The notes beneath the pieces were generated by a model. That model did not search any database, was not told the DNA's origin, and saw only the letters and a list, made by a program, of their open reading frames with translations. From NCBI RefSeq assembly GCF_000247645.1, contig NZ_AHWA01000004.1, positions 372,001 to 436,000 of the forward strand: 64,000 bases of DNA. Reading direction: 5' to 3'. How positions within the stretch are numbered: the stretch's first letter is position 1; each line of letters begins with the position of its first letter. This stretch comes from Salinibacterium sp. PAMC 21357 (GTDB taxonomy: Bacteria > Actinomycetota > Actinomycetes > Actinomycetales > Microbacteriaceae). The position numbers and the translations under genes were made by a program. Shown in pieces: positions 1 through 64,000 of the stretch.

Positions 1-121
1 GGAACAACGCTCCATTTTTGCCAAGTCATACCACCATCGTAGCTAGCTCAAGCGACGCAGCACGCGTTCACGGGCTCTCGAATCGATGGGTAGAATACTT
101 TTCACGCAGTGGGGAGGCCAA

Positions 122-928
122 ATGGCACACATCTTGATGCTTAGCTCTGCGCCCAATGCTGATCCATTGCCCGCCCTGGGCTTGCTCAGTCATATGGTCG
201 AAGTGGTCGTTGCTGCGCCCGCAACTCTCGTTGCATCACCAACAACCGACCTCATTATTGTTGACGCCACGACAAACCTTGCCGCGGCCAAAGGTCTCTG
301 CAATGTGCTCTACACGAGCGGCATATCTTGCCCACTCTTCGTGGTCGTGAACGATGGCGGATTCGCTGCGATCAACGACCAATGGCACCTCGACGACCTC
401 CTCGTTGCGGCCGCTGGCCCCGCCGAAGTGGATGCCCGCATTCGTCTGGCCCTGGCTCGCCGCGAAGGTGAGAGTTCGTCATCGAAGATCCGCGCATCCG
501 GAATCGTTATTGACGAAGCTAGCTACTCGGCAAAGGCGAAAGACCGCTCGCTCGACCTCACTTTTAAAGAGTTTGAGCTATTGCGCTTTTTGGCCTCGCA
601 CCCCACCCACGTATTCACTCGCGAGCAGCTACTCAGCGAAGTGTGGGGCTACGACTACTTCGGCGGAACCCGCACCGTTGACGTGCATGTCCGTCGCTTG
701 CGCGCCAAACTCGGCGATCTGGAATCGCTCATTGGAACCGTGCGCAACGTCGGCTACTGCTTCAACATTGCCGAAGAAGTAGAGAAGCCGTCAACAATTT
801 TGACTCAGAACACGGCGACAGCTGCCATCTCGGCCACTCCCGACGCCAATGACTCCGCGAGCGCAGCGGGTACGGCCACGGACACCGCTGACGCCGTCGA
901 TGCCGTGCAGCACTCGCTCGCGGGCTAG
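122..928 (+). CDS. glnR: GlnR-like OmpR-family orphan response regulator
   Basis: This 268-aa transcription factor has a degenerate receiver domain (about residues 1-105) and an OmpR/PhoB winged helix (about 125-215, with [14 protein letters not shown] and [20 protein letters not shown]). In actinobacteria GlnR controls nitrogen assimilation. The receiver matches GlnR rather than a two-component regulator: it keeps motifs such as LSLL/LGLLSH, GLC and [12 protein letters not shown], and no histidine kinase gene is adjacent. The C-terminal tail is Ala/Thr/Asp-rich and low in complexity. I chose ATG 122 over the in-frame ATG 86 because GGGGAGG lies at 111-117, just before it, while 86 has no Shine-Dalgarno. 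It lies about 100 nt upstream of ppk on the same strand. GlnR is my family assignment; an uncharacterised OmpR regulator is the alternative. Confidence 0.8.
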
Positions 929-987
929 CGCACGCCAACCCTCAACAGTCCCGCGGTTTTTTGCTAAACAGCACCATTACCGGGCGA

Positions 988-1009
988 GTTAATCAGTTGT
1001 TCATCACCG
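988..1009 (+). promoter_or_regulatory. Candidate PHO box upstream of ppk
   Basis: Two head-to-tail 11-bp units occur here, GTTAATCAGTT (988-998) and GTTCATCACCG (999-1009), ending 17 nt before the ppk ATG. Actinobacterial PhoP/RegX3-type sites are 11-bp direct repeats built on GTTCACC, so this fits that pattern with mismatches. ppk is a known phosphate-regulon gene in Streptomyces. The assignment to PhoP/RegX3 is inference. The closeness to the start codon suggests either a short leader or a repressing position. Confidence 0.4.
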
Positions 1010-1026
1010 AGTGGCAGGATGATCTA

Positions 1027-3207
1027 ATGGACAACGACAGTGCGATAGCCGATCCCAGCTCCGCAACAGATTCGCTCGACGAATACGACATCGATGAATC
1101 ATCAAGTGTTGACGATGGCACGTTGATCGCCGACCGATACCTCGATCGCGAACTGAGCTGGCTTGCCTTCAACCAGCGAGTGCTCGAATTGGCAGAAGAC
1201 CAGTCATTGCCGCTGCTGGAGCGCGCTAACTTCTTAGCCATTTTCGCCAGCAACCTCGACGAGTTCTTCATGGTGCGGGTCGCCGGCCTCAAGCGCCGAA
1301 TCGTGACCGGGCTCGCTGTGCCCACCAACACTGGCCGTGCGCCCACCGACGTTCTCGACGAACTCAGTGCTGCCGCTCACGCACTTCAGGAACGTCACGC
1401 TGCAGAATTTCGCAACAGCGTAAAGCCGGCGATGGATGCGGAGGGCATTCACATTGAAACGTGGGCCGACCTTGGCCCCGAAGACCGCGAGCGCGTTTAC
1501 GAGATTTTCTCCAACCAGATTTTTCCTGTGCTCATGCCGCTGGCGGTCGACCCCGCACATCCGTTCCCGTACATCTCGGGGCTCTCGCTTAATCTTTCTA
1601 TTCGAGTACGCAATCCCAAAACGAAGAAAGAAGAATTCGCGCGCCTCAAGGTACCGAGCGTTCTACCGCGCTTCATTCAGCTGCCCGACGACGGCACAGA
1701 CCAGTTGCGTTATATCCCGCTCGAAGATTTGATCTCTAACCATCTCGGAGCCCTGTTTCCCGGCATGGAGATCTTGGCGCACCACGAGTTTCGCGTCACG
1801 CGCAACGAAGATGTCAACGTCGACGAAGACGAGTCAGAAAACCTCATCAAGTCGCTCGAGAAGCAGATTCTGAACCGTCGCTTCGGTCCGCCTATCCGGC
1901 TGGAGATCACCGATGACATGGATGACGTCACGCTGGGCCTGCTCGTACGCGAACTGAAGATCACCGAGCAAGAGGTGTATCGCCTACCGGCACCACTCAA
2001 CCTGAGTGGGCTATTTCAGCTCACCCGCATCGATCGCCCGGCGCTCAAGTATCCGCGCCACGTGCCGATCACGAGCCCCAGCCTCATGCCGACCGAGGGC
2101 AACGAACGCGCCGATATTTTTCGCGCGATCGCGCGCAAAGACATTCTGTTGCACCACCCTTATGAGTCGTTCTCTACGAGCGTTCAGTCATTTCTCGAGC
2201 AGGCCGCAGCCGACCCTGACGTATTGGCCATCAAACAGACCCTGTATCGCACTAGCGGTGATAGCCCAATCGTCGAGGCGCTCATCGACGCGGCCGAGGC
2301 CGGCAAGGCAGTGCTCGCTCTCGTAGAGATCAAGGCACGCTTTGATGAGACCGCCAACATCTCCTGGGCTCGCAAACTCGAGAAAGCGGGGGTGCACGTC
2401 GTCTACGGCCTCGTCGGTCTCAAGACGCACTGCAAGCTCGCGCTGGTTGTGCGCCAAGAAGAGGGCAAACTGCGCCACTACGCCCACATCGGCACCGGAA
2501 ACTACAACCCCAAAACCAGCCGGCTCTATGAAGATCTCGGGCTGCTGACCGCCGACGATCAGGTCGGTAAAGACCTGACACGACTGTTCAACGAACTTTC
2601 CGGCTATGCAATCGAAAAGAAGTTCAAACGACTGCTGGTTGCGCCGCGCCATCTCCGCAAGGGCCTCATCAAGCAAATCGAAGCCGAAGCGGCGAGCGCT
2701 CGCGCGGGGTTGCCATCGGGCATCCGAATCAAACTGAATTCCATGGTGGATGAGGCGATCATTGATGCCCTCTACCGGGCAAGCAATGATGGTGTTCCGA
2801 TCGACATTGTGGTGCGCGGCATTTGCTCGTTGCGCCCCGGCGTTGAAGGCCTCAGCGAGAACATTCGGGTGCGGTCGGTGCTGGGGCGCTACCTCGAACA
2901 TTCCCGCGTTTTCTTGTTCCACAATCAAGGTGACCCGCAGGTTTACATCGGCAGTTCCGACATGATGCACCGCAATCTTGAACGCCGCGTCGAAGCTCTC
3001 GTACGCATCGTCGAGCCTGAACACATCGCCGAACTTGAATACATCTTCGACCTTGCCGTCGACGAGACCACCTCGTCGTGGTGGCTCGATTCTGAAGGTA
3101 ATTGGGTGCGCCACGGCCGTTCGGAGTCAGGGGAACCTCTCAACGACCTACAGAATGTTCTTATGAAGCGAATCACGCAACGCAAACGAGGCGGCGTGCG
3201 CCGGTGA
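1027..3207 (+). CDS. ppk: Polyphosphate kinase
   Basis: This cytoplasmic enzyme polymerises the gamma-phosphate of ATP into polyphosphate, reversibly. The 726-aa product has the usual PPK1 order: an N-terminal helical domain ([18 protein letters not shown] and [14 protein letters not shown]), a head domain, and two PLD-like C-terminal domains. The second of these carries [10 protein letters not shown] and HIGTGNYNP, where the His is autophosphorylated in PPK1. An upstream TTG at 961 is in frame, but ATG 1027 follows a purine-rich AGGATGAT stretch and gives a normal-length start, so I prefer it. The N-terminus is acidic and Ser/Asp-rich. Its stop overlaps the next gene's GTG (GTGA), which indicates translational coupling. 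Confidence 0.95.
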
Positions 3208-4142
3208 CCGCGGCGACGACCCCAGTGCTGGCCGCGGGCATTGTCTGCTGGCGAGTAGTCGACGACAAGCCCCGAGTTCTGCTTGTGCACCGCACCGTGC
3301 ACAAAGATGTCTCGCTGCCGAAAGGCAAGGTAGATCCTGGCGAAACGCTGCCCGAGACTGCCGTGCGAGAGATATGGGAAGAGACCGGACTGCGCGTTGA
3401 TCTCGGAGCACCGCTTGGCAAGGTTCACTACGTCTTGGCCAACGGTCGCGACAAGTACGTGCACTACTGGTCGGCTGAAGTAAATGACCACGACCTTGAG
3501 CGCGCTAAGTTCACTCCCAACGACGAAATTTCCTCGCTCGAATGGTTGCCGCTGTCGAAAGCACGCAAAAAGGTCAGCTACCAGCACGACATCGAGATCC
3601 TCGACCGCTTCGCTGCCCTCTACGAAGCCGGAAATGCGCGCACGTTCGCGATGATTGCGGTGCGTCACGGTAAAGCGGTTCCGGGAGAAACCTGGGACGG
3701 CCCCGACGCCACTCGGCCACTGATGCACCGCGGTATTGATCAGGCCGCCATCATCGCCGGCGGCATCGCGGCGTTCGCACCCGAACGCATCCTCAGCAGC
3801 ACCGCAGCCCGCTGTCTTTCGACCATCGCCCCGCTGGCCGAGCGCACAGCGCTCGAGATTAAATCCACCGACGACCTCAGCCAGGATGCTTACGCTGGCA
3901 ACGGCAAAGCTGTTATTGCCCTAGTTGAGAAGCGCCTCAAGAAGCAGAAAACTACCGTTCTCTGCAGCCACGGCCCGGTATTGCCTCAGATTGTCAGCGC
4001 GCTTGCCGACGCCTCCCAGACGAAACCGGATGCTCAGCTGCGCGCTGCCGCCCTGTTGAGCACCGGCGACTTCTCGGTGCTGCACTTCGCCCGAGACACC
4101 AAAAAACCTCGCCTCGTGGCGGTAGAAACCCACCAGCCCTGA
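3204..4142 (+). CDS. Nudix hydrolase fused to histidine phosphatase (MutT1-like)
   Basis: This 312-aa two-domain protein has an N-terminal Nudix domain with a complete Nudix box, [20 protein letters not shown] followed by TGL (about residues 40-62). A C-terminal SixA/phosphoglycerate-mutase-type phosphatase domain follows ([13 protein letters not shown], with the catalytic RHG at about 150). The architecture matches mycobacterial MutT1, which sanitises 8-oxo-dGTP or hydrolyses dinucleoside polyphosphates, and mutT1 also neighbours ppk in mycobacteria. The start is GTG 3204 inside the ppk stop (GTGA overlap). The longer in-frame extension would run deep into ppk. The exact substrate is not visible from the sequence. 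Confidence 0.88.
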
Positions 4143-4186
4143 GCGAAATCGGGCGAAAGTGTGGCCCAATTTGGTGATAGTTGGTC

Positions 4187-5212
4187 ATGAGCAAAACTGC
4201 GTTCGTGCTTGGGACATCCGGTCAGATCGGCGCAGCAGCCATCCCTGCCTTGCTCCGGGACGGGTGGACGGTCCGAGCGGGCTCACGCTCAGCGCACGAC
4301 TGGCCAGACTCCGTGGAAGGCGTGCTCGTCGATCGCGAGATCGACGAATCCTTTCGTGCTGCTCTTGGTCAGGGCGTGGATGTTCTCGTCGACTGCGTGG
4401 CCTACACCGCAGCTCACGCCCGTCAGATCGTGAATTCAGCCGACCGAATCGGCTCTGCCGTCGTCATCTCGAGCATCTCCGTCTATGCGGATGCTCAGGG
4501 ACGCACTCTCGATGAAGCTTCTGACGAGGACAGCTTTCCGCAATTGCCTCTCCCGATCGTAGAAAGCCAAAGGAGAACTCCTGCGGGACCGACGACCTAC
4601 TCAAGCCGCAAAGTCGCCATGGAGGACGTGCTTCTCAACGACGACGTTCGGGTTCCGGTAAGCGTTCTTCGGCCGGGTGCCATTTATGGGCCGGGGAGCG
4701 TTCATCCTCGAGAGCTGTGGTTTATCAAGCGCGCTCTCGATAAACGTCCGGTGCAATTACTGAATTGGGGTGGCCACAGCCAGTTTCATCGGAGTAATAC
4801 CCTCAACATCGCCGAGCTTGTTCGTCTCGCCGCCAGCCGCCCCGGTCGACGCGCACTCCACGCTGTCGACGAACGCGCGCTCACGACTGCAGAAATCGCC
4901 GACATCACCAACGCCTATCTCGATCACCACCCGCTTGAGTTCATGATTCCGGGAGCATCGGAGCTCGGCGATACGCCCTGGTCGGTGCCCAAGCCGATTG
5001 TGGCCAGCACGGCTCATGCAGAAGCTGAACTTGGCTATCGTCCGGTCGCAAGCTACGCCGACACCGTACCGATCATCGTGGACCAGCTTGTTGACGAGCT
5101 CGCACGCGGCGACGTGGCGACCGCGTTTCCGACGTTTGTGCGCGCAAACGGTGAAGCTGCTTTCGATTATGAGGCAGAAGATACTTGGGTCGAATCCCAC
5201 CGCACCGGTTAA
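4187..5212 (+). CDS. NAD(P)-dependent epimerase/dehydratase family protein
   Basis: This 341-aa extended short-chain dehydrogenase/reductase starts with a Rossmann glycine motif (LGTSGQIGAAAIPALL, residues 9-24). A Ser-containing strand (VVISSISVYADA) follows, then a Tyr-Ser-Ser-Arg-Lys sequence (TTYSSRKVAMED) that fits the YxxxK catalytic signature, and a substrate-loop motif, VLRPGAIYGPGSVHPRELW. The true start is probably ATG 4187 rather than TTG 4181. The substrate is unknown; NAD-dependent nucleotide-sugar or isoflavone-reductase-like oxidoreductases share this fold. It sits between the mutT1-like gene and pstS on the same strand, with no obvious link to phosphate. Confidence 0.8.
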   Translation: MSKTAFVLGTSGQIGAAAIPALLRDGWTVRAGSRSAHDWPDSVEGVLVDREIDESFRAALGQGVDVLVDCVAYTAAHARQIVNSADRIGSAVVISSISVYADAQGRTLDEASDEDSFPQLPLPIVESQRRTPAGPTTYSSRKVAMEDVLLNDDVRVPVSVLRPGAIYGPGSVHPRELWFIKRALDKRPVQLLNWGGHSQFHRSNTLNIAELVRLAASRPGRRALHAVDERALTTAEIADITNAYLDHHPLEFMIPGASELGDTPWSVPKPIVASTAHAEAELGYRPVASYADTVPIIVDQLVDELARGDVATAFPTFVRANGEAAFDYEAEDTWVESHRTG

Positions 5213-5267
5213 TTCCCGGTGAATTCGCGAGAGAATGACGTGTACGTCAGTTTCTCGAAGGGACCAA

Positions 5268-6347
5268 GTGAAGTTCACCCGCCTCGGCACCGTCAGCATC
5301 ATCGCGATGACCACAGCACTCACGCTTTCGGCGTGCGTTCCCGCTGCACCTATCGACCCGTCGGAGCTTTCTGGCACCATTATCGGCGCTGGCGCTTCTT
5401 CACAGCAGTCAGCGCAAGAGTCATGGGTTCGCGGTTTTCAGCTTGCCAACGTGCACGCGACGGTGGAATACGACCCCATCGGTTCTGGCGGCGGACGTGA
5501 CACCTTCGTGGGTGGCGGCGCCGTGTTTGCAGCGTCAGACCGTGCATTCACGGTTGAAGAAATTGCCGAAAGCGAGTTCGTTTCGTGCGTTCCCGGCACG
5601 GGCATCCTCGAGATCCCCGCCTACATCTCCCCCATAGCAATCATCTTCAACGTCGACGGCGTTGATTCCCTCGACCTCGACGCCGACACCATCGCCGCAA
5701 TCTTTACGCGCGACATTAACCGCTGGGACGACACTGCAATTGCCGAGCAGAACCCCAACGTTGAGCTGCCAGACCAGCGCATCACTGCCGTGCATCGTGC
5801 AGACGACTCCGGTACCACCGCAAACTTCACGAGCTACCTCGCCGAAGCAGCGCCCGATGCTTGGGATGTCGGATCCATTGAGAAATGGCCCCTTGAATAC
5901 GGCGGAGAAGCCGCACCACAGACATCCGGTGTCGTTGACGCGGTAACGAACGGAACCGGCACGATCGGTTACGCCGATGCCTCTCGCGCAGGCGATCTCG
6001 GCACAGTGGCAGTGAAGGTCGGTGACGAGTACGTCGCATATTCTCCAGAAGCTGCCGCCGCCATCGTCGATGTCTCACCCTTTGGCGACGATCGAGGCGC
6101 GACCGACTTCGCAGTAGAAATCGACCGGGCCTCAACCGCATCCGGTGTCTATCCCGTTGTGCTCATCAGCTACCTCATCGCCTGCAACGAATACGTCTCC
6201 AGCGACAAGGTAGATGTCATCCGGGGCTACCTCGATTACGTGATCAGCCCCGAAGGCCAACAAGCTGCCGCCGACGGCGCAGGCTCCGCCCCCATCTCGC
6301 AACGACTCTTCGAGAAAGCTAACGCCGCAGTCGCGGCAATTAAGTAA
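5268..6347 (+). CDS. pstS: Phosphate ABC transporter substrate-binding lipoprotein (copy 1)
   Basis: This 359-aa phosphate-binding protein has a signal peptide and a lipobox, LTLSAC, placing it on the outer face of the membrane. Phosphate-site motifs are present: GAGASSQQSAQESWV, YDPIGSGGGRDTF and AVHRADDSGTTANFT, the last being the PstS loop that holds phosphate. I prefer GTG 5268, preceded by GAAGGGA, over ATG 5235, because the second copy starts in exactly the same way (GTG-Lys/Asn-Phe). It lies 55 nt after the epimerase and 174 nt before a closely similar second PstS, so this is a tandem duplication. No PHO box is visible directly in front of this copy. Confidence 0.93.
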   Translation: MKFTRLGTVSIIAMTTALTLSACVPAAPIDPSELSGTIIGAGASSQQSAQESWVRGFQLANVHATVEYDPIGSGGGRDTFVGGGAVFAASDRAFTVEEIAESEFVSCVPGTGILEIPAYISPIAIIFNVDGVDSLDLDADTIAAIFTRDINRWDDTAIAEQNPNVELPDQRITAVHRADDSGTTANFTSYLAEAAPDAWDVGSIEKWPLEYGGEAAPQTSGVVDAVTNGTGTIGYADASRAGDLGTVAVKVGDEYVAYSPEAAAAIVDVSPFGDDRGATDFAVEIDRASTASGVYPVVLISYLIACNEYVSSDKVDVIRGYLDYVISPEGQQAAADGAGSAPISQRLFEKANAAVAAIK

Positions 6348-6399
6348 ATACCGCTCTCACTGCTGACGAGTCAGCAACTTTCGAGGTCTTCAGTTTCAT

Positions 6400-6432
6400 G
6401 TTGATACCGCGTTTACCTGCCGTTTACCTAAC
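6400..6432 (+). promoter_or_regulatory. Candidate PHO box upstream of the second pstS
   Basis: Three consecutive 11-bp units are in register: GTTGATACCGC (6400-6410), GTTTACCTGCC (6411-6421) and GTTTACCTAAC (6422-6432). The GTTTACC cores are 11 bp apart, as in actinobacterial PHO boxes bound by PhoP (consensus GTTCACC). They lie about 90 nt before the GTG of pstS copy 2. The regulator is not encoded in this window, so binding by a PhoP/RegX3 homologue is inferred. Confidence 0.6.
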
Positions 6433-6521
6433 AAGGTAATGGTGGTCACTTACGCTGCTTAGGTTTTCTATTTGGGTCGCACCGGCCCACAACCTGAAAT
6501 CAACATTCCGAAGGGAAAACT

Positions 6522-7619
6522 GTGAACTTCAAGCGTCTTGGCACCATCGGTGCCATTGCTATCGCAGGCACCATCCTCCTCTCCTCGTGCGCAGCAGCGA
6601 GCGGCACCGAAGGCGACGGCGAAGCATCTGGTTCAGACCTCACCGGCACCCTTGTTGGCGCCGGCGCATCGTCGCAGCAGTCAGCCCAAGAGGCCTGGGT
6701 TGCTGGATTCCAGACAGCCAACGAGAACGTCACTGTTGAGTACGACCCCATCGGTTCCGGTGGTGGACGCGACACGTTCATCGGTGGCGGTAGCCAGTTC
6801 GCTGGCTCAGACCGTGCATTCAAGAGCGAAGAGATTGACGAAGACAACTTCGCTTCCTGTGTTCCTGGCACCGGCATCCTCGAGATCCCGGCCTACATCT
6901 CCCCCATCGCGATCATCTTCAACATCGACGGAATTGACTCGCTCAACCTCGACGCTGACACGATCGCCGGAATCTTCAACGGCACCATCACGAACTGGAA
7001 CGATGCAGCAATCGTTTCGCAGAACGATGGCGTAGAACTGCCCGACCTCGGCATCACTGCCGTCCACCGCGCAGATGACTCGGGAACGACCGCGAACTTC
7101 ACCGACTACCTGTCGGCCGCAGCTCCCTCGGTCTGGACCGTCGGTTCGATCGAGACCTGGCCAACCGAGTTCGGTGGCGAAGGTGCTCCTCAGACCTCAG
7201 GTCTCGTTGACGCAGTAACCAACGGAACCGGAACCATCGGTTACGCTGACGCATCTCGCGCCGGCGACCTCGGTGTCGTCGCTGTCAAGGTTGGCGACGA
7301 GTACGTTCCGTACTCCCCCGAAGCCGCAGCAGCAATCGTTGACGCTTCGCCCTTCGCAGAAGGTCGCGGCGAGACCGACTTCGCTCTCGAGCTCGACCGC
7401 GCATCCGACGAGTCTGGCGTCTACCCGGTAGTTCTCATCAGCTACCTGATCGCCTGCAACGAATACGCCTCAAGCGAGAACGTTGACTTGGTCAAGGGTT
7501 ACCTCTCCTACATCATCAGCCCCGAGGGCCAGAGCACTGCAGCAGACGCTGCAGGCTCAGCCCCCATCTCCTCGAAGCTTTTCGAGAAGGCACAGGCTGC
7601 GGTAGACGCAATCAAGTAA
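6522..7619 (+). CDS. pstS: Phosphate ABC transporter substrate-binding lipoprotein (copy 2)
   Basis: This 365-aa PstS has signal peptide and lipobox ILLSSC followed by an acidic Gly/Ser linker. It shares long blocks with copy 1, including VEYDPIGSGGGRDTF, CVPGTGILEIPAYISPIAII and AVHRADDSGTTANFT, so both bind phosphate by the same loop. The start GTG 6522 has AAGGG at 6511-6515. This copy, not the first, carries the PHO-box-like repeats, and a strong hairpin lies between it and pstC. It is therefore probably the main phosphate-starvation binding protein, made in excess over the membrane subunits (inference). Confidence 0.94.
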   Translation: MNFKRLGTIGAIAIAGTILLSSCAAASGTEGDGEASGSDLTGTLVGAGASSQQSAQEAWVAGFQTANENVTVEYDPIGSGGGRDTFIGGGSQFAGSDRAFKSEEIDEDNFASCVPGTGILEIPAYISPIAIIFNIDGIDSLNLDADTIAGIFNGTITNWNDAAIVSQNDGVELPDLGITAVHRADDSGTTANFTDYLSAAAPSVWTVGSIETWPTEFGGEGAPQTSGLVDAVTNGTGTIGYADASRAGDLGVVAVKVGDEYVPYSPEAAAAIVDASPFAEGRGETDFALELDRASDESGVYPVVLISYLIACNEYASSENVDLVKGYLSYIISPEGQSTAADAAGSAPISSKLFEKAQAAVDAIK

Positions 7620-7626
7620 CACTCTG

Positions 7627-7672
7627 AGTCTGCTTCGACCCCGTTGCTACCAGCAGCGGGGTCGGGCAGACT
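7627..7672 (+). terminator. Hairpin between pstS copy 2 and pstC, probable attenuator
   Basis: Nested arms AGTCTGC (7627-7633) and CGACCCCG (7636-7643) pair with CGGGGTCG (7657-7664) and GCAGACT (7666-7672), followed by TTTCC. It sits just after the pstS stop and before pstC, which faces the same way. A partial terminator or mRNA-stabilising stem in this position commonly sets a high binding-protein to permease ratio. Confidence 0.6.
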
Positions 7673-7775
7673 TTCCTCTGGGTCGCGATAATCCGCTTCC
7701 CGAAGAACCCGCACTAATCCGCACGATCCAGTCACCACGCACTAAGCCAAGCCAGGGATAAGGGATACTCGAAAC

Positions 7776-8720
7776 ATGACCTCGACCGCGGCCCGCCGTA
7801 TCCGCGCGAAGCAGCGCCCCGGAGACCGCCTCTTCTCGGGGACAGCCCTCGCCGCTGGCGCGCTCATCCTCGCAATCCTCGCCGCCGTCGCTGCCTTCCT
7901 CGTTATTCAAGGAATACCGGGAATCGCTGCTGATCCCGAAAAGACAACCCTCCTTGAGGGAACCAACTTCTGGGCCTACGTTGGCCCGCTCGTCTTCGGT
8001 ACCCTCTGGTCGGCAGCACTCGCGCTGCTCATGGCTGTTCCCATCGCCATCGGCATTGCTCTCTTTATCTCGCACTATGCGCCCCGCCCGCTTGCCGCAA
8101 CACTCGGCTACATCATCGACTTGCTCGCGGCAGTGCCCTCGGTGGTCTTCGGCCTCTGGGGCGGCAACGTACTCGCCGTTGGAGTTCAGCCGTTCTACGC
8201 TTGGCTCGCCGAAAACTTCAGCTGGATTCCCTTCTTCGCTGGCCCCGCCTCAGGCACCGGCCGCACCATCCTCACCGCATCAATCGTGCTCGCCGTCATG
8301 GTGTTGCCGATTATCACCGCCATCTGCCGCGAAGTCTTCTTACAGACGCCAGTGCTTCACGAAGAAGCCGCCCTCGCTCTCGGTGCCACCCGCTGGGAAA
8401 TGATCAAAATTGCGGTGCTGCCGTTTGGCCGCGCTGGCATCGTCTCCGGTGCGATGCTCGGACTCGGCCGCGCGCTCGGCGAGACCATGGCTGTTGCGAT
8501 GGTGCTCTCCGCATCAAACGTGATCACCTTCAACGTGATCAGCTCGACAAACCCGTCCACGATTGCCGCGAACATCGCGCTGAGCTTCCCTGAGGCTTAC
8601 GGCCTCAACGTCAACGTTCTTATCGCAACGGGCCTCATACTCTTCGCCATCACGCTGGTCGTCAATACGATCGCGCGCTACATCGTCAACCGCCGCAAGG
8701 AATTCTCGGGAGCGAACTGA
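7776..8720 (+). CDS. pstC: Phosphate ABC transporter permease PstC
   Basis: This 314-aa inner-membrane subunit of the PstSCAB importer has a short basic N-terminus (ARRIRAKQRPGDR), then about six hydrophobic segments. The permease coupling loop EEAALALGATRWEMI-KIAVLP (about residues 198-218) contains the EAA motif that docks on PstB. The start is ATG 7776. The stop overlaps the pstA start (TGATG at 8718-8722), so the two are coupled. Confidence 0.95.
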   Translation: MTSTAARRIRAKQRPGDRLFSGTALAAGALILAILAAVAAFLVIQGIPGIAADPEKTTLLEGTNFWAYVGPLVFGTLWSAALALLMAVPIAIGIALFISHYAPRPLAATLGYIIDLLAAVPSVVFGLWGGNVLAVGVQPFYAWLAENFSWIPFFAGPASGTGRTILTASIVLAVMVLPIITAICREVFLQTPVLHEEAALALGATRWEMIKIAVLPFGRAGIVSGAMLGLGRALGETMAVAMVLSASNVITFNVISSTNPSTIAANIALSFPEAYGLNVNVLIATGLILFAITLVVNTIARYIVNRRKEFSGAN

Positions 8721-9802
8721 TGACTACGACAACACCAGCGCGCCCCATCGAGAACGCCTACGCCGCAGGTCAACTGCCGCGGTGGGCACCCTTAGTGATG
8801 CTCATCAGCAGCCTCGCCACCTTCGTCATCATCTTCCTGTTCGTTCAGGCAGGTCGACCGGCAAGCGAATTCAACATTGTCGGAGCCGTGCTCTTCGGAG
8901 TCGTGCTCTACGCCGTTGTGCTCACGACCGTCTCACGGCTCGTTGAAGGGCACCGTCGCGCCACAGACCGGCTCGTAACGACCCTCGTTGCCCTCGCCTT
9001 TGTCATCGCGCTGCTGCCACTCGTGTCGCTGCTGTACACGGTTGTCATCAACGGTGCGGCCCGCTTCGACATTGACTTCTTCACGCTCTCCCTACGCAAC
9101 GTCGTCGGCGAAGGCGGCGGTGCGCTCCACGCCATCATCGGAACCCTCGAGATGACCCTCGCAGCAACACTCATCTCAGTGCCCATCGGATTGATGACCT
9201 CGATCTACCTGGTCGAGTACGGTCGCGGTCGTCTCGCTCAAGCAATCACCTTCTTCGTGGATGTTATGACCGGCATTCCCTCGATCGTTGCGGGCCTCTT
9301 CGCCTACTCCCTCATCGTGATGTTCTTCGGCCCTGGCGTACGCGTCGGAATCGCCGGAGCCGTTGCACTTTCCGTGCTCATGATTCCGGTGGTTGTGCGC
9401 TCCAGCGAAGAGATGCTGCGACTGGTACCCAACGAACTGCGCGAGGCCGCGTTTGCCCTCGGAGTGCCCAAGTGGCTGACCGTCACCAAAGTTGTGCTGC
9501 CGACATCCATCGCCGGAATCACCACCGGTGTGATGCTCTCGATCGCCCGTGTGATCGGTGAGACCGCGCCGCTGCTGGTCGCCGCCGGCTTCACCAACAA
9601 CTTCAACTATTCGCTATTCAGCGACCGCATGCAGAGCCTGCCCGTCTTCGTCTACAGCTCCTACATTTCCCAGGGCACCGACGCCCAGGCGTACATCGAT
9701 CGGGCCTGGGCCGGAGCACTCACCCTCATCCTGATCGTCATGGCACTCAATCTCTTGGCACGCATCATCGCCAAGATCTTCGCCCCCAAGACCGGTCGAT
9801 AA
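8720..9802 (+). CDS. pstA: Phosphate ABC transporter permease PstA
   Basis: This 360-aa permease is longer than the roughly 280-300 residues usual for PstA, because it has two extra N-terminal hydrophobic segments (about residues 22-75) before the typical core, as is common in actinobacteria. The EAA loop is [20 protein letters not shown] (about 236-255). Other typical PstA stretches are [15 protein letters not shown] and [17 protein letters not shown]. It partners PstC and PstB; the start overlaps the pstC stop. Confidence 0.95.
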
Positions 9803-9819
9803 CCGAAGGAACCCTATTC

Positions 9820-10599
9820 GTGTCTAAGCGCATCGAAGTCAATGACCTCAACGTCTACTACAGCAAATTTCGCGCCGTAGAAGGTGTGTCGCTCACCATC
9901 GAGCCCCGCACCGTTACCGCCTTTATTGGTCCGTCTGGTTGCGGCAAGTCAACCTTCCTGCGCACCCTGAACCGCATGCACGAGGTCATCCCCGGTGCGT
10001 ACGTTGAAGGTGAAGTGCTCATCGACGGCAACAACCTTTATGCGCCCGGCGTTGACCCCGTGAGCGTGCGCCGCCAGGTTGGCATGGTCTTTCAGCGGCC
10101 AAACCCGTTCCCCACCATGTCGATTCGCGATAACGTCATTGCTGGCGTGAAGCTCAACAACTCGCGCATGAGCAAGAGCGACGCCGACGACCTCGTTGAG
10201 CAATCCCTCATCGGCGCGAACCTGTGGCAAGAAGTCAAAGAGCGCCTCGATAAGCCCGGCTCTGGCCTCTCTGGTGGACAACAGCAACGACTCTGCATCG
10301 CGCGCGCCATCGCCGTGAAGCCCGATGTCGTTCTGATGGACGAGCCGTGCTCGGCCCTTGACCCCATCTCGACCCTCGCTATCGAGGACCTCATCGAGGA
10401 ACTCAAGCAGGACTACACGATCGTCATCGTGACCCACAACATGCAGCAAGCCGCTCGTGTCTCAGACCGCACCGCCTTCTTCAACATCGCGGGAACCGGC
10501 CACCCAGGCAAGCTCATCGAATACGACGACACCAACACCATCTTCTCGAACCCCAGCGTGCAAGCAACCGAAGACTACGTCTCGGGCAAGTTCGGCTAA
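9820..10599 (+). CDS. pstB: Phosphate ABC transporter ATP-binding protein PstB
   Basis: This 259-aa ATPase powers the PstSCA importer. Walker A is GPSGCGKST (about residues 36-44), the Q-loop is VFQRPNPFP, the signature is LSGGQQQR, Walker B is [13 protein letters not shown], and the H-switch is IVTHNMQQA. The start is GTG 9820, 17 nt after the pstA stop, with CGAAGGAA before it. A rho-independent terminator follows 21 nt after the stop, closing the pst operon. Confidence 0.96.
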
Positions 10600-10620
10600 C
10601 GAGCCGCCCGATGACACAGA

Positions 10621-10651
10621 AAAGCCCCCGCGCCAATTGGCCGGGGGCTTT
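10621..10651 (+). terminator. Rho-independent terminator after pstB
   Basis: The perfect arms AAAGCCCCCG (10621-10630) and CGGGGGCTTT (10642-10651) are extended inward by GCCAATTGGC. The A-run before and T-run after let it work on both strands, serving pstB (+) and the convergent anti-sigma gene (-). Confidence 0.85.
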
Positions 10652-10754
10652 ACTGTTGGTGCCGTGATGTTGTTGGGCCGTGCTCTTATTGGCACTGGGC
10701 TCTACTTGGCGCCCGAATCTATTGAGCGCGGACGGCCAACTAGTACGAAGGCTG

Positions 10755-11663
10755 CTACGCAGTTTCGAAGACGACGATCGGGTCCGTAGTGGGCGCATCA
10801 GATCCGCCCTTAGGTTCGATCGTCACACCGATAACATCGCCAACAGCCATGTCGCCATCCAAAACTCGCCACGTAGGGCCATCTTCAGCGGCATCCATGA
10901 GGCCAGCCGGTCGCGCACCAGACTCATCGATGTACCAGAGTTCGTAGACCTGATCGGCAGAGAGCGCCTCAAGACCATCAACGATGACAACGGATGACGC
11001 GAGCTCTGCCGACCACACAAAGGTGGCCGTAGCCCCGCCAGCGACCGTCGAAACCAGACGCTGCGAATCACTGGCCGCGTTGATAGCGGCAAGCTGGTCG
11101 GCCTGTTGCGAAGCGAAGCTTGTTTGATCGAGAGAAGCGCGACCGATCGAATCGGCGACAACGCCGCCGGTAACAATCAGAGCAACTGCTGCCGCGACTG
11201 CAGCAAGAGCGGTAGCGGGGCGGGTGAACCAGCGCGCCTGAGCTTTCGTCTCGGCGCGAGACGGAACAGCCGCTGAAGCTGACTGCGCTGAGCGTGACTG
11301 CTCGGTAGATACTTCGTCAGCGAGCGAAACCGATGCGCCTAGAGGCGTCACGGGGGCGATCGGGGCAGCTGCGACATCCACACCGGGTGCTTCGTCGGCT
11401 AGCGGCTGAGCGTCGACCTCTCGAGGCAGCTGCGGCGTCTGCGCAATCATGGCCATGAGATTGGCTTTGAGGGCAGGCGGCGGGCTGACCGGGTCAATGG
11501 CCATTCCCAGCGCTACCGCAGTGTCAGAGAGCTCGGTAGTTTCGGTGCGAGTTTCGCTGGACGATGCCAGGTGCTTCTCGAACGCTTCGCGCTCTTCTGG
11601 GCTCAACGCGTTGAGGGCGTAGGCGCCAGACTGGGCGGCGAGATCGTCGTTGCGATCGCTCAT
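10755..11663 (-). CDS. RskA-like anti-sigma factor
   Basis: This 302-aa membrane protein has an N-terminal cytoplasmic anti-sigma domain (AAQSGAYALNALSPEEREAF), a Pro/Ala/Ser-rich linker, one transmembrane segment (about residues 155-175, ATALAAVAAAVALIVTGGVV) and an extracytoplasmic RskA domain (VYELWYIDESGARPAGLM and IGVTIEPKGGS). It should sequester the ECF sigma factor encoded just upstream and release it after regulated proteolysis. Its ATG overlaps the sigma stop (ATGA). The inducing signal is not evident from the context. Confidence 0.9.
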   Translation of the reverse strand: MSDRNDDLAAQSGAYALNALSPEEREAFEKHLASSSETRTETTELSDTAVALGMAIDPVSPPPALKANLMAMIAQTPQLPREVDAQPLADEAPGVDVAAAPIAPVTPLGASVSLADEVSTEQSRSAQSASAAVPSRAETKAQARWFTRPATALAAVAAAVALIVTGGVVADSIGRASLDQTSFASQQADQLAAINAASDSQRLVSTVAGGATATFVWSAELASSVVIVDGLEALSADQVYELWYIDESGARPAGLMDAAEDGPTWRVLDGDMAVGDVIGVTIEPKGGSDAPTTDPIVVFETA

Positions 11664-12268
11664 GATGCCACCCCCATTTCGTCGCGTAAGCGGATCATTC
11701 CATCACGTAGTCGGGTTTTGACAGTGCCGACAGGAACCTTGAGCATGGTCGCCACCTCACTGTGGCTATAGCCGCCGTAATACGCAAGGGATACAGCTTG
11801 GCGCTGGAGTTCAGTCAGTCGGGACATGGCCTTCTCTACCCTTTCGTGTTCGAGTCGGACTTCTATGGTTTCTGAGACGTGATCGTAGTCCGGGTTGTGA
11901 TCACGGATGCCGATGCGAACATCGCGGTCGCGGGACGACTGAGATGCACGCACACGGTCAACGGTGCGGCGGTGAGCCATGGTGAGAATCCAGCTGACCG
12001 CGGCGCCCCGGTTCGAGTCGAAACGGGTTGCGGTCTGCCAGATCTCTAAGAAGATTTCTTGCGTCACTTCTTCAGACTGCGAATGGTCACGCAGGAGCCT
12101 CTTGACGAGCCCAAAGACTCGGGGGGCCAGCTGGTCGTAGAGCTCGCTAAATGCGGCTTGGTCACCAGTGGCGACACGCTCGAGCAGGTCTTGCGGGGTC
12201 GAGGCAGACGCTCCCGGTTCTTCAGGAAACGCGCTGACATCAGCTTCACGAGACATAACTACCAGCAT
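11660..12268 (-). CDS. sigK: ECF RNA polymerase sigma factor, SigK-like
   Basis: This 202-aa sigma factor has region 2 (FSELYDQLAPRVFGLVKRLL then EEVTQEIFLEIWQTA) and region 4 (LTELQRQAVSLAYYGGYSHS then EVATMLKVPVGTVKTRLRDG). The paired RskA-type anti-sigma factor and overall length fit the SigK/ECF19 group, and the gene symbol is by that analogy. ATG 12268 has TAGGAAC seven bases upstream; the internal ATG 12256 has no ribosome site. It is transcribed away from the polyamine operon across a gap of about 600 nt. Confidence 0.88.
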   Translation of the reverse strand: MLVVMSREADVSAFPEEPGASASTPQDLLERVATGDQAAFSELYDQLAPRVFGLVKRLLRDHSQSEEVTQEIFLEIWQTATRFDSNRGAAVSWILTMAHRRTVDRVRASQSSRDRDVRIGIRDHNPDYDHVSETIEVRLEHERVEKAMSRLTELQRQAVSLAYYGGYSHSEVATMLKVPVGTVKTRLRDGMIRLRDEMGVAS

Positions 12269-12890
12269 GACAGGTTCCTATGCTCCTTCATCGCAGTTCG
12301 ATAGGTTCAGCAGCGAAATTTCAGGCAGTGGATGCGGAACTGATGATGGTTTTCATCAATTGCTTTCACTGGTGAGTAATTCGGCACCGCCCACCAATTG
12401 GTTTGGTTGGTTGCGAAAAGTAGCGCGCGCAGGGCAGAACTCTCGATCGTGCGCTTGTTTTTGGGCACAAAAATACCGGGCCACAGAAACGCCTCTCGGC
12501 GCGAGGCCGCTCGGAGCGGCTAATATTGGAGCCCGGGGTTACTGTGGCCCGGCGTAGAAAAGTTTAGCAAACCGCTTCCTGTGTGCGCTCTCAGCCCGCG
12601 CCAGACGTTCACCATGAGCCAAGCTTTCCGCCACGTCGTGCGATGACCTTTCGCCTACGCCCTCACTGCAATGCTCGCTGCCGACCTCCCGCAGCCCAGA
12701 GTGACCCTGTGGCCCTGCGCTGAGCCGTCTCTTGTTTCCAGTTTGTGCGGATTCCGTGACGAATAGATTGCAATACCAACGTTTTCAGCATTTTTTAGTG
12801 ATTTTACGGCCCATTTGTGCAATTATCAGTCAACCCCGCAGCGTCGTGGGGCCGACCGTGTGAGTGTCGAAAATGCTAGGAGTACCTCTA
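12269..12890. other. Long divergent intergenic region (622 bp)
   Basis: This is the longest gene-free stretch in the window, between the divergent sigma factor and polyamine operon. I find no open frame with convincing codon use on either strand. It holds one strong stem-closed element (12476-12552, listed separately). A smaller GC hairpin, CCCCGC with GTGGGG around 12834-12851, sits in the leader of the binding-protein gene. AT-rich patches at 12760-12830 are the likely promoter area for the polyamine operon; I could not fix -35/-10 boxes with confidence. Confidence 0.6.
12476..12552 (-). ncRNA. Stem-closed multi-hairpin element, possible small RNA or terminator
   Basis: A perfect 11-bp inverted repeat, CCGGGCCACAG (12476-12486) and CTGTGGCCCGG (12542-12552), encloses at least two internal hairpins: GCCTC/GAGGC and CCGCT/AGCGG with a CGG loop. 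On the minus strand it is followed directly by TATTTTTG, as in an intrinsic terminator or the 3' end of a small RNA, so I place it on that strand. On the plus strand no T-run follows. I do not recognise a known riboswitch or RNA family. It ends about 210 nt upstream of the sigma gene start. Confidence 0.4.
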
Positions 12891-14102
12891 ATGAAGTCCA
12901 AGCCGCTACCCGCTGATCCTATGATTCGTGAGCTGATCCGCCGCGCGCAGAACTCCACGATGAATCGACGTACCTTACTTTCTGGAGCCGCCGTTGGAGC
13001 GACCGGCCTCGCTCTCGCAGCGTGCTCGACTGGACCCGACGAACTCACCGCAGCGCCAGACACCAGTGACACCAACAAGAAAATTCGTTGGGATAACTGG
13101 GCGCTCTATGTCGACATCGATGACGCTGGCGGCTATCCCACTATCGAAGCTTTCGAAGCTCAGACCGGAATTAGCGTCGAGTACACCGAAGCTGTCGACG
13201 ACAACAACACCTATTACGCCAAGGTGAAGGATCAGCTCTCGCTCGGCAAGGACATCGGGGCAGATGCCGTCTGCCTCACTGACTGGATGGTCGCTCGCCT
13301 TATTCGCTTTGGGTACACCCAGAAGCTCGACCACGCGAATATGCCGAATGTGGCCAACCTCATCCCGTCGCTGCAGGATGTCGATTTCGATCCCGGCCGC
13401 GAACACAGCGTGCCCTGGCAGGGCGGTTTCGCCGGCATTGCGTGGAACAAGGAACAACTGCCCAATGGGATCAAATCTGTTAAGGATCTCTGGAGCCCGG
13501 AACTCAAGGGCCGCGTTGGCGTGCTTTCCGAAATGCGCGACACGATGGGTCTGATCATGCTCGATCAGGGTGTCGATATCGAGGGCAAGTGGGGCGACGA
13601 TGAGTTCAACGCCGCGATTGATGAATTCACGAAGCAGGTCTCTGACGGCCAGATTCGCAACATCAAGGGCAACGCCTACAAAGAGGACCTCGTCAACGAA
13701 GACACCCTCGCTGCGATCGTGTGGTCTGGCGACATCGTTCAGTTGAATGCCGAGAACGGCGACAAGTGGGACTTCATCGTTCCCGAAGCTGGTGGAACTC
13801 TCTGGAACGACAATTTCATGGTGCCGATCGGTAGCGGCGCGAAGTCGAACGTCGAAGAGATGATCAACTACTACTACGACCCGGCTGTCGCTGCCGAGGT
13901 TGCCGCCTACGTGAACTACATCACCCCCGTTGTCGGAGCCAAGGAAGCTGCCGCAGCCATCGACCCCGAACTCGCTAACAACAACCTCATTTTTCCCGAT
14001 GAAGAAACGCTGTCTAACGCTTACGTGTTCCGTGGGCTAGATAACTCTGAAGAGCAGAAGTACAACGCCGCTTTCCAGAGCGTGCTTCTCGGCTCAGTCT
14101 GA
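12891..14102 (+). CDS. potD: Spermidine/putrescine ABC transporter substrate-binding protein, Tat lipoprotein
   Basis: This 403-aa binding protein resembles PotD/PotF (IRWDNWALYVDIDD near residue 63, then YAKVKDQLSLGKDIGADAVC and VPWQGGFAGIAWNKEQLP). The N-terminus carries the twin-arginine motif NRRTLLSGAAVGATGLALAA followed by a Cys, so it should be exported folded by Tat and lipidated. I chose ATG 12891, preceded by TAGGAG, over GTG 12864 and ATG 12873. Its stop overlaps the ATPase start (TGATG). The substrate (spermidine, putrescine or another cation) cannot be fixed from sequence. Confidence 0.9.
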   Translation: MKSKPLPADPMIRELIRRAQNSTMNRRTLLSGAAVGATGLALAACSTGPDELTAAPDTSDTNKKIRWDNWALYVDIDDAGGYPTIEAFEAQTGISVEYTEAVDDNNTYYAKVKDQLSLGKDIGADAVCLTDWMVARLIRFGYTQKLDHANMPNVANLIPSLQDVDFDPGREHSVPWQGGFAGIAWNKEQLPNGIKSVKDLWSPELKGRVGVLSEMRDTMGLIMLDQGVDIEGKWGDDEFNAAIDEFTKQVSDGQIRNIKGNAYKEDLVNEDTLAAIVWSGDIVQLNAENGDKWDFIVPEAGGTLWNDNFMVPIGSGAKSNVEEMINYYYDPAVAAEVAAYVNYITPVVGAKEAAAAIDPELANNNLIFPDEETLSNAYVFRGLDNSEEQKYNAAFQSVLLGSV

Positions 14103-15283
14103 TGGGGATTGATACTTTCGCTGAGAGCGGAGCAGATCTTGAATTGGTGGGGATTCATAAACGTTTCCCTGGCTTTACCGCTATTGAAGACCTCAACCTA
14201 ACTATCCCTGCCGGGTCGTTCTTTGCCTTGCTCGGACCGTCGGGTTGCGGCAAGACAACAACGTTGCGGCTCGTGGCCGGTCTTGAGGCTCCGACTGCTG
14301 GCCGGATCCTGATCGGTGGTAAGGATGTGACTGACCAGAAGTCGTTCCAGCGCCCGGTCAACACTGTCTTTCAGAGTTATGCCCTGTTTCCGCACATGAC
14401 CGTGCTGGAGAACGTCGCTTTTGGGTTGCGTCGCCGCAAGATGGCTGACCCATTGGACAAGGCACATGAGGTGTTGAGCCTCGTGGAGCTTGACCATCTC
14501 GCGAGCCGCCGCCCCCAGCAGCTTTCCGGCGGTCAACAGCAGCGGGTCGCTCTGGCTCGCGCCATCGTCAACCGTCCGGCGTTGCTGCTTCTCGATGAAC
14601 CGCTGGGGGCACTCGACCTCAAACTGCGTCGCCAGATGCAACTCGAACTCAAAACTATTCAAGAGGATGTCGGCCTCACCTTCCTGCACGTCACTCACGA
14701 CCAAGAGGAAGCCATGACAATGGCCGACACGATCGCGGTGATGAACAAGGGTCGCATTGAGCAAATGGGCGCCCCGCAGGAGCTCTACGAATTGCCAAGA
14801 ACGTCGTTCGTCGCAAACTTTCTTGGCCAGTCGAATTTGTTCACCGGACCCGTCGTCGGCACAACAAGCACTAGCATCTCGGTCGACATTTCTGGGCAGA
14901 AAATCACCGTCCCGATCGACCGTGCACATCGCACGACCGGCGAGATCACGGTTGGCGTTCGCCCCGAGAAGCTGACTCTGCACAGCACGGAACCGGCCCA
15001 CAATCCTGATGTCAACGTCATGGGCCCTGGTCGTGTTATCGACGTCTCGTTTAGCGGTGTGAGCACGCAATATTTGGTAGATGTTCCTGGCGCCGGCAAC
15101 CTCATTGTTTTCGCACAGAACATGACATTCGGTTCGGATGTTCGCGAAGACGACAAGGTGTGGGTCAGCTGGACCATCGGCCACGGTTTCGGTCTCGATG
15201 ACGAACCGGCTGATGCACCGCGATTCTCACCCGATCTGGACACTCGCACGATCGCAGCGCAGCATCGACTAGAAGGGGCATAG
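14102..15283 (+). CDS. potA: Polyamine ABC transporter ATP-binding protein
   Basis: This 393-aa ATPase has Walker A GPSGCGKTT (about residues 43-51), signature [15 protein letters not shown], Walker B LLLLDEPLGALD and H-loop HVTHDQEEAMTMAD. A C-terminal TOBE-type regulatory domain (about 290-370, VGVRPEKL) is typical of the PotA/MalK group. Start and stop are tightly spaced within potD-potA-potB-potC. It should drive polyamine uptake by the two following permeases. Confidence 0.93.
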   Translation: MGIDTFAESGADLELVGIHKRFPGFTAIEDLNLTIPAGSFFALLGPSGCGKTTTLRLVAGLEAPTAGRILIGGKDVTDQKSFQRPVNTVFQSYALFPHMTVLENVAFGLRRRKMADPLDKAHEVLSLVELDHLASRRPQQLSGGQQQRVALARAIVNRPALLLLDEPLGALDLKLRRQMQLELKTIQEDVGLTFLHVTHDQEEAMTMADTIAVMNKGRIEQMGAPQELYELPRTSFVANFLGQSNLFTGPVVGTTSTSISVDISGQKITVPIDRAHRTTGEITVGVRPEKLTLHSTEPAHNPDVNVMGPGRVIDVSFSGVSTQYLVDVPGAGNLIVFAQNMTFGSDVREDDKVWVSWTIGHGFGLDDEPADAPRFSPDLDTRTIAAQHRLEGA

Positions 15284-15285
15284 CG

Positions 15286-16203
15286 ATGGCGTTCGCCGCA
15301 TTCTCGTCATCGACTGCCCCCGCTGCAGCTGATACTTCACGCAAGAAGAGTCCGGTTGCGCTGCTTCTGCTGCTCCCCGGCATCCTCTATCTAGTTCTCT
15401 TCTTTCTGACGCCGCTGATATCGCTCTTGCTGACTTCGCTCAAAGCGCCGTCAGAGTTTGGCGACTTTGGTGAATTCAGTTACGCGTTCCGCTGGGAAAA
15501 CTATGTTGACGTTGTCACCGCTTATTGGCCGCACATCATGCGTTCGTTCGGCTATGCGATTACCGCAACATTCTTTGCTCTGATCATCAGTTACCCGCTG
15601 GCGTACTTTATTGGTGTCAAAGCTCGGCGTTGGCCGCTGCTGCAGAGTCTTGCTCTGGTGTTGATTATCGCGCCGTTTTTCATCAGTTTTCTGCTGCGCA
15701 CTTTGGCGTGGAAGCAGTTGTTCTCCGACGAATCATTCCTTGTGACGTCGCTCAAAGCGATATCTGTGCTTGCTCCAGATGCGCACGTCACGGGAACGGC
15801 GTTCTCCGTTATTTTCGGCCTCACCTACAACTTCATCCCCTTCATGACGTTGCCGCTCTATACGACGCTCGAGCGGCTCGATGTGCGTTACCTCGAAGCG
15901 GGTAGTGACCTTTACGCCAGCCAATTTCACGTGTTCCGTAAGGTCACGATCCCACTCTCCATGCCCGGCATCGTGGCGGGAACCCTGCTGACGTTCATCC
16001 CCGCAGCCGGCGACTACATCAACGCAAGTCGCGAGTTTCTCGGTGGCACCGGCACCCAGATGATCGGAAACGTGATCGAGGCGAACTTTCTGGTGTTGCA
16101 GAACTATCCGGCGGGAGCAGCTCTCTCCATCATTCTGATGACAGCAATCCTCGTAATCGTGAGCATCTATGTGAAGAAATCAGGAACGGAGGAGCTTCTG
16201 TGA
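15286..16203 (+). CDS. potB: Polyamine ABC transporter permease PotB
   Basis: This 305-aa permease has about six transmembrane segments, starting at LLLLPGILYLVLFFLTPLI. The EAA-type loop EAGSDLYASQFHVFRKVTIP (about residues 204-223) contacts PotA. It begins 2 nt after potA and its stop overlaps the potC GTG. The Ala/Ser-rich N-terminal 25 residues are cytoplasmic. Confidence 0.93.
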   Translation: MAFAAFSSSTAPAAADTSRKKSPVALLLLLPGILYLVLFFLTPLISLLLTSLKAPSEFGDFGEFSYAFRWENYVDVVTAYWPHIMRSFGYAITATFFALIISYPLAYFIGVKARRWPLLQSLALVLIIAPFFISFLLRTLAWKQLFSDESFLVTSLKAISVLAPDAHVTGTAFSVIFGLTYNFIPFMTLPLYTTLERLDVRYLEAGSDLYASQFHVFRKVTIPLSMPGIVAGTLLTFIPAAGDYINASREFLGGTGTQMIGNVIEANFLVLQNYPAGAALSIILMTAILVIVSIYVKKSGTEELL

Positions 16204-17006
16204 AACTCTCCATTGGCAAGTGGGTACTGCCCGTTTACACCGCGCTTGCGCTGCTGATCTTGATGATTCCGATCGGCTACACCTTCGTCTACAGCTTTAA
16301 TGACTCGCTGAAATCGAACATCACGTGGCGTGGTTTCACTTTCGACAAGTGGCTCAATGTTTGCAACGTGCAGAATGGTGCCGTCTGTGAGGCCTTCGGC
16401 AACAGCATCTTCATCGCGGTGGTGTCGACGATAGTGGCGACCACGCTCGGCACGATGATCGCCATCGCGATGGTGCGTTACCGATTCAAGTTCCGCTCGC
16501 AGCTGAGCCTGTTCCTCTTTCTCCCGATGGCGACTCCCGAGGTTGTGCTCGGTGCCGGACTCGCAGCGCAGTTCTTGTCGGTCGGCGTGCCCAAAGATAT
16601 GACGACGATTATTCTGGCGCACACGATGTTCAGCATCAGCTTTGTGGTCGTTGCGGTGAAGGCTCGCGTCGCAACCCTGGATCCGGCTCTTGAGGAAGCT
16701 GGTCGCGACCTCTACGGGTCAGCGCTTCAAGTCTTTATGCGCATCACGTTCCCGCTGTTGCTTCCCGGAATTCTCGCGGCAGCACTGTTGTCATTCGCGT
16801 TGTCGTTCGACGACTTCATCATCACGAACTTCAACTCTGGCAACGTGTCAACGTTCCCGAAGTACATCTGGGTCTCAGCGGCACGAGGTATTCCCGCAGA
16901 GGCAAATGTCGTGGCGTCAGCCGTGTTCATTCTGGCGTTAGTCATTGTGGTGACAGTTCAGGTGTCTGGCGCCGCCCGCGCCAAACGTCTCGCCAAGATG
17001 AACTAG
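16200..17006 (+). CDS. potC: Polyamine ABC transporter permease PotC
   Basis: This 268-aa permease has an N-terminal transmembrane helix (VLPVYTALALLILMIPIGYT), further segments, and the coupling loop EEAGRDLYGSALQVFMRITF. The SFDDFIITNF motif is highly typical of PotC/PotI. The start is GTG 16200, overlapping the potB stop (GTGA). It ends 8 nt from the convergent gene's stop, with no clear terminator in between. Confidence 0.93.
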   Translation: MKLSIGKWVLPVYTALALLILMIPIGYTFVYSFNDSLKSNITWRGFTFDKWLNVCNVQNGAVCEAFGNSIFIAVVSTIVATTLGTMIAIAMVRYRFKFRSQLSLFLFLPMATPEVVLGAGLAAQFLSVGVPKDMTTIILAHTMFSISFVVVAVKARVATLDPALEEAGRDLYGSALQVFMRITFPLLLPGILAAALLSFALSFDDFIITNFNSGNVSTFPKYIWVSAARGIPAEANVVASAVFILALVIVVTVQVSGAARAKRLAKMN

Positions 17007-17013
17007 GCCCCCG

Positions 17014-17643
17014 CTAGTCGAGTGCGCCCGCCCGATACAGCTTGGCGCAGGTGGCGAACTCGTCTGCGGTACGCGAGTAACGGTCGGCACGAGTCGTGAG
17101 CTCGCTCGCCCGTGTCGGGTCGAGTAGCTCTTGGTCGTCGGCAATGCTTCCTGCCCCCGAGGCGAGGATGCGACTAAACGATGCTGCCCTGTCGAGGGCG
17201 ACCCCAAAGTCGCCGCGGAAGAGGCCACGCAAAATTTGGTCAGCCAACTCTCTGATTTCGTCGGGCCCCGTGGGGTTGATGGCGCCGGTGACGGCAGCAT
17301 CAATCGTGCGGAGGGTCTCAATGCCACGCTGAAAGAGAAGGCTTGTACCCACAGCATCCTGTTGGATAACGGCCCGCAGCAAATAGATGCGCCAGAGCGC
17401 TCCGGGGAGGCTACCGGCGCTCGATCGCGACCACAACTCGGCGATGGCATCAATGCCATGCTCGTCGGTATAGGCGACGATTCTTTCGAGCACGGCAGGA
17501 TCATCCGTGTCGCGTGCACCATCTACGAGCGCGTGGGCTGTATCGTGGGCTGCGCGCATAATTTGGGCGGGATCTTGACCGCCCTCAAATGTGTCAAACT
17601 TATCTGTCGAGTACTGCGTGGGCTTGTGGAAATTTTCTGCCAT
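17014..17643 (-). CDS. Conserved hypothetical protein
   Basis: This 209-aa soluble, helix-rich, acidic protein has no signal peptide or transmembrane segment. Recognisable stretches are AELWSRSSAGSLPGALWRIY, which looks like a conserved core, and a Ser/Arg/Ala-rich C-terminal half. I do not recognise the family, though its style is that of actinobacterial core hypotheticals located next to tRNA genes. The ATG at 17643 lies 25 nt from the divergent tRNA-Lys gene. No function is proposed. Confidence 0.7.
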   Translation of the reverse strand: MAENFHKPTQYSTDKFDTFEGGQDPAQIMRAAHDTAHALVDGARDTDDPAVLERIVAYTDEHGIDAIAELWSRSSAGSLPGALWRIYLLRAVIQQDAVGTSLLFQRGIETLRTIDAAVTGAINPTGPDEIRELADQILRGLFRGDFGVALDRAASFSRILASGAGSIADDQELLDPTRASELTTRADRYSRTADEFATCAKLYRAGALD

Positions 17644-17668
17644 GAGATCACGGTACGCTTAACATGTA

Positions 17669-17741
17669 GGGCCTGTAGCTCAGTTGGTAGAGCATCGGAC
17701 TTTTAATCCGCGGGTCCCGGGTTCGAGTCCCGGCGGGCCCA
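17669..17741 (+). tRNA. tRNA-Lys (anticodon TTT)
   Basis: The 73-nt cloverleaf has acceptor arms GGGCCTG/CGGGCCC with one T-G pair. The D-arm is GCTCAGTTGGTAGAGC, the anticodon loop is CTTTTAA with TTT at its centre, and the T-arm is CCCGGGTTCGAGTCCCGG. The discriminator is A and CCA is not encoded. The T-rich ATTTTTCT right after the gene is a likely terminator. Confidence 0.97.
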
Positions 17742-17819
17742 CATTTTTCTTCGCGTTCACGGTAGCTTGTTGCGATTCTTCTCCGCTGTGCGGAGCGTGC
17801 CGCGATTAGGCTCCTGAGC

Positions 17820-18296
17820 ATGGAGTTATGGGATCTCGAGGGAACGAACTATCTCAGCATCGAGCCCATGGCTTATGAGTTTGACGATGTGCGCGTTGAT
17901 TCCTACGACGCGAACTGGCTCCTGATCGATGGGCGCGCACGATGGGGCACCGAGGAGTGGAACTTTCTCGAGCCCTGCTTGCTCGTGGATGAGGCACGCA
18001 GCCTGGGCACGTGGTTGACGCGTGCTGCTCGCGGGCTTATCGAGCCGATGGAGCTGAGCGGCCACAGCGAATTGCAGCCTACGCAGGATTTTCTCGAACC
18101 GAACTTTGGATTTGGGGTCGTAAGTTTTGCGCCTGCCGCCGTCGTGCTCCGCACGTTCCTCTGGCTTGAGTCACAGCCGCCGAGCGTGACGAGCGAGCGG
18201 GAATTCTTCATGGATCTCACACTCTCCCCGAGCGACCTGCGGCTGGCAGTCGCCACGTGGGAGTCGGAGCTCACGGAGTTCCCCGCGCGCGGCTAG
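17820..18296 (+). CDS. WapI-like immunity family protein
   Basis: This 158-aa acidic cytoplasmic protein begins with a beta-rich half (YLSIEPMAYEFDDVRVDSYD, then NWLLIDGRARWGTEEWNF). The rest includes LTRAARGLIEPM, VSFAPAAVVLRTFLWLE and a Leu-rich end (LTLSPSDLRLAVATWESEL). This pattern matches the WapI immunity family, which neutralises contact-dependent toxins. No toxin gene adjoins it, so it would be an orphan immunity or a repurposed paralogue. The start ATG 17820 has no strong Shine-Dalgarno. It follows the tRNA gene, a common site for acquired genes, but its codon use looks native. Confidence 0.6.
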   Translation: MELWDLEGTNYLSIEPMAYEFDDVRVDSYDANWLLIDGRARWGTEEWNFLEPCLLVDEARSLGTWLTRAARGLIEPMELSGHSELQPTQDFLEPNFGFGVVSFAPAAVVLRTFLWLESQPPSVTSEREFFMDLTLSPSDLRLAVATWESELTEFPARG

Positions 18297-18439
18297 ATCA
18301 CTCACCGTCGGTGGTGCGAGGCGCTGGGCGCGTCGCACTCAACCGCACCCCGATGTGGGGACAGCGCCACGTCAGCCGCCCACGTAACCTGTCATGGTGA
18401 GGTCGACTCACCCCATGTTCGTGCCCGGTGAGGATCCAG

Positions 18440-21400
18440 ATGACATCAGCCGACCCCCGATCGCTGCTCGCAAACGGTCTCGCAGATCTGGATGCCGTAC
18501 TGCGTAACGACATCCTCGACTACGTTTTTGTCGGTGCTGACAAGCGTTTTCCGCAACGACTTCGAGAGAAGGATCGCGCCGCTTTCTCACGTACGGCGCC
18601 ACTGAAACGCAGCGTTTTCTACGAAAGCCTTGAGGCTATCGATCGAGCTGACGACGAGGTCTTGGTGCGCTGGGGACGGCTCCTTGCTGTGGCGCCGAGC
18701 GAACCGTTTTATGTGCCAGAGATCATGCCCCGTTCGGTGTGGGCATTGCTGCATGATGCCCTTCTGGCTTTCGGCTTCCATCACGGAGCGCGCCGCGATT
18801 CGATTCCGCTAACGACGATCACCATCGAGCGAATCGCCGCCCTCATGAGATACGAATCGCTGAGCGACAGCGAGATCCCTCGAGCCATCATCGCGACTCT
18901 CATCGGCACCATCGACTTCAGCATTGACTATCAGCCCTCGAGACATGGCGCAATTCCCGGGATGGCCGAGTATCTGGTTGACAACCCTCTCGCTCTCGAC
19001 GAGCTGCTGCCGGATTTTCGGTACGGCGCTATCTTCGAGGTGATCAGGCTGGCGTCCACCCATCCCCCACTCGCGCACCAGCGTGCAGAGCTGATAGCCA
19101 CTGTCGCGACTCACGGCTACGCCAAGGTGCGGATGCCGGCGCTCGCCGTTCTGCGAGGGTTACCCGCCTCCCAGCAGCTCGCCGTTCTCGAACCGCTCCT
19201 CGAATCGTCGAGCTCCCCCCACCGCGAGAAAGTTATTTCTGCAATCGAATTCGTGCCCGACATTCCGGCAGCTATCGGAGTTCTTGAACGCGCCCTAGCG
19301 CGGAGTACGAAGGGCTCTGAAGAGATTGATCGGGCGATTCAGCGCCTCGCGATTTACGAATTGTCTGGAACACCGGAGCACATCGAAGTACCCGCGATGG
19401 TGTCTCTGACCGCGCATCCGCTTGACAGCGACGCCGTTGAATCAATTCGTTCGGCGCTCACCGAGTATCGCGCTCAGCAGAGCCGCGAGATTGAGTCCGA
19501 AATAAAGAAGCGCGACAAGTTCCTCACGAAGTATCCCGGTAATCCCTATCCGGGCACGGTTCAGCTGTTCGAAAAATTTGTTGCCGAGGCAGATGAGACG
19601 CTCGCATCGCTTCCCGAAATTGTCGACTACTTGTCGGGCCGCGGGGATCTTTCTGAACGGCGACTGCTCGCCCCGCTGAGCGCGGTAAGCCACCAGATCG
19701 TGGGCTTCGCGCCCGTCAACTGGGTGCGCCAGTCAGGCGTCGAGCATTGGGGGCGGGGAGCCAGAGCCAGCGATCACGAAGTCGATGCGCGATCTATCGC
19801 AGACATGATGATGCGCGTCGGCTACACCGCCAGCGAAGCTCACGAGGCGGTCTTTCGGGCGGCTCTGACCAATCTCGATACCGGTCCTACCCTGCGGCCC
19901 GCGCAGCTCGTCGGCTTCATGGCCGAAAATCCTCACCAGTTCGATGTGATTCTGGGGATCCAGTTCGGTGAGATCGAACAGCACTGGGGCTCTAACGACC
20001 TGCGCGCTGATGTGCTCCCGATCCTCGAAGCGTCACCCCGGTTGGCCGCCCGCTATCTGCCGGTCGTGACGGAGCTTGCGATCGGTGCAGCCAAGTCCAA
20101 TCGCGCCGCCGCTCAGCGAGTGCTCGACAAGCATGGTCTCGCAGAACGCATTGCCGAAGAATCGCTTCGGGCGGGAAACGCCGATGCTCGCTCAGCCGCG
20201 GTGCTCTGGATCGAATCTCTCGGTGGCACTTGGGCTGTCGATACGCTCACTCAGCAGCTCGAACGGGAGAAGGCTGCGCCTGTTCGAGCAACGATCGTTG
20301 CCGCCCTCGAACAACTCGGCGGCGACGTCAGCGTCAAACTTGACCCTGCGGTACTCACCGCCGAGGCCACACAGGGGCTCGCAAAGGCAGTGCCCAAACA
20401 GCTGCAGTGGTTTCCCTTTGCAGAACTGCCGACCGCATCCTTTATCGATGGCACCGAAGTTCCGGCCACCGTGCTGCGCTGGTGGGTGATTCTGGGCTTC
20501 ACGACAAAAGATCCGGCAGGAGCAGGGCTACTACCGCTGTATGTGCGCACTCTTACTCCGGCGAGCGCCGCTGAACTTGGCCGCTTCGTTCTCACCGCGT
20601 GGCTCGCTCGCGACGCGACCAAAGATGACGCCGAGTCCATGGAGCGGGCCTTCACGGCCGCCAGCCGCTATTCGAGAATCGTGCGCTCGCTCAGGCTGAA
20701 TGACCCTCAGATCGACCGCGAGACTTCCACGTTCTTCGACGTCATTAAAGAAGCGTCCACCCCCGCGCTTCCTGCAGCGGGCAGCGCTGAAATCGACTAT
20801 TTCGATTGGCATCGTTGGCGAGAGTCACAAAAATCACCGACCGCTACGGCGCACCGCGGCATTCTCTCGCTCGCCGGCCAGGTGCCGGGCGCTGAGCTTG
20901 CAGAAATCGTTCGTCAGTTCATGCGGCGCAAGCATCTCAAGCGGGCTCAAATTGAAGCTCTGCTCGTCGTCTTATCGCTCTCGGACGACCCAGAACCTGC
21001 CCAGCTGCTCGTCGCAACGGCGCGGCGGTATCGCACCGCTGGCATCCAAAAACGGGCCAGTGAGCTTGTTGATGACATTGCCCAACGTCACGGCTGGTCC
21101 GCCGACGAACTTGCCGACCGGATGATCCCCACGGCCGGCCTCAATAGCTCACGATCGTTCGTGCTCGACTATGGCCCGCGCTCCTTTGTGGCGCACTGTA
21201 ACGCAGCCCTCAACCTGACCCTTAACACCGCCGAGGGTGAGGTGATCACAGCGCTTCCGGCGCCGCGAAAGGACGACGAGCTCGCGGGCGCGGCGAAAGC
21301 CCAGTGGGCAGCAAACAAGAAGGAGTTCGCCGCCGTCGTCACGACTCAACGTCGGAGACTGTATGACGCAATGTGTTTACGGCGTGAGTGGCGCGGCGCT

Positions 21401-22006
21401 GAGTGGCGCGAGCGACTGCTCGAGCATCCGATCATGGGCGTTCTGCTCTCGGGGCTTGTCTGGCACCTCGGTGACCTCACGGTGCGGCCTGATTTTGACG
21501 GAATTGTGCGAACAGTCGATGGTGAGAGTGTCGAAGTGACCTCGGATGCGCGGGTGAGTGTTGCGCATTCAACGACGCTCGATGCCACCACGATTGCTGC
21601 GTGGCGCGCGATGGCCGCGCCGGTCGGGCTTGGCTTTGATCAATTCGGCGCAACCCCGGTTGCCGTGAACGGATCGGAGTCGCGACGAGCCACCCTCGCC
21701 GGCACCGAAAGCGAATCGTTCCGGTTGCGGTCGCGCGCGAAAGCCCGAGAATGGGATCGCGGCGAGACCGGCGACGACGTGAGCTTCTTCGAATACGTGA
21801 AGCGGTTCGATACCGTCGGGTTGGAAGGAGTGCTGTCGTTCTCCGGAAGCAGCCTGCCTGAAGTGAGCATTCCGATCGAGCTGGGGGCGCTCACCATCCG
21901 CCGGATCACTCCGCGCGGCAGCGGTGGCGCAGCACAATTCTCGGAGCTGCCACCCGCACTGCTGGCCGAGCTCGTTGCCGACTACGAGTTTTTTGGTGCG
22001 GCGTAG
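18440..22006 (+). CDS. Large DUF4132 domain protein
   Basis: This 1188-aa soluble protein has no signal peptide. The first 800 residues or so are helical and repeat-like (for example MPALAVLRGLPASQQLAVLE and LLLVARRYR-type helices), suggesting a HEAT-like scaffold. The C-terminal 300 residues carry the DUF4132 core: RREWRGAEWRERLLEHPIMG, GLVWHLGDL and a late FSELPPALLAELVADYEFF. DUF4132 proteins (related to E. coli MolR/YehI) have no settled biochemical role. ATG 18440 follows GAGGAT; GTG 18428 is the alternative. It stands alone between the WapI-like gene and an epimerase. Confidence 0.8.
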   Translation: MTSADPRSLLANGLADLDAVLRNDILDYVFVGADKRFPQRLREKDRAAFSRTAPLKRSVFYESLEAIDRADDEVLVRWGRLLAVAPSEPFYVPEIMPRSVWALLHDALLAFGFHHGARRDSIPLTTITIERIAALMRYESLSDSEIPRAIIATLIGTIDFSIDYQPSRHGAIPGMAEYLVDNPLALDELLPDFRYGAIFEVIRLASTHPPLAHQRAELIATVATHGYAKVRMPALAVLRGLPASQQLAVLEPLLESSSSPHREKVISAIEFVPDIPAAIGVLERALARSTKGSEEIDRAIQRLAIYELSGTPEHIEVPAMVSLTAHPLDSDAVESIRSALTEYRAQQSREIESEIKKRDKFLTKYPGNPYPGTVQLFEKFVAEADETLASLPEIVDYLSGRGDLSERRLLAPLSAVSHQIVGFAPVNWVRQSGVEHWGRGARASDHEVDARSIADMMMRVGYTASEAHEAVFRAALTNLDTGPTLRPAQLVGFMAENPHQFDVILGIQFGEIEQHWGSNDLRADVLPILEASPRLAARYLPVVTELAIGAAKSNRAAAQRVLDKHGLAERIAEESLRAGNADARSAAVLWIESLGGTWAVDTLTQQLEREKAAPVRATIVAALEQLGGDVSVKLDPAVLTAEATQGLAKAVPKQLQWFPFAELPTASFIDGTEVPATVLRWWVILGFTTKDPAGAGLLPLYVRTLTPASAAELGRFVLTAWLARDATKDDAESMERAFTAASRYSRIVRSLRLNDPQIDRETSTFFDVIKEASTPALPAAGSAEIDYFDWHRWRESQKSPTATAHRGILSLAGQVPGAELAEIVRQFMRRKHLKRAQIEALLVVLSLSDDPEPAQLLVATARRYRTAGIQKRASELVDDIAQRHGWSADELADRMIPTAGLNSSRSFVLDYGPRSFVAHCNAALNLTLNTAEGEVITALPAPRKDDELAGAAKAQWAANKKEFAAVVTTQRRRLYDAMCLRREWRGAEWRERLLEHPIMGVLLSGLVWHLGDLTVRPDFDGIVRTVDGESVEVTSDARVSVAHSTTLDATTIAAWRAMAAPVGLGFDQFGATPVAVNGSESRRATLAGTESESFRLRSRAKAREWDRGETGDDVSFFEYVKRFDTVGLEGVLSFSGSSLPEVSIPIELGALTIRRITPRGSGGAAQFSELPPALLAELVADYEFFGAA

Positions 22007-22086
22007 GCGCGTCAGCATGCACAGAGCTAGCATTGCTCCCGGTCATCTAGAACGATTCACTATCGTGCCAAGCAAAGGAGCTAGCC

Positions 22087-22941
22087 ATGACATCCTCTCC
22101 CCTTCGTATCGCCGTCACCGGTGGAAACGGCAAGCTCGGGCGGGCGACCGTCGCAGGCTTGCGTGCGGCTGGTCACACGGTGACGGTGCTCGATATGGCT
22201 GGCCCCGATCGCACCCAGTTCACCTATGTTGACCTCACCGACTATGGCCAGGTAGTGGATGCTCTCGCCGGCGTCAATGACCGTCACGAAGGTTTGGATG
22301 CCGTAGCCCACCTCGGCGCCATTCCCGCGCCAGGGCTTTGGTCAGATGCCGCCACGTTCCACAACAACATGAACGCCACCTTCAACGTGTTTCAAGCGTG
22401 CAAGCGACTCGGCATCACGACCATTGCGTATGCCTCGAGCGAGACTGTGCTCGGGCTACCGTTCGAGACTCCCCCGCCCTACATTCCCCTCGACGAGGAG
22501 TACGAAACGCGCCCCGAGTCGACGTACTCCATGGTGAAACATCTTGAGGAGGAGATGGCGCAGAAGTTTGTGCGCTGGGACCCGTCGCTCAGCATCACCG
22601 CGCTGCGCTTCTCGAACGTGATGGACCCGGCCGATTATGCCGAGTTTCCGAGCTTCGATGCGGATGCACGGCAGCGGTCGTGGAATCTGTGGGGCTACAT
22701 CGATGCCCGCGACGGCGCCAACGCCATTCGTTTGGCACTGGAAACCTCCCGCCCCGGCTATGACGTCTTCAACATCTTTGCCGCCGATACCGTAATGTCA
22801 CGGCCGAATGCAGAACTCGTCGCCGAGCTGTTCCCCGCTGTGGAGATTCGCGGCGAGCTCGGCATCAACACGTCGTTGACGTCGATCGACAAGGCCGAGC
22901 GGCTGCTCGGCTGGGTGCCGCAGCACAGCTGGCGGGACTAG
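22087..22941 (+). CDS. NAD(P)-dependent sugar epimerase/dehydrogenase
   Basis: This 284-aa extended SDR enzyme has cofactor loop VTGGNGKLGRATVAGL (residues 10-25), NNMNATFNVFQACKRLG, the Ser strand YASSETVLG, and catalytic Tyr-Lys in STYSMVKHLEEE. A RFSNVMDP substrate loop follows. It resembles UDP-glucose 4-epimerase-like and uronate dehydrogenase-like proteins, and the exact sugar is unresolved. An AAAGGAG site precedes ATG 22087. Its last four bases overlap the stop of the convergent NERD gene. Confidence 0.82.
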   Translation: MTSSPLRIAVTGGNGKLGRATVAGLRAAGHTVTVLDMAGPDRTQFTYVDLTDYGQVVDALAGVNDRHEGLDAVAHLGAIPAPGLWSDAATFHNNMNATFNVFQACKRLGITTIAYASSETVLGLPFETPPPYIPLDEEYETRPESTYSMVKHLEEEMAQKFVRWDPSLSITALRFSNVMDPADYAEFPSFDADARQRSWNLWGYIDARDGANAIRLALETSRPGYDVFNIFAADTVMSRPNAELVAELFPAVEIRGELGINTSLTSIDKAERLLGWVPQHSWRD

Positions 22942-23822
22942 CTCGCGCCGCTAATGGCCGCGACAATGAGGGCGGTCACTGCCGGGATGACATAGACGAA
23001 GGCAGCAACGGCGATTCCGACGGTCAGGGCTGCAGCCCAGAGCAGCCGCACTGTCCTTGCGGCGCGCACCTCATTGCTGAGCGCACGAAAGCGATCGAGG
23101 TAGGTGGGGTCGATTGCGAGATCCGCGGAGGGGTGCCAGGTGCGCGGGGTGACGGCCGCCGTAGAGATACACCTCACGGTCTTGGCCGAGAGCACCGGCG
23201 GGCGGTTTTTGAGCCAGCGAGGCAGTCGACGCGCATCCATGATGCTGACATCTTTCGGCCGTTGCTTGAAGGTGAACGATGCCGCATCGACAATCGCAAT
23301 AACTGGATGAGCTTCGAGAGCGCAACCCGCCGCGACCGACAACAGCTTGGAGGCACGTTTCGCTTCATGGCGGGAGTTGCGCAGGTGGTCGGTCTTTTGC
23401 CCGTTCACCAGAAGCATGCGTTCGCCAACCCAGATTTTCTTATTGCGATGACGCTTGGTATTGACCGTGAACACTCCACCGGGGCCCACGACTACGTGGT
23501 CGATATCGCTCTCGCCAGCACCGACCGGAACCGCATGCAGTACCAACCATTCTGGGCCGAGGTGCGAAAGCAACTCCCCCACTTTTAGCTCGCCGTGTGC
23601 CCCAGAAAACCAACTTTCGGAATCCGCATGCAGGGGGCTAACACCAAAGATCTGCCTGAGCGCAGTTCGGGGCACCACATCGGCCTGCACCCGGAACAAT
23701 TCGGCAATGACCGAGTACGCAGCGGGGCGGGCGGCGAGAGCTTCTGGCTGCGACGCGAGAACATCTGCACTCTCGACACTGTGGATCAAGCGTCCTTTGC
23801 CAGCTACTCCCCGAAAATGCAT
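22938..23822 (-). CDS. NERD (nuclease-related) domain membrane protein
   Basis: This 294-aa protein has a NERD domain at about residues 70-190, with [12 protein letters not shown], the acidic [18 protein letters not shown] motif of the PD-(D/E)xK-like fold, and [10 protein letters not shown]. It ends with a hydrophobic hairpin (about 258-292) that should anchor it in the membrane. NERD proteins are suspected nucleases linked to DNA or phage processing, but few have been tested. It is convergent with the epimerase and divergent from the metallophosphoesterase. Confidence 0.8.
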
Positions 23823-24020
23823 AAGACGAGACTAACTCGTGTCTGTGCACGCTCCCAGCCCCCAAACGGGCCACTTCGAGACCACTTGGGGCGCTCCCCC
23901 CTGTTTCGCCCCCAAATCGGGCCACAAGATTCGCAAAAACCCGCGGAATCTCGGGGCCCCGACCGCAACTTGCCGCAGGATGTTCACCCCGCATCCATAC
24001 AGAAGTGTTGGACTAGACCC

Positions 24021-24998
24021 ATGACCGGCTACGCGTCGCAGTATCCACGGCCCGACCATTTTGTGTTGCATCTCAGTGACACACATTTTTTGGCGGGAGG
24101 AGGGCGACTCTACGACTCGCTCGATAGCGAAGAGAAATTGCGGCAATTGTTTGCCGAACTCGAAGCATCCGGCTCCCGGCCCGAAGCGATTATCTTCACC
24201 GGAGATGTTGCCGACAAGGGCGATGAAGCTGCCTACCGTGAGCTTCGCGCCATCGTTGAGCCAGCCGCAGAACGCCTTGGCGCCCGTGTCGTCTGGGTCA
24301 TGGGAAACCACGATAATCGCGCCAGTTTCAGCAGACACCTGCTCGATGAACCAGCCTCCGAAGCTCCCATCGACCGCGTGATCGACATCAATGGGCTGCG
24401 CATCATCTCCCTTGATTCCACCGTGATCGGTCACCACCACGGTCAGGTGACGGATGCCCAACTGCTGTGGTTGCAGAATGTTCTCGCCACCCCAGCACCC
24501 CACGGCACCATCCTCGCGATGCACCACCCGCCAGTGCCTGCCGTGCTCGACCTTGCCGTGACCGTCGAACTACGGGGCCAGAAAGATCTCGCAGCAGTAA
24601 TTCGCGGCAGCGACATCCGCAGCATCATCGCCGGTCACTTGCACTACTCCACAGCGGCAACCTTCGCCGGGATTCCCGTATCGGTGGCCTCTGCGACCTG
24701 CTACACACAAGACCTCAACGTTCCCGTCGGCGGCACCCGCGGCCGCGATGGCGCCCAGTCATTCAACCTGGTGCATGTCTATGACGAAACCGTTCTGCAC
24801 TCCGTCGTTCCGCTCGGCGACTATGGCAGCCTTGCGTATGTGACCCCCGAAGAAACGGCCGAGATTCTGGCGGCCGAGGGCATCACGATCGCTGCCGCTA
24901 CGAACCCGCACATCATTGCGAGCGAGGATGCCGCGAGCGCCGACGTTGTCCACAGCGTCACCGCCAGCGCTGCCAGCGTCAGCACCATCGCCGCCTAG
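24021..24998 (+). CDS. cpdA: Calcineurin-type metallophosphoesterase, CpdA-like
   Basis: This 325-aa enzyme has all five metallophosphoesterase motifs: [33 protein letters not shown] and IAGHLHYST. This matches class III cyclic-nucleotide phosphodiesterases and related phosphatases. The C-terminal 60 residues add an Ala/Ser-rich extension. ATG 24021 is chosen because the upstream open frame (from 23595) runs antisense through the NERD gene. No Shine-Dalgarno is obvious. Cyclic AMP as substrate is by family similarity only. Confidence 0.85.
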
Positions 24999-25013
24999 GC
25001 CACTGCAGCCTCT

Positions 25014-25034
25014 GGCACCGCGCCTTCTGGTGCC
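25014..25034. terminator. Weak hairpin between convergent genes
   Basis: GGCACC (25014-25019) pairs with GGTGCC (25029-25034) in the 39-nt gap between the metallophosphoesterase stop and the Stealth gene stop. There is no T-run, so any terminator activity is uncertain. Confidence 0.3.
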
Positions 25035-25037
25035 GCA

Positions 25038-26600
25038 CTACTCAGTTTCGGGGAGCTCCCACGGCGCGGCGATCGGGTAGTACTCGTCGAGGAACGACCG
25101 CACGGCCGCTGCCCGATCTTCTGCCGAGAGTTCAGGAAAGCTGCCGTCGTTGAGGCAGAAGAAATCACTCGAGCGCTTGCGCAGTAGCGAGCGCATTTTG
25201 CGTAGCCCCTCTAATGAGGTTGTGTCGACGTACTTGACCTTGGCATCCGCCTGCACCATCGCCTTGCCGCTGAGCAGCGCGTAGTAGTGGTACAGCGAAT
25301 TGGTGACAGAGATGTCGGTTGCCTGACGGAATGCACTCGCGCTGGTGCGCGCAAAGTCTTCGGGAAACTCTTGTTCGAGTTCCCTCATGACCGAAACTCG
25401 CAGCGGAGTCGCCGCGTGCTCGAGATGGCGAGTGATCGTTGCCCCAAACTTCTCTTGCAAGAGCCGACGGTTCACGCGGGCCGCATTTTCAAAGCCGGAG
25501 CGCTCAATACTGCTCTCACCCAACCCAATGCGGGTGCGTGCCTCAATAAATTTCGACACTCCGCCCGGAGTGAAGAACGCTGCTGGGCTCACTGAGCGAC
25601 CGAAGAACATGTCGTCATTGGAGTATAAGAAGTGTTCGCTGAGACCCGGGATGTTGTGCAACTGGCTCTCGACGGCGTGCGAGTTGTGGGTCGGCAGGTC
25701 ATCGTGGTTTGCGAAGAAGTCTTCGCTGCGCATCAACGTGACCCGCGGATGATCGGCCAGCCATGCCGGGCGGGGCGAGTCAGTAGCGATGTAGATGTTG
25801 CGAATCCAGGGGGCGAACAGGTGAACCGAGCGCAATGCGTACTTGAGCTCATCCAACTGCCGGAAGCGGGCCTCGGAGTCGTCACCCTCTCCAACAATAA
25901 AGTTGGCCATGCGCGCAGCGCGCGCCTTCTGCCATTCAAGTTCAGCACCATCAACCCACGAGAACACAATGTCGATATCAAAATTGATATCGCTAGCCAG
26001 TGGTTCAAACATGCCCTGCAACGTTGGCCACGACTGGCCATAGAACTCGACGGTGTCAGCTATCGCTTCAGTGCGAGGAACCCAGCGACGCATCAACGCA
26101 TTGGGGTTAGGGGCAACGACCTCGTCGCGCACGTACTCCCACAGCTCGAGGCGCACACCGAAGGGCGCATCGAAACGGAGGCGGCCGGCAGGCTCAACAC
26201 GCGGGCGAAACAGCATCATCGCTTTTGCCTTGATCGCAGACGTCAGAACACCATCGGCAACGAGCACCGGGCTGTCCCGAACATCCGAAGCAAACGGCTT
26301 GCCGTTCTCCTTGATGCGCGCAGGCTTCACATAGAAGGGCTCGTTTTGGCAGGCAGCAACAAGCGCAAAACCGAGCGCTTTGCGATCCTTGGCGTCGACC
26401 GCCAGCACAGGAGTTTCGCCGTCCCCCCGAACCAGAAGAAATTGGATGCCCGCATCGTCGAGCACACCGCGCAGGAAGAGCAAGTCGTCACGCACTGCCT
26501 CGCGCGGAGTGAGAGTGTCATTACTAAGCGCCAGGAGCCCGTTGTGCAAGACAACATCATCGCGGTTCACAACCGCAGGAGAAGAAACATGGTCAATCAT
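25038..26600 (-). CDS. Stealth-family sugar-phosphate transferase
   Basis: This roughly 520-aa protein shows the Stealth conserved regions in order: FDIDIVFSWVDG (CR1), a long CR2 with ELKYALRSVHLFAPWIRNIY and HSHAVESQLHNIP-type sequence, LYSNDDMFFGRSV, and a C-terminal CR3/CR4 (TSVTNSLYHYY-like, then SSDFFCLNDG). Stealth enzymes such as SacB-type capsule polymerases move hexose-1-phosphate from UDP-sugars onto glycans, so a role in a phosphate-linked surface polymer is likely. The frame is open up to 26687; I chose ATG 26600 (MIDHVSSP), but the ribosome site is poor and the start could be further upstream. No other capsule genes flank it. Confidence 0.82.
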   Translation of the reverse strand: MIDHVSSPAVVNRDDVVLHNGLLALSNDTLTPREAVRDDLLFLRGVLDDAGIQFLLVRGDGETPVLAVDAKDRKALGFALVAACQNEPFYVKPARIKENGKPFASDVRDSPVLVADGVLTSAIKAKAMMLFRPRVEPAGRLRFDAPFGVRLELWEYVRDEVVAPNPNALMRRWVPRTEAIADTVEFYGQSWPTLQGMFEPLASDINFDIDIVFSWVDGAELEWQKARAARMANFIVGEGDDSEARFRQLDELKYALRSVHLFAPWIRNIYIATDSPRPAWLADHPRVTLMRSEDFFANHDDLPTHNSHAVESQLHNIPGLSEHFLYSNDDMFFGRSVSPAAFFTPGGVSKFIEARTRIGLGESSIERSGFENAARVNRRLLQEKFGATITRHLEHAATPLRVSVMRELEQEFPEDFARTSASAFRQATDISVTNSLYHYYALLSGKAMVQADAKVKYVDTTSLEGLRKMRSLLRKRSSDFFCLNDGSFPELSAEDRAAAVRSFLDEYYPIAAPWELPETE

Positions 26601-26841
26601 GGGGGCCCCGTCGTTAAAGCGTGAATGAGCTGCCCAGCGACCAAAAATCGGCGAGGCGTTAGCTACTCTGAGAATACCCTGACCCACTGAGAATCGGTCG
26701 GGTACAGCAAGGTGGGCCCCGATACATGCTGCCGAGTTCGTACACCCAGACAGGCGCTAGCTTGCGCCAACCCTACGCCGATCTCCATCTTGCTCGTTGA
26801 GCGATGCTCGGTAGGCTAGATGCAAGCAATTGGAGGCTCCC

Positions 26842-27042
26842 ATGTTTGATTTTCCGTGGTGGATCATCGGAATTCTCGCGTTCGCCGCCTACGTCGCCCT
26901 GATCGCGGTAGCGCTCACGCAGGTCTTCAATTCCACAATGCCGACCAATTCCAAGCTGCTCTGGCTGATCGTGATTCTGGTCGCGCCATTTATAGGGTCC
27001 CTAATTTGGTTCGCCGTCGGGAGAAACTCGGCGCTACTCTAG
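26842..27042 (+). CDS. Small PLDc_N-domain membrane protein
   Basis: This 66-aa protein is nearly all membrane: helix 1 WWIIGILAFAAYVALIAVAL, a short loop NSTMPTNSK, then helix 2 LLWLIVILVAPFIGSLIWF and the end AVGRN. This two-helix pattern is the phospholipase D N-terminal (PLDc_N) domain found as a stand-alone protein in actinobacteria, with no catalytic part. ATG 26842 has GGAGG at 26832-26836. The function is unknown. Confidence 0.75.
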   Translation: MFDFPWWIIGILAFAAYVALIAVALTQVFNSTMPTNSKLLWLIVILVAPFIGSLIWFAVGRNSALL

Positions 27043-27087
27043 GCCCAGCCCAAGGTCCCCTCTGGGCCCAGCCCAAGAGCCCCTCTG
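27042..27087. repeat. Two-copy 23-bp tandem repeat
   Basis: Two 23-bp units start at 27042 and 27065 (each beginning GGCCCAGCCCAAG) and differ at two positions; a partial third unit, GGCCC, follows. GGGCCC and CCCAGAGGGG-type sequences let it fold on either strand. It fills the gap between the PLDc_N gene and the convergent isochorismatase gene, so it may act as a transcription stop, though no T-run is present. Confidence 0.65.
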
Positions 27088-27096
27088 GGCCCTGAT

Positions 27097-27663
27097 CTAA
27101 ACGATGAACCCTTCGGGCGCAGAGCCCAATAGGTCGCGCGTCGACACGATGTGGGCAAACTCACCGTGCAAGTTCACGCCGGTGATACGGGAAAGCTCGT
27201 CGGCGGTCACCTCTTCGCCGTACGGCCCGACGCGATCGAAGGTGTGGGTGGCATCCAGCACAAATTTCACGTCGTAGCCGAGATTGCCGCCTACTCGTGC
27301 CGTGGTTTCGCAGCAGTGGTTGGTGGTGATGCCACAGATTACGATCGAATTGATTGCGGACGCTCGAAGCCACGTATCGAGATCAGGGCTGCCATGAAAG
27401 CTCGAGTTCACGGATTTCGACACCAATAGCTCCGGAGTGCCAGACAGCACATCTTTGAATTGATTGCCGTCAGCGCTCGGATATAGCGGCGATGCTGGGT
27501 CTACGGAATCGTGCCGCACATAGACGATGGGCCAGCCTTCGCGTCGCCAGTGGCCAACCAGCATCCCGATGTTGGATTCGCAGGCGGGGTTGTTGCGGGC
27601 GCCCCAATACTCGGAATCGTCGAAGCCTTGTTGAACATCCACCACGATCAGTGCTGTTGTCAT
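27097..27663 (-). CDS. Isochorismatase-family cysteine hydrolase
   Basis: This 188-aa enzyme has the catalytic Asp in IVVDVQQGF (residues 6-14), a mid-domain Lys in ELLVSKSVNSSFHG, and the nucleophile Cys in ITTNHCCETTAR (about 115-126). Members hydrolyse isochorismate, nicotinamide or other amides, and the substrate is not predictable here. It is encoded just downstream of the VIT-type transporter on the same strand, with a 33-nt gap. An AAGGAGG sequence precedes the ATG. Confidence 0.86.
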   Translation of the reverse strand: MTTALIVVDVQQGFDDSEYWGARNNPACESNIGMLVGHWRREGWPIVYVRHDSVDPASPLYPSADGNQFKDVLSGTPELLVSKSVNSSFHGSPDLDTWLRASAINSIVICGITTNHCCETTARVGGNLGYDVKFVLDATHTFDRVGPYGEEVTADELSRITGVNLHGEFAHIVSTRDLLGSAPEGFIV

Positions 27664-27696
27664 GACGGCCTCCTTGCCGTTGCCGTCGCTACCGAA

Positions 27697-28755
27697 CTAG
27701 CCGACGCTTACCCCGAATAGTAGCCCGAGGAGGTAAGTCGCGGCAGCGGCGCCATAACCGATGGCGAGTTGCCGCAGCGCCCGCTTCAGTGGTGAGGCAC
27801 CAGAGAGCAGACCCACGATGGCTCCCGTAATCAGTAGGGCAACGCCCACGAGGGCTGACGCAATGAACACCGCAGTGAGGCCTTCAGCACCAAACAGGTA
27901 AGGCAGCACGGGAATCACTGCGCCAGAGGCGAAGAACATGAAACTTGAGGCGGATGCTCCGACCGCTGAGCCGATGGGGTTATGGGCAATGGTGGCGGCC
28001 TGTGGTTGCGCGTCGCGCCCCGACAACACTTCGGCGGCTTGTAGCTCGGCATCTTCGCTGCTCATTCCGCGAGCGCGGTAGACGAGGGCCAATTCATTTT
28101 CGTTGACGTCAAGGTGAGTAACCGAGTCGGTCGCGATAGGGCCGTGCGCTGCAGCATTCTCAAGTTCAAGCTGGGAGCGCACAGACACGTATTCGCCGGC
28201 AGCCATCGAGAGGGCACCCGCGAGGAGTCCGGCAACCCCAGAAAGCAAGACAACGGCGTTGGGCAGGCCTGCTGCGCTCATTCCGAGCACGAGGGCAAGG
28301 TTGGAGACGAGCCCATCGTTGGCTCCGAATACGGCGGCGCGGAACGTTCCCGAGAGTCGTTGACGGCCGCGCGTAGCGAGGGCGCGCACCACTTCCTCAT
28401 GCACCGCTTCGTCGGCGGCCATCGTGTCGGTCGCGTCGGCGTCATCCAGATACGGCGAACGAGACTCAGCCCGTTGGGCGAGGGCGAGCACAAAGACGGA
28501 ACCAAAGCGGCGGGCCAGGAAGCCGAGCAGCCGGGTGCGGGGGTCGGTGGCTAACGGGCGGCCAGCGTGCTCGCCGAGCAGTGTTAGCCAGTGATCCTCG
28601 TGGCGCTTCTCTGCCGTGGCGAGAGCCAAAAGGATCTCGCGCTCCTCGCCTGTGCGGCGGGAGGCCAGATCACGATAGACGGCGGCTTCAGCACGTTCGG
28701 CTGCGAGATAGCGTCGCCACCGTCGAATCTCACGGGCATCGGGGCTTGTCGTCAC
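27697..28755 (-). CDS. VIT1/CCC1-family transporter with ferritin-like domain
   Basis: This 352-aa protein has an N-terminal rubrerythrin-like helical domain (RRYLAAERAEAAVYRDLASR, AEKRHEDHWLTLLGEH) with metal-binding Glu/His. The VIT1 membrane domain follows (GANDGLVSNLALVLGMSAAG, SMAAGEYVSVRSQ) with four or five hydrophobic segments. The family moves Fe(II) or Mn(II). GTG 28755 overlaps the preceding gene's stop (GTGA); GTG 28776 is possible. The pairing with an aldose epimerase seems positional rather than functional. Confidence 0.86.
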   Translation of the reverse strand: MTTSPDAREIRRWRRYLAAERAEAAVYRDLASRRTGEEREILLALATAEKRHEDHWLTLLGEHAGRPLATDPRTRLLGFLARRFGSVFVLALAQRAESRSPYLDDADATDTMAADEAVHEEVVRALATRGRQRLSGTFRAAVFGANDGLVSNLALVLGMSAAGLPNAVVLLSGVAGLLAGALSMAAGEYVSVRSQLELENAAAHGPIATDSVTHLDVNENELALVYRARGMSSEDAELQAAEVLSGRDAQPQAATIAHNPIGSAVGASASSFMFFASGAVIPVLPYLFGAEGLTAVFIASALVGVALLITGAIVGLLSGASPLKRALRQLAIGYGAAAATYLLGLLFGVSVG

Positions 28756-29671
28756 GCGGAGAACTCGACTCCCCACGATGCCGAGAATTCGATACCCGGC
28801 TCGAGCCAGAGCAGGCCGCGGCCGGTGTTGAACGCGTTGGGTGCTGCCGTCATCGGTTCGATGGCGACAACCTGACCGATGCCGGTGAGGGTCGGAAAGT
28901 TGCGGGGCGTGAACAGCTGAACGAAGTCGAACTTGTCATCCATAGTGACGCGAATTTCGCGACCGTCTGACGCGGTGAGGCGGGCAGCAACACCGTCGAC
29001 AACCTCAATACCGCCGAACGCCGTGTCGAGATCGAGCTCTCCGACGAGGCGACCACCACTGAGATCGAACCCGGTGCCGGAAACAGCGACCTCATTGGTC
29101 GGGATGTTGCGCTCATTCGATTCGAAGCGGGTGGCGGCGGTCATCGTGAGAGTCAGCTCCGCAATGGGAGTGTCGCCGATCTTGAAGAAAGGGTGCGCTC
29201 CGAGCGCGTAGGGGGCTGCGGCATCCGAAAGATTGGTGGCGGTGTGGCTGACGCGCAGGCCGCCCTCGACGAGTTCGTAGCGCACCGTGGTGTGCAGGTG
29301 AAACGGGTAGCCATGCTGCGGGAAAACCGTCGCGCCGAGCGTGACCGAGCTTTCGGTCCGTTCGATGAGCGAGTAGCCCGTGTTGCGAGCAAACCGTGGA
29401 TGGCGTTGTTGCGATCGCGTTCGGTGATGTCGAGGTGTTGCGGTTCACCTTCGAGCATCCAGATGCCGTCTTCGATGCGGTTGGGCCACGGCACCAACAC
29501 GATGCCGTCGGCAAAGGGTGGCATCGCCGATTCGGCGTACGATTCGACTAGATCAACGCCACCAATGCTGAATTCCCGCAATGAAGCAGCGAGCTCGGTG
29601 ATCGTTGCCCGAGCCTCGCCCTGTTCGGTGGCTCGAGTAATGATGTACTGGGTTCCGGTAGGCACGCTCAC
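28752..29671 (-). pseudogene. Aldose 1-epimerase (GalM-like), frameshifted
   Basis: The protein is split over two frames. The N-terminal part (from GTG 29671 or 29665) reads YIITRATEQGEARATITEL and VLVPWPNRIEDGIW, then ERDRNNAIHGLLA. The C-terminal part continues as RNTGYSLIERTESSVTLG, YALGAHPFFKIGD with the catalytic-type His, and FDFVQLFTPRNFP. The frame changes at about 29383-29390, where one missing C would restore HGLLRNTGY or HGLLANTGY. The restored length is about 306 aa, normal for the family. Aldose epimerases interconvert hexose anomers. The gene is divergent from the galactokinase-like gene, 43 nt apart. Codon use stays normal on both sides of the break, which favours a sequencing undercall over decay. 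Confidence 0.8.
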
Positions 29672-29714
29672 CGCAATAGCTTACCGGCGCAGAGCACTGA
29701 AGAAAGAAGCAGCC

Positions 29715-30734
29715 ATGTCAGACATTCGCGATGATGTACTCACCGACTTCGAGGCCGTGTTCGGTCACCCTGCTGCCGGCGTCTGGTCTGCCCCCGGCCG
29801 CCTCACCCTTCTGGGCACCGCAAAGAGCCCTGACACGGATGCCGAACTCGCGATTGCGATCAACCGCCGCACCGTTCTTGCCGCTGGCCCCCGCCCCGAT
29901 CGCAGCGTGCGCATTGCTAGTGCTCTCGTTGACGAGCTCGTCACGGTAGAGCTTGATGAGCTTGCCACCGCCACGAGCGCAACCGGGTGGAGCCGTATTG
30001 CGCTCAACATTGTGCAAGAAGTGATGGCGACATCCGCTAATCAGAACGAACTCAGTGGGTTCGAAGTGTTCATTGACACGACGGTGCCGGTCGGCGCCGG
30101 GCTGGGTTCGTCATCGGCGCTCGAAGCCGCCTTAGCTTTGGCTTTGACCGATCTGTGGAGCCTGGGGGATCACATCGCCCTGTTGCCCGAACACCCCGAT
30201 GTTGCCGCGTGCGTCTTCGCCCTCGATGACCATGCTCTGGTGCGCTTAGAGGGCGAGAGCCGCCCCGAGCCGCTCCCTCTTGACTGGCAGACTGCCGGGC
30301 TCGAACTGCTTGTCATCGATACGGATGCCCCGACCGCCGACGCCCTCGAGACGGCAATTGCGGATGACGAAGTGCGCCGCACGCTGCACACTATTACCGA
30401 AAATCAGCGGGTTCGTGACGCAGCGCTCGCCATTCGCGACGAAACTCCGCGCCTTCTTGGCGCTCTGCTCGATGCGTCACACGCCAGCCTGCGCGACGAG
30501 TACGGCATCTCTACGACAGAAATCGACCTTGCGGTAGAGACGGCAATGAGCGCCGGCGCTTTGGGGGCGCGGATGCTCGGCCGACCGTTCAGCGGAGTTG
30601 CTGTCGCCCTCGTTGACACCGACACATCATCCCGGGTGCGGGTAGCGCTCGATGGAGCTTTCGCCGAGCACGCGATGGGGCAACCCACCGTGGAGGCGTT
30701 CTCGCCCTCCCAGGGTGCCTTGCGCGATCGCTAG
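29715..30734 (+). CDS. Galactokinase-like GHMP kinase with divergent sugar motif
   Basis: This 339-aa GHMP-fold protein has ATP-binding motif VPVGAGLGSSSALEAALALA (about residues 120-139) and an overall galactokinase layout. The galactokinase signature after APGR (normally VNLIGEHTDYNGG) is replaced by LTLLGTAKSPDTDAE. The Gly-rich third motif is GARMLGRPFSGVAVALV instead of the usual GGGFGG. It may therefore have lost galactose binding or phosphorylate another substrate. ATG 29715 follows a GAAAGAAG purine run. It is divergent from a galM-like gene, which supports a sugar role. I withhold galK. Confidence 0.65.
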   Translation: MSDIRDDVLTDFEAVFGHPAAGVWSAPGRLTLLGTAKSPDTDAELAIAINRRTVLAAGPRPDRSVRIASALVDELVTVELDELATATSATGWSRIALNIVQEVMATSANQNELSGFEVFIDTTVPVGAGLGSSSALEAALALALTDLWSLGDHIALLPEHPDVAACVFALDDHALVRLEGESRPEPLPLDWQTAGLELLVIDTDAPTADALETAIADDEVRRTLHTITENQRVRDAALAIRDETPRLLGALLDASHASLRDEYGISTTEIDLAVETAMSAGALGARMLGRPFSGVAVALVDTDTSSRVRVALDGAFAEHAMGQPTVEAFSPSQGALRDR

Positions 30735-30754
30735 CTCGCCAGCTCGCCAGCTCA

Positions 30755-30913
30755 CTAGCTGTTGATTTTTAGCACTACGGCGATTGCCAGCGCGATCGCA
30801 ACTACCGTGCCAGCCCAGACCCACACTTGGGCCCACGGAAAGCGACGCTTGCGCGGGGTACGCGGGGTGACGCGTTGCGGCTGCGGTGGCCTCGGCGGCC
30901 GCTCTTCGGTCAT
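30755..30913 (-). CDS. Small single-pass membrane protein downstream of folD
   Basis: This 52-aa protein has a basic Pro/Arg-rich N-terminus (PPRPPQPQRVTPRTPRKRR), then one transmembrane helix (VWVWAGTVVAIALAIAVVLK). The ATG lies 2 nt after the folD stop, so it is almost certainly translated from the same mRNA. The function is unknown. It was found by extending the reading frame behind folD and is easily missed because of its size. Confidence 0.65.
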   Translation of the reverse strand: MTEERPPRPPQPQRVTPRTPRKRRFPWAQVWVWAGTVVAIALAIAVVLKINS

Positions 30914-30915
30914 CG

Positions 30916-31791
30916 CTACAGCCGTTCGGCCGCGTCGACGACGTTCTTGACGAGCATCGCGCGGGTCATCGGGCCAACACCACCGGGCATCGGCGAGAGG
31001 AATCCGGCCACTTCGGCAACGCCGGGGTCGACATCGCCTACGAGTCGGCCCTTGCCTGTTTCTTCGTTGATGACGCGGGTGATTCCGACGTCGAGCACTG
31101 CGGCGCCCGGCTTGATCCACTCGGGGCGAATGAGCCCGGCCGAGCCGACAGCAGCAATCACGATGTCGCCTTGGCGAACGTGGTTTTCGAGCTGGGTCGT
31201 ACGCGAGTGAGTGAGGGTGACTGTGGCATCCAGCCCTTTACGCGTGAGCACTAGCCCAAGGGGCCGCCCGACGGTGAGCCCACGGCCAACAACCACAACA
31301 TGCTTGCCGGAGATCGGAACGTTGTAGCGCTCGAGCATTTCGACGATTCCGGCCGGGGTGCACGGCAGCGGCGAATCGAGCTGCGTGCCGACGCCGAGCA
31401 CGAGGCGACCGAGGTTGGTGGGGTGCAGTCCATCGGCGTCTTTGGCCGGGTCCATGAGTTCGAGCATCGCGTTCTCGTCGAGTCCGGCCGGCAGCGGCAA
31501 CTGAATGATGTAGCCGGTGACGGCAGGGTTTTCGTTCAGGGCAATGATGGCTTCCCGAACTTCATCGGAGGATGCGGTAGCCGGAAGATCGACGCGAATA
31601 GATTCGATGCCCACTTCGGCACAGTCGCGGTGCTTGCCCGCAACGTAGGAACGGGATCCGGGGTCGTCGCCGACCAACAGGGTGCCAAGGCCAGGCGTGA
31701 TGCCGCGAGCCCTGAGTGCGTCGACGCGAAGACGCAGTTCGTTCTTCACCGCGGTTGCCGTGGCAACACCATCAAGTTTCACTGCGGTCAT
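30916..31791 (-). CDS. folD: Bifunctional methylenetetrahydrofolate dehydrogenase/cyclohydrolase
   Basis: This 291-aa FolD interconverts 5,10-methylene- and 10-formyl-tetrahydrofolate. The catalytic region [15 protein letters not shown] (about residues 48-62) contains the Lys, followed by [34 protein letters not shown] and the NADP loop [13 protein letters not shown]. It ends with [15 protein letters not shown] use ATG 31791 (MTAVKLDG); the 30 residues encoded upstream do not look native. It complements glyA and purU elsewhere in the window in one-carbon metabolism. Confidence 0.95.
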
Positions 31792-31907
31792 CGTTTTCCG
31801 TTCCGATCGGGCCAGGGCGCTACTTGGCCAGCTACAACTGCCCTGTCTATTAAACGCTAAAGAGCCCGCCGCTGTGTTCACGCAGCTCGAATCAAGCGCT
31901 CCGAATG

Positions 31908-32819
31908 CTAGAGCGCGGTAACGACAGTGCGGGCAGCGAGCTGACGGGCGAGTTCAGCATCGAACGTGGCCGCTCCCGGAACAGCAGCATTGGCGGATGC
32001 CGCCCCCGAGGCCACGGCGAGCGCGGTCGCCAGCGACTGGCCCTGTGTCAACGCTACGAGCACTCCCGCGAGGTAGCTGTCACCACTGCCCACGGGGAAG
32101 AGGCCGGGCGCAGCATCGAGTTGAGCCCTCCATATTCCCGTCTCGTCGATACCGAAAGAGCCAGCGGCACCGTCGGTCACGATGACGGTACCGCCCGTTC
32201 GTGCTCGCAATCCGGCGGCGAGAACCCCAGCGCTGTCATCACGGCCGAGCAGTTCGGCGACCTCGTGGCGATTCACTTTCACTAGAGCTGGGCGCAGTTC
32301 ATCCGCGAGTATTCCCAACATCGGCCCATGGGTGTCGATAGCGATAGCGTCGCCCCGGGCTGATCGCTGGGCAAGAGCTTCGCGAAGGTGCGTGGTGTCG
32401 ATGCCCGCAGGGATACTTCCCGAGAGGACAGTCCAGCCCCCCGCTGGCACCGCGGCGAGTGTTGTAAAGATCCGCTCCTGTTCGTCGGCCGTCAGCACGG
32501 GGGCCGGCTCATAAAACTCGGTGAGCCCTACCCCGTCAATGGCCGTCACGCAACTGCGAGTGAGTCCGTGTACTGCCACAGTGCTGACCGTCACACCTTC
32601 GGCCGTTGCGAGCTCAGCCACGAGGGCACCGGTCTGGCCGCCCACCGGCATCACGACATGGGCATCCGTTCTCAGGCGTCGAGCGGCCCGGGCCACGTTG
32701 AGCCCTTTACCGCCGGCGGAGCGCAGAACGGTGCTCGGGCGATGTATTGCTCCGACCCTCACCTCATCGACCAGATAGGTGACGTCGAGGGCCGGACTCA
32801 GGAGCACTACCGTGATCAT
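31908..32819 (-). CDS. 1-phosphofructokinase/tagatose-6-phosphate kinase family (PfkB)
   Basis: This 303-aa PfkB-fold kinase of the FruK/LacC type has N-terminal [17 protein letters not shown], the substrate region [17 protein letters not shown] (about residues 35-51), [12 protein letters not shown] and a C-terminal anion hole [16 protein letters not shown] with the catalytic Asp. In this cluster, with a SIS isomerase and class II aldolase, it most likely makes tagatose-1,6-bisphosphate. Its ATG overlaps the stop of the preceding kinase (ATGA). It is the last gene of the sugar importer operon. Confidence 0.85.
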
Positions 32820-33718
32820 TCGAGGTATTCCGTCAGCAGCTCTCGGGTTGCTTGCGCCCCAGTGCCGCCTGATGCCCTCGTTGACAGCGAGCCCGCGACT
32901 GCAGCCCAGCGAACGCGGGTGGCTTCGTCTGTTACGCCGTGTGCGACGGCGGCGAGATAGCCAGCATCGAAACTGTCTCCGGCGCCGGTAGTGTCCACCA
33001 CATCGAGGTGGATGCCCGGAGCCCGCACCGTCGTACCGTCGGGTGAGCGCGACCAACCGCCAGCAGCGCCATCCTTGACCACGACGCGGCAGGGAATCTC
33101 CCCCACTGCCGCGGTGATGGCATCGAGTTCGGCCCGGTTCGGCAGCAGCACATCAATCAGGGGAAGCACTTCGCCCAATCCCGCCCACTCGTTGGCCGGA
33201 TCCCAATTCGTGTCAAGACTGGTGCGAATCCCCCGCCCTTTTAACTTCGCCAACAACGTGGGGAGTCCCGCCGTGAATTCCGGCATGAGAAAGGGCGAGG
33301 CGAAATGAACCCAGCGCGCCTGAGAAGACTCAACGGCGGCTAGCACCTGTTCACTCGTGAGCAGCGGTACCGTTCCGGGAAGAGTGAGGATGGCACGGTC
33401 ATCCGCTGTCGACAGGATCACCGAGATGCCGGTCGGAACCTGCGGGTCGACCTGCAGTGCGGAGACATCGACTTTGGCCGCGACGAGCGCATCGCGCATC
33501 ACCCGACCGAATTCATCGTCTCCAATCACAGCGACGACCGCGGTGGGCACCCCGAGCCGCGCGAGGCCGGACGCCATGATGCAGGCACTTCCCCCGAGCA
33601 CGAGGTTGGCGTGCTCCAGCAGCTGCTCGACCTGCCCAAATCGTGGCACGACATCGCCGCGCACGACGAGATCAACGTTGGCGTCGCCGACGACGAGCAC
33701 CGGGTACTGAGCGATCAT
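32816..33718 (-). CDS. PfkB-family carbohydrate kinase
   Basis: This 300-aa ribokinase-like enzyme has N-terminal VLVVGDANVDLVVRGDVVP, GGSACIMASGLARLGVPTAV (residues 38-57), NRAELDAI and the signature DTTGAGDSFDAGYLA with the catalytic Asp. Substrate recognition is not predictable; a free hexosamine or other sugar brought in by the neighbouring importer is plausible. I chose ATG 33718, which overlaps the upstream permease stop (ATGA), and rejected the 37-residue N-terminal extension. Confidence 0.85.
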   Translation of the reverse strand: MIAQYPVLVVGDANVDLVVRGDVVPRFGQVEQLLEHANLVLGGSACIMASGLARLGVPTAVVAVIGDDEFGRVMRDALVAAKVDVSALQVDPQVPTGISVILSTADDRAILTLPGTVPLLTSEQVLAAVESSQARWVHFASPFLMPEFTAGLPTLLAKLKGRGIRTSLDTNWDPANEWAGLGEVLPLIDVLLPNRAELDAITAAVGEIPCRVVVKDGAAGGWSRSPDGTTVRAPGIHLDVVDTTGAGDSFDAGYLAAVAHGVTDEATRVRWAAVAGSLSTRASGGTGAQATRELLTEYLE

Positions 33719-34611
33719 CCGCGCAATCCTGTCATGGTCATAGTTTGAATGAACTGTTTCTGAGCGAACAAGAAGAACAAGATGAGCGGCATCGTCGCGA
33801 CGACGTTCGCCGCCATCAGCAGACTCCACTGGGTGCGGCGCGTCCCTTGGAAGTTGGCAATGCCCAGCTGGAGAGTGAATGCGTTGTCATTGTTGATCGC
33901 AATGAGCGGCCACACCAGGTCGTTCCACGATCCGAGCAGAGTGAAAATGGCGAGCGTCGCGAGCGCCGGCTTAGCGAGGGGAAGAATAATGCGAATGAAT
34001 ATTTGCCAGCGCGTAGCGCCATCGATCCGACCCGCTTCTTCAAGCTCGCGAGGAAGCGACATGAAGAACTGGCGCATCAAAAACACCCCGAACGCGGTAG
34101 CAAGCCACGGCACAATGGCGGCTCCAAGCCCGTCGACGAGACCTAAGCGCGAGAACAGCACGTAGGTAGGGATCATGAGCAGTTGGGTGGGAATCATGAT
34201 GGTGCCCAGAATGGCGAAGATTCCGAAATTTCTGCCCCGGAAGGTCAGTCGCGCAAAACCGTAGCCGGCCAATGAACAAAATACGAGGTGAGACGCGATC
34301 GCCGTGACCGAGACGATAGTGCTGTTGAGCAACCAGAGCATGATGTCGGTGTTCTGAAAGAGCGCGATAAACCCGGTGAAGTCGATCCGGGAGGGGATAA
34401 AGGGCGGCGGGTAGCTCACCAGCTCCTTGGCCGGAGATACGGATGCCATAAACATCTGGATGAAAGGCAAGAGAAAGAGCAGCGCGATTGGCGCGAGCAC
34501 AAAATGCCAGCCACTCATCCGGCGTCGGCGCGGGGCTCGAGAACGAGTGACGGGGGTGATGGTTTTCTGCTCAGCCACGTTCACGGAGGGGGGCGAGTCA
34601 ACTGTGGTCAT
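33715..34611 (-). CDS. Sugar ABC transporter permease, MalG type
   Basis: This 298-aa permease has a basic N-terminus, six predicted membrane segments (first at WHFVLAPIALLFLLPFIQMF), and the coupling loop EEAGRIDGATRWQIFIRIIL (about residues 198-217). This is the CUT1-family pattern for oligosaccharide uptake. ATG 34611 overlaps the stop of the MalF-type gene (TGATG). No ATPase is encoded in the cluster, so a shared MsiK/MalK-type ATPase elsewhere is expected, as is common in actinobacteria. Confidence 0.9.
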   Translation of the reverse strand: MTTVDSPPSVNVAEQKTITPVTRSRAPRRRRMSGWHFVLAPIALLFLLPFIQMFMASVSPAKELVSYPPPFIPSRIDFTGFIALFQNTDIMLWLLNSTIVSVTAIASHLVFCSLAGYGFARLTFRGRNFGIFAILGTIMIPTQLLMIPTYVLFSRLGLVDGLGAAIVPWLATAFGVFLMRQFFMSLPRELEEAGRIDGATRWQIFIRIILPLAKPALATLAIFTLLGSWNDLVWPLIAINNDNAFTLQLGIANFQGTRRTQWSLLMAANVVATMPLILFFLFAQKQFIQTMTMTGLRG

Positions 34612-35552
34612 CAGAATGCATCCTGTCCTCGGCGACGCGAATACAACACGACTCCGATGGTGATAACGAGAGTGAGGGCGAAGAGGGCGTAGGCCACAGC
34701 CGAGCCGTAGCCAAAGTCGAGACGGCGGAACGCTTGCTCCCAGAGGTAGTAAACGATCGTCTTGGTGGCGTCCAGCGGGCCGCCTCGCGTGGTCGTGTAC
34801 ACGAGGTCGAAAAGCTGGATCGCCCCGATGGTCTGCCAGATGGTGACAAAAATCGTGACGGGACGCAGCGAGGGCCACACCACGTTCCAAAAGGATTGCC
34901 ACGGGTTGGCTCCATCGAGCCGAGAGGCTTCCAGAAGTTCGCCAGATACGTCTTGCAGCGCGGCGAGATAGATCACAGTCGTAAACGCTGCTTGGCCCCA
35001 CAGCGACATGAGCGCGATGACGAACATCGCTTGGGTCTGGTCTTCGAGCCACCCCTGAGCAGGAAGCCCCAGAACACGCAGCACATTGTTGACCAAACCA
35101 AATTGGGGGTTGAAAAGGTAGGTAGAGAGAATTCCGGTCGCTGCCGCTGAGGCGACGAACGGAACGAAAATGGCCGTTCGATACAACCCGATGAAGCGAA
35201 TTTTACGGTTGAGCGCTACCGCAAGGAAGAGGCCGGCCAATACTGACATCGGCACGAACAGTGCTGTGTAGACGCCGGTGTGCATCACAGCTGCCGCGAA
35301 GTCCTCGTCTGTGAGAAGGGCCGAATAATTATCGACACCGACATATTCGGGTTCGCTGAAGCCGTTCCAGTCCTGAAGTGACAGGATGAATGACCAGACA
35401 GCGGGAAAGAACGATAGCCCCAGTATTAAAACCGACGCCGGTGCGACGAACAGCCAACCGCTCAGGTTGTCGCCGACACGACGACGAGACCGTTGCGCGC
35501 GCTGCACACCGTGCGATCGGATGGGCGGCTTCTGCAACGATCTCGTCGTCAT
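34611..35552 (-). CDS. Sugar ABC transporter permease, MalF type
   Basis: This 313-aa CUT1 permease has an N-terminal basic segment, then LSGWLFVAPASVLILGLSFF as the first helix. The coupling loop is LLEASRLDGANPWQSFWNVV (about residues 220-239). A ribosome site AAGGGAAA lies just before ATG 35552. It partners the MalG-type protein that follows and the binding protein 21 nt upstream. Confidence 0.9.
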   Translation of the reverse strand: MTTRSLQKPPIRSHGVQRAQRSRRRVGDNLSGWLFVAPASVLILGLSFFPAVWSFILSLQDWNGFSEPEYVGVDNYSALLTDEDFAAAVMHTGVYTALFVPMSVLAGLFLAVALNRKIRFIGLYRTAIFVPFVASAAATGILSTYLFNPQFGLVNNVLRVLGLPAQGWLEDQTQAMFVIALMSLWGQAAFTTVIYLAALQDVSGELLEASRLDGANPWQSFWNVVWPSLRPVTIFVTIWQTIGAIQLFDLVYTTTRGGPLDATKTIVYYLWEQAFRRLDFGYGSAVAYALFALTLVITIGVVLYSRRRGQDAF

Positions 35553-35573
35553 GATTTCCCTTACCCCGGCTGA

Positions 35574-36884
35574 CTACTGAAGTGAATCGTTAGCTTCGGC
35601 TGCCGCTTCTTCAAGCGCAGTCTTCGGCTCGCCCTTACCCTGAAGGACTTCGGAAATGGCGTTGCCGATCGACTCGGACAATCCGACGTAACCGGCGATT
35701 GTCGGGCGAGCTTGACGCGCGTTGTCATTGTTCGCGGCCATCACATCGAGACCGGGGTACGCTGCGACCTGCTCGGCAAATGCTTCGGACTCAATCTCTG
35801 ACGAACGAATCGGCAGGTTACCGAGGGCGACGTTCCAGCGTTCATCCTGCTCCGCTGAGGTCAGCCAGTTAGTGAATTCGAATGTCCAGTACTCACGGTT
35901 CTTGTCATCATGGTCGAACAACGCCCAGATATCCGGCCCGGACACTGTCTGGTGATCACCATCTCGACCGGGGAGCTGAACTACGCCGTAGTCGGTTCCT
36001 GCCACCGTGAGGTCGTACAGCTGCCACGGACCCGAGGTCATCATTCCGATGCGGTCACTTGCAAAGAGTTGCGCGAACTTGGTGTCAGTTTGGTCGAGGT
36101 AGATGCTCTTGTCGTCGATGGCCATGTCACGCAACAGAGTGAGGGCCCGAACGCCCGCGTCGGAATCGAAAGCAGCAAGTCCATCATCGTCAAGGATGTC
36201 TCCGCCCTCTTGCCACAGGTGTGGCCAGAACTGCCAAGTGGTTTCTTCTGAGCCTGACACCGAGTAGGCGTAGCCGTAGGTGTCGGTCGCCGGGTCTGTC
36301 ATTTGGGCTGCAGCGTCACGGAAGTCGTCCCACGACCAGTCGTCTGTCGGGTAGGCAACGCCAGCGGCATCGAAGACGGTCTTGTTATAGATGAGAGAGA
36401 GGTGATCGACGATCGCCGGGAACCCAATTGTTTTATCCCCGGTTGGCTGCGTTGTTTGGCGCGCTGACTCCGAAAACTCGTCCCACTTGACGTCGGGATC
36501 CGCCACTTGTTCGGTGATGTCAAGAGTGCGCCCGGAGCTTTCAAGTTGGCTAGCCCACGCCCCAAATGAGTAGGAAATGTCGGGGTAACTGTTGCCGGCA
36601 AAACCGGCAGAAAGCTTCTGCAGCAGTTCCTCAGTCGACGAGGATCCGGGAGAGACGTCGATCGTCACATTGGGGTGATCTGCTTCGAACTCGGCCGCGA
36701 GGGCCTCGAGGGTCTTTTGGGCATCATCCGTTTGGCCAGTCCACCACGTCAGAGTGACATCTGCTTCGGGGTCAAGGGTTGTCGCGCCTTGACTAGCGCC
36801 ACACCCCGCAAGCACAAGGGCGGCCGTGGCAGTGACCGCGATACTCGCTAAGCGCCGCGATGCTGAAGAAGAGGGTTGTCTCAT
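35574..36884 (-). CDS. Sugar ABC transporter substrate-binding lipoprotein
   Basis: This 436-aa lipoprotein has signal ASIAVTATAALVLAGC and the CUT1 binding-protein fold (TLTWWTGQTDDAQKTLEALA near the start; FASDRIGMMTSGPWQLYDL in the middle; FEFTNWLTSAEQDERWNVAL near the end). It binds the sugar outside the membrane for the following permeases. It is transcribed after the SIS-domain gene across 61 nt and before malF/malG. The substrate is inferred from the cluster to be an amino sugar or galactoside. Confidence 0.9.
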   Translation of the reverse strand: MRQPSSSASRRLASIAVTATAALVLAGCGASQGATTLDPEADVTLTWWTGQTDDAQKTLEALAAEFEADHPNVTIDVSPGSSSTEELLQKLSAGFAGNSYPDISYSFGAWASQLESSGRTLDITEQVADPDVKWDEFSESARQTTQPTGDKTIGFPAIVDHLSLIYNKTVFDAAGVAYPTDDWSWDDFRDAAAQMTDPATDTYGYAYSVSGSEETTWQFWPHLWQEGGDILDDDGLAAFDSDAGVRALTLLRDMAIDDKSIYLDQTDTKFAQLFASDRIGMMTSGPWQLYDLTVAGTDYGVVQLPGRDGDHQTVSGPDIWALFDHDDKNREYWTFEFTNWLTSAEQDERWNVALGNLPIRSSEIESEAFAEQVAAYPGLDVMAANNDNARQARPTIAGYVGLSESIGNAISEVLQGKGEPKTALEEAAAEANDSLQ

Positions 36885-36932
36885 TGTTTACTCCTGGATC
36901 AATTGTGCGGGTGGGATGGTGGCGTGAAGCAG

Positions 36933-36955
36933 CCTCAGGGGCTAGCTAGCTGAGG
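36933..36955 (-). other. Stem-loop overlapping the SIS gene stop
   Basis: CCTCAG (36933-36938) pairs with CTGAGG (36950-36955) around the stop codon of the SIS-domain gene, with loop GGGCTAGCTAG. It lacks a T-run. It may mark mRNA processing or stabilise the binding-protein transcript that follows. Confidence 0.3.
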
Positions 36956-37824
36956 ATGATCGAGCGCGTGAGATGACGTGGGGTGTCGGGGTTCAGGCCC
37001 CGCGCTTCGGCAAGCTCCACAGCAAGGCGCTGCGCTTGAACGAGTTCGACCAGAGGGTCGTGAGAGCCGAGAAGCACTGTCGCGCCTGTTGCCCGAATCT
37101 GCTGGGCGAGTGCCTCATCTGCTGCCCCAAACATCCACACAAGCGACCCTTCGTGGGCCACAGCCAACGGGCCGTGCCGGTAGTCGAGAAGCGGGTACGA
37201 CTCTGACCACGCTTGCGCTGCTTCGCGAATCTTCAGTGCCGCCTCTTGGGCGAGCCCGTAGCTCCAATCGGTGCCGAGGTAGACGAAGTGATCGAAGTCG
37301 CTCGCGTTGACGGGAAGAGGTTCGGCGAGCGCTGCATCGAGCTTGTCGCTGAGATCGTCAACGTCGAGGCCGAACGCGGCGCGGGCGAGAAAGAGCAAAG
37401 TGGTCGGGAATCGTGTTTGTACGACAGATTCTTCATCCGCGTAGTCGAGCAGAAGAACGTCGTCAGCCAGCAGCGCAGCCGGAGAATCAGCGACGCCGGT
37501 AATGACGACGGTGCGCACTCCCTCAGGAACAGCGCCCAGAGCGTCGATCACTTCGCTGGTAGTACCCGACCGAGTGATGGCGATTACGCGGTCGTAGTCG
37601 CGCCAGACCCGCAGTTCGGAGGCATAGTTGGCGTCAGTCTCACCGAGGGCGGCGCTCTCGCGCAGCCAGGCAAAAGACTCAGCGACGAAGGCGGATGTTC
37701 CGCACCCGATCACGAGCACTCGCTCACCAGGAGCGGCAAGAAATTCTCGGGCAGTATCGGCCTGTGTGAGAGCCGTGCGCCACATTGACGGCTGGGTAGT
37801 GATTTCAGTCGCAGTGATCGACAT
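36946..37824 (-). CDS. SIS-domain sugar-phosphate isomerase/deaminase, AgaS-like
   Basis: This 292-aa protein has two SIS motifs: VLVIGCGTSAFVAESFAWL (about residues 36-54) and VIAITRSGTTSEVIDAL (about 79-95). A late SYPLLDYRHGPLAVAHEGSL is typical of the GlmS/AgaS isomerase fold. In this cluster the likely step is conversion of galactosamine-6-phosphate to tagatose-6-phosphate plus ammonia, or the glucosamine equivalent. It is shorter than E. coli AgaS. It is the first gene of the importer operon and is divergent from the amidohydrolase over shared operator-like repeats. Confidence 0.78.
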   Translation of the reverse strand: MSITATEITTQPSMWRTALTQADTAREFLAAPGERVLVIGCGTSAFVAESFAWLRESAALGETDANYASELRVWRDYDRVIAITRSGTTSEVIDALGAVPEGVRTVVITGVADSPAALLADDVLLLDYADEESVVQTRFPTTLLFLARAAFGLDVDDLSDKLDAALAEPLPVNASDFDHFVYLGTDWSYGLAQEAALKIREAAQAWSESYPLLDYRHGPLAVAHEGSLVWMFGAADEALAQQIRATGATVLLGSHDPLVELVQAQRLAVELAEARGLNPDTPRHLTRSIILS

Positions 37825-37899
37825 TCGCTTTCTCCGTTTTTTTAACTTGCTGCGGGATTCCCCCTGGTCGCAAGGTGTGGTGCAATAGTGGCCTCAAAG

Positions 37900-37956
37900 T
37901 GATCGTTTGACAAGAAAACTGCCCAACATGATCACTTTCACTGATCGTTTTACCAA
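37900..37956. promoter_or_regulatory. Repeated TGATCGTTT operator between SIS and amidohydrolase genes
   Basis: TGATCGTTTGACAAG (37900-37914) and TGATCGTTTTACCAA (37942-37956) are near-identical and start 42 bp apart. A related TGATCACTTTCAC begins at 37930. The last copy abuts the AAAGGAG ribosome site of the amidohydrolase. The same core, inverted (AAAACGATCA), lies just upstream of the DeoR-family gene at 41345-41354. A DeoR-family repressor controlling both directions is the simplest reading. Confidence 0.6.
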
Positions 37957-37966
37957 AGGAGCTCCA

Positions 37967-39034
37967 ATGTCCGCCCATCTTCGAGATCAACTTCGCCGCC
38001 TTCCTCTCGCAGATTGGCATCCGCGAACCCAACTTTCGGCCCCCACCACGACCGTCGATCAGGCCGCCTTACCCGCCATAGACGTGCACAATCACTTGGG
38101 CCGCTGGCTGAGCGATGGCGAGTGGATGATCCCGGATGTCGCCGCTCTGGTCTCCCTCATGGACAGCACTAACGTGCAGACCATCGTGAATCTCGACGGG
38201 CTTTGGGCCGATGAAGTAACCGCCAACGTCGAGCGATACGACAACGCCTACCCGGGCCGCTTTCTCACCTTCTGCCAACTCGAATGGGCTCTGCTCGCAG
38301 AACCTGACGGCGTCGACCGCTTACGCGCCTCACTTGATGACAGCGCACGGCGAGGCGCTCGTGGGCTCAAGATCTGGAAAGACCTAGGGCTCACCATTCA
38401 TGACGCTGACGGGAGCCTCATCCTGCCCGACGACCCCCGAGTGATCGACGTTGTTACGCACGCCGGCGAGCTGGCCCTGCCGGTGCTTATTCACACCGCG
38501 GACCCCCGAGCCTTCTTCGAGCCACTCGACGCCCACAACGAGCGACTCGACGAATTGCTCGAAGCCGAGGATTGGTGGTTCGGAGACACCGCTGTGCACC
38601 CCACCTTCGATCGGTTGCTTGACGCCCATGCCACGCTGGTGAGCGGCTGCCCCAGCACGACCTTCATCGGCGCTCACGCCGGCTGCGCCGCCGAGGATCT
38701 CGATCGTGTCGAACGCCTATTGGATGCGTGTTCGAACTACACGATCGATATTGGCGGACGAATGGCAGAGCTCGGGAGACAGCCACGGCGCTTCGCCGCA
38801 TTGCTCGCCCGACACCCCGATCGCGTCTTGTTCGGCACCGACATCTACCCGATCACGGTCGAGCAGTATCGGTTGCACTTCCGCTTTCTCGAGACAGCTG
38901 ACGAGGCCTTCGAGTACGCGCCGGGCGATCCGGTACCACCCCAGGGACGATGGACGGTGTCGGCGCTCGCGCTCGGCGGGGACATCCTGCAGGCTGTGTA
39001 TCGCGACAACGCACGCCGCGTGCTCGGCCTATGA
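37967..39034 (+). CDS. Amidohydrolase family 2 (TIM-barrel metal hydrolase)
   Basis: This 355-aa protein has the HxH metal motif in AIDVHNHLGRWLS (about residues 36-48), GARGLKIWKDLGL with the conserved Lys strand, LIHTADPRAFFEP, TTFIGAHAGCAAEDL and a C-terminal RVLFGTDIYP with the catalytic-type Asp. This fits PF04909 lactonases/decarboxylases and related deacylases. ATG 37967 has AAAGGAG before it. It shares operator-like repeats with the sugar operon, so a step on the imported sugar or its acid/lactone is likely, but I do not name one. Confidence 0.78.
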   Translation: MSAHLRDQLRRLPLADWHPRTQLSAPTTTVDQAALPAIDVHNHLGRWLSDGEWMIPDVAALVSLMDSTNVQTIVNLDGLWADEVTANVERYDNAYPGRFLTFCQLEWALLAEPDGVDRLRASLDDSARRGARGLKIWKDLGLTIHDADGSLILPDDPRVIDVVTHAGELALPVLIHTADPRAFFEPLDAHNERLDELLEAEDWWFGDTAVHPTFDRLLDAHATLVSGCPSTTFIGAHAGCAAEDLDRVERLLDACSNYTIDIGGRMAELGRQPRRFAALLARHPDRVLFGTDIYPITVEQYRLHFRFLETADEAFEYAPGDPVPPQGRWTVSALALGGDILQAVYRDNARRVLGL

Positions 39035-39135
39035 GCTAGGCGGCGCAGCCCGGTCGCTAACACCAGAGCAGGCGGCAGGGGGTAGTCCTCGGGCGCGCCC
39101 CCCGGCCTCCCCGTCTCGTTTCGTGCTTGTCAGTT

Positions 39136-39975
39136 TCAGACGACAGAGCACAAGTGCGCGACGAGATTCGTTACTTGCGTGCTGCCGAGCGCCGTAAATT
39201 TTCGGGGATCGACAGCATCCGGCATTCGAGCAAGCTCCGCGCGCAACGCTGCGGTGGCCGTGAGGTTGAGCACCGTGCCGATATTGACCTTGCGGATGCC
39301 CGCCTCGACCGCTCGCCGCAGCTCGTCATCGGCCACCCCTGATGACCCGTGAAGCACGAGCGGAACCGGAAGCAATCCGGCGATCGTGCGAATGAGGTCG
39401 ATGTCGAGCGCCGCCGTGCGCTCCGTCATGGCGTGGGAGCTGCCTACCGCGACGGCCAGACCGTCGACGTTGGTCGCTGCGACGAACTCCTGCGCCTCGA
39501 GGGCGTCAGTGCGCACTCCCGGCGCGTGGGCGCCATCCTTGCCACCAATCTCACCGAGTTCAGCCTCAACCCACCACCCCAGAGCATGGGCGTGGTCCGC
39601 GACGGATGCCGTGAACGCGACGTTCGCTGAATACTCAAGCTTCGAGGCATCCACCATGAGAGATCGCACGCCCAAGCCGGAGCCCACCTCTAGCGCATGC
39701 TCGATGAGTTCGGCGCTCTCGAAATGGTCGAGGTGGATGCCGATCGGCACCGAAGACGCATCGGCAATCTCGCGGCAGGCGGCGAGCAACGGCTCCATCT
39801 GTCGATGAAAGTGCACCGCGTTCTCGCTGATTTGCAGCAGCACCCCAATGCCCGCGTTCTCAGCGCCCGCAACGATCGCCTCGGCCTGTTCTAGGGTGAT
39901 GACGTTAAACGCTGGCACGGCGAGTTTGCCCTCGACGGCCGCCGCGACGAGTTCGCCGGCAGAAGACAGAGTCAT
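39136..39975 (-). CDS. Class II tagatose/fructose-bisphosphate aldolase (KbaY/GatY-like)
   Basis: This 279-aa Zn-dependent aldolase has VPAFNVITLEQAEAIVAGAE at the N-terminus, the catalytic Asp and metal His in GIHLDHFESAELIEHAL (about residues 77-93), VEAELGEIGGKD, LVLHGSSGVADDEL and KVNIGTVLN for phosphate and metal binding. It splits tagatose-1,6- or fructose-1,6-bisphosphate into glyceraldehyde-3-phosphate and dihydroxyacetone phosphate. The SIS/PfkB neighbours favour tagatose bisphosphate. Its ATG overlaps the stop of the GH4 gene (ATGA). Confidence 0.85.
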   Translation of the reverse strand: MTLSSAGELVAAAVEGKLAVPAFNVITLEQAEAIVAGAENAGIGVLLQISENAVHFHRQMEPLLAACREIADASSVPIGIHLDHFESAELIEHALEVGSGLGVRSLMVDASKLEYSANVAFTASVADHAHALGWWVEAELGEIGGKDGAHAPGVRTDALEAQEFVAATNVDGLAVAVGSSHAMTERTAALDIDLIRTIAGLLPVPLVLHGSSGVADDELRRAVEAGIRKVNIGTVLNLTATAALRAELARMPDAVDPRKFTALGSTQVTNLVAHLCSVV

Positions 39976-41287
39976 GGCAGAATCAGCTCCGTCTGCCCGC
40001 CAAGCGACACCGGCAAAACGGCCGCGTGTGCTTCGGTCATCTCGTCGCAGAGAGCCCAGATTTGCTCGGGGGTGAGCGTCGAGATCGCGTTCGGGTCGGC
40101 GAGCAGTGCTTGGCGAACTCGATCAGAATTGCCCGTGAGTGCCGCTTCAATCGTGAGCTCGGCGACCGAGAGGTAACTGCGGTTGAGCGCCGCACCCTGG
40201 GTCGGAATCGCTCCGACAACATGGGGTGTGATTCCCGAACTGTCGACAGTTGCCGGCACCTCGACGATCGCTCCCTCGGGGAGGTTGGAAATCAATCCGC
40301 GATTGACCACGTTCACGTGCACAATTCGCTCGGCACCCGTCACGATCGAATGGATGATTTGGGGCGCATATTCAGCGGCCCCCTCTTCGAGTTCCAGATC
40401 GTCGCCCGCGGCGAGCGCCTTCTGAGCTCGTGCAAAGTCTGCGACGTTCTCTTCACTGATGCCGAGGTACTCAAGCGGCTGCAGCCGGAACTGCGCATTT
40501 GTTCGTCGGAGCGCAAGAACCACGAGAGGTACTCGGACGAGTGCTCGCTCGTTTCCGTGGGGTAATAACCTATGCGGCGGAACATCTCCACGCGCACCCG
40601 ATTAAGCAGTTCAGGGTCAGCGTCAATCGCGGCACGCAGGCGTGGGTACAGGTCCTCACCGTCGAGCGACCACTCGTACAGCCACGCTTGGTGATTCACC
40701 CCAGCAGCGCGGTAGTGAGTGTCATCGAGCTTCACACCGATGAGGTCGCAGAGGTCGCTGACGGTCCAGTAGACGCTGTGGCAAAGTCCGGCAACCTTGA
40801 GGTCGGGGGCAACAACACTCAGCCACCATACGTTCATCGCCATCGGGTTCGTGTAGTTCAGGAACCACGCATCCGGGCAGAGCTCGAGCATGTCTGCGGC
40901 GATGGCGGAGAGCAGCGGGAACGTCCGCAGCGCGCGGAAGACGCCGCCAATACCGGTCGTGTCACCGATCGTTTGACGGAGTCCGTGCTTGGCCGGGATT
41001 TCGAGGTCGGTGCGGGTGGAGTCGATACCGCCGACCTGCACCATGTTGATGACGAAGTCTGCTCCGGTGAGCGCTTCGCGGCGATCGAGGGTGGACACCA
41101 CGGTGACCGCACGGGCAAGTTGCGTCGAGAGCTTCGAGGCCGTTTCGGCAGCAACGCGCAGGCGTTCTGCGTCAATGTCGTGCAGCACGAGAGTGAGCTG
41201 AGGAAGGTCGTCGAAGCGCAAGAGGTCCGCAATGAGCTGGCGGGAAAATACGACGCTTCCGGCACCGATAAAGACAATGTGGGTCAT
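39972..41287 (-). pseudogene. GH4-family glycosidase (alpha-galactosidase-like), frameshifted
   Basis: The N-terminal frame, from ATG 41287, shows the NAD-binding HIVFIGAGSVVFSRQLIADL, the conserved NYTNPMAMNVWW, CHSVYWTVSDL with the metal Cys/His, and GVNHQAWLYEWSL. The C-terminal frame continues as AQFRLQPLEYLGISEENV and VEVPATVDSSGITPHVVG. The break is at about 40498-40503, where adding one A to an A-run restores SDEQNAQFRLQPLEY. The restored length is about 438 aa, normal for GH4. GH4 enzymes use NAD and Mn to cleave alpha- or beta-glycosides by an oxidation/elimination route. It is divergent from the DeoR gene and followed by the aldolase. Confidence 0.85.
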
Positions 41288-41340
41288 GGATCGATCTTTA
41301 CGTACACTGAGTGAATCGCGCAAGATAATGAGCGTAATGA

Positions 41341-41354
41341 CCGCAAAACGATCA
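41341..41354 (-). promoter_or_regulatory. Operator core between GH4 and DeoR genes
   Basis: On the minus strand the site reads TGATCGTTTTGCGG, identical over its first ten bases to the site at 37942. It lies between the divergent GH4 gene (start 41287) and the DeoR-family gene (start 41389). GGATAATGG at 41382-41391 on the plus strand could be part of the deoR promoter. Autoregulation is inferred. Confidence 0.55.
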
Positions 41355-41388
41355 TTATGGGTGAGCGAATTCGACTACAGGATGGATA

Positions 41389-42195
41389 ATGGGTGGCATG
41401 GTCATCGACAACACGACACGTCACGCCGCATCCACTAAGCGCTCTACGCGCATGATCGCCATCCTCGATCTGCTCTCAGAGCGTGGGTCAGTGTCGCTGA
41501 GTGAGTTCGCAGAGACACTCTCGATCTCACCGGCCACCGTGCGGCGCGACCTTGCCGAGCTCGAATACCAACAGCTCTTGGTGCGCACCCATGGCGGCGC
41601 AACCGTCATCGAGGCCCGGCACGAGCTCCCCGTCACCTTTCGCGATTCCCAGTCGCAGGATGCCAAGAAAGCGATCGCCACTCGCATGGCGGCCCTGGTT
41701 CCCACCGGGCGGCACGCGGTCGCGTTAAGCGGCGGGTCAACTACGGCCTACGTCGCGCGCGCTCTCTCCACCCACCCTGAACTCACGATCGTGACCAACT
41801 CGCTCACGATCGCTGGGCTCGTCACGTCGTATCCGCAGCTCAAAGTCGTGATGACCGGTGGGCTTCTTCGCCCGCAGTCCCTCGAGCTTGTCGGGGTTCT
41901 CGCAGAGAACACGTTCAACGCTATTAACGTCGGCACCGCCATCCTCGGCACCGACGGCATCTCCGCTGAAGGCGGTGTCACCACTCACGATGAGACCGAA
42001 GCGCGCACGAACAACGCCATGGTGACGCACGCCCAGCGCACCGTGGTGGTGGCCGACGGTTCAAAGATCGGCCGCCTCGCCCTAGCGCGCGTCGCCGAGA
42101 TCTCGAGTGTGCACACCCTCATCACCGACGCCACTGCCGACCCCGAGGAATTGGACCGCATCCGGGCGGCCGGTGTCGAGGTGCACATCATTTAA
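41389..42195 (+). CDS. DeoR/GlpR-family transcriptional regulator
   Basis: This 268-aa repressor has an N-terminal winged helix (RMIAILDLLSERGSVSLSEF, then LSISPATVRRDLAELEYQQL, about residues 21-70) and a DeoR C-terminal sugar-phosphate sensor (VALSGGSTTAYVARAL, TNSLTIAGLV, GTDGISAEGGVTTHDE, VVVADGSKIGRLA). ATG 41389 follows AGGA; ATG 41398 is an alternative. The shared TGATCGTTTT sites suggest it controls this operon pair and the SIS/importer operon. The effector is likely a ketose phosphate. Confidence 0.88.
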   Translation: MGGMVIDNTTRHAASTKRSTRMIAILDLLSERGSVSLSEFAETLSISPATVRRDLAELEYQQLLVRTHGGATVIEARHELPVTFRDSQSQDAKKAIATRMAALVPTGRHAVALSGGSTTAYVARALSTHPELTIVTNSLTIAGLVTSYPQLKVVMTGGLLRPQSLELVGVLAENTFNAINVGTAILGTDGISAEGGVTTHDETEARTNNAMVTHAQRTVVVADGSKIGRLALARVAEISSVHTLITDATADPEELDRIRAAGVEVHII

Positions 42196-42200
42196 CGACA

Positions 42201-42275
42201 AAACCCCCGCCACCGTGGTGACACGGTGACGAGGTCTTTGGCTTTACGCTGTTTCAGCCCGGTCGGGGGTTCTTT
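42201..42275. terminator. Bidirectional terminator between deoR-type gene and glyA
   Basis: AAACCCCCG (from 42201) pairs with CGGGGGTT (42264-42271), enclosing a second hairpin CACCGT/ACGGTG. The plus strand runs into TTCTTT. It lies exactly between the two convergent stops. Confidence 0.65.
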
Positions 42276-43557
42276 AGGCCCAGCTACCGGGGCTTTCGAG
42301 ACCTTCATAAAGCGGGAAGGCATCGGCGAGCGCGCGGGCGCGAACCTGCAACGCGGCGAGATCTGCACCGGGCTTGAGGGTTTCGGCGATGATGTCGGCT
42401 ACCTCGGTGAATTCGGCGTCACCGAATCCGCGGGTGGCGAGAGCTGGCGTTCCGATGCGGAGACCCGAGGTCACCATCGGCGGGCGCGGGTCGGCCGGAA
42501 CGGCGTTGCGGTTGACCGTGATGTCGACGGAATGCAGCAGGTCTTCGGCTTCTTGGCCGTTGAGTTCTGACTTGCGCAGGTCAACGAGCACGAGGTGCAC
42601 GTCGGTGCCTCCCGTGAGCACGTCGATGCCGAGGTCCGTCATGTCGTCGCGAACTAGGCGCTCAGCAAGGAGACGGGCTCCGCGAAGGGTGCGCTCCTGG
42701 CGGTCCTTGAACTCAGGAGTTGCCGCAAGCATGAATGCGGTCGCCTTGGCGGCAATCACGTGCATGAGGGGCCCACCCTGCTGACCGGGGAACACGTTGG
42801 AGTTGATCTTCTTGGCGATATCAACGTTGTTGGTGAGGATGAAGCCCGAACGTGGTCCACCGATTGTCTTGTGCACTGTCGACGAGACGACATCCGCAAA
42901 AGGCACCGGGTTGGGGTGCAGTCCGGCGGCAACGAGACCAGCGAAGTGAGCCATGTCTACCCAGAGAACGGCACCAACCTCATCCGCGATCGAACGGAAT
43001 TCGGCGAAGTCGAGCTGACGCGAGTATGCCGACCAACCGGCGATGATGACGTGCGGCTGAACCTCGATGGCCTTGGCACGAACATCGGCCATGTCGAGAA
43101 CGCCGGTCTCTTCGTTCACACCATAAGCGTGAGCTTCGTAGAGCTTGCCCGAGAAGTTGAGGCGCATACCGTGCGTGAGGTGCCCACCGTGGTCGAGCGA
43201 GAGGCCCAGGATGCGGTCGCCGGGCTTAGCGATCGCCGAGAGCACTGCAGCGTTAGCTGATGCCCCCGAGTGCGGCTGAACGTTCGCGAACGCAGAACCG
43301 AACAGGCTCTTGGCGCGGTCGATGGCGAGTTTTTCGGCGATATCCACAAATTCGCAACCGCCGTAGTAGCGGCGCCCCGGATAGCCCTCTGCATATTTGT
43401 TGGTGAGAACCGAGCCCTGTGCCTCGAGAACGGCGCGAGGAACGAAGTTCTCGCTCGCGATCATCTCGAGAGTATTGCGCTGGCGACCGAGCTCTTGAGC
43501 GAGCACTGCAGCGATCTCGGGGTCTACCTCAGAGAGAGGCGAAAGGAATGTTGACAC
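42274..43557 (-). CDS. glyA: Serine hydroxymethyltransferase
   Basis: This 427-aa PLP enzyme converts serine and tetrahydrofolate to glycine and methylene-tetrahydrofolate. It has [39 protein letters not shown], the PLP-lysine motif [18 protein letters not shown] (about residues 223-240) and an [11 protein letters not shown] region. The start is GTG 43557 (Met-Ser-Thr-Phe), with AAGGAG seven bases upstream. It sits between the two sugar modules but belongs to one-carbon metabolism with folD and purU. Confidence 0.96.
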
Positions 43558-43637
43558 AGATGAGCTCCTTGCGACATGGGTGGATAGGTCAAATCTACCC
43601 GGTGCTGGTCAACGTCGCGAGAACCTGCAAGAATTAG

Positions 43638-43653
43638 TCCTAGTTAGTTAGGA
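43638..43653. promoter_or_regulatory. Palindrome upstream of the GH20 gene
   Basis: TCCTA (43638-43642) and TAGGA (43649-43653) flank GTTAGT. It lies 33 bp before the hexosaminidase ATG in the glyA/GH20 divergent gap. It looks like an operator for the amino-sugar genes, but no matching palindrome was found at the nag importer. Confidence 0.4.
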
Positions 43654-43685
43654 TCCCTGACAAACCCTTCGCCGATCGGAAATCA

Positions 43686-45212
43686 ATGACGACTGCCCCT
43701 GTGATGCCCGCCCCCGTGCACTTCAGCGCCGGAACAGGCCACTACGCCCTCACTGACACCACGGTCATTCAGGCCACCGGCAGTGCACAGCCCGTCGCCG
43801 AATACTTGGCCGAACTGCTTCGCCCGGCAACAGGATTCCCGCTGCCCGTTGCCGCCGCAGACACTCCAGCGACCCCAGGCTCCCCGACCATCGAGCTCAC
43901 CATCGGCGACACCGCGCAGCCGACACCGGGCTACCTCCTCAGCGTCACCGAAACGCGAATCGAATTGCGAGCGGATGACGCCGCTCAGCTTTTCGCCGGA
44001 GTTCAGTCGCTGCGCCAGTTGCTTCCGCACGCGATCGAACACCACACGGTGCAGGATGTCGACTGGCTCGTTCCCTGCGTCGACATCAGTGACTACCCTC
44101 GCTTCTCCTATCGCGGCGCCATGCTCGATGTGGCTCGACATTTCTTCGATGCGACCACCGTCAAGCGCTACCTCGACCAGATGGCACTGCTCAAGCTCAA
44201 CGTGCTGCACCTGCATCTGACCGATGACCAGGGCTGGCGCATCCACATCGACTCGTGGCCGAATCTGACAGCCCTCGGCGCAACCACGGCCGTCGGTGGC
44301 GGGGCCGGCGGCTTCTACACCAAGGCCGACTACACCGAGATTGTGGAATATGCGGCATCCCGCTCCATCACTGTCGTGCCCGAAATTGATGTTCCCGGCC
44401 ACACCAATGCGGCGCTTGCCGCTTACCCGGAACTCAATTGCGATGACAGTGCGCCCGCGCCGTACACGGGCATCGAAGTGGGATTCAGTTCGCTCTGCAT
44501 CTCCAAAGAACTGACCTATCAATTTCTGGATGACGTGTTTCGTGAAATCAGCGAGCTCACCCCGGGCCCGTACCTTCACCTCGGCGGTGACGAATCGCTC
44601 GCGACCAGCGACGAGGATTACCTCGAGTTCATCCGACGCGCGACGGCAATTGCGGCGAGCCACGGCAAGACCTTGATCGGCTGGCACGAGATGGGGCGCA
44701 GTCGCGATTTGCCCGCCGGCACCATTGGCCAGTACTGGAGCTATGTCACCCCTCGCGACGATGCCGACACACGGGTAGCCTCCTTCATCGAGCAGGGCGG
44801 CCAGATGATCATGTCTCCCGCCGACGCGATCTACCTCGATATGAAATATGCGGGTGACGAAAAACTGGGCTTGGAGTGGGCGGATGGGCCGACCACTCTC
44901 AACGACGCCTACAACTGGGACCCAGCCGCGATCGTCAGCGGAGTCAGCGACGAGCACATCCTCGGCATCGAAGCACCGCTCTGGACCGAGACAATCGACA
45001 ATGTGCGCGATCTGGAATATATGGTGTTTCCGCGCATCATCGCCGCCGCCGAAATTGCGTGGTCGCCTCGCACCGCCCACGACTGGGCCGATTTCACTCG
45101 CCGTCTGGCAGACTGGTCGCCGCGGCTCGATGCCGCAGAGATCACCTACAACCGTGTCAAAGAAGTGAGCTGGCCTGAAGTGAGCCGGCCCGGAATGAGC
45201 AGCACATCGTGA
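43686..45212 (+). CDS. GH20 beta-N-acetylhexosaminidase
   Basis: This 508-aa enzyme has an N-terminal alpha/beta domain (up to about residue 130), then a GH20 barrel: DYPRFSYRGAMLDVARHFF, LNVLHLHLTDDQGWRIHIDS, VVPEIDVPGHTNAALAAYPE and the catalytic Asp-Glu pair in PYLHLGGDESLATSDEDY. No signal peptide is seen, so it acts in the cytoplasm on imported chitooligosaccharides or GlcNAc glycosides. Its stop overlaps the nagA GTG. It is divergent from glyA. Confidence 0.92.
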   Translation: MTTAPVMPAPVHFSAGTGHYALTDTTVIQATGSAQPVAEYLAELLRPATGFPLPVAAADTPATPGSPTIELTIGDTAQPTPGYLLSVTETRIELRADDAAQLFAGVQSLRQLLPHAIEHHTVQDVDWLVPCVDISDYPRFSYRGAMLDVARHFFDATTVKRYLDQMALLKLNVLHLHLTDDQGWRIHIDSWPNLTALGATTAVGGGAGGFYTKADYTEIVEYAASRSITVVPEIDVPGHTNAALAAYPELNCDDSAPAPYTGIEVGFSSLCISKELTYQFLDDVFREISELTPGPYLHLGGDESLATSDEDYLEFIRRATAIAASHGKTLIGWHEMGRSRDLPAGTIGQYWSYVTPRDDADTRVASFIEQGGQMIMSPADAIYLDMKYAGDEKLGLEWADGPTTLNDAYNWDPAAIVSGVSDEHILGIEAPLWTETIDNVRDLEYMVFPRIIAAAEIAWSPRTAHDWADFTRRLADWSPRLDAAEITYNRVKEVSWPEVSRPGMSSTS

Positions 45213-46381
45213 ACAACCACGTCATCCATTCGGCGCAACTGGTTACCGGCAGCGAGATCGTCGACGATGGCTGGGTGGCCTGGCAGAACGACACGATAGT
45301 CGCTACTGGCGCTGGCGATGAATGGCGAGCCCACACGACAAACGAGACAACAGTCACGGATGCCGCCGGCAACTTTCTCACTGCCGGTTTCGTTGACATT
45401 CACTGTCACGGCGCCAATGGTGCAGCGTTTGATGATGGCCCAGACGCGATTCGCACCGCTCTTCGGGCGCACCGGGCCACAGGCACAACCCGCTCCGTAA
45501 TCTCCCTCGTCAGCGGAGACCACGCGAGCCTCGTTCGCAGCTTGGCGACAATCGCCGAACTCGCCGCCAACGACCCTCTGGTGCTGGGCAGTCATCTGGA
45601 AGGCCCCTTCCTCCACCACTCATTCAAGGGAGCCCACAGCCCCGACGCGCTGCGCAACCCCACGGCCCGCGAGATTGATGAGCTGCTTGCTGCCGCCAAT
45701 GGCACGCTGCGGCAAATTACCCTTGCTCCAGAACTTGACGGGGCAAGCGAGGCGATCGCCCAACTGAGCGCCGCCGGAGTAACCGTCGCGATCGGCCACA
45801 CCTCAGCCGACTACGACCAGACGCTCGCCGCGATCGATGCCGGGGCACGACTGCTCACCCACACTTTCAATGCCATGCACGGCATCCACCACCGCGAGCC
45901 CGGCCCTATTACGGCAGCGATCAGTCGAGAAGCCATGATTCTTGAGGTCATCAATGACGGCGTGCACGTGCATCCGGAGGTCGTCAAAATGTTGTTCGCG
46001 TCGGCACCGGGGCGCGTCGCGCTCGTCACCGACGCCATGGCTGCCGCGTGCTCCCATGACGGGCACTACCGACTGGGGTCGCTCGACGTCACCGTCACCG
46101 ATGGCGTCGCTCGACTCAGCAATGGCGGCTCCATCGCGGGATCGACACTGACAATGGATGCCGCGGTGCGTCGAGCGGTCACCGAAGTGGGGCTCACCCT
46201 GCCGCAGGCTGCTGCCGCGGCTTCCGCTGTGCCTGCTAGAGCTATTGGGCGCTCCGGCGATCTGGGCTCTCTTGCTCCCGGATATGCCGCCGACGCCGTG
46301 CTGCTCGATGCCGACCTTAGGGTGCTGGGGGTGTGGGCTGCTGGTCACGCACTGCCGCAACTCGAGCACTCCGACGCCTAA
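45209..46381 (+). CDS. nagA: N-acetylglucosamine-6-phosphate deacetylase
   Basis: This 390-aa amidohydrolase removes acetate from GlcNAc-6-phosphate. Metal and active-site motifs are FVDIHCHGANGAAFDDGP, GSHLEGPFLHHSFKGAH, VAIGHTSADY, LTHTFNAMHGIHHREPG and the catalytic Asp in VALVTDAMAAA. It ends with LAPGYAADAVLLD. The GTG start overlaps the hexosaminidase stop. The last 65 bp overlap the 3' end of the convergent MFS gene. It probably also supplies the galactosamine route, which has no deacetylase of its own. Confidence 0.93.
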   Translation: MNNHVIHSAQLVTGSEIVDDGWVAWQNDTIVATGAGDEWRAHTTNETTVTDAAGNFLTAGFVDIHCHGANGAAFDDGPDAIRTALRAHRATGTTRSVISLVSGDHASLVRSLATIAELAANDPLVLGSHLEGPFLHHSFKGAHSPDALRNPTAREIDELLAAANGTLRQITLAPELDGASEAIAQLSAAGVTVAIGHTSADYDQTLAAIDAGARLLTHTFNAMHGIHHREPGPITAAISREAMILEVINDGVHVHPEVVKMLFASAPGRVALVTDAMAAACSHDGHYRLGSLDVTVTDGVARLSNGGSIAGSTLTMDAAVRRAVTEVGLTLPQAAAAASAVPARAIGRSGDLGSLAPGYAADAVLLDADLRVLGVWAAGHALPQLEHSDA

Positions 46382-47573
46382 GCAGTTCTCCTCCGACGAT
46401 CGCGAACACCACGGCAACGCCGAGGATGCCGGCGTCGACGTAGGGCAGCGAGATTACGCCGTACTGATCGAGCAGAATGCCGCCGAGGAGTGCGCCGCCA
46501 CCGATGCCGATGTTGAACGAGGTGGTGAGGTAGGCCGAGCCGACGTCGCGCATGCGAGGTGAGGCTAGTTGCAGGAGTCGTGTCTGCATCATGGCGGGGA
46601 CGCCGCCGAAGGCCATGCCCCAGACAGCGATGACGATGAACATGATGACGGGCTCTGCGGGGAACATGCCGAGCAGTGCCGAGCAGATCGCGACAAGCGC
46701 GACGGTGACGGGGATGATGCTGCGCGGGAAGCGATCGACGAGCAGTCCGGCGAGTGCGAGGCCGACAGCCCCGGCGGCTCCGAAGATGAGCAGCACGCCG
46801 GCGACAGCGCCACCTTCGATTCCTGCCGGCCCGATCAAGTAGGGAACGATGTAGGTGTAGAAGAGGTTGTGGCCGAGCATCACGAGGGCAACCAAAATGC
46901 ACACGTAGATCACGCCAGGGACCGAGCGGTCTTTGCGTAAGGGGATCGAAATTTCGCCAGTGGCGAGAGGCTGCTGGTGATCGACCGGGGGCAATATCCG
47001 CACCACCATGATCGTGAGCGCCAAAATGATGATCGCGATTACGACGAAGGCGAGCCTCCAACCGAGGGCGTGACCGAGAGCGGTACCGACGGGCACACCG
47101 AGCACGAACGCTGCGGTGGCGCCAGCGCTCGTGACAGCAACAGCGCGGCCCACCTGATGCGGGGGAACGAGGTGTGCCGAGTAGGCACCAACGACAGCCC
47201 AGAAAAGTCCATGCGAGAGTCCGCCGATAATTCTCGCGATAACGAGAACGGCGTAATTCGGTGCGGCAGCAGCCAAAAGGTTTCCGACGACGAACACCAG
47301 CAGCACGATGATCACAAGCTTCTTGCGGGGCTGATTGCGGGTGAGAGCAGCGAGCGGTGCCGTGGAGATCACGACAGTGGCCGCAAAGATTGTGATGAGC
47401 AACCCCACTTGCGACTCAGTCACCGCGAGTTCCGCAGAAATCTCCGGCAACAGACCGGTTGGCAACCATTCGCTCGTTACCGAGGTGAAGATCAGCGCTG
47501 AGAGGGTAAAGAGACCCGCCCACGGAAACGCTGGGGACGACAAAGATGCTGGTGAAGTGCGTGGCGTGCTCAT
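46317..47573 (-). CDS. MFS transporter, drug/sugar efflux (DHA1) type
   Basis: This 418-aa membrane protein has twelve hydrophobic segments, a first-half motif SQVGLLITIFAATVVIST, PLAALTRNQPRKKLVI near the loop 2-3 signature, RIIGGLSHGLFWAVVGAYSA and a PVGTALGHALGWRL motif-C-like stretch. This matches AraJ/YdhP-type exporters. The substrate is unknown. The C-terminus is an extra hydrophilic tail and its coding sequence overlaps nagA by 65 bp on the other strand. Confidence 0.88.
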   Translation of the reverse strand: MSTPRTSPASLSSPAFPWAGLFTLSALIFTSVTSEWLPTGLLPEISAELAVTESQVGLLITIFAATVVISTAPLAALTRNQPRKKLVIIVLLVFVVGNLLAAAAPNYAVLVIARIIGGLSHGLFWAVVGAYSAHLVPPHQVGRAVAVTSAGATAAFVLGVPVGTALGHALGWRLAFVVIAIIILALTIMVVRILPPVDHQQPLATGEISIPLRKDRSVPGVIYVCILVALVMLGHNLFYTYIVPYLIGPAGIEGGAVAGVLLIFGAAGAVGLALAGLLVDRFPRSIIPVTVALVAICSALLGMFPAEPVIMFIVIAVWGMAFGGVPAMMQTRLLQLASPRMRDVGSAYLTTSFNIGIGGGALLGGILLDQYGVISLPYVDAGILGVAVVFAIVGGELLRRRSARVAAVRDQQPTPPAP

Positions 47574-47613
47574 GTTCGACTGAGTCTATCGCTGGCACCG
47601 GTACGCTAATTCT

Positions 47614-48468
47614 GTGACCACCTCAACGCACTGGATCGTAACTCTCACTTGTGACGACAAGCCCGGCATCGTTCACTCCATCAGTGGGGCCATTGTTGAG
47701 GCCGGCGGCAACATCACCGAGTCTCAACAGTTCTCAAGCGACGACACCGGTCGGTTCTTCATGAGACTCCAAGTGGAGTCGGATGCTTCGCGCACCGCTT
47801 TCGAGCAAGCTCTCGCCCCCGTGACCGAGCGGTACGCGATGGAATGGCAACTCGACATTGTGGGGCGCCCCCTGCGCACCCTGGTTCTGGCATCCAAGGC
47901 TGGACACTGCGTCAACGACCTTCTGTACCGTCAGCACGCGGGGCAACTGGCGATCGAGATGCCGCTCATTATGAGCAACCACCCCGATCTGGGTTCTCTT
48001 GCCGAGTTCTATAAGGTGCCATTTGAGTCGCACGCGGTAACGACGCCCGGCCAGAAGTTAGCCTTCGAGGACCGCATTCTCGAAGTTGTTGAGCAGCACG
48101 ACATCGAACTCGTCGTGCTGGCGCGCTATATGCAGATCCTCTCCCCCGAACTGTGCGAACAGTTGAGCGGCAAGATCATCAACATCCACCACTCTTTCCT
48201 TCCCGGCTTCAAGGGCGCGAACCCCTATAAGCAGGCGCACGCTCGCGGTGTGAAGCTCATCGGCGCCACCGCTCATTTTGTGACGAGCGACCTCGACGAG
48301 GGCCCGATCATCGAGCAAAACGTGGTGCGCGTCGACCACGCCAGCACGTCAAGCGAACTCGTCTCAATCGGTCAAGATGAAGAGAGCCGCACCCTCACGC
48401 AGGCCGTGAAGTGGTTCGCCGAAGACCGCGTGCTGCTCGATGGGGCCCGCACGATCATCTTCCGCTAG
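47614..48468 (+). CDS. purU: Formyltetrahydrofolate deformylase
   Basis: This 284-aa enzyme has an N-terminal ACT-like domain (LTCDDKPGIVHSISGAIVEA, residues 11-30). The formyltransferase-type domain follows, with ASKAGHCVNDLLYRQ, ELVVLARYMQILSPELCEQL, and the catalytic IINIHHSFLPGFKGANPYKQ plus ATAHFVTSDLDEGPII. It releases formate from 10-formyl-tetrahydrofolate. The start is GTG 47614, 40 nt from the divergent MFS gene. It works with GlyA and FolD in balancing one-carbon units. Confidence 0.94.
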   Translation: MTTSTHWIVTLTCDDKPGIVHSISGAIVEAGGNITESQQFSSDDTGRFFMRLQVESDASRTAFEQALAPVTERYAMEWQLDIVGRPLRTLVLASKAGHCVNDLLYRQHAGQLAIEMPLIMSNHPDLGSLAEFYKVPFESHAVTTPGQKLAFEDRILEVVEQHDIELVVLARYMQILSPELCEQLSGKIINIHHSFLPGFKGANPYKQAHARGVKLIGATAHFVTSDLDEGPIIEQNVVRVDHASTSSELVSIGQDEESRTLTQAVKWFAEDRVLLDGARTIIFR

Positions 48469-48499
48469 GTCGGATCGCAGTGTATTGAATCGCCCGTTT

Positions 48500-48957
48500 C
48501 TACTGAACGATCGGCGGGATGTCGACGCCTTCGACCTCCTGAACACGTTCGATCCTCGCGCACTGCCCCACCATTCCGTAGTGACCCCTCGTGGCGCAGT
48601 ACGGGCCGCAATCACCCCATCGAGCCCCAAGTTCCACATCGAGTAAGTGACCGACTCGTCAAGATCGATATCCCCAGAGCTGGATCCGGACGTCACGCCG
48701 ATTGATGGCGCAACCTTGGTGAACCCGTCGGGGTACACCACGGTCACCTCGCTCCAATCACAGTCCGCCGGGGCAAGCGCAGCGAGTTCCTCGACCGTCA
48801 CGCTGTCGATACCCACACAGGGCTGCAAAGCCCTGTCCTCTGGACTGATATCAATGCCCTGAGGGCTGCACCCCACCAAAGCGATCACGGCGACCAACGA
48901 GATCACAATCCCGGCGGTTCTCTTCACGATTGCGCTCTTTCTGCTCAAACTGACCAC
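48500..48957 (-). pseudogene. Small hypothetical lipoprotein, frameshifted
   Basis: From GTG 48957 (or 48927) it reads as signal peptide GIVISLVAVIALVGC plus an acidic domain with CVGIDSVTVEELAALAPADC and TYSMWNLGLDGVIAART. At about 48566-48569 one G missing from a G-run shifts the frame. Restoring it gives WWGQCARIERVQEVEGVDIP and a stop at 48500. The uncorrected frame instead runs on across the purU 3' end. The restored product is about 152 aa with three Cys besides the lipid Cys. I do not recognise the family. It is convergent with purU. Confidence 0.6.
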
Positions 48958-49014
48958 GCGGCCTCGTTCACAGGTTAACTAATTCTCACCAATTGGAGCA
49001 GTCCCCATTTCGAG

Positions 49015-49560
49015 TCAGCGTTCCTGCTCAAGCAAGTCGCGCAGCTTCAGCGTCGTGCGCCAATTGCGCACCGTCATCCGCTTCGAGAGGCGATTAGCGC
49101 GCAGGCGGTCGATGCGCGATTTCGCCGAGTCGACGACGGTGCGTGAGAAGTAGAGCGCGTCGGGGCCTACTGAGACAGAGTCAACCTGTTCGTTGAGTTC
49201 GGGCACGAGGATGAGTGCTTCCGCTGCGGTGAGAGGGCGTTTGAGAAACAGCACATCGCTCAGCAGCTCCGCGGAACCGTGATTGCTTGGGGCCGCCGCA
49301 ACGGTCGCCGCGAACTCGTCGCGGGAGCGCACGACAGCGAGGATGTCTGCGCCCAAGCGCTCGCGCAGCATCCGCTCAATTTCGACTTCAAGCTCGCCGC
49401 TGCCCGACGCGTCTGAGGCGAACACGACGTTGCCGCTCTGAATGTAGGTGCGCACGTCCGCGAAGCCGGCATCGGTAAAGCACTCCTTAAGCGCCCCCAT
49501 GCTGATCACGTTCGAGCCGCCCACATTGATGCCGCGAAGCAGCGCTACATAGTTCGTCAT
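49015..49560 (-). CDS. DUF1697 family protein
   Basis: This 181-aa protein starts TNYVALLRGINVGGSNVISM (residues 2-21), then TYIQSGNVVFAS and DVLFLKRPLTAAEA, and ends RLTVRNWRTTLKL-like (MTVRNWRTTLKLRDLLEQER). This is the DUF1697 pattern, a common cytoplasmic family of unknown role. I chose ATG 49560; the upstream open frame (to 49680) reads antisense into nagB's end and lacks the family pattern. It lies 61 nt downstream of nagB on the same strand. Confidence 0.88.
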   Translation of the reverse strand: MTNYVALLRGINVGGSNVISMGALKECFTDAGFADVRTYIQSGNVVFASDASGSGELEVEIERMLRERLGADILAVVRSRDEFAATVAAAPSNHGSAELLSDVLFLKRPLTAAEALILVPELNEQVDSVSVGPDALYFSRTVVDSAKSRIDRLRANRLSKRMTVRNWRTTLKLRDLLEQER

Positions 49561-49621
49561 GAGCCAACGATGGCACGGAGTACCGTCACGAGTCATCGCC
49601 TCGCGGGTGAAGCCCGGAGCT

Positions 49622-50395
49622 TTAGAGCAGTCGCTCCCAGTCGAGGCGGTTCTCCCAGGAGTAGCGGTAGTATTCCGCAAACCTCAGCTCGGATGCCGCA
49701 GCCTCATCCACAATCACCGTGACGGTCGAGTGCAACTGAATTGCCGACCCCGGCAAGCTCGCCGTTACCGGACCTTCGACTGCTCCCGCGAGCGCCGCCG
49801 CCTTATTCTCGCCGAACGCCAACAGCACCAAGTGCCGTGCCCGCTGAATCGTGCCTAACCCCTGCGTGATGCAGTGGGTCGGAACGTCATCAGCCGAATC
49901 GAAGAAGCGCGCATTATCGAGCCGCGTCTGTTGGGTGAGCGTCTTCACGCGCGTGAGCGAGGCGAACGATGACCCCGGTTCGTTGAACCCGATATGCCCG
50001 GTTGAACCGATTCCGAGAATCTGCAAATCAACACCGCCAGCGGCAACAATCGCACGCTCATAATCGTCACCCGCCGTCTCGACCGGGCCGCACTCCGCCG
50101 GCACCTGCACCAGCTCGGGCGTCAACCCGAGGGGTTCAACGACTTCCCGCGTGATGACCGAGCGGTAGCTTTCGGGATGCCCGGCAGGCAATCCGACATA
50201 TTCATCGAGGGCAAAACCCCGTACAGCAGAAAGATCGAGGTCGCGAGCCGCGAGCGCAGCCCACGCCGTTAAGGGCGTCGACCCGGTTGCTAGGCCGAGG
50301 ACGGCATCCGGAGTTCGGCGCACGAGCGCTTCGATGAGGTCGGCGGCCACCTCGCCAGCGGCCTCTTTCGAGTCAACAATCACCACCTCAGCCAC
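49622..50395 (-). CDS. nagB: Glucosamine-6-phosphate deaminase
   Basis: This 257-aa enzyme converts glucosamine-6-phosphate to fructose-6-phosphate and ammonia. Motifs are VLGLATGSTPLTAW (about residues 32-45), the catalytic Asp in FALDEYVGLP, LQILGIGSTGHIGFNEPGSS (about 125-144) and HLVLLAFGENKAAAL. It begins with GTG 50395, one nucleotide after the ROK kinase stop. It is the last gene of the GlcNAc importer operon and feeds glycolysis. Confidence 0.95.
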   Translation of the reverse strand: MAEVVIVDSKEAAGEVAADLIEALVRRTPDAVLGLATGSTPLTAWAALAARDLDLSAVRGFALDEYVGLPAGHPESYRSVITREVVEPLGLTPELVQVPAECGPVETAGDDYERAIVAAGGVDLQILGIGSTGHIGFNEPGSSFASLTRVKTLTQQTRLDNARFFDSADDVPTHCITQGLGTIQRARHLVLLAFGENKAAALAGAVEGPVTASLPGSAIQLHSTVTVIVDEAAASELRFAEYYRYSWENRLDWERLL

Positions 50396-50396
50396 G

Positions 50397-51314
50397 TCAC
50401 TGTCCTCTCGCTTCGCCGCTCACCATGGCAGCGCCCACCGCCGCAGCAGGAAAATCTGCCGGCAGACCATGCACACGACTACTCAACCCGATTGACGCCA
50501 AAAATGCCGAAGTGGTCTCCCAGCGCGCTAGGACAGCACGCACGTCATCGATCAGGTCACTGAGTGTGCTCACTCCCCCGCCGAGCACCACAGAGTCCAC
50601 ATCGACGGTCAGCACCAACAGCCGCACCGCCGACGCGACGTTCTCGACCAGACGAGCGCGAACAGCGATCGCCGCCGGATCTCCGGATGCCGCCGCCTCA
50701 AAGAGGGCGGTCGTCGGCTGATCGGAGTCTGTGGGCCACATGCGCGCGACGCCCGAACCCGAAGCCACGGTCTCGAGGCAACCCCGCTGACCGCACGGAC
50801 ATTCCAGCCCCTGCGGATCGATCGGCACATGCCCGATCTCACCCGCAGCCCCTCGCGAGCCGCGCCAGAGCTGACCGCCGAGCACGAGCCCCGCGGCGAG
50901 TCCAGTACCCAGATTGAGAAAGGCCATCGAATGGCTCGGGTCGGTCTCTAAGAGATGAAAAGCTCCCAGCGCTGCCGCATTCACATCGTTGTCGATGCTG
51001 ACGCTGCGTCCGAGACGCGCGTCGAGCTCTCCCCCGAGGTCGAGACCATCAATGGCAAGGTTGAGCGCGTGCGAGACGCGACCACCCACGACCGTGCCGG
51101 GGATACCAATCCCGATGCTCGTGAAATCAATCGTGTAAACCCCGACTACGCCAGCCAACTCCTCGAGCGCCTGAACCGTGGATGCCACGAGCGCGTCTGG
51201 CCCAATGCCAGAACGAACCCGAATCTGCCCCGCGATCGCGCCCTGCTCGTCGATGGCAACGGCATCCGTTTTGGTCCCGCCAATATCGACGCCGACCTTA
51301 TAGAGCCCAGTCAC
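50397..51314 (-). CDS. ROK-family sugar kinase, probable GlcNAc/glucokinase
   Basis: This 305-aa ROK kinase has ATP motif VGVDIGGTKTDAVAID (residues 7-22), the catalytic Asp in VSIDNDVNAAALGAFHL, SRGAAGEIGHVPIDPQG and the Zn-binding ECPCGQRGCLETVASG. No DNA-binding domain is present, so it is a kinase, unlike the ROK repressor at 54593. Encoded with nagB, it should make GlcNAc-6-phosphate. GTG 51314 overlaps the permease stop (GTGA). Confidence 0.9.
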   Translation of the reverse strand: MTGLYKVGVDIGGTKTDAVAIDEQGAIAGQIRVRSGIGPDALVASTVQALEELAGVVGVYTIDFTSIGIGIPGTVVGGRVSHALNLAIDGLDLGGELDARLGRSVSIDNDVNAAALGAFHLLETDPSHSMAFLNLGTGLAAGLVLGGQLWRGSRGAAGEIGHVPIDPQGLECPCGQRGCLETVASGSGVARMWPTDSDQPTTALFEAAASGDPAAIAVRARLVENVASAVRLLVLTVDVDSVVLGGGVSTLSDLIDDVRAVLARWETTSAFLASIGLSSRVHGLPADFPAAAVGAAMVSGEARGQ

Positions 51315-52138
51315 CCCTTCACCGCCCCCGAAACGAGACCGCTCGTCATGCGCCCCTGAACGATAAGGAAGAAGATGATCACCGGGATCGCCATCAGCGT
51401 TGAGCCGGCCATGATTGCCGACCAGTTGGTGGTGCCATTGGCGATCTGAAAGGTGCGCAGCCACACGGGAAGAGTCATCATTTCGGGTCGCGAGTTCACC
51501 ACGAGGGCGAGCAAGAACTCATTCCACGCCTGAATGAAGCCGAAGACGCCGGTGGCAACGAGCCCCGGCGCGAGTAGCGGCAGGGTGATGCGCCAGAAAG
51601 CTCCCGACCGCGACAGTCCATCGATCATCGCCGCCTCTTCAAGCTCGACGGGCACACCGTTGACGAAGCCGCGGAGGGTCCAAATGGTGAACGGCAACAC
51701 CGTCGCGACGTACACAATCGTGAGCCCCATGATCGTGTTCAGCAGCGACCAGCTATCAAGAACCCGATAGGTGGAAACGATCATCGCTTCGGCCGGAATC
51801 ATCTGCACGATCAGGATTGTCAAGATGAAACCCTTGCGGCTCTTGAAGCGAAAACGAGTGACGGCAAGCGACGCCAGGAAGGCGAAGACGAGCGCAATGA
51901 CCACCGTCGACACTGTTACGACCACCGAGTTGCCGAGCGCTGGCATGAACTGCGATCGGGTCGTGTCGAACAACACCGTCTCATAGTTGCGCAGCGTGAA
52001 GTTTTGCGGCCAAAAGTTGACCTCTGACCCGATGATCTCGTTGTTCGGCTGAAACGAGGTTTGCACCATCCAATAGACAGGGAAGATCGAGAATGCCGTA
52101 ACCACGAGCGCGAGCGCACCCAGAATGAACTTCTTCAC
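51311..52138 (-). CDS. Amino-sugar ABC transporter permease, MalG/NgcG type
   Basis: This 275-aa CUT1 permease has first helix FILGALALVVTAFSIFPVYW, about six segments, and coupling loop EEAAMIDGLSRSGAFWRITL (about residues 166-185). Its start overlaps the previous permease gene by four bases (ATGA). With the kinase and NagB it fits an N-acetylglucosamine or chitobiose importer such as Ngc/Das. Confidence 0.9.
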   Translation of the reverse strand: MKKFILGALALVVTAFSIFPVYWMVQTSFQPNNEIIGSEVNFWPQNFTLRNYETVLFDTTRSQFMPALGNSVVVTVSTVVIALVFAFLASLAVTRFRFKSRKGFILTILIVQMIPAEAMIVSTYRVLDSWSLLNTIMGLTIVYVATVLPFTIWTLRGFVNGVPVELEEAAMIDGLSRSGAFWRITLPLLAPGLVATGVFGFIQAWNEFLLALVVNSRPEMMTLPVWLRTFQIANGTTNWSAIMAGSTLMAIPVIIFFLIVQGRMTSGLVSGAVKG

Positions 52139-53121
52139 AGCTCTTCCTCCTTAACGCTTTGGCGAACGTAGTAGAACGAGATCGCGGTAATCACAATCAC
52201 GGTAATCACCGCGATGGCACCACCGGTGCCGTACTCCCCGGTTCCGAGCGAGTTTTGGTAAATGTAGACGCCAAGCGTCGAGGTCTGATCTTTGATCCCG
52301 CCAATTCCCTGCAGCGCAAAAATCTGGGTGAAGACGCGCAGATCCCAAATGATTTGCAGAATGAAAACCACCAAGAAAATGGAACGCAGGTACGGGAAAA
52401 TGATGAGCCGGAAGCGCTGCACGGCGCCCGCGCCATCCAACTGCGCCGCTTCCAGAACCTCATCAGGCACTTGAGTGAGCCCCGCATAGACCGTGAAAGC
52501 CACAAAAGGAATCGCTCCCCAGATAACGATGAGGGCTGCGACAAAGAAGAAACTGAGCGGCTCAATCAGCCACGAGTGTCCGATGTAGTCGAGCCCAAAC
52601 CACCGCGTAAGCACGTAGTTCACGACGCCATAGCTGGTGTCGAACATCCACCCCCACACGATTGTGGCGGTCAGCGCTGGCATCGCCCAGGCCAGCAAAA
52701 GCCCGATCGAAAGGATGAGCCGCATGACCTTGCCAAGCTCACTCATCAGCAGTGCAATCAGGGTGCCCAACACCATGGTGCTCGTGACGCACACTGCGGC
52801 GAACGCGAAACTGCGGAACATGACCAGCCAAAACGACTGATCGGTAAGAACTTCAACGTAGTTATCGAAGCCGATAAAAGGTGATGGTGCGCCAAACACT
52901 TGCGCGCGGCCAAACTCCTGAAACGACATGATCACGAGTTGGACGAGCGGCCAACCGATCACGGCGGCGAGCACTGCGCTTGCCGGAATCAGCAAAGAAT
53001 AAGGGGTGAATTGCGCGCGCGGCTTCTTTACCGCACGCTGACGGCCAGGCTGCGAAGACGCAATCCGGCGGTCACCATCGACATCGCGGGGAGCAATATC
53101 GAGGGAGGGATTCGGTGACAT
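52135..53121 (-). CDS. Amino-sugar ABC transporter permease, MalF/NgcF type
   Basis: This 328-aa CUT1 permease has a hydrophilic 40-residue N-terminus, then YSLLIPASAVLAAVIGWPLV as the first helix. The coupling loop is EAAQLDGAGAVQRFRLIIFP (about residues 234-253). It follows the binding-protein gene after 139 nt that hold a strong hairpin. The ribosome site GGGAGCT precedes ATG 53121. Confidence 0.9.
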   Translation of the reverse strand: MSPNPSLDIAPRDVDGDRRIASSQPGRQRAVKKPRAQFTPYSLLIPASAVLAAVIGWPLVQLVIMSFQEFGRAQVFGAPSPFIGFDNYVEVLTDQSFWLVMFRSFAFAAVCVTSTMVLGTLIALLMSELGKVMRLILSIGLLLAWAMPALTATIVWGWMFDTSYGVVNYVLTRWFGLDYIGHSWLIEPLSFFFVAALIVIWGAIPFVAFTVYAGLTQVPDEVLEAAQLDGAGAVQRFRLIIFPYLRSIFLVVFILQIIWDLRVFTQIFALQGIGGIKDQTSTLGVYIYQNSLGTGEYGTGGAIAVITVIVITAISFYYVRQSVKEEEL

Positions 53122-53159
53122 ATGAGCTCCCGGTTAATATTGGACTGTGCCTCGAACCT

Positions 53160-53175
53160 TTTCCTAGGGCGATGG
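53160..53175. repeat. Copy 1 of a 16-bp repeat
   Basis: TTTCCTAGGGCGATGG occurs here and again, identical, at 54535-54550. Each copy lies upstream of an importer gene start (MalF-type permease and binding protein). On the minus strand it reads CCATCGCCCTAGGAAA. In the second copy AGGAAA forms part of the ribosome site. Confidence 0.5.
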
Positions 53176-53184
53176 CAACGAAAT

Positions 53185-53224
53185 GGGTGCTCGGTTCAGT
53201 CATGCGCGACCGAGCCGAGCACCC
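53185..53224 (-). terminator. Attenuator-like hairpin between binding protein and permease genes
   Basis: GGGTGCTCGG (53185-53194) pairs perfectly with CCGAGCACCC (53215-53224). The 20-nt loop could form a smaller stem. TTTT follows on the plus strand and ATTTCG on the minus strand. In this position it would lower permease expression relative to the binding protein. Confidence 0.6.
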
Positions 53225-53260
53225 TTTTGCTATTACAGGTACCGTCTCCGGCACCGGCGG

Positions 53261-54525
53261 CTAACCGTTGAGAATGCTGTCGATCTTTGCGTCGAGATCC
53301 TTCGCTAGCGAAGTCACGTCGCCTCCCTGAGCCACCTGAACGAAGAAGTCGGTCAGCGCGCCCGATGCTTCAACGTCAGCCCACTTGGGGGATGCCGGGG
53401 TCAGCCGTGCAGCACCGGCAGCTTCAGAGATTGCCACAGCAACCTCATCCGTTCCGAGCGTGTCGGCAAGCGACAACTTGGCCGGCACTAGGCCGTTAGC
53501 ACCGTAGATCGACTGGAACTCGTCGCTCAGGATGATCGCAAGTGCCTTCTTGGCGAGTTCGGGTTGAGCGGACTTTGCCGAGACCGCAATGTTTGATCCA
53601 CCAGCGAACACCTGGGCTGCGCCACCGTCTTTACCGGGCATGGCGTAGACGCCGAGGTTAGCTTCTTCATCGGGGCAACCGGGAGTTTCGGCGTCGAGCG
53701 GAGCCAGAATCGACCACTTCACCCAGCTGGGGGCAGACAGTTGCAGGGTTGTTCCCTCGCAGTACCCGACCTGAGGGTTGGTTTCGTTGGCATCCTTCGG
53801 AGCCCGCGAGGCATCCGTCATCACCTCTTGCACTTGCTCAATGCCGGCAATCGATTCAGCGGACGAGAACTGCGACTTCCATTCGCCGCCCTCGAAGGTG
53901 GCAACTTCGCCACCGTTTTCCCAAATGAAAGGAAGCGCGTTGTACCAGTCCTGTCCTGGCCACCAGATTCCGGATGCGCCCGGGTTGGCATCCGCGAGCG
54001 CGACGCCATTACTGATGTACTCGTCGAGGGTAGTCGGAACGCTCAGCCCTGCCGCAGCGAGGGCATCTTTCTTGTAGAAGACCAGTCGTGAGCCCGAATA
54101 AAGCGGCGCGGCATAGAACTTATCGTCGTACGATCCTGCCTCCACGAATCCGGGAAGAAGGTCGTCGCCACCCAGAGCGTCGTAGTCAGCAGTGAGGTCG
54201 AGGAATGCGCCGCCGACGTGAACGCTGCTGCTTGGGTGTTGCCGACCTCAACGAGGTCGGGGCTGTCGCTGCCGGAGAGGTTGGTGGTGAGAAGGTCAAC
54301 GAGACCACCCCACGCCTGCTCTTCGATGGTGATTGTCGATCCGGGGTTTTCTGACTCGAAAGTGTCGATCAGGTAGTCACGGGCCTCTTGCGGAGTATCC
54401 GTTCCGACCAGCCACACGCGCAGGTCGGCGGTGGCGTCTTCGCCGCTGCCGCTGTCTCCTGCTGAACAACTTGCCAGAGCTAGCGCTGCCACGACGCCAA
54501 GCGCCGCGATGCTGAGTTTCCTCAC
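53261..54525 (-). pseudogene. Amino-sugar ABC transporter substrate-binding lipoprotein, frameshifted
   Basis: The first part, from GTG 54525, reads as signal KLSIAALGVVAALALASC, then DLRVWLVGTDTPQEARDYLI and SPDLVEVGNTQAAAFTSA. The second part continues AFLDLTADYDALGGDDLLPG, then FYAAPLYSGSRLVFYKKDAL and further binding-protein sequence to DLDAKIDSILNG. One G missing at about 54208-54214 (GGG to GG) causes the break; restored, it reads TSAGAFLDLTADY. The full length is about 421 aa, normal for the family. It should bind a GlcNAc-type sugar, judging by the downstream kinase and NagB. The ROK repressor gene is 67 nt upstream. Confidence 0.82.
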
Positions 54526-54534
54526 TGTGTTTCC

Positions 54535-54550
54535 TTTCCTAGGGCGATGG
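54535..54550. repeat. Copy 2 of a 16-bp repeat
   Basis: This is identical to the repeat at 53160-53175 and lies 10 bp upstream of the binding-protein GTG. The CCTAGG core may be a control site or an ancestral duplication of the leader. Confidence 0.5.
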
Positions 54551-54592
54551 TGCCAGCGGAAAACTGGACACCTCGTGGTGCAGGGAGCTCGA

Positions 54593-55732
54593 CTATGAGA
54601 CTCCCAGTTGCGCGGAGAGCACCATCACGGCTGCGCCGCGCATGACAATGTCTTCTCCGAGCGCTGTCATCCGCACCGTCAGATCGCCGTGGAACTTGGC
54701 CATCGTTCGTGCGCGGAGTGTCTCGATGGTGGCGTGCTTAAGCGCACCCTCAAGCAGTGAGGTCGGGCCGCTCAGTACAATCTCTGAAAGATTGAGTGCA
54801 CCGACAACAGGGGCAAGAGCAATGCCGAGGCGTTGCCCTGCTTCTGTCAAGACTGTGTTTCGTGCATCGTCATCGGATGCCGCAGCGATGGCCGCATCGA
54901 GCCGCGGTGTCGCCAACCAGGTTTCCAAGCACCCGGTTTTGCCGCAGGCACATTCCAAACCGCCGTCGGTACCGACAACGACGTGGCCGATTTCGCCCGC
55001 CGCGAAGGAGCTGCCGAAGAGGGGGATGCCGCCCAAGAGGAGCCCGGCACCGACACCGTGACCCACTTTAATGAGCATCATGTCGCTGGCGGCACTGCCA
55101 AAACTGTGTTCGGCCAGCGCCGCTACGTTGGCGTCATTGGCGACAACAACAGGAAGCTCGAAGCGTTCGGTGAGCATGCTTTGCAGAGGCACATCGGTCC
55201 AGCCGAGATTGGGGGCGCTCAAGACGACACCGGCGAGATCGACGACACCGGGGGAACCGATACCGACGCCGAGCACGGGGCGGGTGACGTTGGCGAGAAG
55301 GGCCTCAACGAGGGCGATGACTTTGGCCGTGGCATCCGCACCGCTACTGTCGGCGAGGGCAATTTCGTGGCGGTAGCGGATGGCTCCGTGGAGGTCCATG
55401 ACGGCACCCCGAAAAGTGCTGTAGTCGCTGAGGTCGACGCCGACGAGATCGAAGGCTTCAGCGTTGAGTTCGAGCATGGTGGCGGGCTTGCCGGGGCGGC
55501 TGCCTTCGCGCTGCCCGGTCTCAACTACCAGCCCGTCAACGATGAGCTCGGCAACGAGGTCGGAGATCGTGACACGGGTGAGGCCGGTTTCGCGAGCGAT
55601 GTCGGCGCGGCTCAGTTCGCCCTGGCGGTAGAGCGTTTGAATCACGAGTGATCTGTTGTGATTGCGCGCGTGCTCGGGCAGTACTTTTGCCGTTGGCCGT
55701 AGTGCTTTTCCGTTGGTGAACCCCATTGTCAT
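54593..55732 (-). CDS. ROK-family transcriptional repressor
   Basis: This 379-aa regulator has an N-terminal winged helix (SLVIQTLYRQGELSRADIAR, then ETGLTRVTISDLVAELIVDG, about residues 27-66). The ROK sugar-binding domain follows (VVVANDANVAALAEHSFGSA, FAAGEIGHVVVG and the Zn motif ECACGKTGCLETWLA). The kinase Asp region is retained. It most likely represses the adjacent GlcNAc importer operon in a sugar-dependent way, like NagC. ATG 55732 lies beside a palindrome. Confidence 0.9.
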   Translation of the reverse strand: MTMGFTNGKALRPTAKVLPEHARNHNRSLVIQTLYRQGELSRADIARETGLTRVTISDLVAELIVDGLVVETGQREGSRPGKPATMLELNAEAFDLVGVDLSDYSTFRGAVMDLHGAIRYRHEIALADSSGADATAKVIALVEALLANVTRPVLGVGIGSPGVVDLAGVVLSAPNLGWTDVPLQSMLTERFELPVVVANDANVAALAEHSFGSAASDMMLIKVGHGVGAGLLLGGIPLFGSSFAAGEIGHVVVGTDGGLECACGKTGCLETWLATPRLDAAIAAASDDDARNTVLTEAGQRLGIALAPVVGALNLSEIVLSGPTSLLEGALKHATIETLRARTMAKFHGDLTVRMTALGEDIVMRGAAVMVLSAQLGVS

Positions 55733-55737
55733 GTTTG

Positions 55738-55758
55738 TTAGTAAACTTTACGAACTAA
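55738..55758. promoter_or_regulatory. Palindrome at the ROK repressor start, candidate operator
   Basis: TTAGT (55738-55742) and ACTAA (55754-55758) flank a perfect inner palindrome GTAAACTTTAC (55741-55751). It begins 5 bp upstream of the repressor ATG at 55732, in the region divergent from the FMN-binding gene. Autoregulation by the ROK protein is inferred. Confidence 0.5.
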
Positions 55759-55890
55759 AGATTCGCAACCCTTGCGACGGAATTGTTACCAACCAAGTTC
55801 CGTCTCGCACAGTCCATTTCTCAGAACAACACCAGCCGTTCGTCAGGGTGACTCGGGCATACTAAACATTCACGAAAACCCAGGAGCCTC

Positions 55891-56340
55891 ATGCGCAGCC
55901 TCACCGACAACAAGACCGCCGTCGCCATCTTTGCCGGAGTAACCCTCGTTGGCGCGCTCTCGGCCTGCTCCTCCCCCGCCACCGGCACCGACGCTCCCGT
56001 CACTGACCGCGCCGACGATGCTGCGACCGCAACCGGCGGCGACTACGCCGACGGCAGCTACACCGAAACCGGTGACTACATCTCGCCCAACGGTGCCGAG
56101 CAAGTAGAAGTCACCCTCACCCTCGCGAGCAACGTCATTACCGACGTCACCGTTGTAGGGTTCGGCGAGAGCCCCAACTCCAAGCAGTTCCAAGGCGAAT
56201 TCATCGACGGAATCGCTGCTGAAGTCGTCGGCAAAAACATCGACGAGCTCTCCGTCGATAAAGTAGCTGGCTCGTCGCTCACCAGCGGCGGCTTCAATAA
56301 AGCCGTCGCTGTCATTAAGGCAGACGCTCTCGCCAACTAA
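55891..56340 (+). CDS. FMN-binding domain lipoprotein
   Basis: This 149-aa extracytoplasmic protein has signal AIFAGVTLVGALSAC, an acidic Thr/Ala linker, and an FMN_bind domain (GSYTETGDYISPNGAEQVEV through VAGSSLTSGGFNKAVAVI). The usual flavinylation motif Ser-Gly-Ala-Thr appears here as Ala-Gly-Ser-Ser (about residues 131-134), so FMN would be attached to Ser or not at all. It is followed by the ApbE flavin transferase and an NqrB/RnfD-like reductase gene, so it should be the exported flavin carrier. AGGAG precedes ATG 55891. Confidence 0.85.
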   Translation: MRSLTDNKTAVAIFAGVTLVGALSACSSPATGTDAPVTDRADDAATATGGDYADGSYTETGDYISPNGAEQVEVTLTLASNVITDVTVVGFGESPNSKQFQGEFIDGIAAEVVGKNIDELSVDKVAGSSLTSGGFNKAVAVIKADALAN

Positions 56341-56341
56341 C

Positions 56342-57198
56342 ACGTTCGACGCTATAGGTGCGCCCTGGCAAATCGACACGGCACTGCCCCTCAGTGCCGA
56401 CGCTGACGCTGCCGTCGCCGAACGAATCGAACAGTTCGACCGAACATACTCGCGCTTTCGCGAAGACTCCCTCGTCACCGCAATAGCGCGCACCCCCGGC
56501 AGCTACCCTTTTCCCGCGGATGCTCCGCCACTGTTCGAGCTATACCGCCGGCTCTACGACGCCACCGAGGGAGCAGTAAGCCCACTCGTCGGCCGCGCCC
56601 TCGAAGAACTCGGCTACGACCGCACCTACTCGCTGCGTCCGAGCAACACCCGCACCCGCGTGCCCGAATGGCACGAAGCAATCAGCTGGAACGGCACTGA
56701 ACTCACCACCCTCACCCCCGCCGTGCTCGACGTGGGAGCCGCCGGCAAGGGCTACCTCGTGGACCTTGTGACCGAAGTGCTCGCCGCCCACGGAGTCACC
56801 ACCACAACAGTGGATGCGAGCGGAGATCTGCTGCACCGGGGCGAAACGCCGCTGCGGGTTGCGTTGGAACATCCACTCGACACCACCAAAGCCATCGGCG
56901 TCGTCTCGGTGCACAACCAGGCGATTTGCGCCTCAGCGCCTAACCGCCGGGCGTGGGCCGGGTTGCACCACATTCTCGATGCGCGCACCGGACTGCCCAC
57001 CGACCGCATTATTGCGACGTGGCAATCGCCGCGACAGCGCTTGAGGCTGATGGGCTTGCTACCGCACTCTTCTTTGCCGAGCCAGCGACGCTGGCTCTCG
57101 AATTCAGCTTCCAGTGGGTGCGGATGTTTTCGACGGGACGCGTCGACTATTCGCCCGACCTCAATGGGGAACTATTTCTAGAAAGGTCAAGCGCATGA
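56342..57198 (+). pseudogene. apbE: FAD:protein FMN transferase (ApbE), frameshifted and lacking a standard start
   Basis: The homology begins FDAIGAPWQIDTALPLS, right after the FMN-binding gene, then EQFDRTYSRFREDS, LYRRLYDATEGAVSPLVGRA, VLDVGAAGKGYLVDLV (the conserved ApbE Gly/Lys/Asp loop) and HHILDARTGLPTDRIIATW. At about 57021 one missing G shifts the frame; AIAATALEADGLATALFFAE to SPDLNGELF continues in the next one, ending at 57198. In the coding frame, no ATG/GTG/TTG occurs after the TAG at 56264 and before the first homologous residues. The start is therefore non-standard (ACG 56342, CTG 56309 or ATA 56297) or miscalled. ApbE attaches FMN to the neighbour's Ser/Thr outside the membrane. 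Confidence 0.8.
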
Positions 57199-58703
57199 AG
57201 CGATGGCTAGACCGCAGACTCGGCGCAATCGCGATGCACAAGCTCGTACTCTTGTGGCTGCTCGTAATCGCCGTTGCCGCAATCGCACTGTCGTTCTTCG
57301 ATCTCATCTCCCCTGACCCGATGGCGCTACTCGCCAGCCTGCCCGTCGCCGTCGTGTTCAGTTATGGTGCCAGCTGGCTCGGCGCTCGTATCGTGCGTCA
57401 GCGCGCCCACCGTGAGTCTTCGCTCATAACCGGGTTACTGGTGTTCTTCATCATGGCCCCTGGTCTTGAGCTGGAGGCGTTGTTGGGCATTGCTCTGGCG
57501 TCAACAATCGCTGCGGCATCCAAATTTCTCATCGCATTCCGCGGGCGCCATATTTTCAACCCTGCTGCTCTCGGGGCGTACGTCTTCATCTTTGCTCCGC
57601 TCGGTTTTCCGAGTTGGTGGGTGGGAACTCCCCTGCTTCAGCCGCTGATTGTGATTGCCGGGTTGCTAATTTTGTATCGCACCCAGCGCCTCGATCTCGG
57701 TCTGATCTTCGTTGTCGTCGCCGCCAGCATCCGGATCGTTCTCACCATTACCGGCGGCGGCACTCTCGTCGAGGCACTGAGTTTCACCTTCGCGTCGTCG
57801 CCACTGATTTTCTTTGTCGGGTTCATGCTGAGCGAACCCCTCACCCTGCCGCCACGGCGCTGGCAACGGTTGAGTCTTGCCGTTCTCGTTGCGCTGCTGT
57901 TCGCGATCCCTTTCTCAATCGGACCTGTCTACAGCGACCCGCTTCTTGCCCTGCTCATCGGCAACCTCGTGGCGTTCGTCTTCACTCAACGCCGCACCAT
58001 CCGAATGACGCGCGTCGAAACAACTGAGATCGCCCCCGGAACGTGGCAAATCACGTTTGCCCCGCACCGCCCCATCATGTTCCGGGCTGGCCAGTACATT
58101 GAGCTTTCGCTGCCCCACAGTTCTCCAGATTTTCGCGGGGTGCGCCGCTACTTCACCATTTCCTCGGCTCCGGATGCCGGAGCTACCCTCTCGGTGACCT
58201 TCACCGCTCCAGAAAACTCGAGCAGTTTCAAGGCTGCGCTTCTCGCCCTCCCGCGGGGTTCGCAGGTCAACGCCACCGGAATTTGGGGCGACTTCGTCTT
58301 GCCCCGCAACACCGCCACACCGCTCCTCCTGGTCGCCGGGGGAATTGGAGTAACGCCCTTCGCTAGCCAAATCGCGCACGCTCATCGCCAAAGTGAGGAT
58401 CGCGACATCGTTGTCGTCTACGCCTCATCCCAGATCGGACCGTTGCCGTTCGCCGCCCTCCTCACTGAGGCGGGCGTGCGCGTCGTTGTGTTCGGCCCGC
58501 AGTCGAGCATGCCGCTGCCTACCGGCTGGGAGCATGGCGGCGACGGTCGAGTCACCGGGGCTGCGCTCTCGGGTCACGTGCCCGACCTAGCCGACCGCCA
58601 CGTTTATCTTTCCGGCCCGCCCGGGCTCGTAAACGATCTCAAATCAACCCTGCGCGAGAACGGTGCTCGCCGCATCCGCAGCGATTACTTTTCCGGCTAC
58701 TAA
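57195..58703 (+). CDS. NqrB/RnfD-like membrane protein fused to ferredoxin-reductase-like domain
   Basis: In this 502-aa protein the N-terminal half (to about residue 265) has some eight transmembrane segments like NqrB/RnfD (ESSLITGLLVFFIMAPGLEL, GRHIFNPAALGAYVFIFAPL with the conserved Asn-Pro-Ala, and FMLSEPLTLPPRRW). The C-terminal half is an FNR-type flavin/NAD module (FRAGQYIELSLPHS, RRYFTISSAPDAG, LLLVAGGIGVTPFASQ, HVYLSGPPGLVNDLK). It could pass electrons from NAD(P)H across the membrane to the FMN-lipoprotein. ATG 57195 overlaps the apbE stop (ATGA). Confidence 0.88.
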   Translation: MKRWLDRRLGAIAMHKLVLLWLLVIAVAAIALSFFDLISPDPMALLASLPVAVVFSYGASWLGARIVRQRAHRESSLITGLLVFFIMAPGLELEALLGIALASTIAAASKFLIAFRGRHIFNPAALGAYVFIFAPLGFPSWWVGTPLLQPLIVIAGLLILYRTQRLDLGLIFVVVAASIRIVLTITGGGTLVEALSFTFASSPLIFFVGFMLSEPLTLPPRRWQRLSLAVLVALLFAIPFSIGPVYSDPLLALLIGNLVAFVFTQRRTIRMTRVETTEIAPGTWQITFAPHRPIMFRAGQYIELSLPHSSPDFRGVRRYFTISSAPDAGATLSVTFTAPENSSSFKAALLALPRGSQVNATGIWGDFVLPRNTATPLLLVAGGIGVTPFASQIAHAHRQSEDRDIVVVYASSQIGPLPFAALLTEAGVRVVVFGPQSSMPLPTGWEHGGDGRVTGAALSGHVPDLADRHVYLSGPPGLVNDLKSTLRENGARRIRSDYFSGY

Positions 58704-58713
58704 GGCGCGGCGA

Positions 58714-60555
58714 TTAGGCCCGAACGCGACGCTTGAGGTTCAGCGCCCGCAGCGCGTTGAGAATCGTGACGAGGTCAACGACTTCTTGCAGGCCGGCGCC
58801 CACTACCGCCGGAAGTGCCCCCGTCATGGCGAACAGCATGAGGCCCACACTGATGGCGATGCCAATCCAGATGCTCTGCAGCGCTATCTGCACGGTGCGC
58901 TGGCTGACTTGCACGGCCGACACGACCCGATAGAGGTCATCGACCAAAATTACGACGTCGGCCGATTCGCTCGCTGCGGTCGATCCCTTGGCACCCATCG
59001 CGATGCCGACGTCAGCGGCGCCGAGCACGGGCGCATCGTTCACGCCGTCGCCAACCATCACCACCGGGTGCGGACTCGTCGCGTGTACGAGACGTACCTT
59101 GTCTTCGGGCAGGCACTCCGCGTGCACCTCGCTGATGCGCAATTCGTCAGCAACCTTGCGCGCGGTTTCTTCGACATCGCCCGTGAGCATCAGGGTGTTC
59201 TGGATGCCCAACGCCTTCAGTTCGGTCAGAGTGCGCGCCGCTTCGGCCCGCACAGCATCGCGCAGCACAATCGCGCCGGCGTAGCGGTCATCCACCGAGA
59301 CGTACACCGCAGCCTCGCCACTAGCGAGCTCAAGGCGAGTGAGTGCTGGCGCCTTCTGCGCCACGAACGCCGGTTTGCCGACGGTCACGAGTTGAGTACC
59401 GATCCGTGCTTGCACGCCGTGCGTGGCAACTTCGCGGGCATCCTGCACTTCGGGCAACACGAGCTCACGTTGCTTCGCTGCGTCAACGAGGGATGCCGCA
59501 AGTACGTGTGAGGAGTACTGCTCTGCCGCGGCGACCAACGCCAGCAACTCGTCTTTGCTCAACGAACCTTCGGGGCGAACGTCGACGACGACGGGGCGAC
59601 CGCTCGTGAGCGTACCCGTCTTGTCGAACACCACAGTTTTGGCACGAGCCAGCACCTCAAGCGTGCCGGCATTTTTGACGACAACGCCGTAGGTAGAGGC
59701 GCTCGACATTCCCGCCATGAACGCTACTGGGGCCGCGATAAGCAGCGGGCACGGGGTCGCGACGACGAGCACTTCGGCAAATCGCACCGGATCGCCAGAC
59801 ACCAACCAGGCAATGGCGGCGAGCGCGATCGAGACGAAAGTGAAGGGTACAGCGTAGCGATCGGCCAACCGCACGATGGGCGCCTTGCTCCCCGCCGCTT
59901 CCGTCACCAGTTGCACAATGCGCTGGTACTGGCTGTCGGCTGCCCGCGCGTTCGCTTGCACCGTGACCGCTTCAGGCCCGTTCACCGATCCGCTCAACAG
60001 CACATCGCCGGTCACTTTTTCTACGGGCATGCTCTCACCGGTCAACGACGACTCATCCACCGCCGTTGCCGCCGATATCAGAACCGCATCGACGGGCACG
60101 ATCTCTGAGGGGCGCACGACAAGTCGATCTCCCACCGCAATCTCCGTCGCGGGAACATCGATCAGGTCACCAGCATCCGTCACCTGATGGGCCGTCTGGG
60201 GCACGCGGCTAAGCAGCGCGTTCAACTCGCGCTTTGCCCGGCCCGCCGCAAAATCTTCGAGGGCTTCACCACCCGTGAGCATCAGCACGATCACGATACT
60301 TGCCCAGTATTCTCCGACGACCACGGTCGCGATGATCGCGGTCACCGCCAACACGTCAAGCCCAAACTCGCGGCGCAGCAGCTTCCGCACCATCGAGACT
60401 GCCTCACGCGCAGCAACCGCAAGGGCATAGAGCGAAAGAAGCCACGGCCCGACGGCGGATGCTGGCGTCCAGTACAGGGCCAAACCAACCGCTCCCACAA
60501 CCACTGTCAGCGCGACAAGCGGATAGCGGCGTACTGCCGCCGCGAGAGTAGTCAT
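58714..60555 (-). CDS. Heavy-metal translocating P1B-type ATPase
   Basis: This 613-aa pump has an actuator domain with SLTGESMPVEK, membrane metal motif VVATPCPLLIAAPVAF, phosphorylation site VFDKTGTLTSGRPV, nucleotide domain SSHVLAAS (an HP-like variant) and hinge VVMVGDGVNDAPVLGAADVG. TPCP replaces the common CPC, and there is no N-terminal heavy-metal-binding domain, a layout seen in Zn/Cd/Co-type actinobacterial pumps. It is convergent with the flavin operon, 10 nt apart, with no shared regulation visible. Confidence 0.92.
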   Translation of the reverse strand: MTTLAAAVRRYPLVALTVVVGAVGLALYWTPASAVGPWLLSLYALAVAAREAVSMVRKLLRREFGLDVLAVTAIIATVVVGEYWASIVIVLMLTGGEALEDFAAGRAKRELNALLSRVPQTAHQVTDAGDLIDVPATEIAVGDRLVVRPSEIVPVDAVLISAATAVDESSLTGESMPVEKVTGDVLLSGSVNGPEAVTVQANARAADSQYQRIVQLVTEAAGSKAPIVRLADRYAVPFTFVSIALAAIAWLVSGDPVRFAEVLVVATPCPLLIAAPVAFMAGMSSASTYGVVVKNAGTLEVLARAKTVVFDKTGTLTSGRPVVVDVRPEGSLSKDELLALVAAAEQYSSHVLAASLVDAAKQRELVLPEVQDAREVATHGVQARIGTQLVTVGKPAFVAQKAPALTRLELASGEAAVYVSVDDRYAGAIVLRDAVRAEAARTLTELKALGIQNTLMLTGDVEETARKVADELRISEVHAECLPEDKVRLVHATSPHPVVMVGDGVNDAPVLGAADVGIAMGAKGSTAASESADVVILVDDLYRVVSAVQVSQRTVQIALQSIWIGIAISVGLMLFAMTGALPAVVGAGLQEVVDLVTILNALRALNLKRRVRA

Positions 60556-60725
60556 GTTCTCGTTCTACTCGCATTCACGGCATCCGGCCAGCGAGTGCAG
60601 GCTCTCCTTATTTCAAACTCATCCTCAAGAATGATGTTCGATCAATCCTCAAAGTTATAGCATTGCCTCATCCAGTAACCAGATGCGTTGAGAAACGCCT
60701 GTTCTCAATACTTGAGGAGTGCACT

Positions 60726-61684
60726 ATGCCCCGACCACATCTCGTCACCCTCGGTGTCGCACCAATCGCCTTCGCGTCCCTGTTGCTCGCGGGATGCTCG
60801 TCAACTGGCGAGAGTAATGGCGAGCTCACCTATGAGGACAGCCCGCTGTACGTCTATTCCTCCGCACTCTACGGCGGAGACAAAGAGAACGACGAGTACA
60901 TTGCAGAGGCAAACGCTGCTGAGGAACTCATCGCAGTGTGCATGGCCGATGAGGGTTTTACCTATTTACCGGTGGATCAGACCGCCAATTACAGCTTTGA
61001 CGACGGTGATTTTGCCGAGCGAAACACTGAGGAATGGGTAGCCGCTAATGGTTACGGCTACAACCTCACCGATGAACAGCAGGCTGCGCAGAACGAAGAA
61101 GCAGAAAGCTACGTCGACCCCAACCAAGACTACGTAATGACGCTCTCCGAGAGTGAACAGCTCGCTTACTACGAAGTGCTGCACGGGCCACAGCCCACCG
61201 AAGAAGAAATGAACGACCCCGACTTCAGCACGAACCGCTCGGTTGTTATGGCACGGCCAATTCCGAGGTTCGCGCCGGCCAAGTGTCTTCAGACCCCAAA
61301 TACAAAAAGCTCATCGAGTCAATGAGCAAACTGTGGGAGGAACAGCAAGAGTCTCCCGAGATGAAGAAATTCAACGCAGAGTGGTCCTCCTGCATGGCGG
61401 ACGCCGGACATCCCGACCTCGCATCGAAAGATGCCGTGTACGACTTCATGAATGCCCAAGGCGAAGAAGCGTGGGCCGAGGGTGTTGAGGAACTCAGTAA
61501 AGAAAAACGAGCTGAGCTACGTGACGTAGAAATCGATCTTGCGCTCGCCGATTTCCACTGCAGCGAAGATCTCGATTTCGAACAGAAGACGCTCGCCGCC
61601 CAGTTCAAGCTCGAAGAACAGTTCGTCGCTGAGAACAAGGCAGAACTCGACGAGATGCTCGCCGCCGCCACCCAGTCCAAGTAG
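60726..61684 (+). pseudogene. Lipoprotein upstream of an ABC exporter, frameshifted
   Basis: From ATG 60726 (GAGGAG before it) it has signal APIAFASLLLAGC, then an acidic helical domain with LIAVCMADEGFTYLPV and ESEQLAYYEVLHGPQPTEEE. At about 61246 one T missing from TTT shifts the frame. Restored, it reads SVVYGTANSEVRAGQVSSDP and continues to SSCMADAGHPDLASKDA and EMLAAATQSK. The restored length is about 319 aa. Two Cys-Met-Ala-Asp-x-Gly motifs in N- and C-terminal halves suggest an internal duplication with paired cysteines. The family is not recognised. The next gene starts right after its stop, so it belongs to the exporter operon. Confidence 0.7.
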
Positions 61685-63229
61685 ATGTCAACTGAACTTT
61701 CGCCGGTCTCTCTCGAGAGCGAGAATGACCCGCCCGCTATGTCGCGCACCAGCGGGTGGAAGCGACTACTCAACAGCAACCGCGTCATCTGGGTTATGGC
61801 CGCGGTCGCCATAGTCTCTCTACTGGCCGGCGTCTTGTTGAGCAGGTTCATTGTCTCTCCTAGCCAGGCTGCCCAGAACGCGACAGCGCCTGATGCTGGC
61901 CTGATCACTGTGCCCGTTGAGAACCGTGAGCTTGCCAACGACGTCACACTTCGTGGCGATGCTAACTTCGCCGACTCAGTTGAGGTTGCTCTAGAAACAG
62001 GCGATATTGGCGGTCCCGCCGTCGTCACGGGACAAGTGCCCACAGCAGGCGCAAACTTGGACGCGCTCGCCGTAGCCCTTGAGGTTGCTGGTCGTCCCGT
62101 TATTGTGCTGCCCGGGGACCTTCCGGTGTACCGCACCCTGCGCATCGGCGTTGCCGGGCCAGATGTCGTGCAACTTAAGCAAGCACTGCGAGCCGTCGGC
62201 ATCGACGGAGGAAACCCAGAGTCCAACGTGTTCGACTCGGCAACGGCGGCCGGTATTGCCGCGCTCTACAACGCGGTCGGCTACCCCGCACCTGACTCCC
62301 CGGAAGGAACTGCGGAGTCTGTGCGCTCCGCCGAAGACAGCGTACGCTCGGCCGATGAACAAGTAGCTGCTGCGCAGCGCGAGCTTTCCGCGACATCGAG
62401 CGGAGCGCCCGAATCGGTGCGCCTAGCCCAAAACAACTTAGTTCGCCAAGCGGATGTCGCGCTCAAGGCCGCGCAGAATGCAGTCCCTCTCGACCCGGCA
62501 GAGGTCGCTGACCGCGCAGCGGACTATGACATAGCCGTGGCTGCACGGGCGGAAGCACTCGCCATCCCTGACGCTGGAGCCGCTGTAGCGGCACTGAACG
62601 CCGCCCGAGCAGGAGCCGCCTCGGCGCGAGCACTGCTCACGGAAACCCGAAGCGGCACTCTCAGCTATCTTCCGTCGAGCGAAGTGCTCTATCTCAGCGG
62701 ATTACCGAGACGTGTGGATGAGGTCATGGTTACTCGTGGCTCCGCCGTCGGGGCGTCCATAATGCGGGTGTCCGGTTCAAGCCTCGTCATTGCCGCGTCA
62801 GCAGCAGAGAGTGACGCCAAACTGCTCGCGGTCGGCGCTCGCGCTGTCATCTCGATGCCTGACGACAGCGAAATAGAGGCGACAGTAACAAAGGTCGAGC
62901 CGCGAGACGACGGAAAGGCGCAAGAAGGCGTGCGGTACGACGTAGTGCTTACCCCAGACGCCCTCACTCCCGAACAGTTGCAGATCCTTCAAGGCAACAA
63001 CGTGCGCGTGCAGATTCCCGTCAGCTCCACCGAGGGGAAAGTGCTCGCCGTTCCTCTTGCCGCGCTCACGGCGGGTGCGGGCGGCGAATCTCGAATAGAG
63101 GTAAGTGAAGAAGACGGAAAGACGCGGCTCATCGAGGTCACGACGGGTCTCGCCGCAGAAGGTTATGTGGAGATTATCCCGGTCGAAGGCCGGCTCGATG
63201 CTGGCGCCCTAGTTGTGGTTGGCCGATGA
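61685..63229 (+). CDS. Peptidoglycan-binding HlyD/MacA-type efflux adaptor
   Basis: This 514-aa protein has an N-terminal cytoplasmic tail, one transmembrane helix (VIWVMAAVAIVSLLAGVLLS, about residues 35-54) and an extracytoplasmic domain. A peptidoglycan-binding module (TLRIGVAGPDVVQLKQALRA, then SATAAGIAALYNAVGYP, about 159-200) is followed by an Ala-rich helical hairpin (about 205-325) and a beta-rich adaptor domain. It couples the MacB-type ATPase/permease encoded next to the cell wall. ATG 61685 abuts the lipoprotein stop, and its own stop overlaps the ATPase ATG. Confidence 0.85.
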   Translation: MSTELSPVSLESENDPPAMSRTSGWKRLLNSNRVIWVMAAVAIVSLLAGVLLSRFIVSPSQAAQNATAPDAGLITVPVENRELANDVTLRGDANFADSVEVALETGDIGGPAVVTGQVPTAGANLDALAVALEVAGRPVIVLPGDLPVYRTLRIGVAGPDVVQLKQALRAVGIDGGNPESNVFDSATAAGIAALYNAVGYPAPDSPEGTAESVRSAEDSVRSADEQVAAAQRELSATSSGAPESVRLAQNNLVRQADVALKAAQNAVPLDPAEVADRAADYDIAVAARAEALAIPDAGAAVAALNAARAGAASARALLTETRSGTLSYLPSSEVLYLSGLPRRVDEVMVTRGSAVGASIMRVSGSSLVIAASAAESDAKLLAVGARAVISMPDDSEIEATVTKVEPRDDGKAQEGVRYDVVLTPDALTPEQLQILQGNNVRVQIPVSSTEGKVLAVPLAALTAGAGGESRIEVSEEDGKTRLIEVTTGLAAEGYVEIIPVEGRLDAGALVVVGR

Positions 63230-63942
63230 TAAGTCCCGGTGCAATCGGGCTAAGTTCCAGCGTCGAGACAGCTCCCGTTGTCGAACTTATCAATGTGACC
63301 CGGTCCTTTCCCGGTCCGCCAGAGGTGCAAGCGTTGAGAGCCGTGAATCTGCGCATCGATGCGGGTGATTACCTCTCGATCGTCGGACCGAGCGGATCGG
63401 GAAAATCGACAATGCTCAACGTGCTCGGACTGCTCGACAGGCCAAGTGTTGGCGAGTACCACCTCGACGGCCAGCTGACGAGTTTGCTGAGCGAAGATGA
63501 TCGCGCCGCAGTACGTGGGGGAAGCATCGGCTTCGTTTTTCAAGCTTTTCATCTGCTGCCACACCGTTCGGTGCTTGATAACGTGCTCCTCGCAACCCTC
63601 TACAACGGGGTGCCCCGCGCCGAGCGTGAACATCGCGCGCGCGCGGCTCTCGACCGAGTAGGGCTGAACCACCGACTAAATTTTTTGCCAGGAACACTCT
63701 CCGGCGGCGAACGCCAGCGAGTCGCCGTTGCACGTGCTGTAGTCAGCTCGCCGCGATTGTTACTCGCCGACGAACCGACTGGGAATCTCGATGCGACGAC
63801 ATCTGGCGAAGTCATGAACCTCTTCGAAGAACTACATGCTGACGGGCTCACGCTTGTCATCATCACGCACGACGTGGCAGTTGCCGAACGCGCCCAGCGT
63901 CGTGTGCGTATCGCTGACGGCCAGCTGAGCGAGCTCGCGTGA
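63226..63942 (+). CDS. ABC exporter ATP-binding protein, MacB/LolD type
   Basis: This 238-aa ATPase has Walker A GPSGSGKSTMLNVLGLLDRP, Q-loop FVFQAFHLLPHRSVLDN, signature LSGGERQRVAVARAVV, Walker B LLLADEPTGNLD and H-loop IITHDVAVAERA. This is the LolD/MacB/SalX group that works with FtsX-like permeases rather than importers. ATG 63226 overlaps the adaptor stop (ATGA) and its own stop overlaps the next GTG. Confidence 0.93.
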   Translation: MISPGAIGLSSSVETAPVVELINVTRSFPGPPEVQALRAVNLRIDAGDYLSIVGPSGSGKSTMLNVLGLLDRPSVGEYHLDGQLTSLLSEDDRAAVRGGSIGFVFQAFHLLPHRSVLDNVLLATLYNGVPRAEREHRARAALDRVGLNHRLNFLPGTLSGGERQRVAVARAVVSSPRLLLADEPTGNLDATTSGEVMNLFEELHADGLTLVIITHDVAVAERAQRRVRIADGQLSELA

Positions 63943-64000
63943 AGCTGCAGCGTTGGTTAGCTCACCTTCCGACACGGCTCAGATTTGCACGCGCCCCAGG
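63939..64000 (+). CDS. ABC exporter permease, 5' end only
   Basis: GTG 63939 overlaps the ATPase stop (GTGA). Only 20 residues are in the window (VKLQRWLAHLPTRLRFARAP), a short basic amphipathic start. From position and coupling it should be the FtsX/MacB-type permease of this exporter. The gene is cut by the window end, so the family is inferred. Confidence 0.6.
   Translation, partial: MKLQRWLAHLPTRLRFARAP

Follow-up and report, generated by a model that had tools for sequence, protein, structure and literature searches.

A probable Salinibacterium member of the Nqr/Rnf-like flavinylation system with a GSS-type lipoprotein site and a frame-broken apbE

Gene clusters in which a membrane-reductase fusion is encoded beside FMN_bind and ApbE genes are described under the name 'NQR/RNF-like' in the text of Meheust et al. 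2021 (PMC8238504), which places them mainly in Actinobacteria and CPR and counts 127 clusters in 127 genomes, six of them with a VIT1 iron transporter. The two-subunit complex was modelled by Huang et al. 2024, whose text also states that the covalent-FMN motif is absent from the membrane domain (PMC10979944, PMC11334425), and a one-way transfer of electrons from NAD(P)H to the outside has been proposed for this system (PMC8238504, PMC10979944). As to the flavin transferase and its target, the published flavinylation motif is D-x-x-[S/T]-G-A-[S/T]; serine is accepted as acceptor, with less flavinylation than threonine in the tested cases, and most ApbEs are described as secreted, with cytosolic exceptions (PMC12052999). 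In other systems, those of Bifidobacterium breve, mutants in an apbE and in sifE, whose product contains an FMN-binding domain, show poor growth when iron is chelated, an effect that the authors ascribe for apbE to Fe-S clusters (PMC5449479).

The locus studied here lies in a window of 64,000 nucleotides (G000:C3:372001-436000, the whole stretch of DNA that was analysed; positions are counted from its first letter), on a contig of the 3.1-Mb, six-contig genome of Salinibacterium sp. PAMC 21357, with a completeness of 99.8% and a contamination of 0.02. A 149-aa lipoprotein (55891..56340, plus strand) reaches 26.0 bits with PF04205 against a cut-off of 22, which places it in the FMN_bind family. 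It is followed on the same strand by apbE, coding for an FAD:protein FMN transferase (about 56324..57198; PF02424, 110.5 bits), whose start is uncertain and whose frame is broken near 57,02x. The stop of apbE overlaps the start of the third gene (57195-58703, plus strand), a single 502-aa protein that joins an NqrB/RnfD-like membrane domain (approximately residues 1-270; 57195..58004) to an FNR-type FAD/NAD(P)H reductase module (58005..58703; PF00175, 28.8 bits, cut-off 22). A sequence-only reading of this DNA had proposed a compact extracytosolic flavin electron-transfer operon, and the domains, the conserved gene order and the co-occurrence support it. The FMN-binding lipoprotein at the start of the operon is borne out by its PF04205 score and the 502-aa fusion by a hydrophobic N-terminus, the PF00175 match and homology to RnfD detected with hhalign. 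The order of the three consecutive genes stands too, but ApbE is not an intact frame. Besides this one-base frameshift, the sequence-only reading had overlooked the lack of a standard start codon, a non-canonical GSS site in the lipoprotein and a second ApbE/FMN_bind/MsrQ-like system in the genome.

How does this operon compare with the described systems? As in the NQR/RNF-like clusters, an FMN_bind protein and ApbE accompany a protein that combines an NqrB/RnfD-like membrane domain with a cytosolic NAD-binding domain, and that membrane domain carries no covalent-FMN motif. Of the features by which the published clusters are recognised, a cluster around ApbE/FMN_bind with a lipidation site is present (the lipobox being read by eye), PF00175 lies C-terminally in the same protein, and the covalent-FMN site of NqrB/RnfD is not conserved. 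The published rule for the N-terminus of the fusion is PF03116, and here the locus departs from the described system, its score staying under the cut-off; an export signal is not evident in ApbE, whose frame is broken in this assembly, and the GSSL[T/A]S site differs as well, a distinction drawn against the published text alone. With Nqr/Rnf proper the operon shares a membrane domain related to RnfD and an FMN_bind domain as in NqrC/RnfG, but its membrane subunit is fused to the reductase, the covalent-FMN motif is missing and the conserved operon holds no further subunits. We take the operon, fusion included, to belong most likely to the Nqr/Rnf-like flavinylation system already described. 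The three-gene minimal system that the fusion had suggested was right in kind, but such a minimal system is already in print (PMC8238504, PMC10979944, PMC11334425) and is not new.

The relationship of the membrane domain to RnfD emerged from profile comparison. The fusion has about ten hydrophobic segments within residues 17-263 and scores 21.9 bits with PF03116 (NQR2/RnfD), under the cut-off of 27.7. This model matched 15 of 36 fusion relatives at E<=0.01, and when 296 phylum genomes were searched with it, three that hold the fusion (this genome, G106 and G026) gave no match at E<=0.001; fusion-holding G002 passed the cut-off together with its in-frame neighbours. Because PF03116 falls under its cut-off here, Pfam-based surveys resting on it probably undercount the system. 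When the membrane domain, as a profile of 41 sequences of which hhalign's filter retained 36, was aligned with RnfD-like proteins from the phylum (30 sequences), hhalign gave a probability of 91.8 over 198 columns with E 7.6e-7, a value that holds for a single comparison, and a probability of 93.3 in global mode; an earlier run with a single RnfD row had given 13.7. The alignment pairs NPAA with the NPAL of RnfD and the EPLT stretch with TDYVTSP, and the invariant motifs of the domain are RxRHxxNPxA and M-x-x-E-P-L-T. An [S/T]GAT motif is absent from the membrane domain, and at the position aligned with the FMN-carrying Thr of RnfD 32 of the 41 sequences have T, six S and three another residue. 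We rejected covalent FMN on this domain, the RnfD motif being gone and Thr/Ser only partly kept. The reductase half was more readily recognised: PF00175 matched 31 of 36 relatives at E<=0.01, and a profile of the 36 sequences matched solved FNR-type reductases over the C-terminal module (best E 5.7e-19). All 60 matches listed of the 164 obtained with this profile fell in the reductase module, and they included no solved structure related to the membrane domain. An AlphaFold model of the fusion from six close sequences had a mean pLDDT of 45 and was not usable.

The fusion is 77-82% identical in the named relatives (Salinibacterium species together with marine actinobacterium PHSC20C1), and a search at E<=0.001 matched 27/27 genus genomes, 24 at full length (counting this genome), one split over two pieces, one partially and one in the reductase part only. 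In the class, 228 of 296 genomes matched, and the matches listed were mostly to the common reductase module only; the match spans the whole fusion in 18 genomes and, interrupted by an internal stop, residues 3-402 in one more. An in-frame TAA is found in the fusion gene of L030 (G139:C16:33916-35154), from a more distant genome. The lipoprotein profile matched 39 of the same 296 class genomes at E<=0.001, and its strong matches (E below 1e-45) are exactly the 19 fusion genomes; after these, the best-scoring sites were a second copy in G148 (1.7e-27), followed by a fragment in G139 (1.7e-9). In all 42 loci, 24 from the genus and 18 from the class, apbE adjoins the fusion with the order kept, a neighbourhood far beyond chance. 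In 40 of them the 1.5-kb flank contains the lipoprotein gene as well; the remaining two have it at a greater distance upstream, which in one case amounts to about 2.7 kb from apbE. For the sequence comparisons, L004-L008 were left out as duplicates of five genus loci and only fusions of 480-540 aa were considered, so that 41 were kept; the fusion alignment has 36 rows, without the five copies L032, L034, L038, L039 and L041, and the lipoprotein alignment 34 rows, also without L030 and without L013 and L023, in which the lipoprotein lies outside the short flank. Plasmids gave no near match.

No fourth shared partner emerged when the ORFs surrounding 24 loci were clustered (that of the window, three from the five named relatives and 20 others). 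Five clusters occurred in at least 21 of the 24 loci, and these are the three operon genes and two antisense-frame clusters across the operon; the next largest one, in nine loci at scattered positions and ABC-ATPase-like by eye, and those in seven loci or fewer were rejected as shared partners. Neither an iron gene nor any other terminal partner recurred around the operon in these 24 loci. Convergent to the operon lies a P-type ATPase gene (58714-60555, minus strand; PF00122, PF00702), which also follows it in two of three named relatives inspected (L005 and L006; in L004 the position is beyond the printed range) and is no general partner.

The genome also holds a second flavinylation locus, of the MsrQ-like kind described by Meheust et al. 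2021 (PMC8238504), at L011 6652-9340 (minus strand; G000:C2 about 263,650-266,340). Like the operon, it combines ApbE and an FMN_bind protein with a membrane protein that carries a fused FNR-type module; between the two loci this reductase module is 28% identical. It differs in its ferric-reductase-type membrane domain (PF01794) and in a canonical SGAT site. A two-component pair lies beside this second locus; a pair found beside the operon in one genus is 31-38% identical to it and was judged generic.

The lipoprotein presents a lipobox-like LSAC at residues 23-26, read by eye, and Cys26 is invariant in the 34 aligned relatives. FMN_bind (PF04205) matched 30 of these 34 at E<=0.01. Where the canonical flavinylation site would be expected (56269..56286, plus strand), the window has GSSLTS, and all 34 relatives read GSSL[T/A]S instead of [S/T]GA[S/T]. 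With its flanking residues the site is D-K-V-A-G-S-S, which does not match D-x-x-[S/T]-G-A-[S/T] and deviates from the tested motif in three out of seven positions; the residue aligned with the motif's Asp is variable among the relatives. We propose Ser129 as the putative FMN acceptor. Titles and abstract openings of the literature searched contained no mention of such a GSS site, from which we make no claim of absence. Structural comparison added little: the lipoprotein profile matched one solved FMN-binding domain, weakly (8p2a, E 0.022), and an AlphaFold model from six close sequences (mean pLDDT 54) was not usable. Foldseek with this low-confidence model gave no match at E<=0.001, and in its listing the weakly matching FMN_bind-type domains (8p2a at rank 10, 8p2b_B at rank 18, 8ahx_G at rank 26) are outranked by SufU/IscU chains. 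Nothing is concluded from the AlphaFold models of either protein.

Where does translation of ApbE begin, and where does the enzyme act? An ATG, GTG or TTG is lacking within the 24 codons before the ApbE core in eight of the 24 genus loci, including that of the window, and in one of the 18 others. In the window, ACG stands at position 56324, where seven other genus loci have ATG. This alternation arises because the ApbE start overlaps the last codons of the lipoprotein gene, which read GAT or GAC in the lipoprotein frame. The simplest reading is that ApbE would start at a near-cognate codon, ACG or CTG. A lipoprotein-ApbE fusion made by frameshifting, which would export ApbE, is not our main reading, given the ordinary starts in other loci, and it is further disfavoured by L042 and L044, where ApbE follows in the same frame behind the stop of the lipoprotein. 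The genome has apbE at two places (PF02424); both genes begin at the catalytic domain with no evident hydrophobic leader, and both FMN_bind partner proteins have, by eye, hydrophobic N-termini. Since ApbE shows no evident export signal, the prediction is that flavinylation takes place in the cytosol before export, and the lipoprotein would thus probably cross the membrane after receiving its flavin. When 30 class apbE loci were checked for leaders, the core could be located in only 10, so that we give no class-wide figure for leaderless ApbE.

The broken frame of apbE deserves separate consideration. The PF02424 match covers only profile positions 4-222 of 266: the larger part of ApbE lies in frame 56201 and the remainder in frame 56200, with the switch near 57,02x, and the window thus lacks the complete catalytic domain in one open frame. 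ApbE is intact at the break position in five named relatives, every alignment with five relatives has a difference of one base there, and the frame is open to its end in 41 of 41 other loci; the gene is intact, for example, in Salinibacterium amurskyense DSM 16400. Behind the break, differences from six relatives fall mainly at third codon positions (10/5/27 by codon position against L036, 9/4/30 against L032), and the frame holds an ADGLATALF stretch, which we take to be catalytic and which aligns with solved FAD:protein FMN transferases. Over 204 kb of this genome, 8 of 134 ORFs matched with one relative were split (ORFs of at least 180 aa, antisense frames included in both directions), compared with 2 of 128 in the reverse direction, both set aside by eye. 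Three of the eight were not counted as genes, one having no Pfam match and two being antisense to other genes; the other five are Pfam-matched genes, namely ApbE, an aldose epimerase, a solute-binding protein, a cupin regulator and a Bax-inhibitor-like protein. Three of these five lie in the window, with a one-base gap at each: besides apbE, the sugar-type solute-binding protein gene (53261-54525, minus strand) and the aldose-epimerase gene (28755-29671, minus strand) show one-base frame differences to their relatives, which are probably assembly errors. The cupin/HTH regulator is split at G000:C3 about 465,580 (93,580 from the window start) and the Bax-inhibitor-like gene at about 494,300 (122,297 from the window start), the latter sharing 96-99% identity with its relative both before and after the break. 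A second screen (ORFs of at least 100 aa, two relatives) flagged 11 of 184 matched ORFs; six were dropped by eye as antisense or joined frames, and the other five are views of the window's three breaks.

Because four other Pfam-matched genes are broken within 204 kb, an indel of the assembly appears the likelier origin of the apbE break than a real loss. That the operon has truly lost its flavin transferase, with the second ApbE of the C2 locus acting in trans or the operon decaying, seems to us improbable: the assembly does show the break at its high completeness, and a second, unbroken apbE exists in the genome, but one of the other broken genes is 99% identical outside its break, apbE keeps its protein-level conservation after the break, and the lipoprotein and fusion genes are intact. 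The broken apbE of this genome should hence not be taken as a biological loss without resequencing.

We consider it likely that the operon encodes an Nqr/Rnf-like system that would carry electrons outwards. NAD(P)H would reduce FAD in the cytosolic FNR module, a non-covalent flavin in the NqrB/RnfD-like domain would pass the electrons across the membrane to FMN attached by ApbE to Ser129 of the lipoprotein tethered outside, and this FMN would hand them to an extracytosolic acceptor. We infer the cofactors, the direction of electron flow, the covalent FMN and the acceptor; that the acceptor is ferric iron or another small oxidant is a tentative guess. The reading is preferred because of the domains, the homology to RnfD, the adjacency of apbE in 42/42 loci, the co-occurrence in 19 of 296 genomes, the lost covalent-FMN motif and the outward transfer proposed in the published text. 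Against it count the PF03116 score under the cut-off, the three deviations from the tested motif together with the lower yield of serine in tested cases, and the finding that neither an iron gene nor another terminal partner recurs near the operon. Two other arrangements deserve mention. The GSS lipoprotein might be a loose flavin binder or bind none, with ApbE serving another target, as the GSSL[T/A]S sequence in place of [S/T]GA[S/T] throughout and the varying residue at the Asp position would allow; the site is nonetheless invariant, apbE is always the neighbour and other systems do accept serine at this place (PMC12052999), which makes this explanation unlikely. Equally, the relationship of the membrane domain to NqrB/RnfD, together with the delivery of electrons to quinone by Nqr (PMC10979944), is what one would expect if electrons ended on a membrane quinone, the lipoprotein being an internal relay and not the exit. 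We regard this as quite unlikely, for the remaining Nqr/Rnf subunits are not in the conserved operon and the authors of the surveys propose a one-way outward flow (PMC8238504, PMC10979944).

What the present analysis adds to the published Nqr/Rnf-like system is a lineage often missed by PF03116, with a dedicated GSS lipoprotein, a leaderless-looking ApbE and an odd start codon, and the caution attached to the broken frame. Among flavin wires from NAD(P)H to the outside, this system may be the smallest, and the evidence for it in the text of both surveys consists of sequence and models. More speculatively, and with doubt prevailing, there may be a clade in the Actinomycetes whose lipoprotein is flavinylated on the serine of GSSL[T/A]S by a leaderless cytosolic ApbE and crosses the membrane already with its FMN. 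If this were true, the clade would stand apart from most known systems, in which ApbE is itself an exported lipoprotein, and it would be undercounted because many of its members score poorly with PF03116. The members collected here allow a cheap test of how variable the ApbE site may be and of where flavinylation takes place relative to export.
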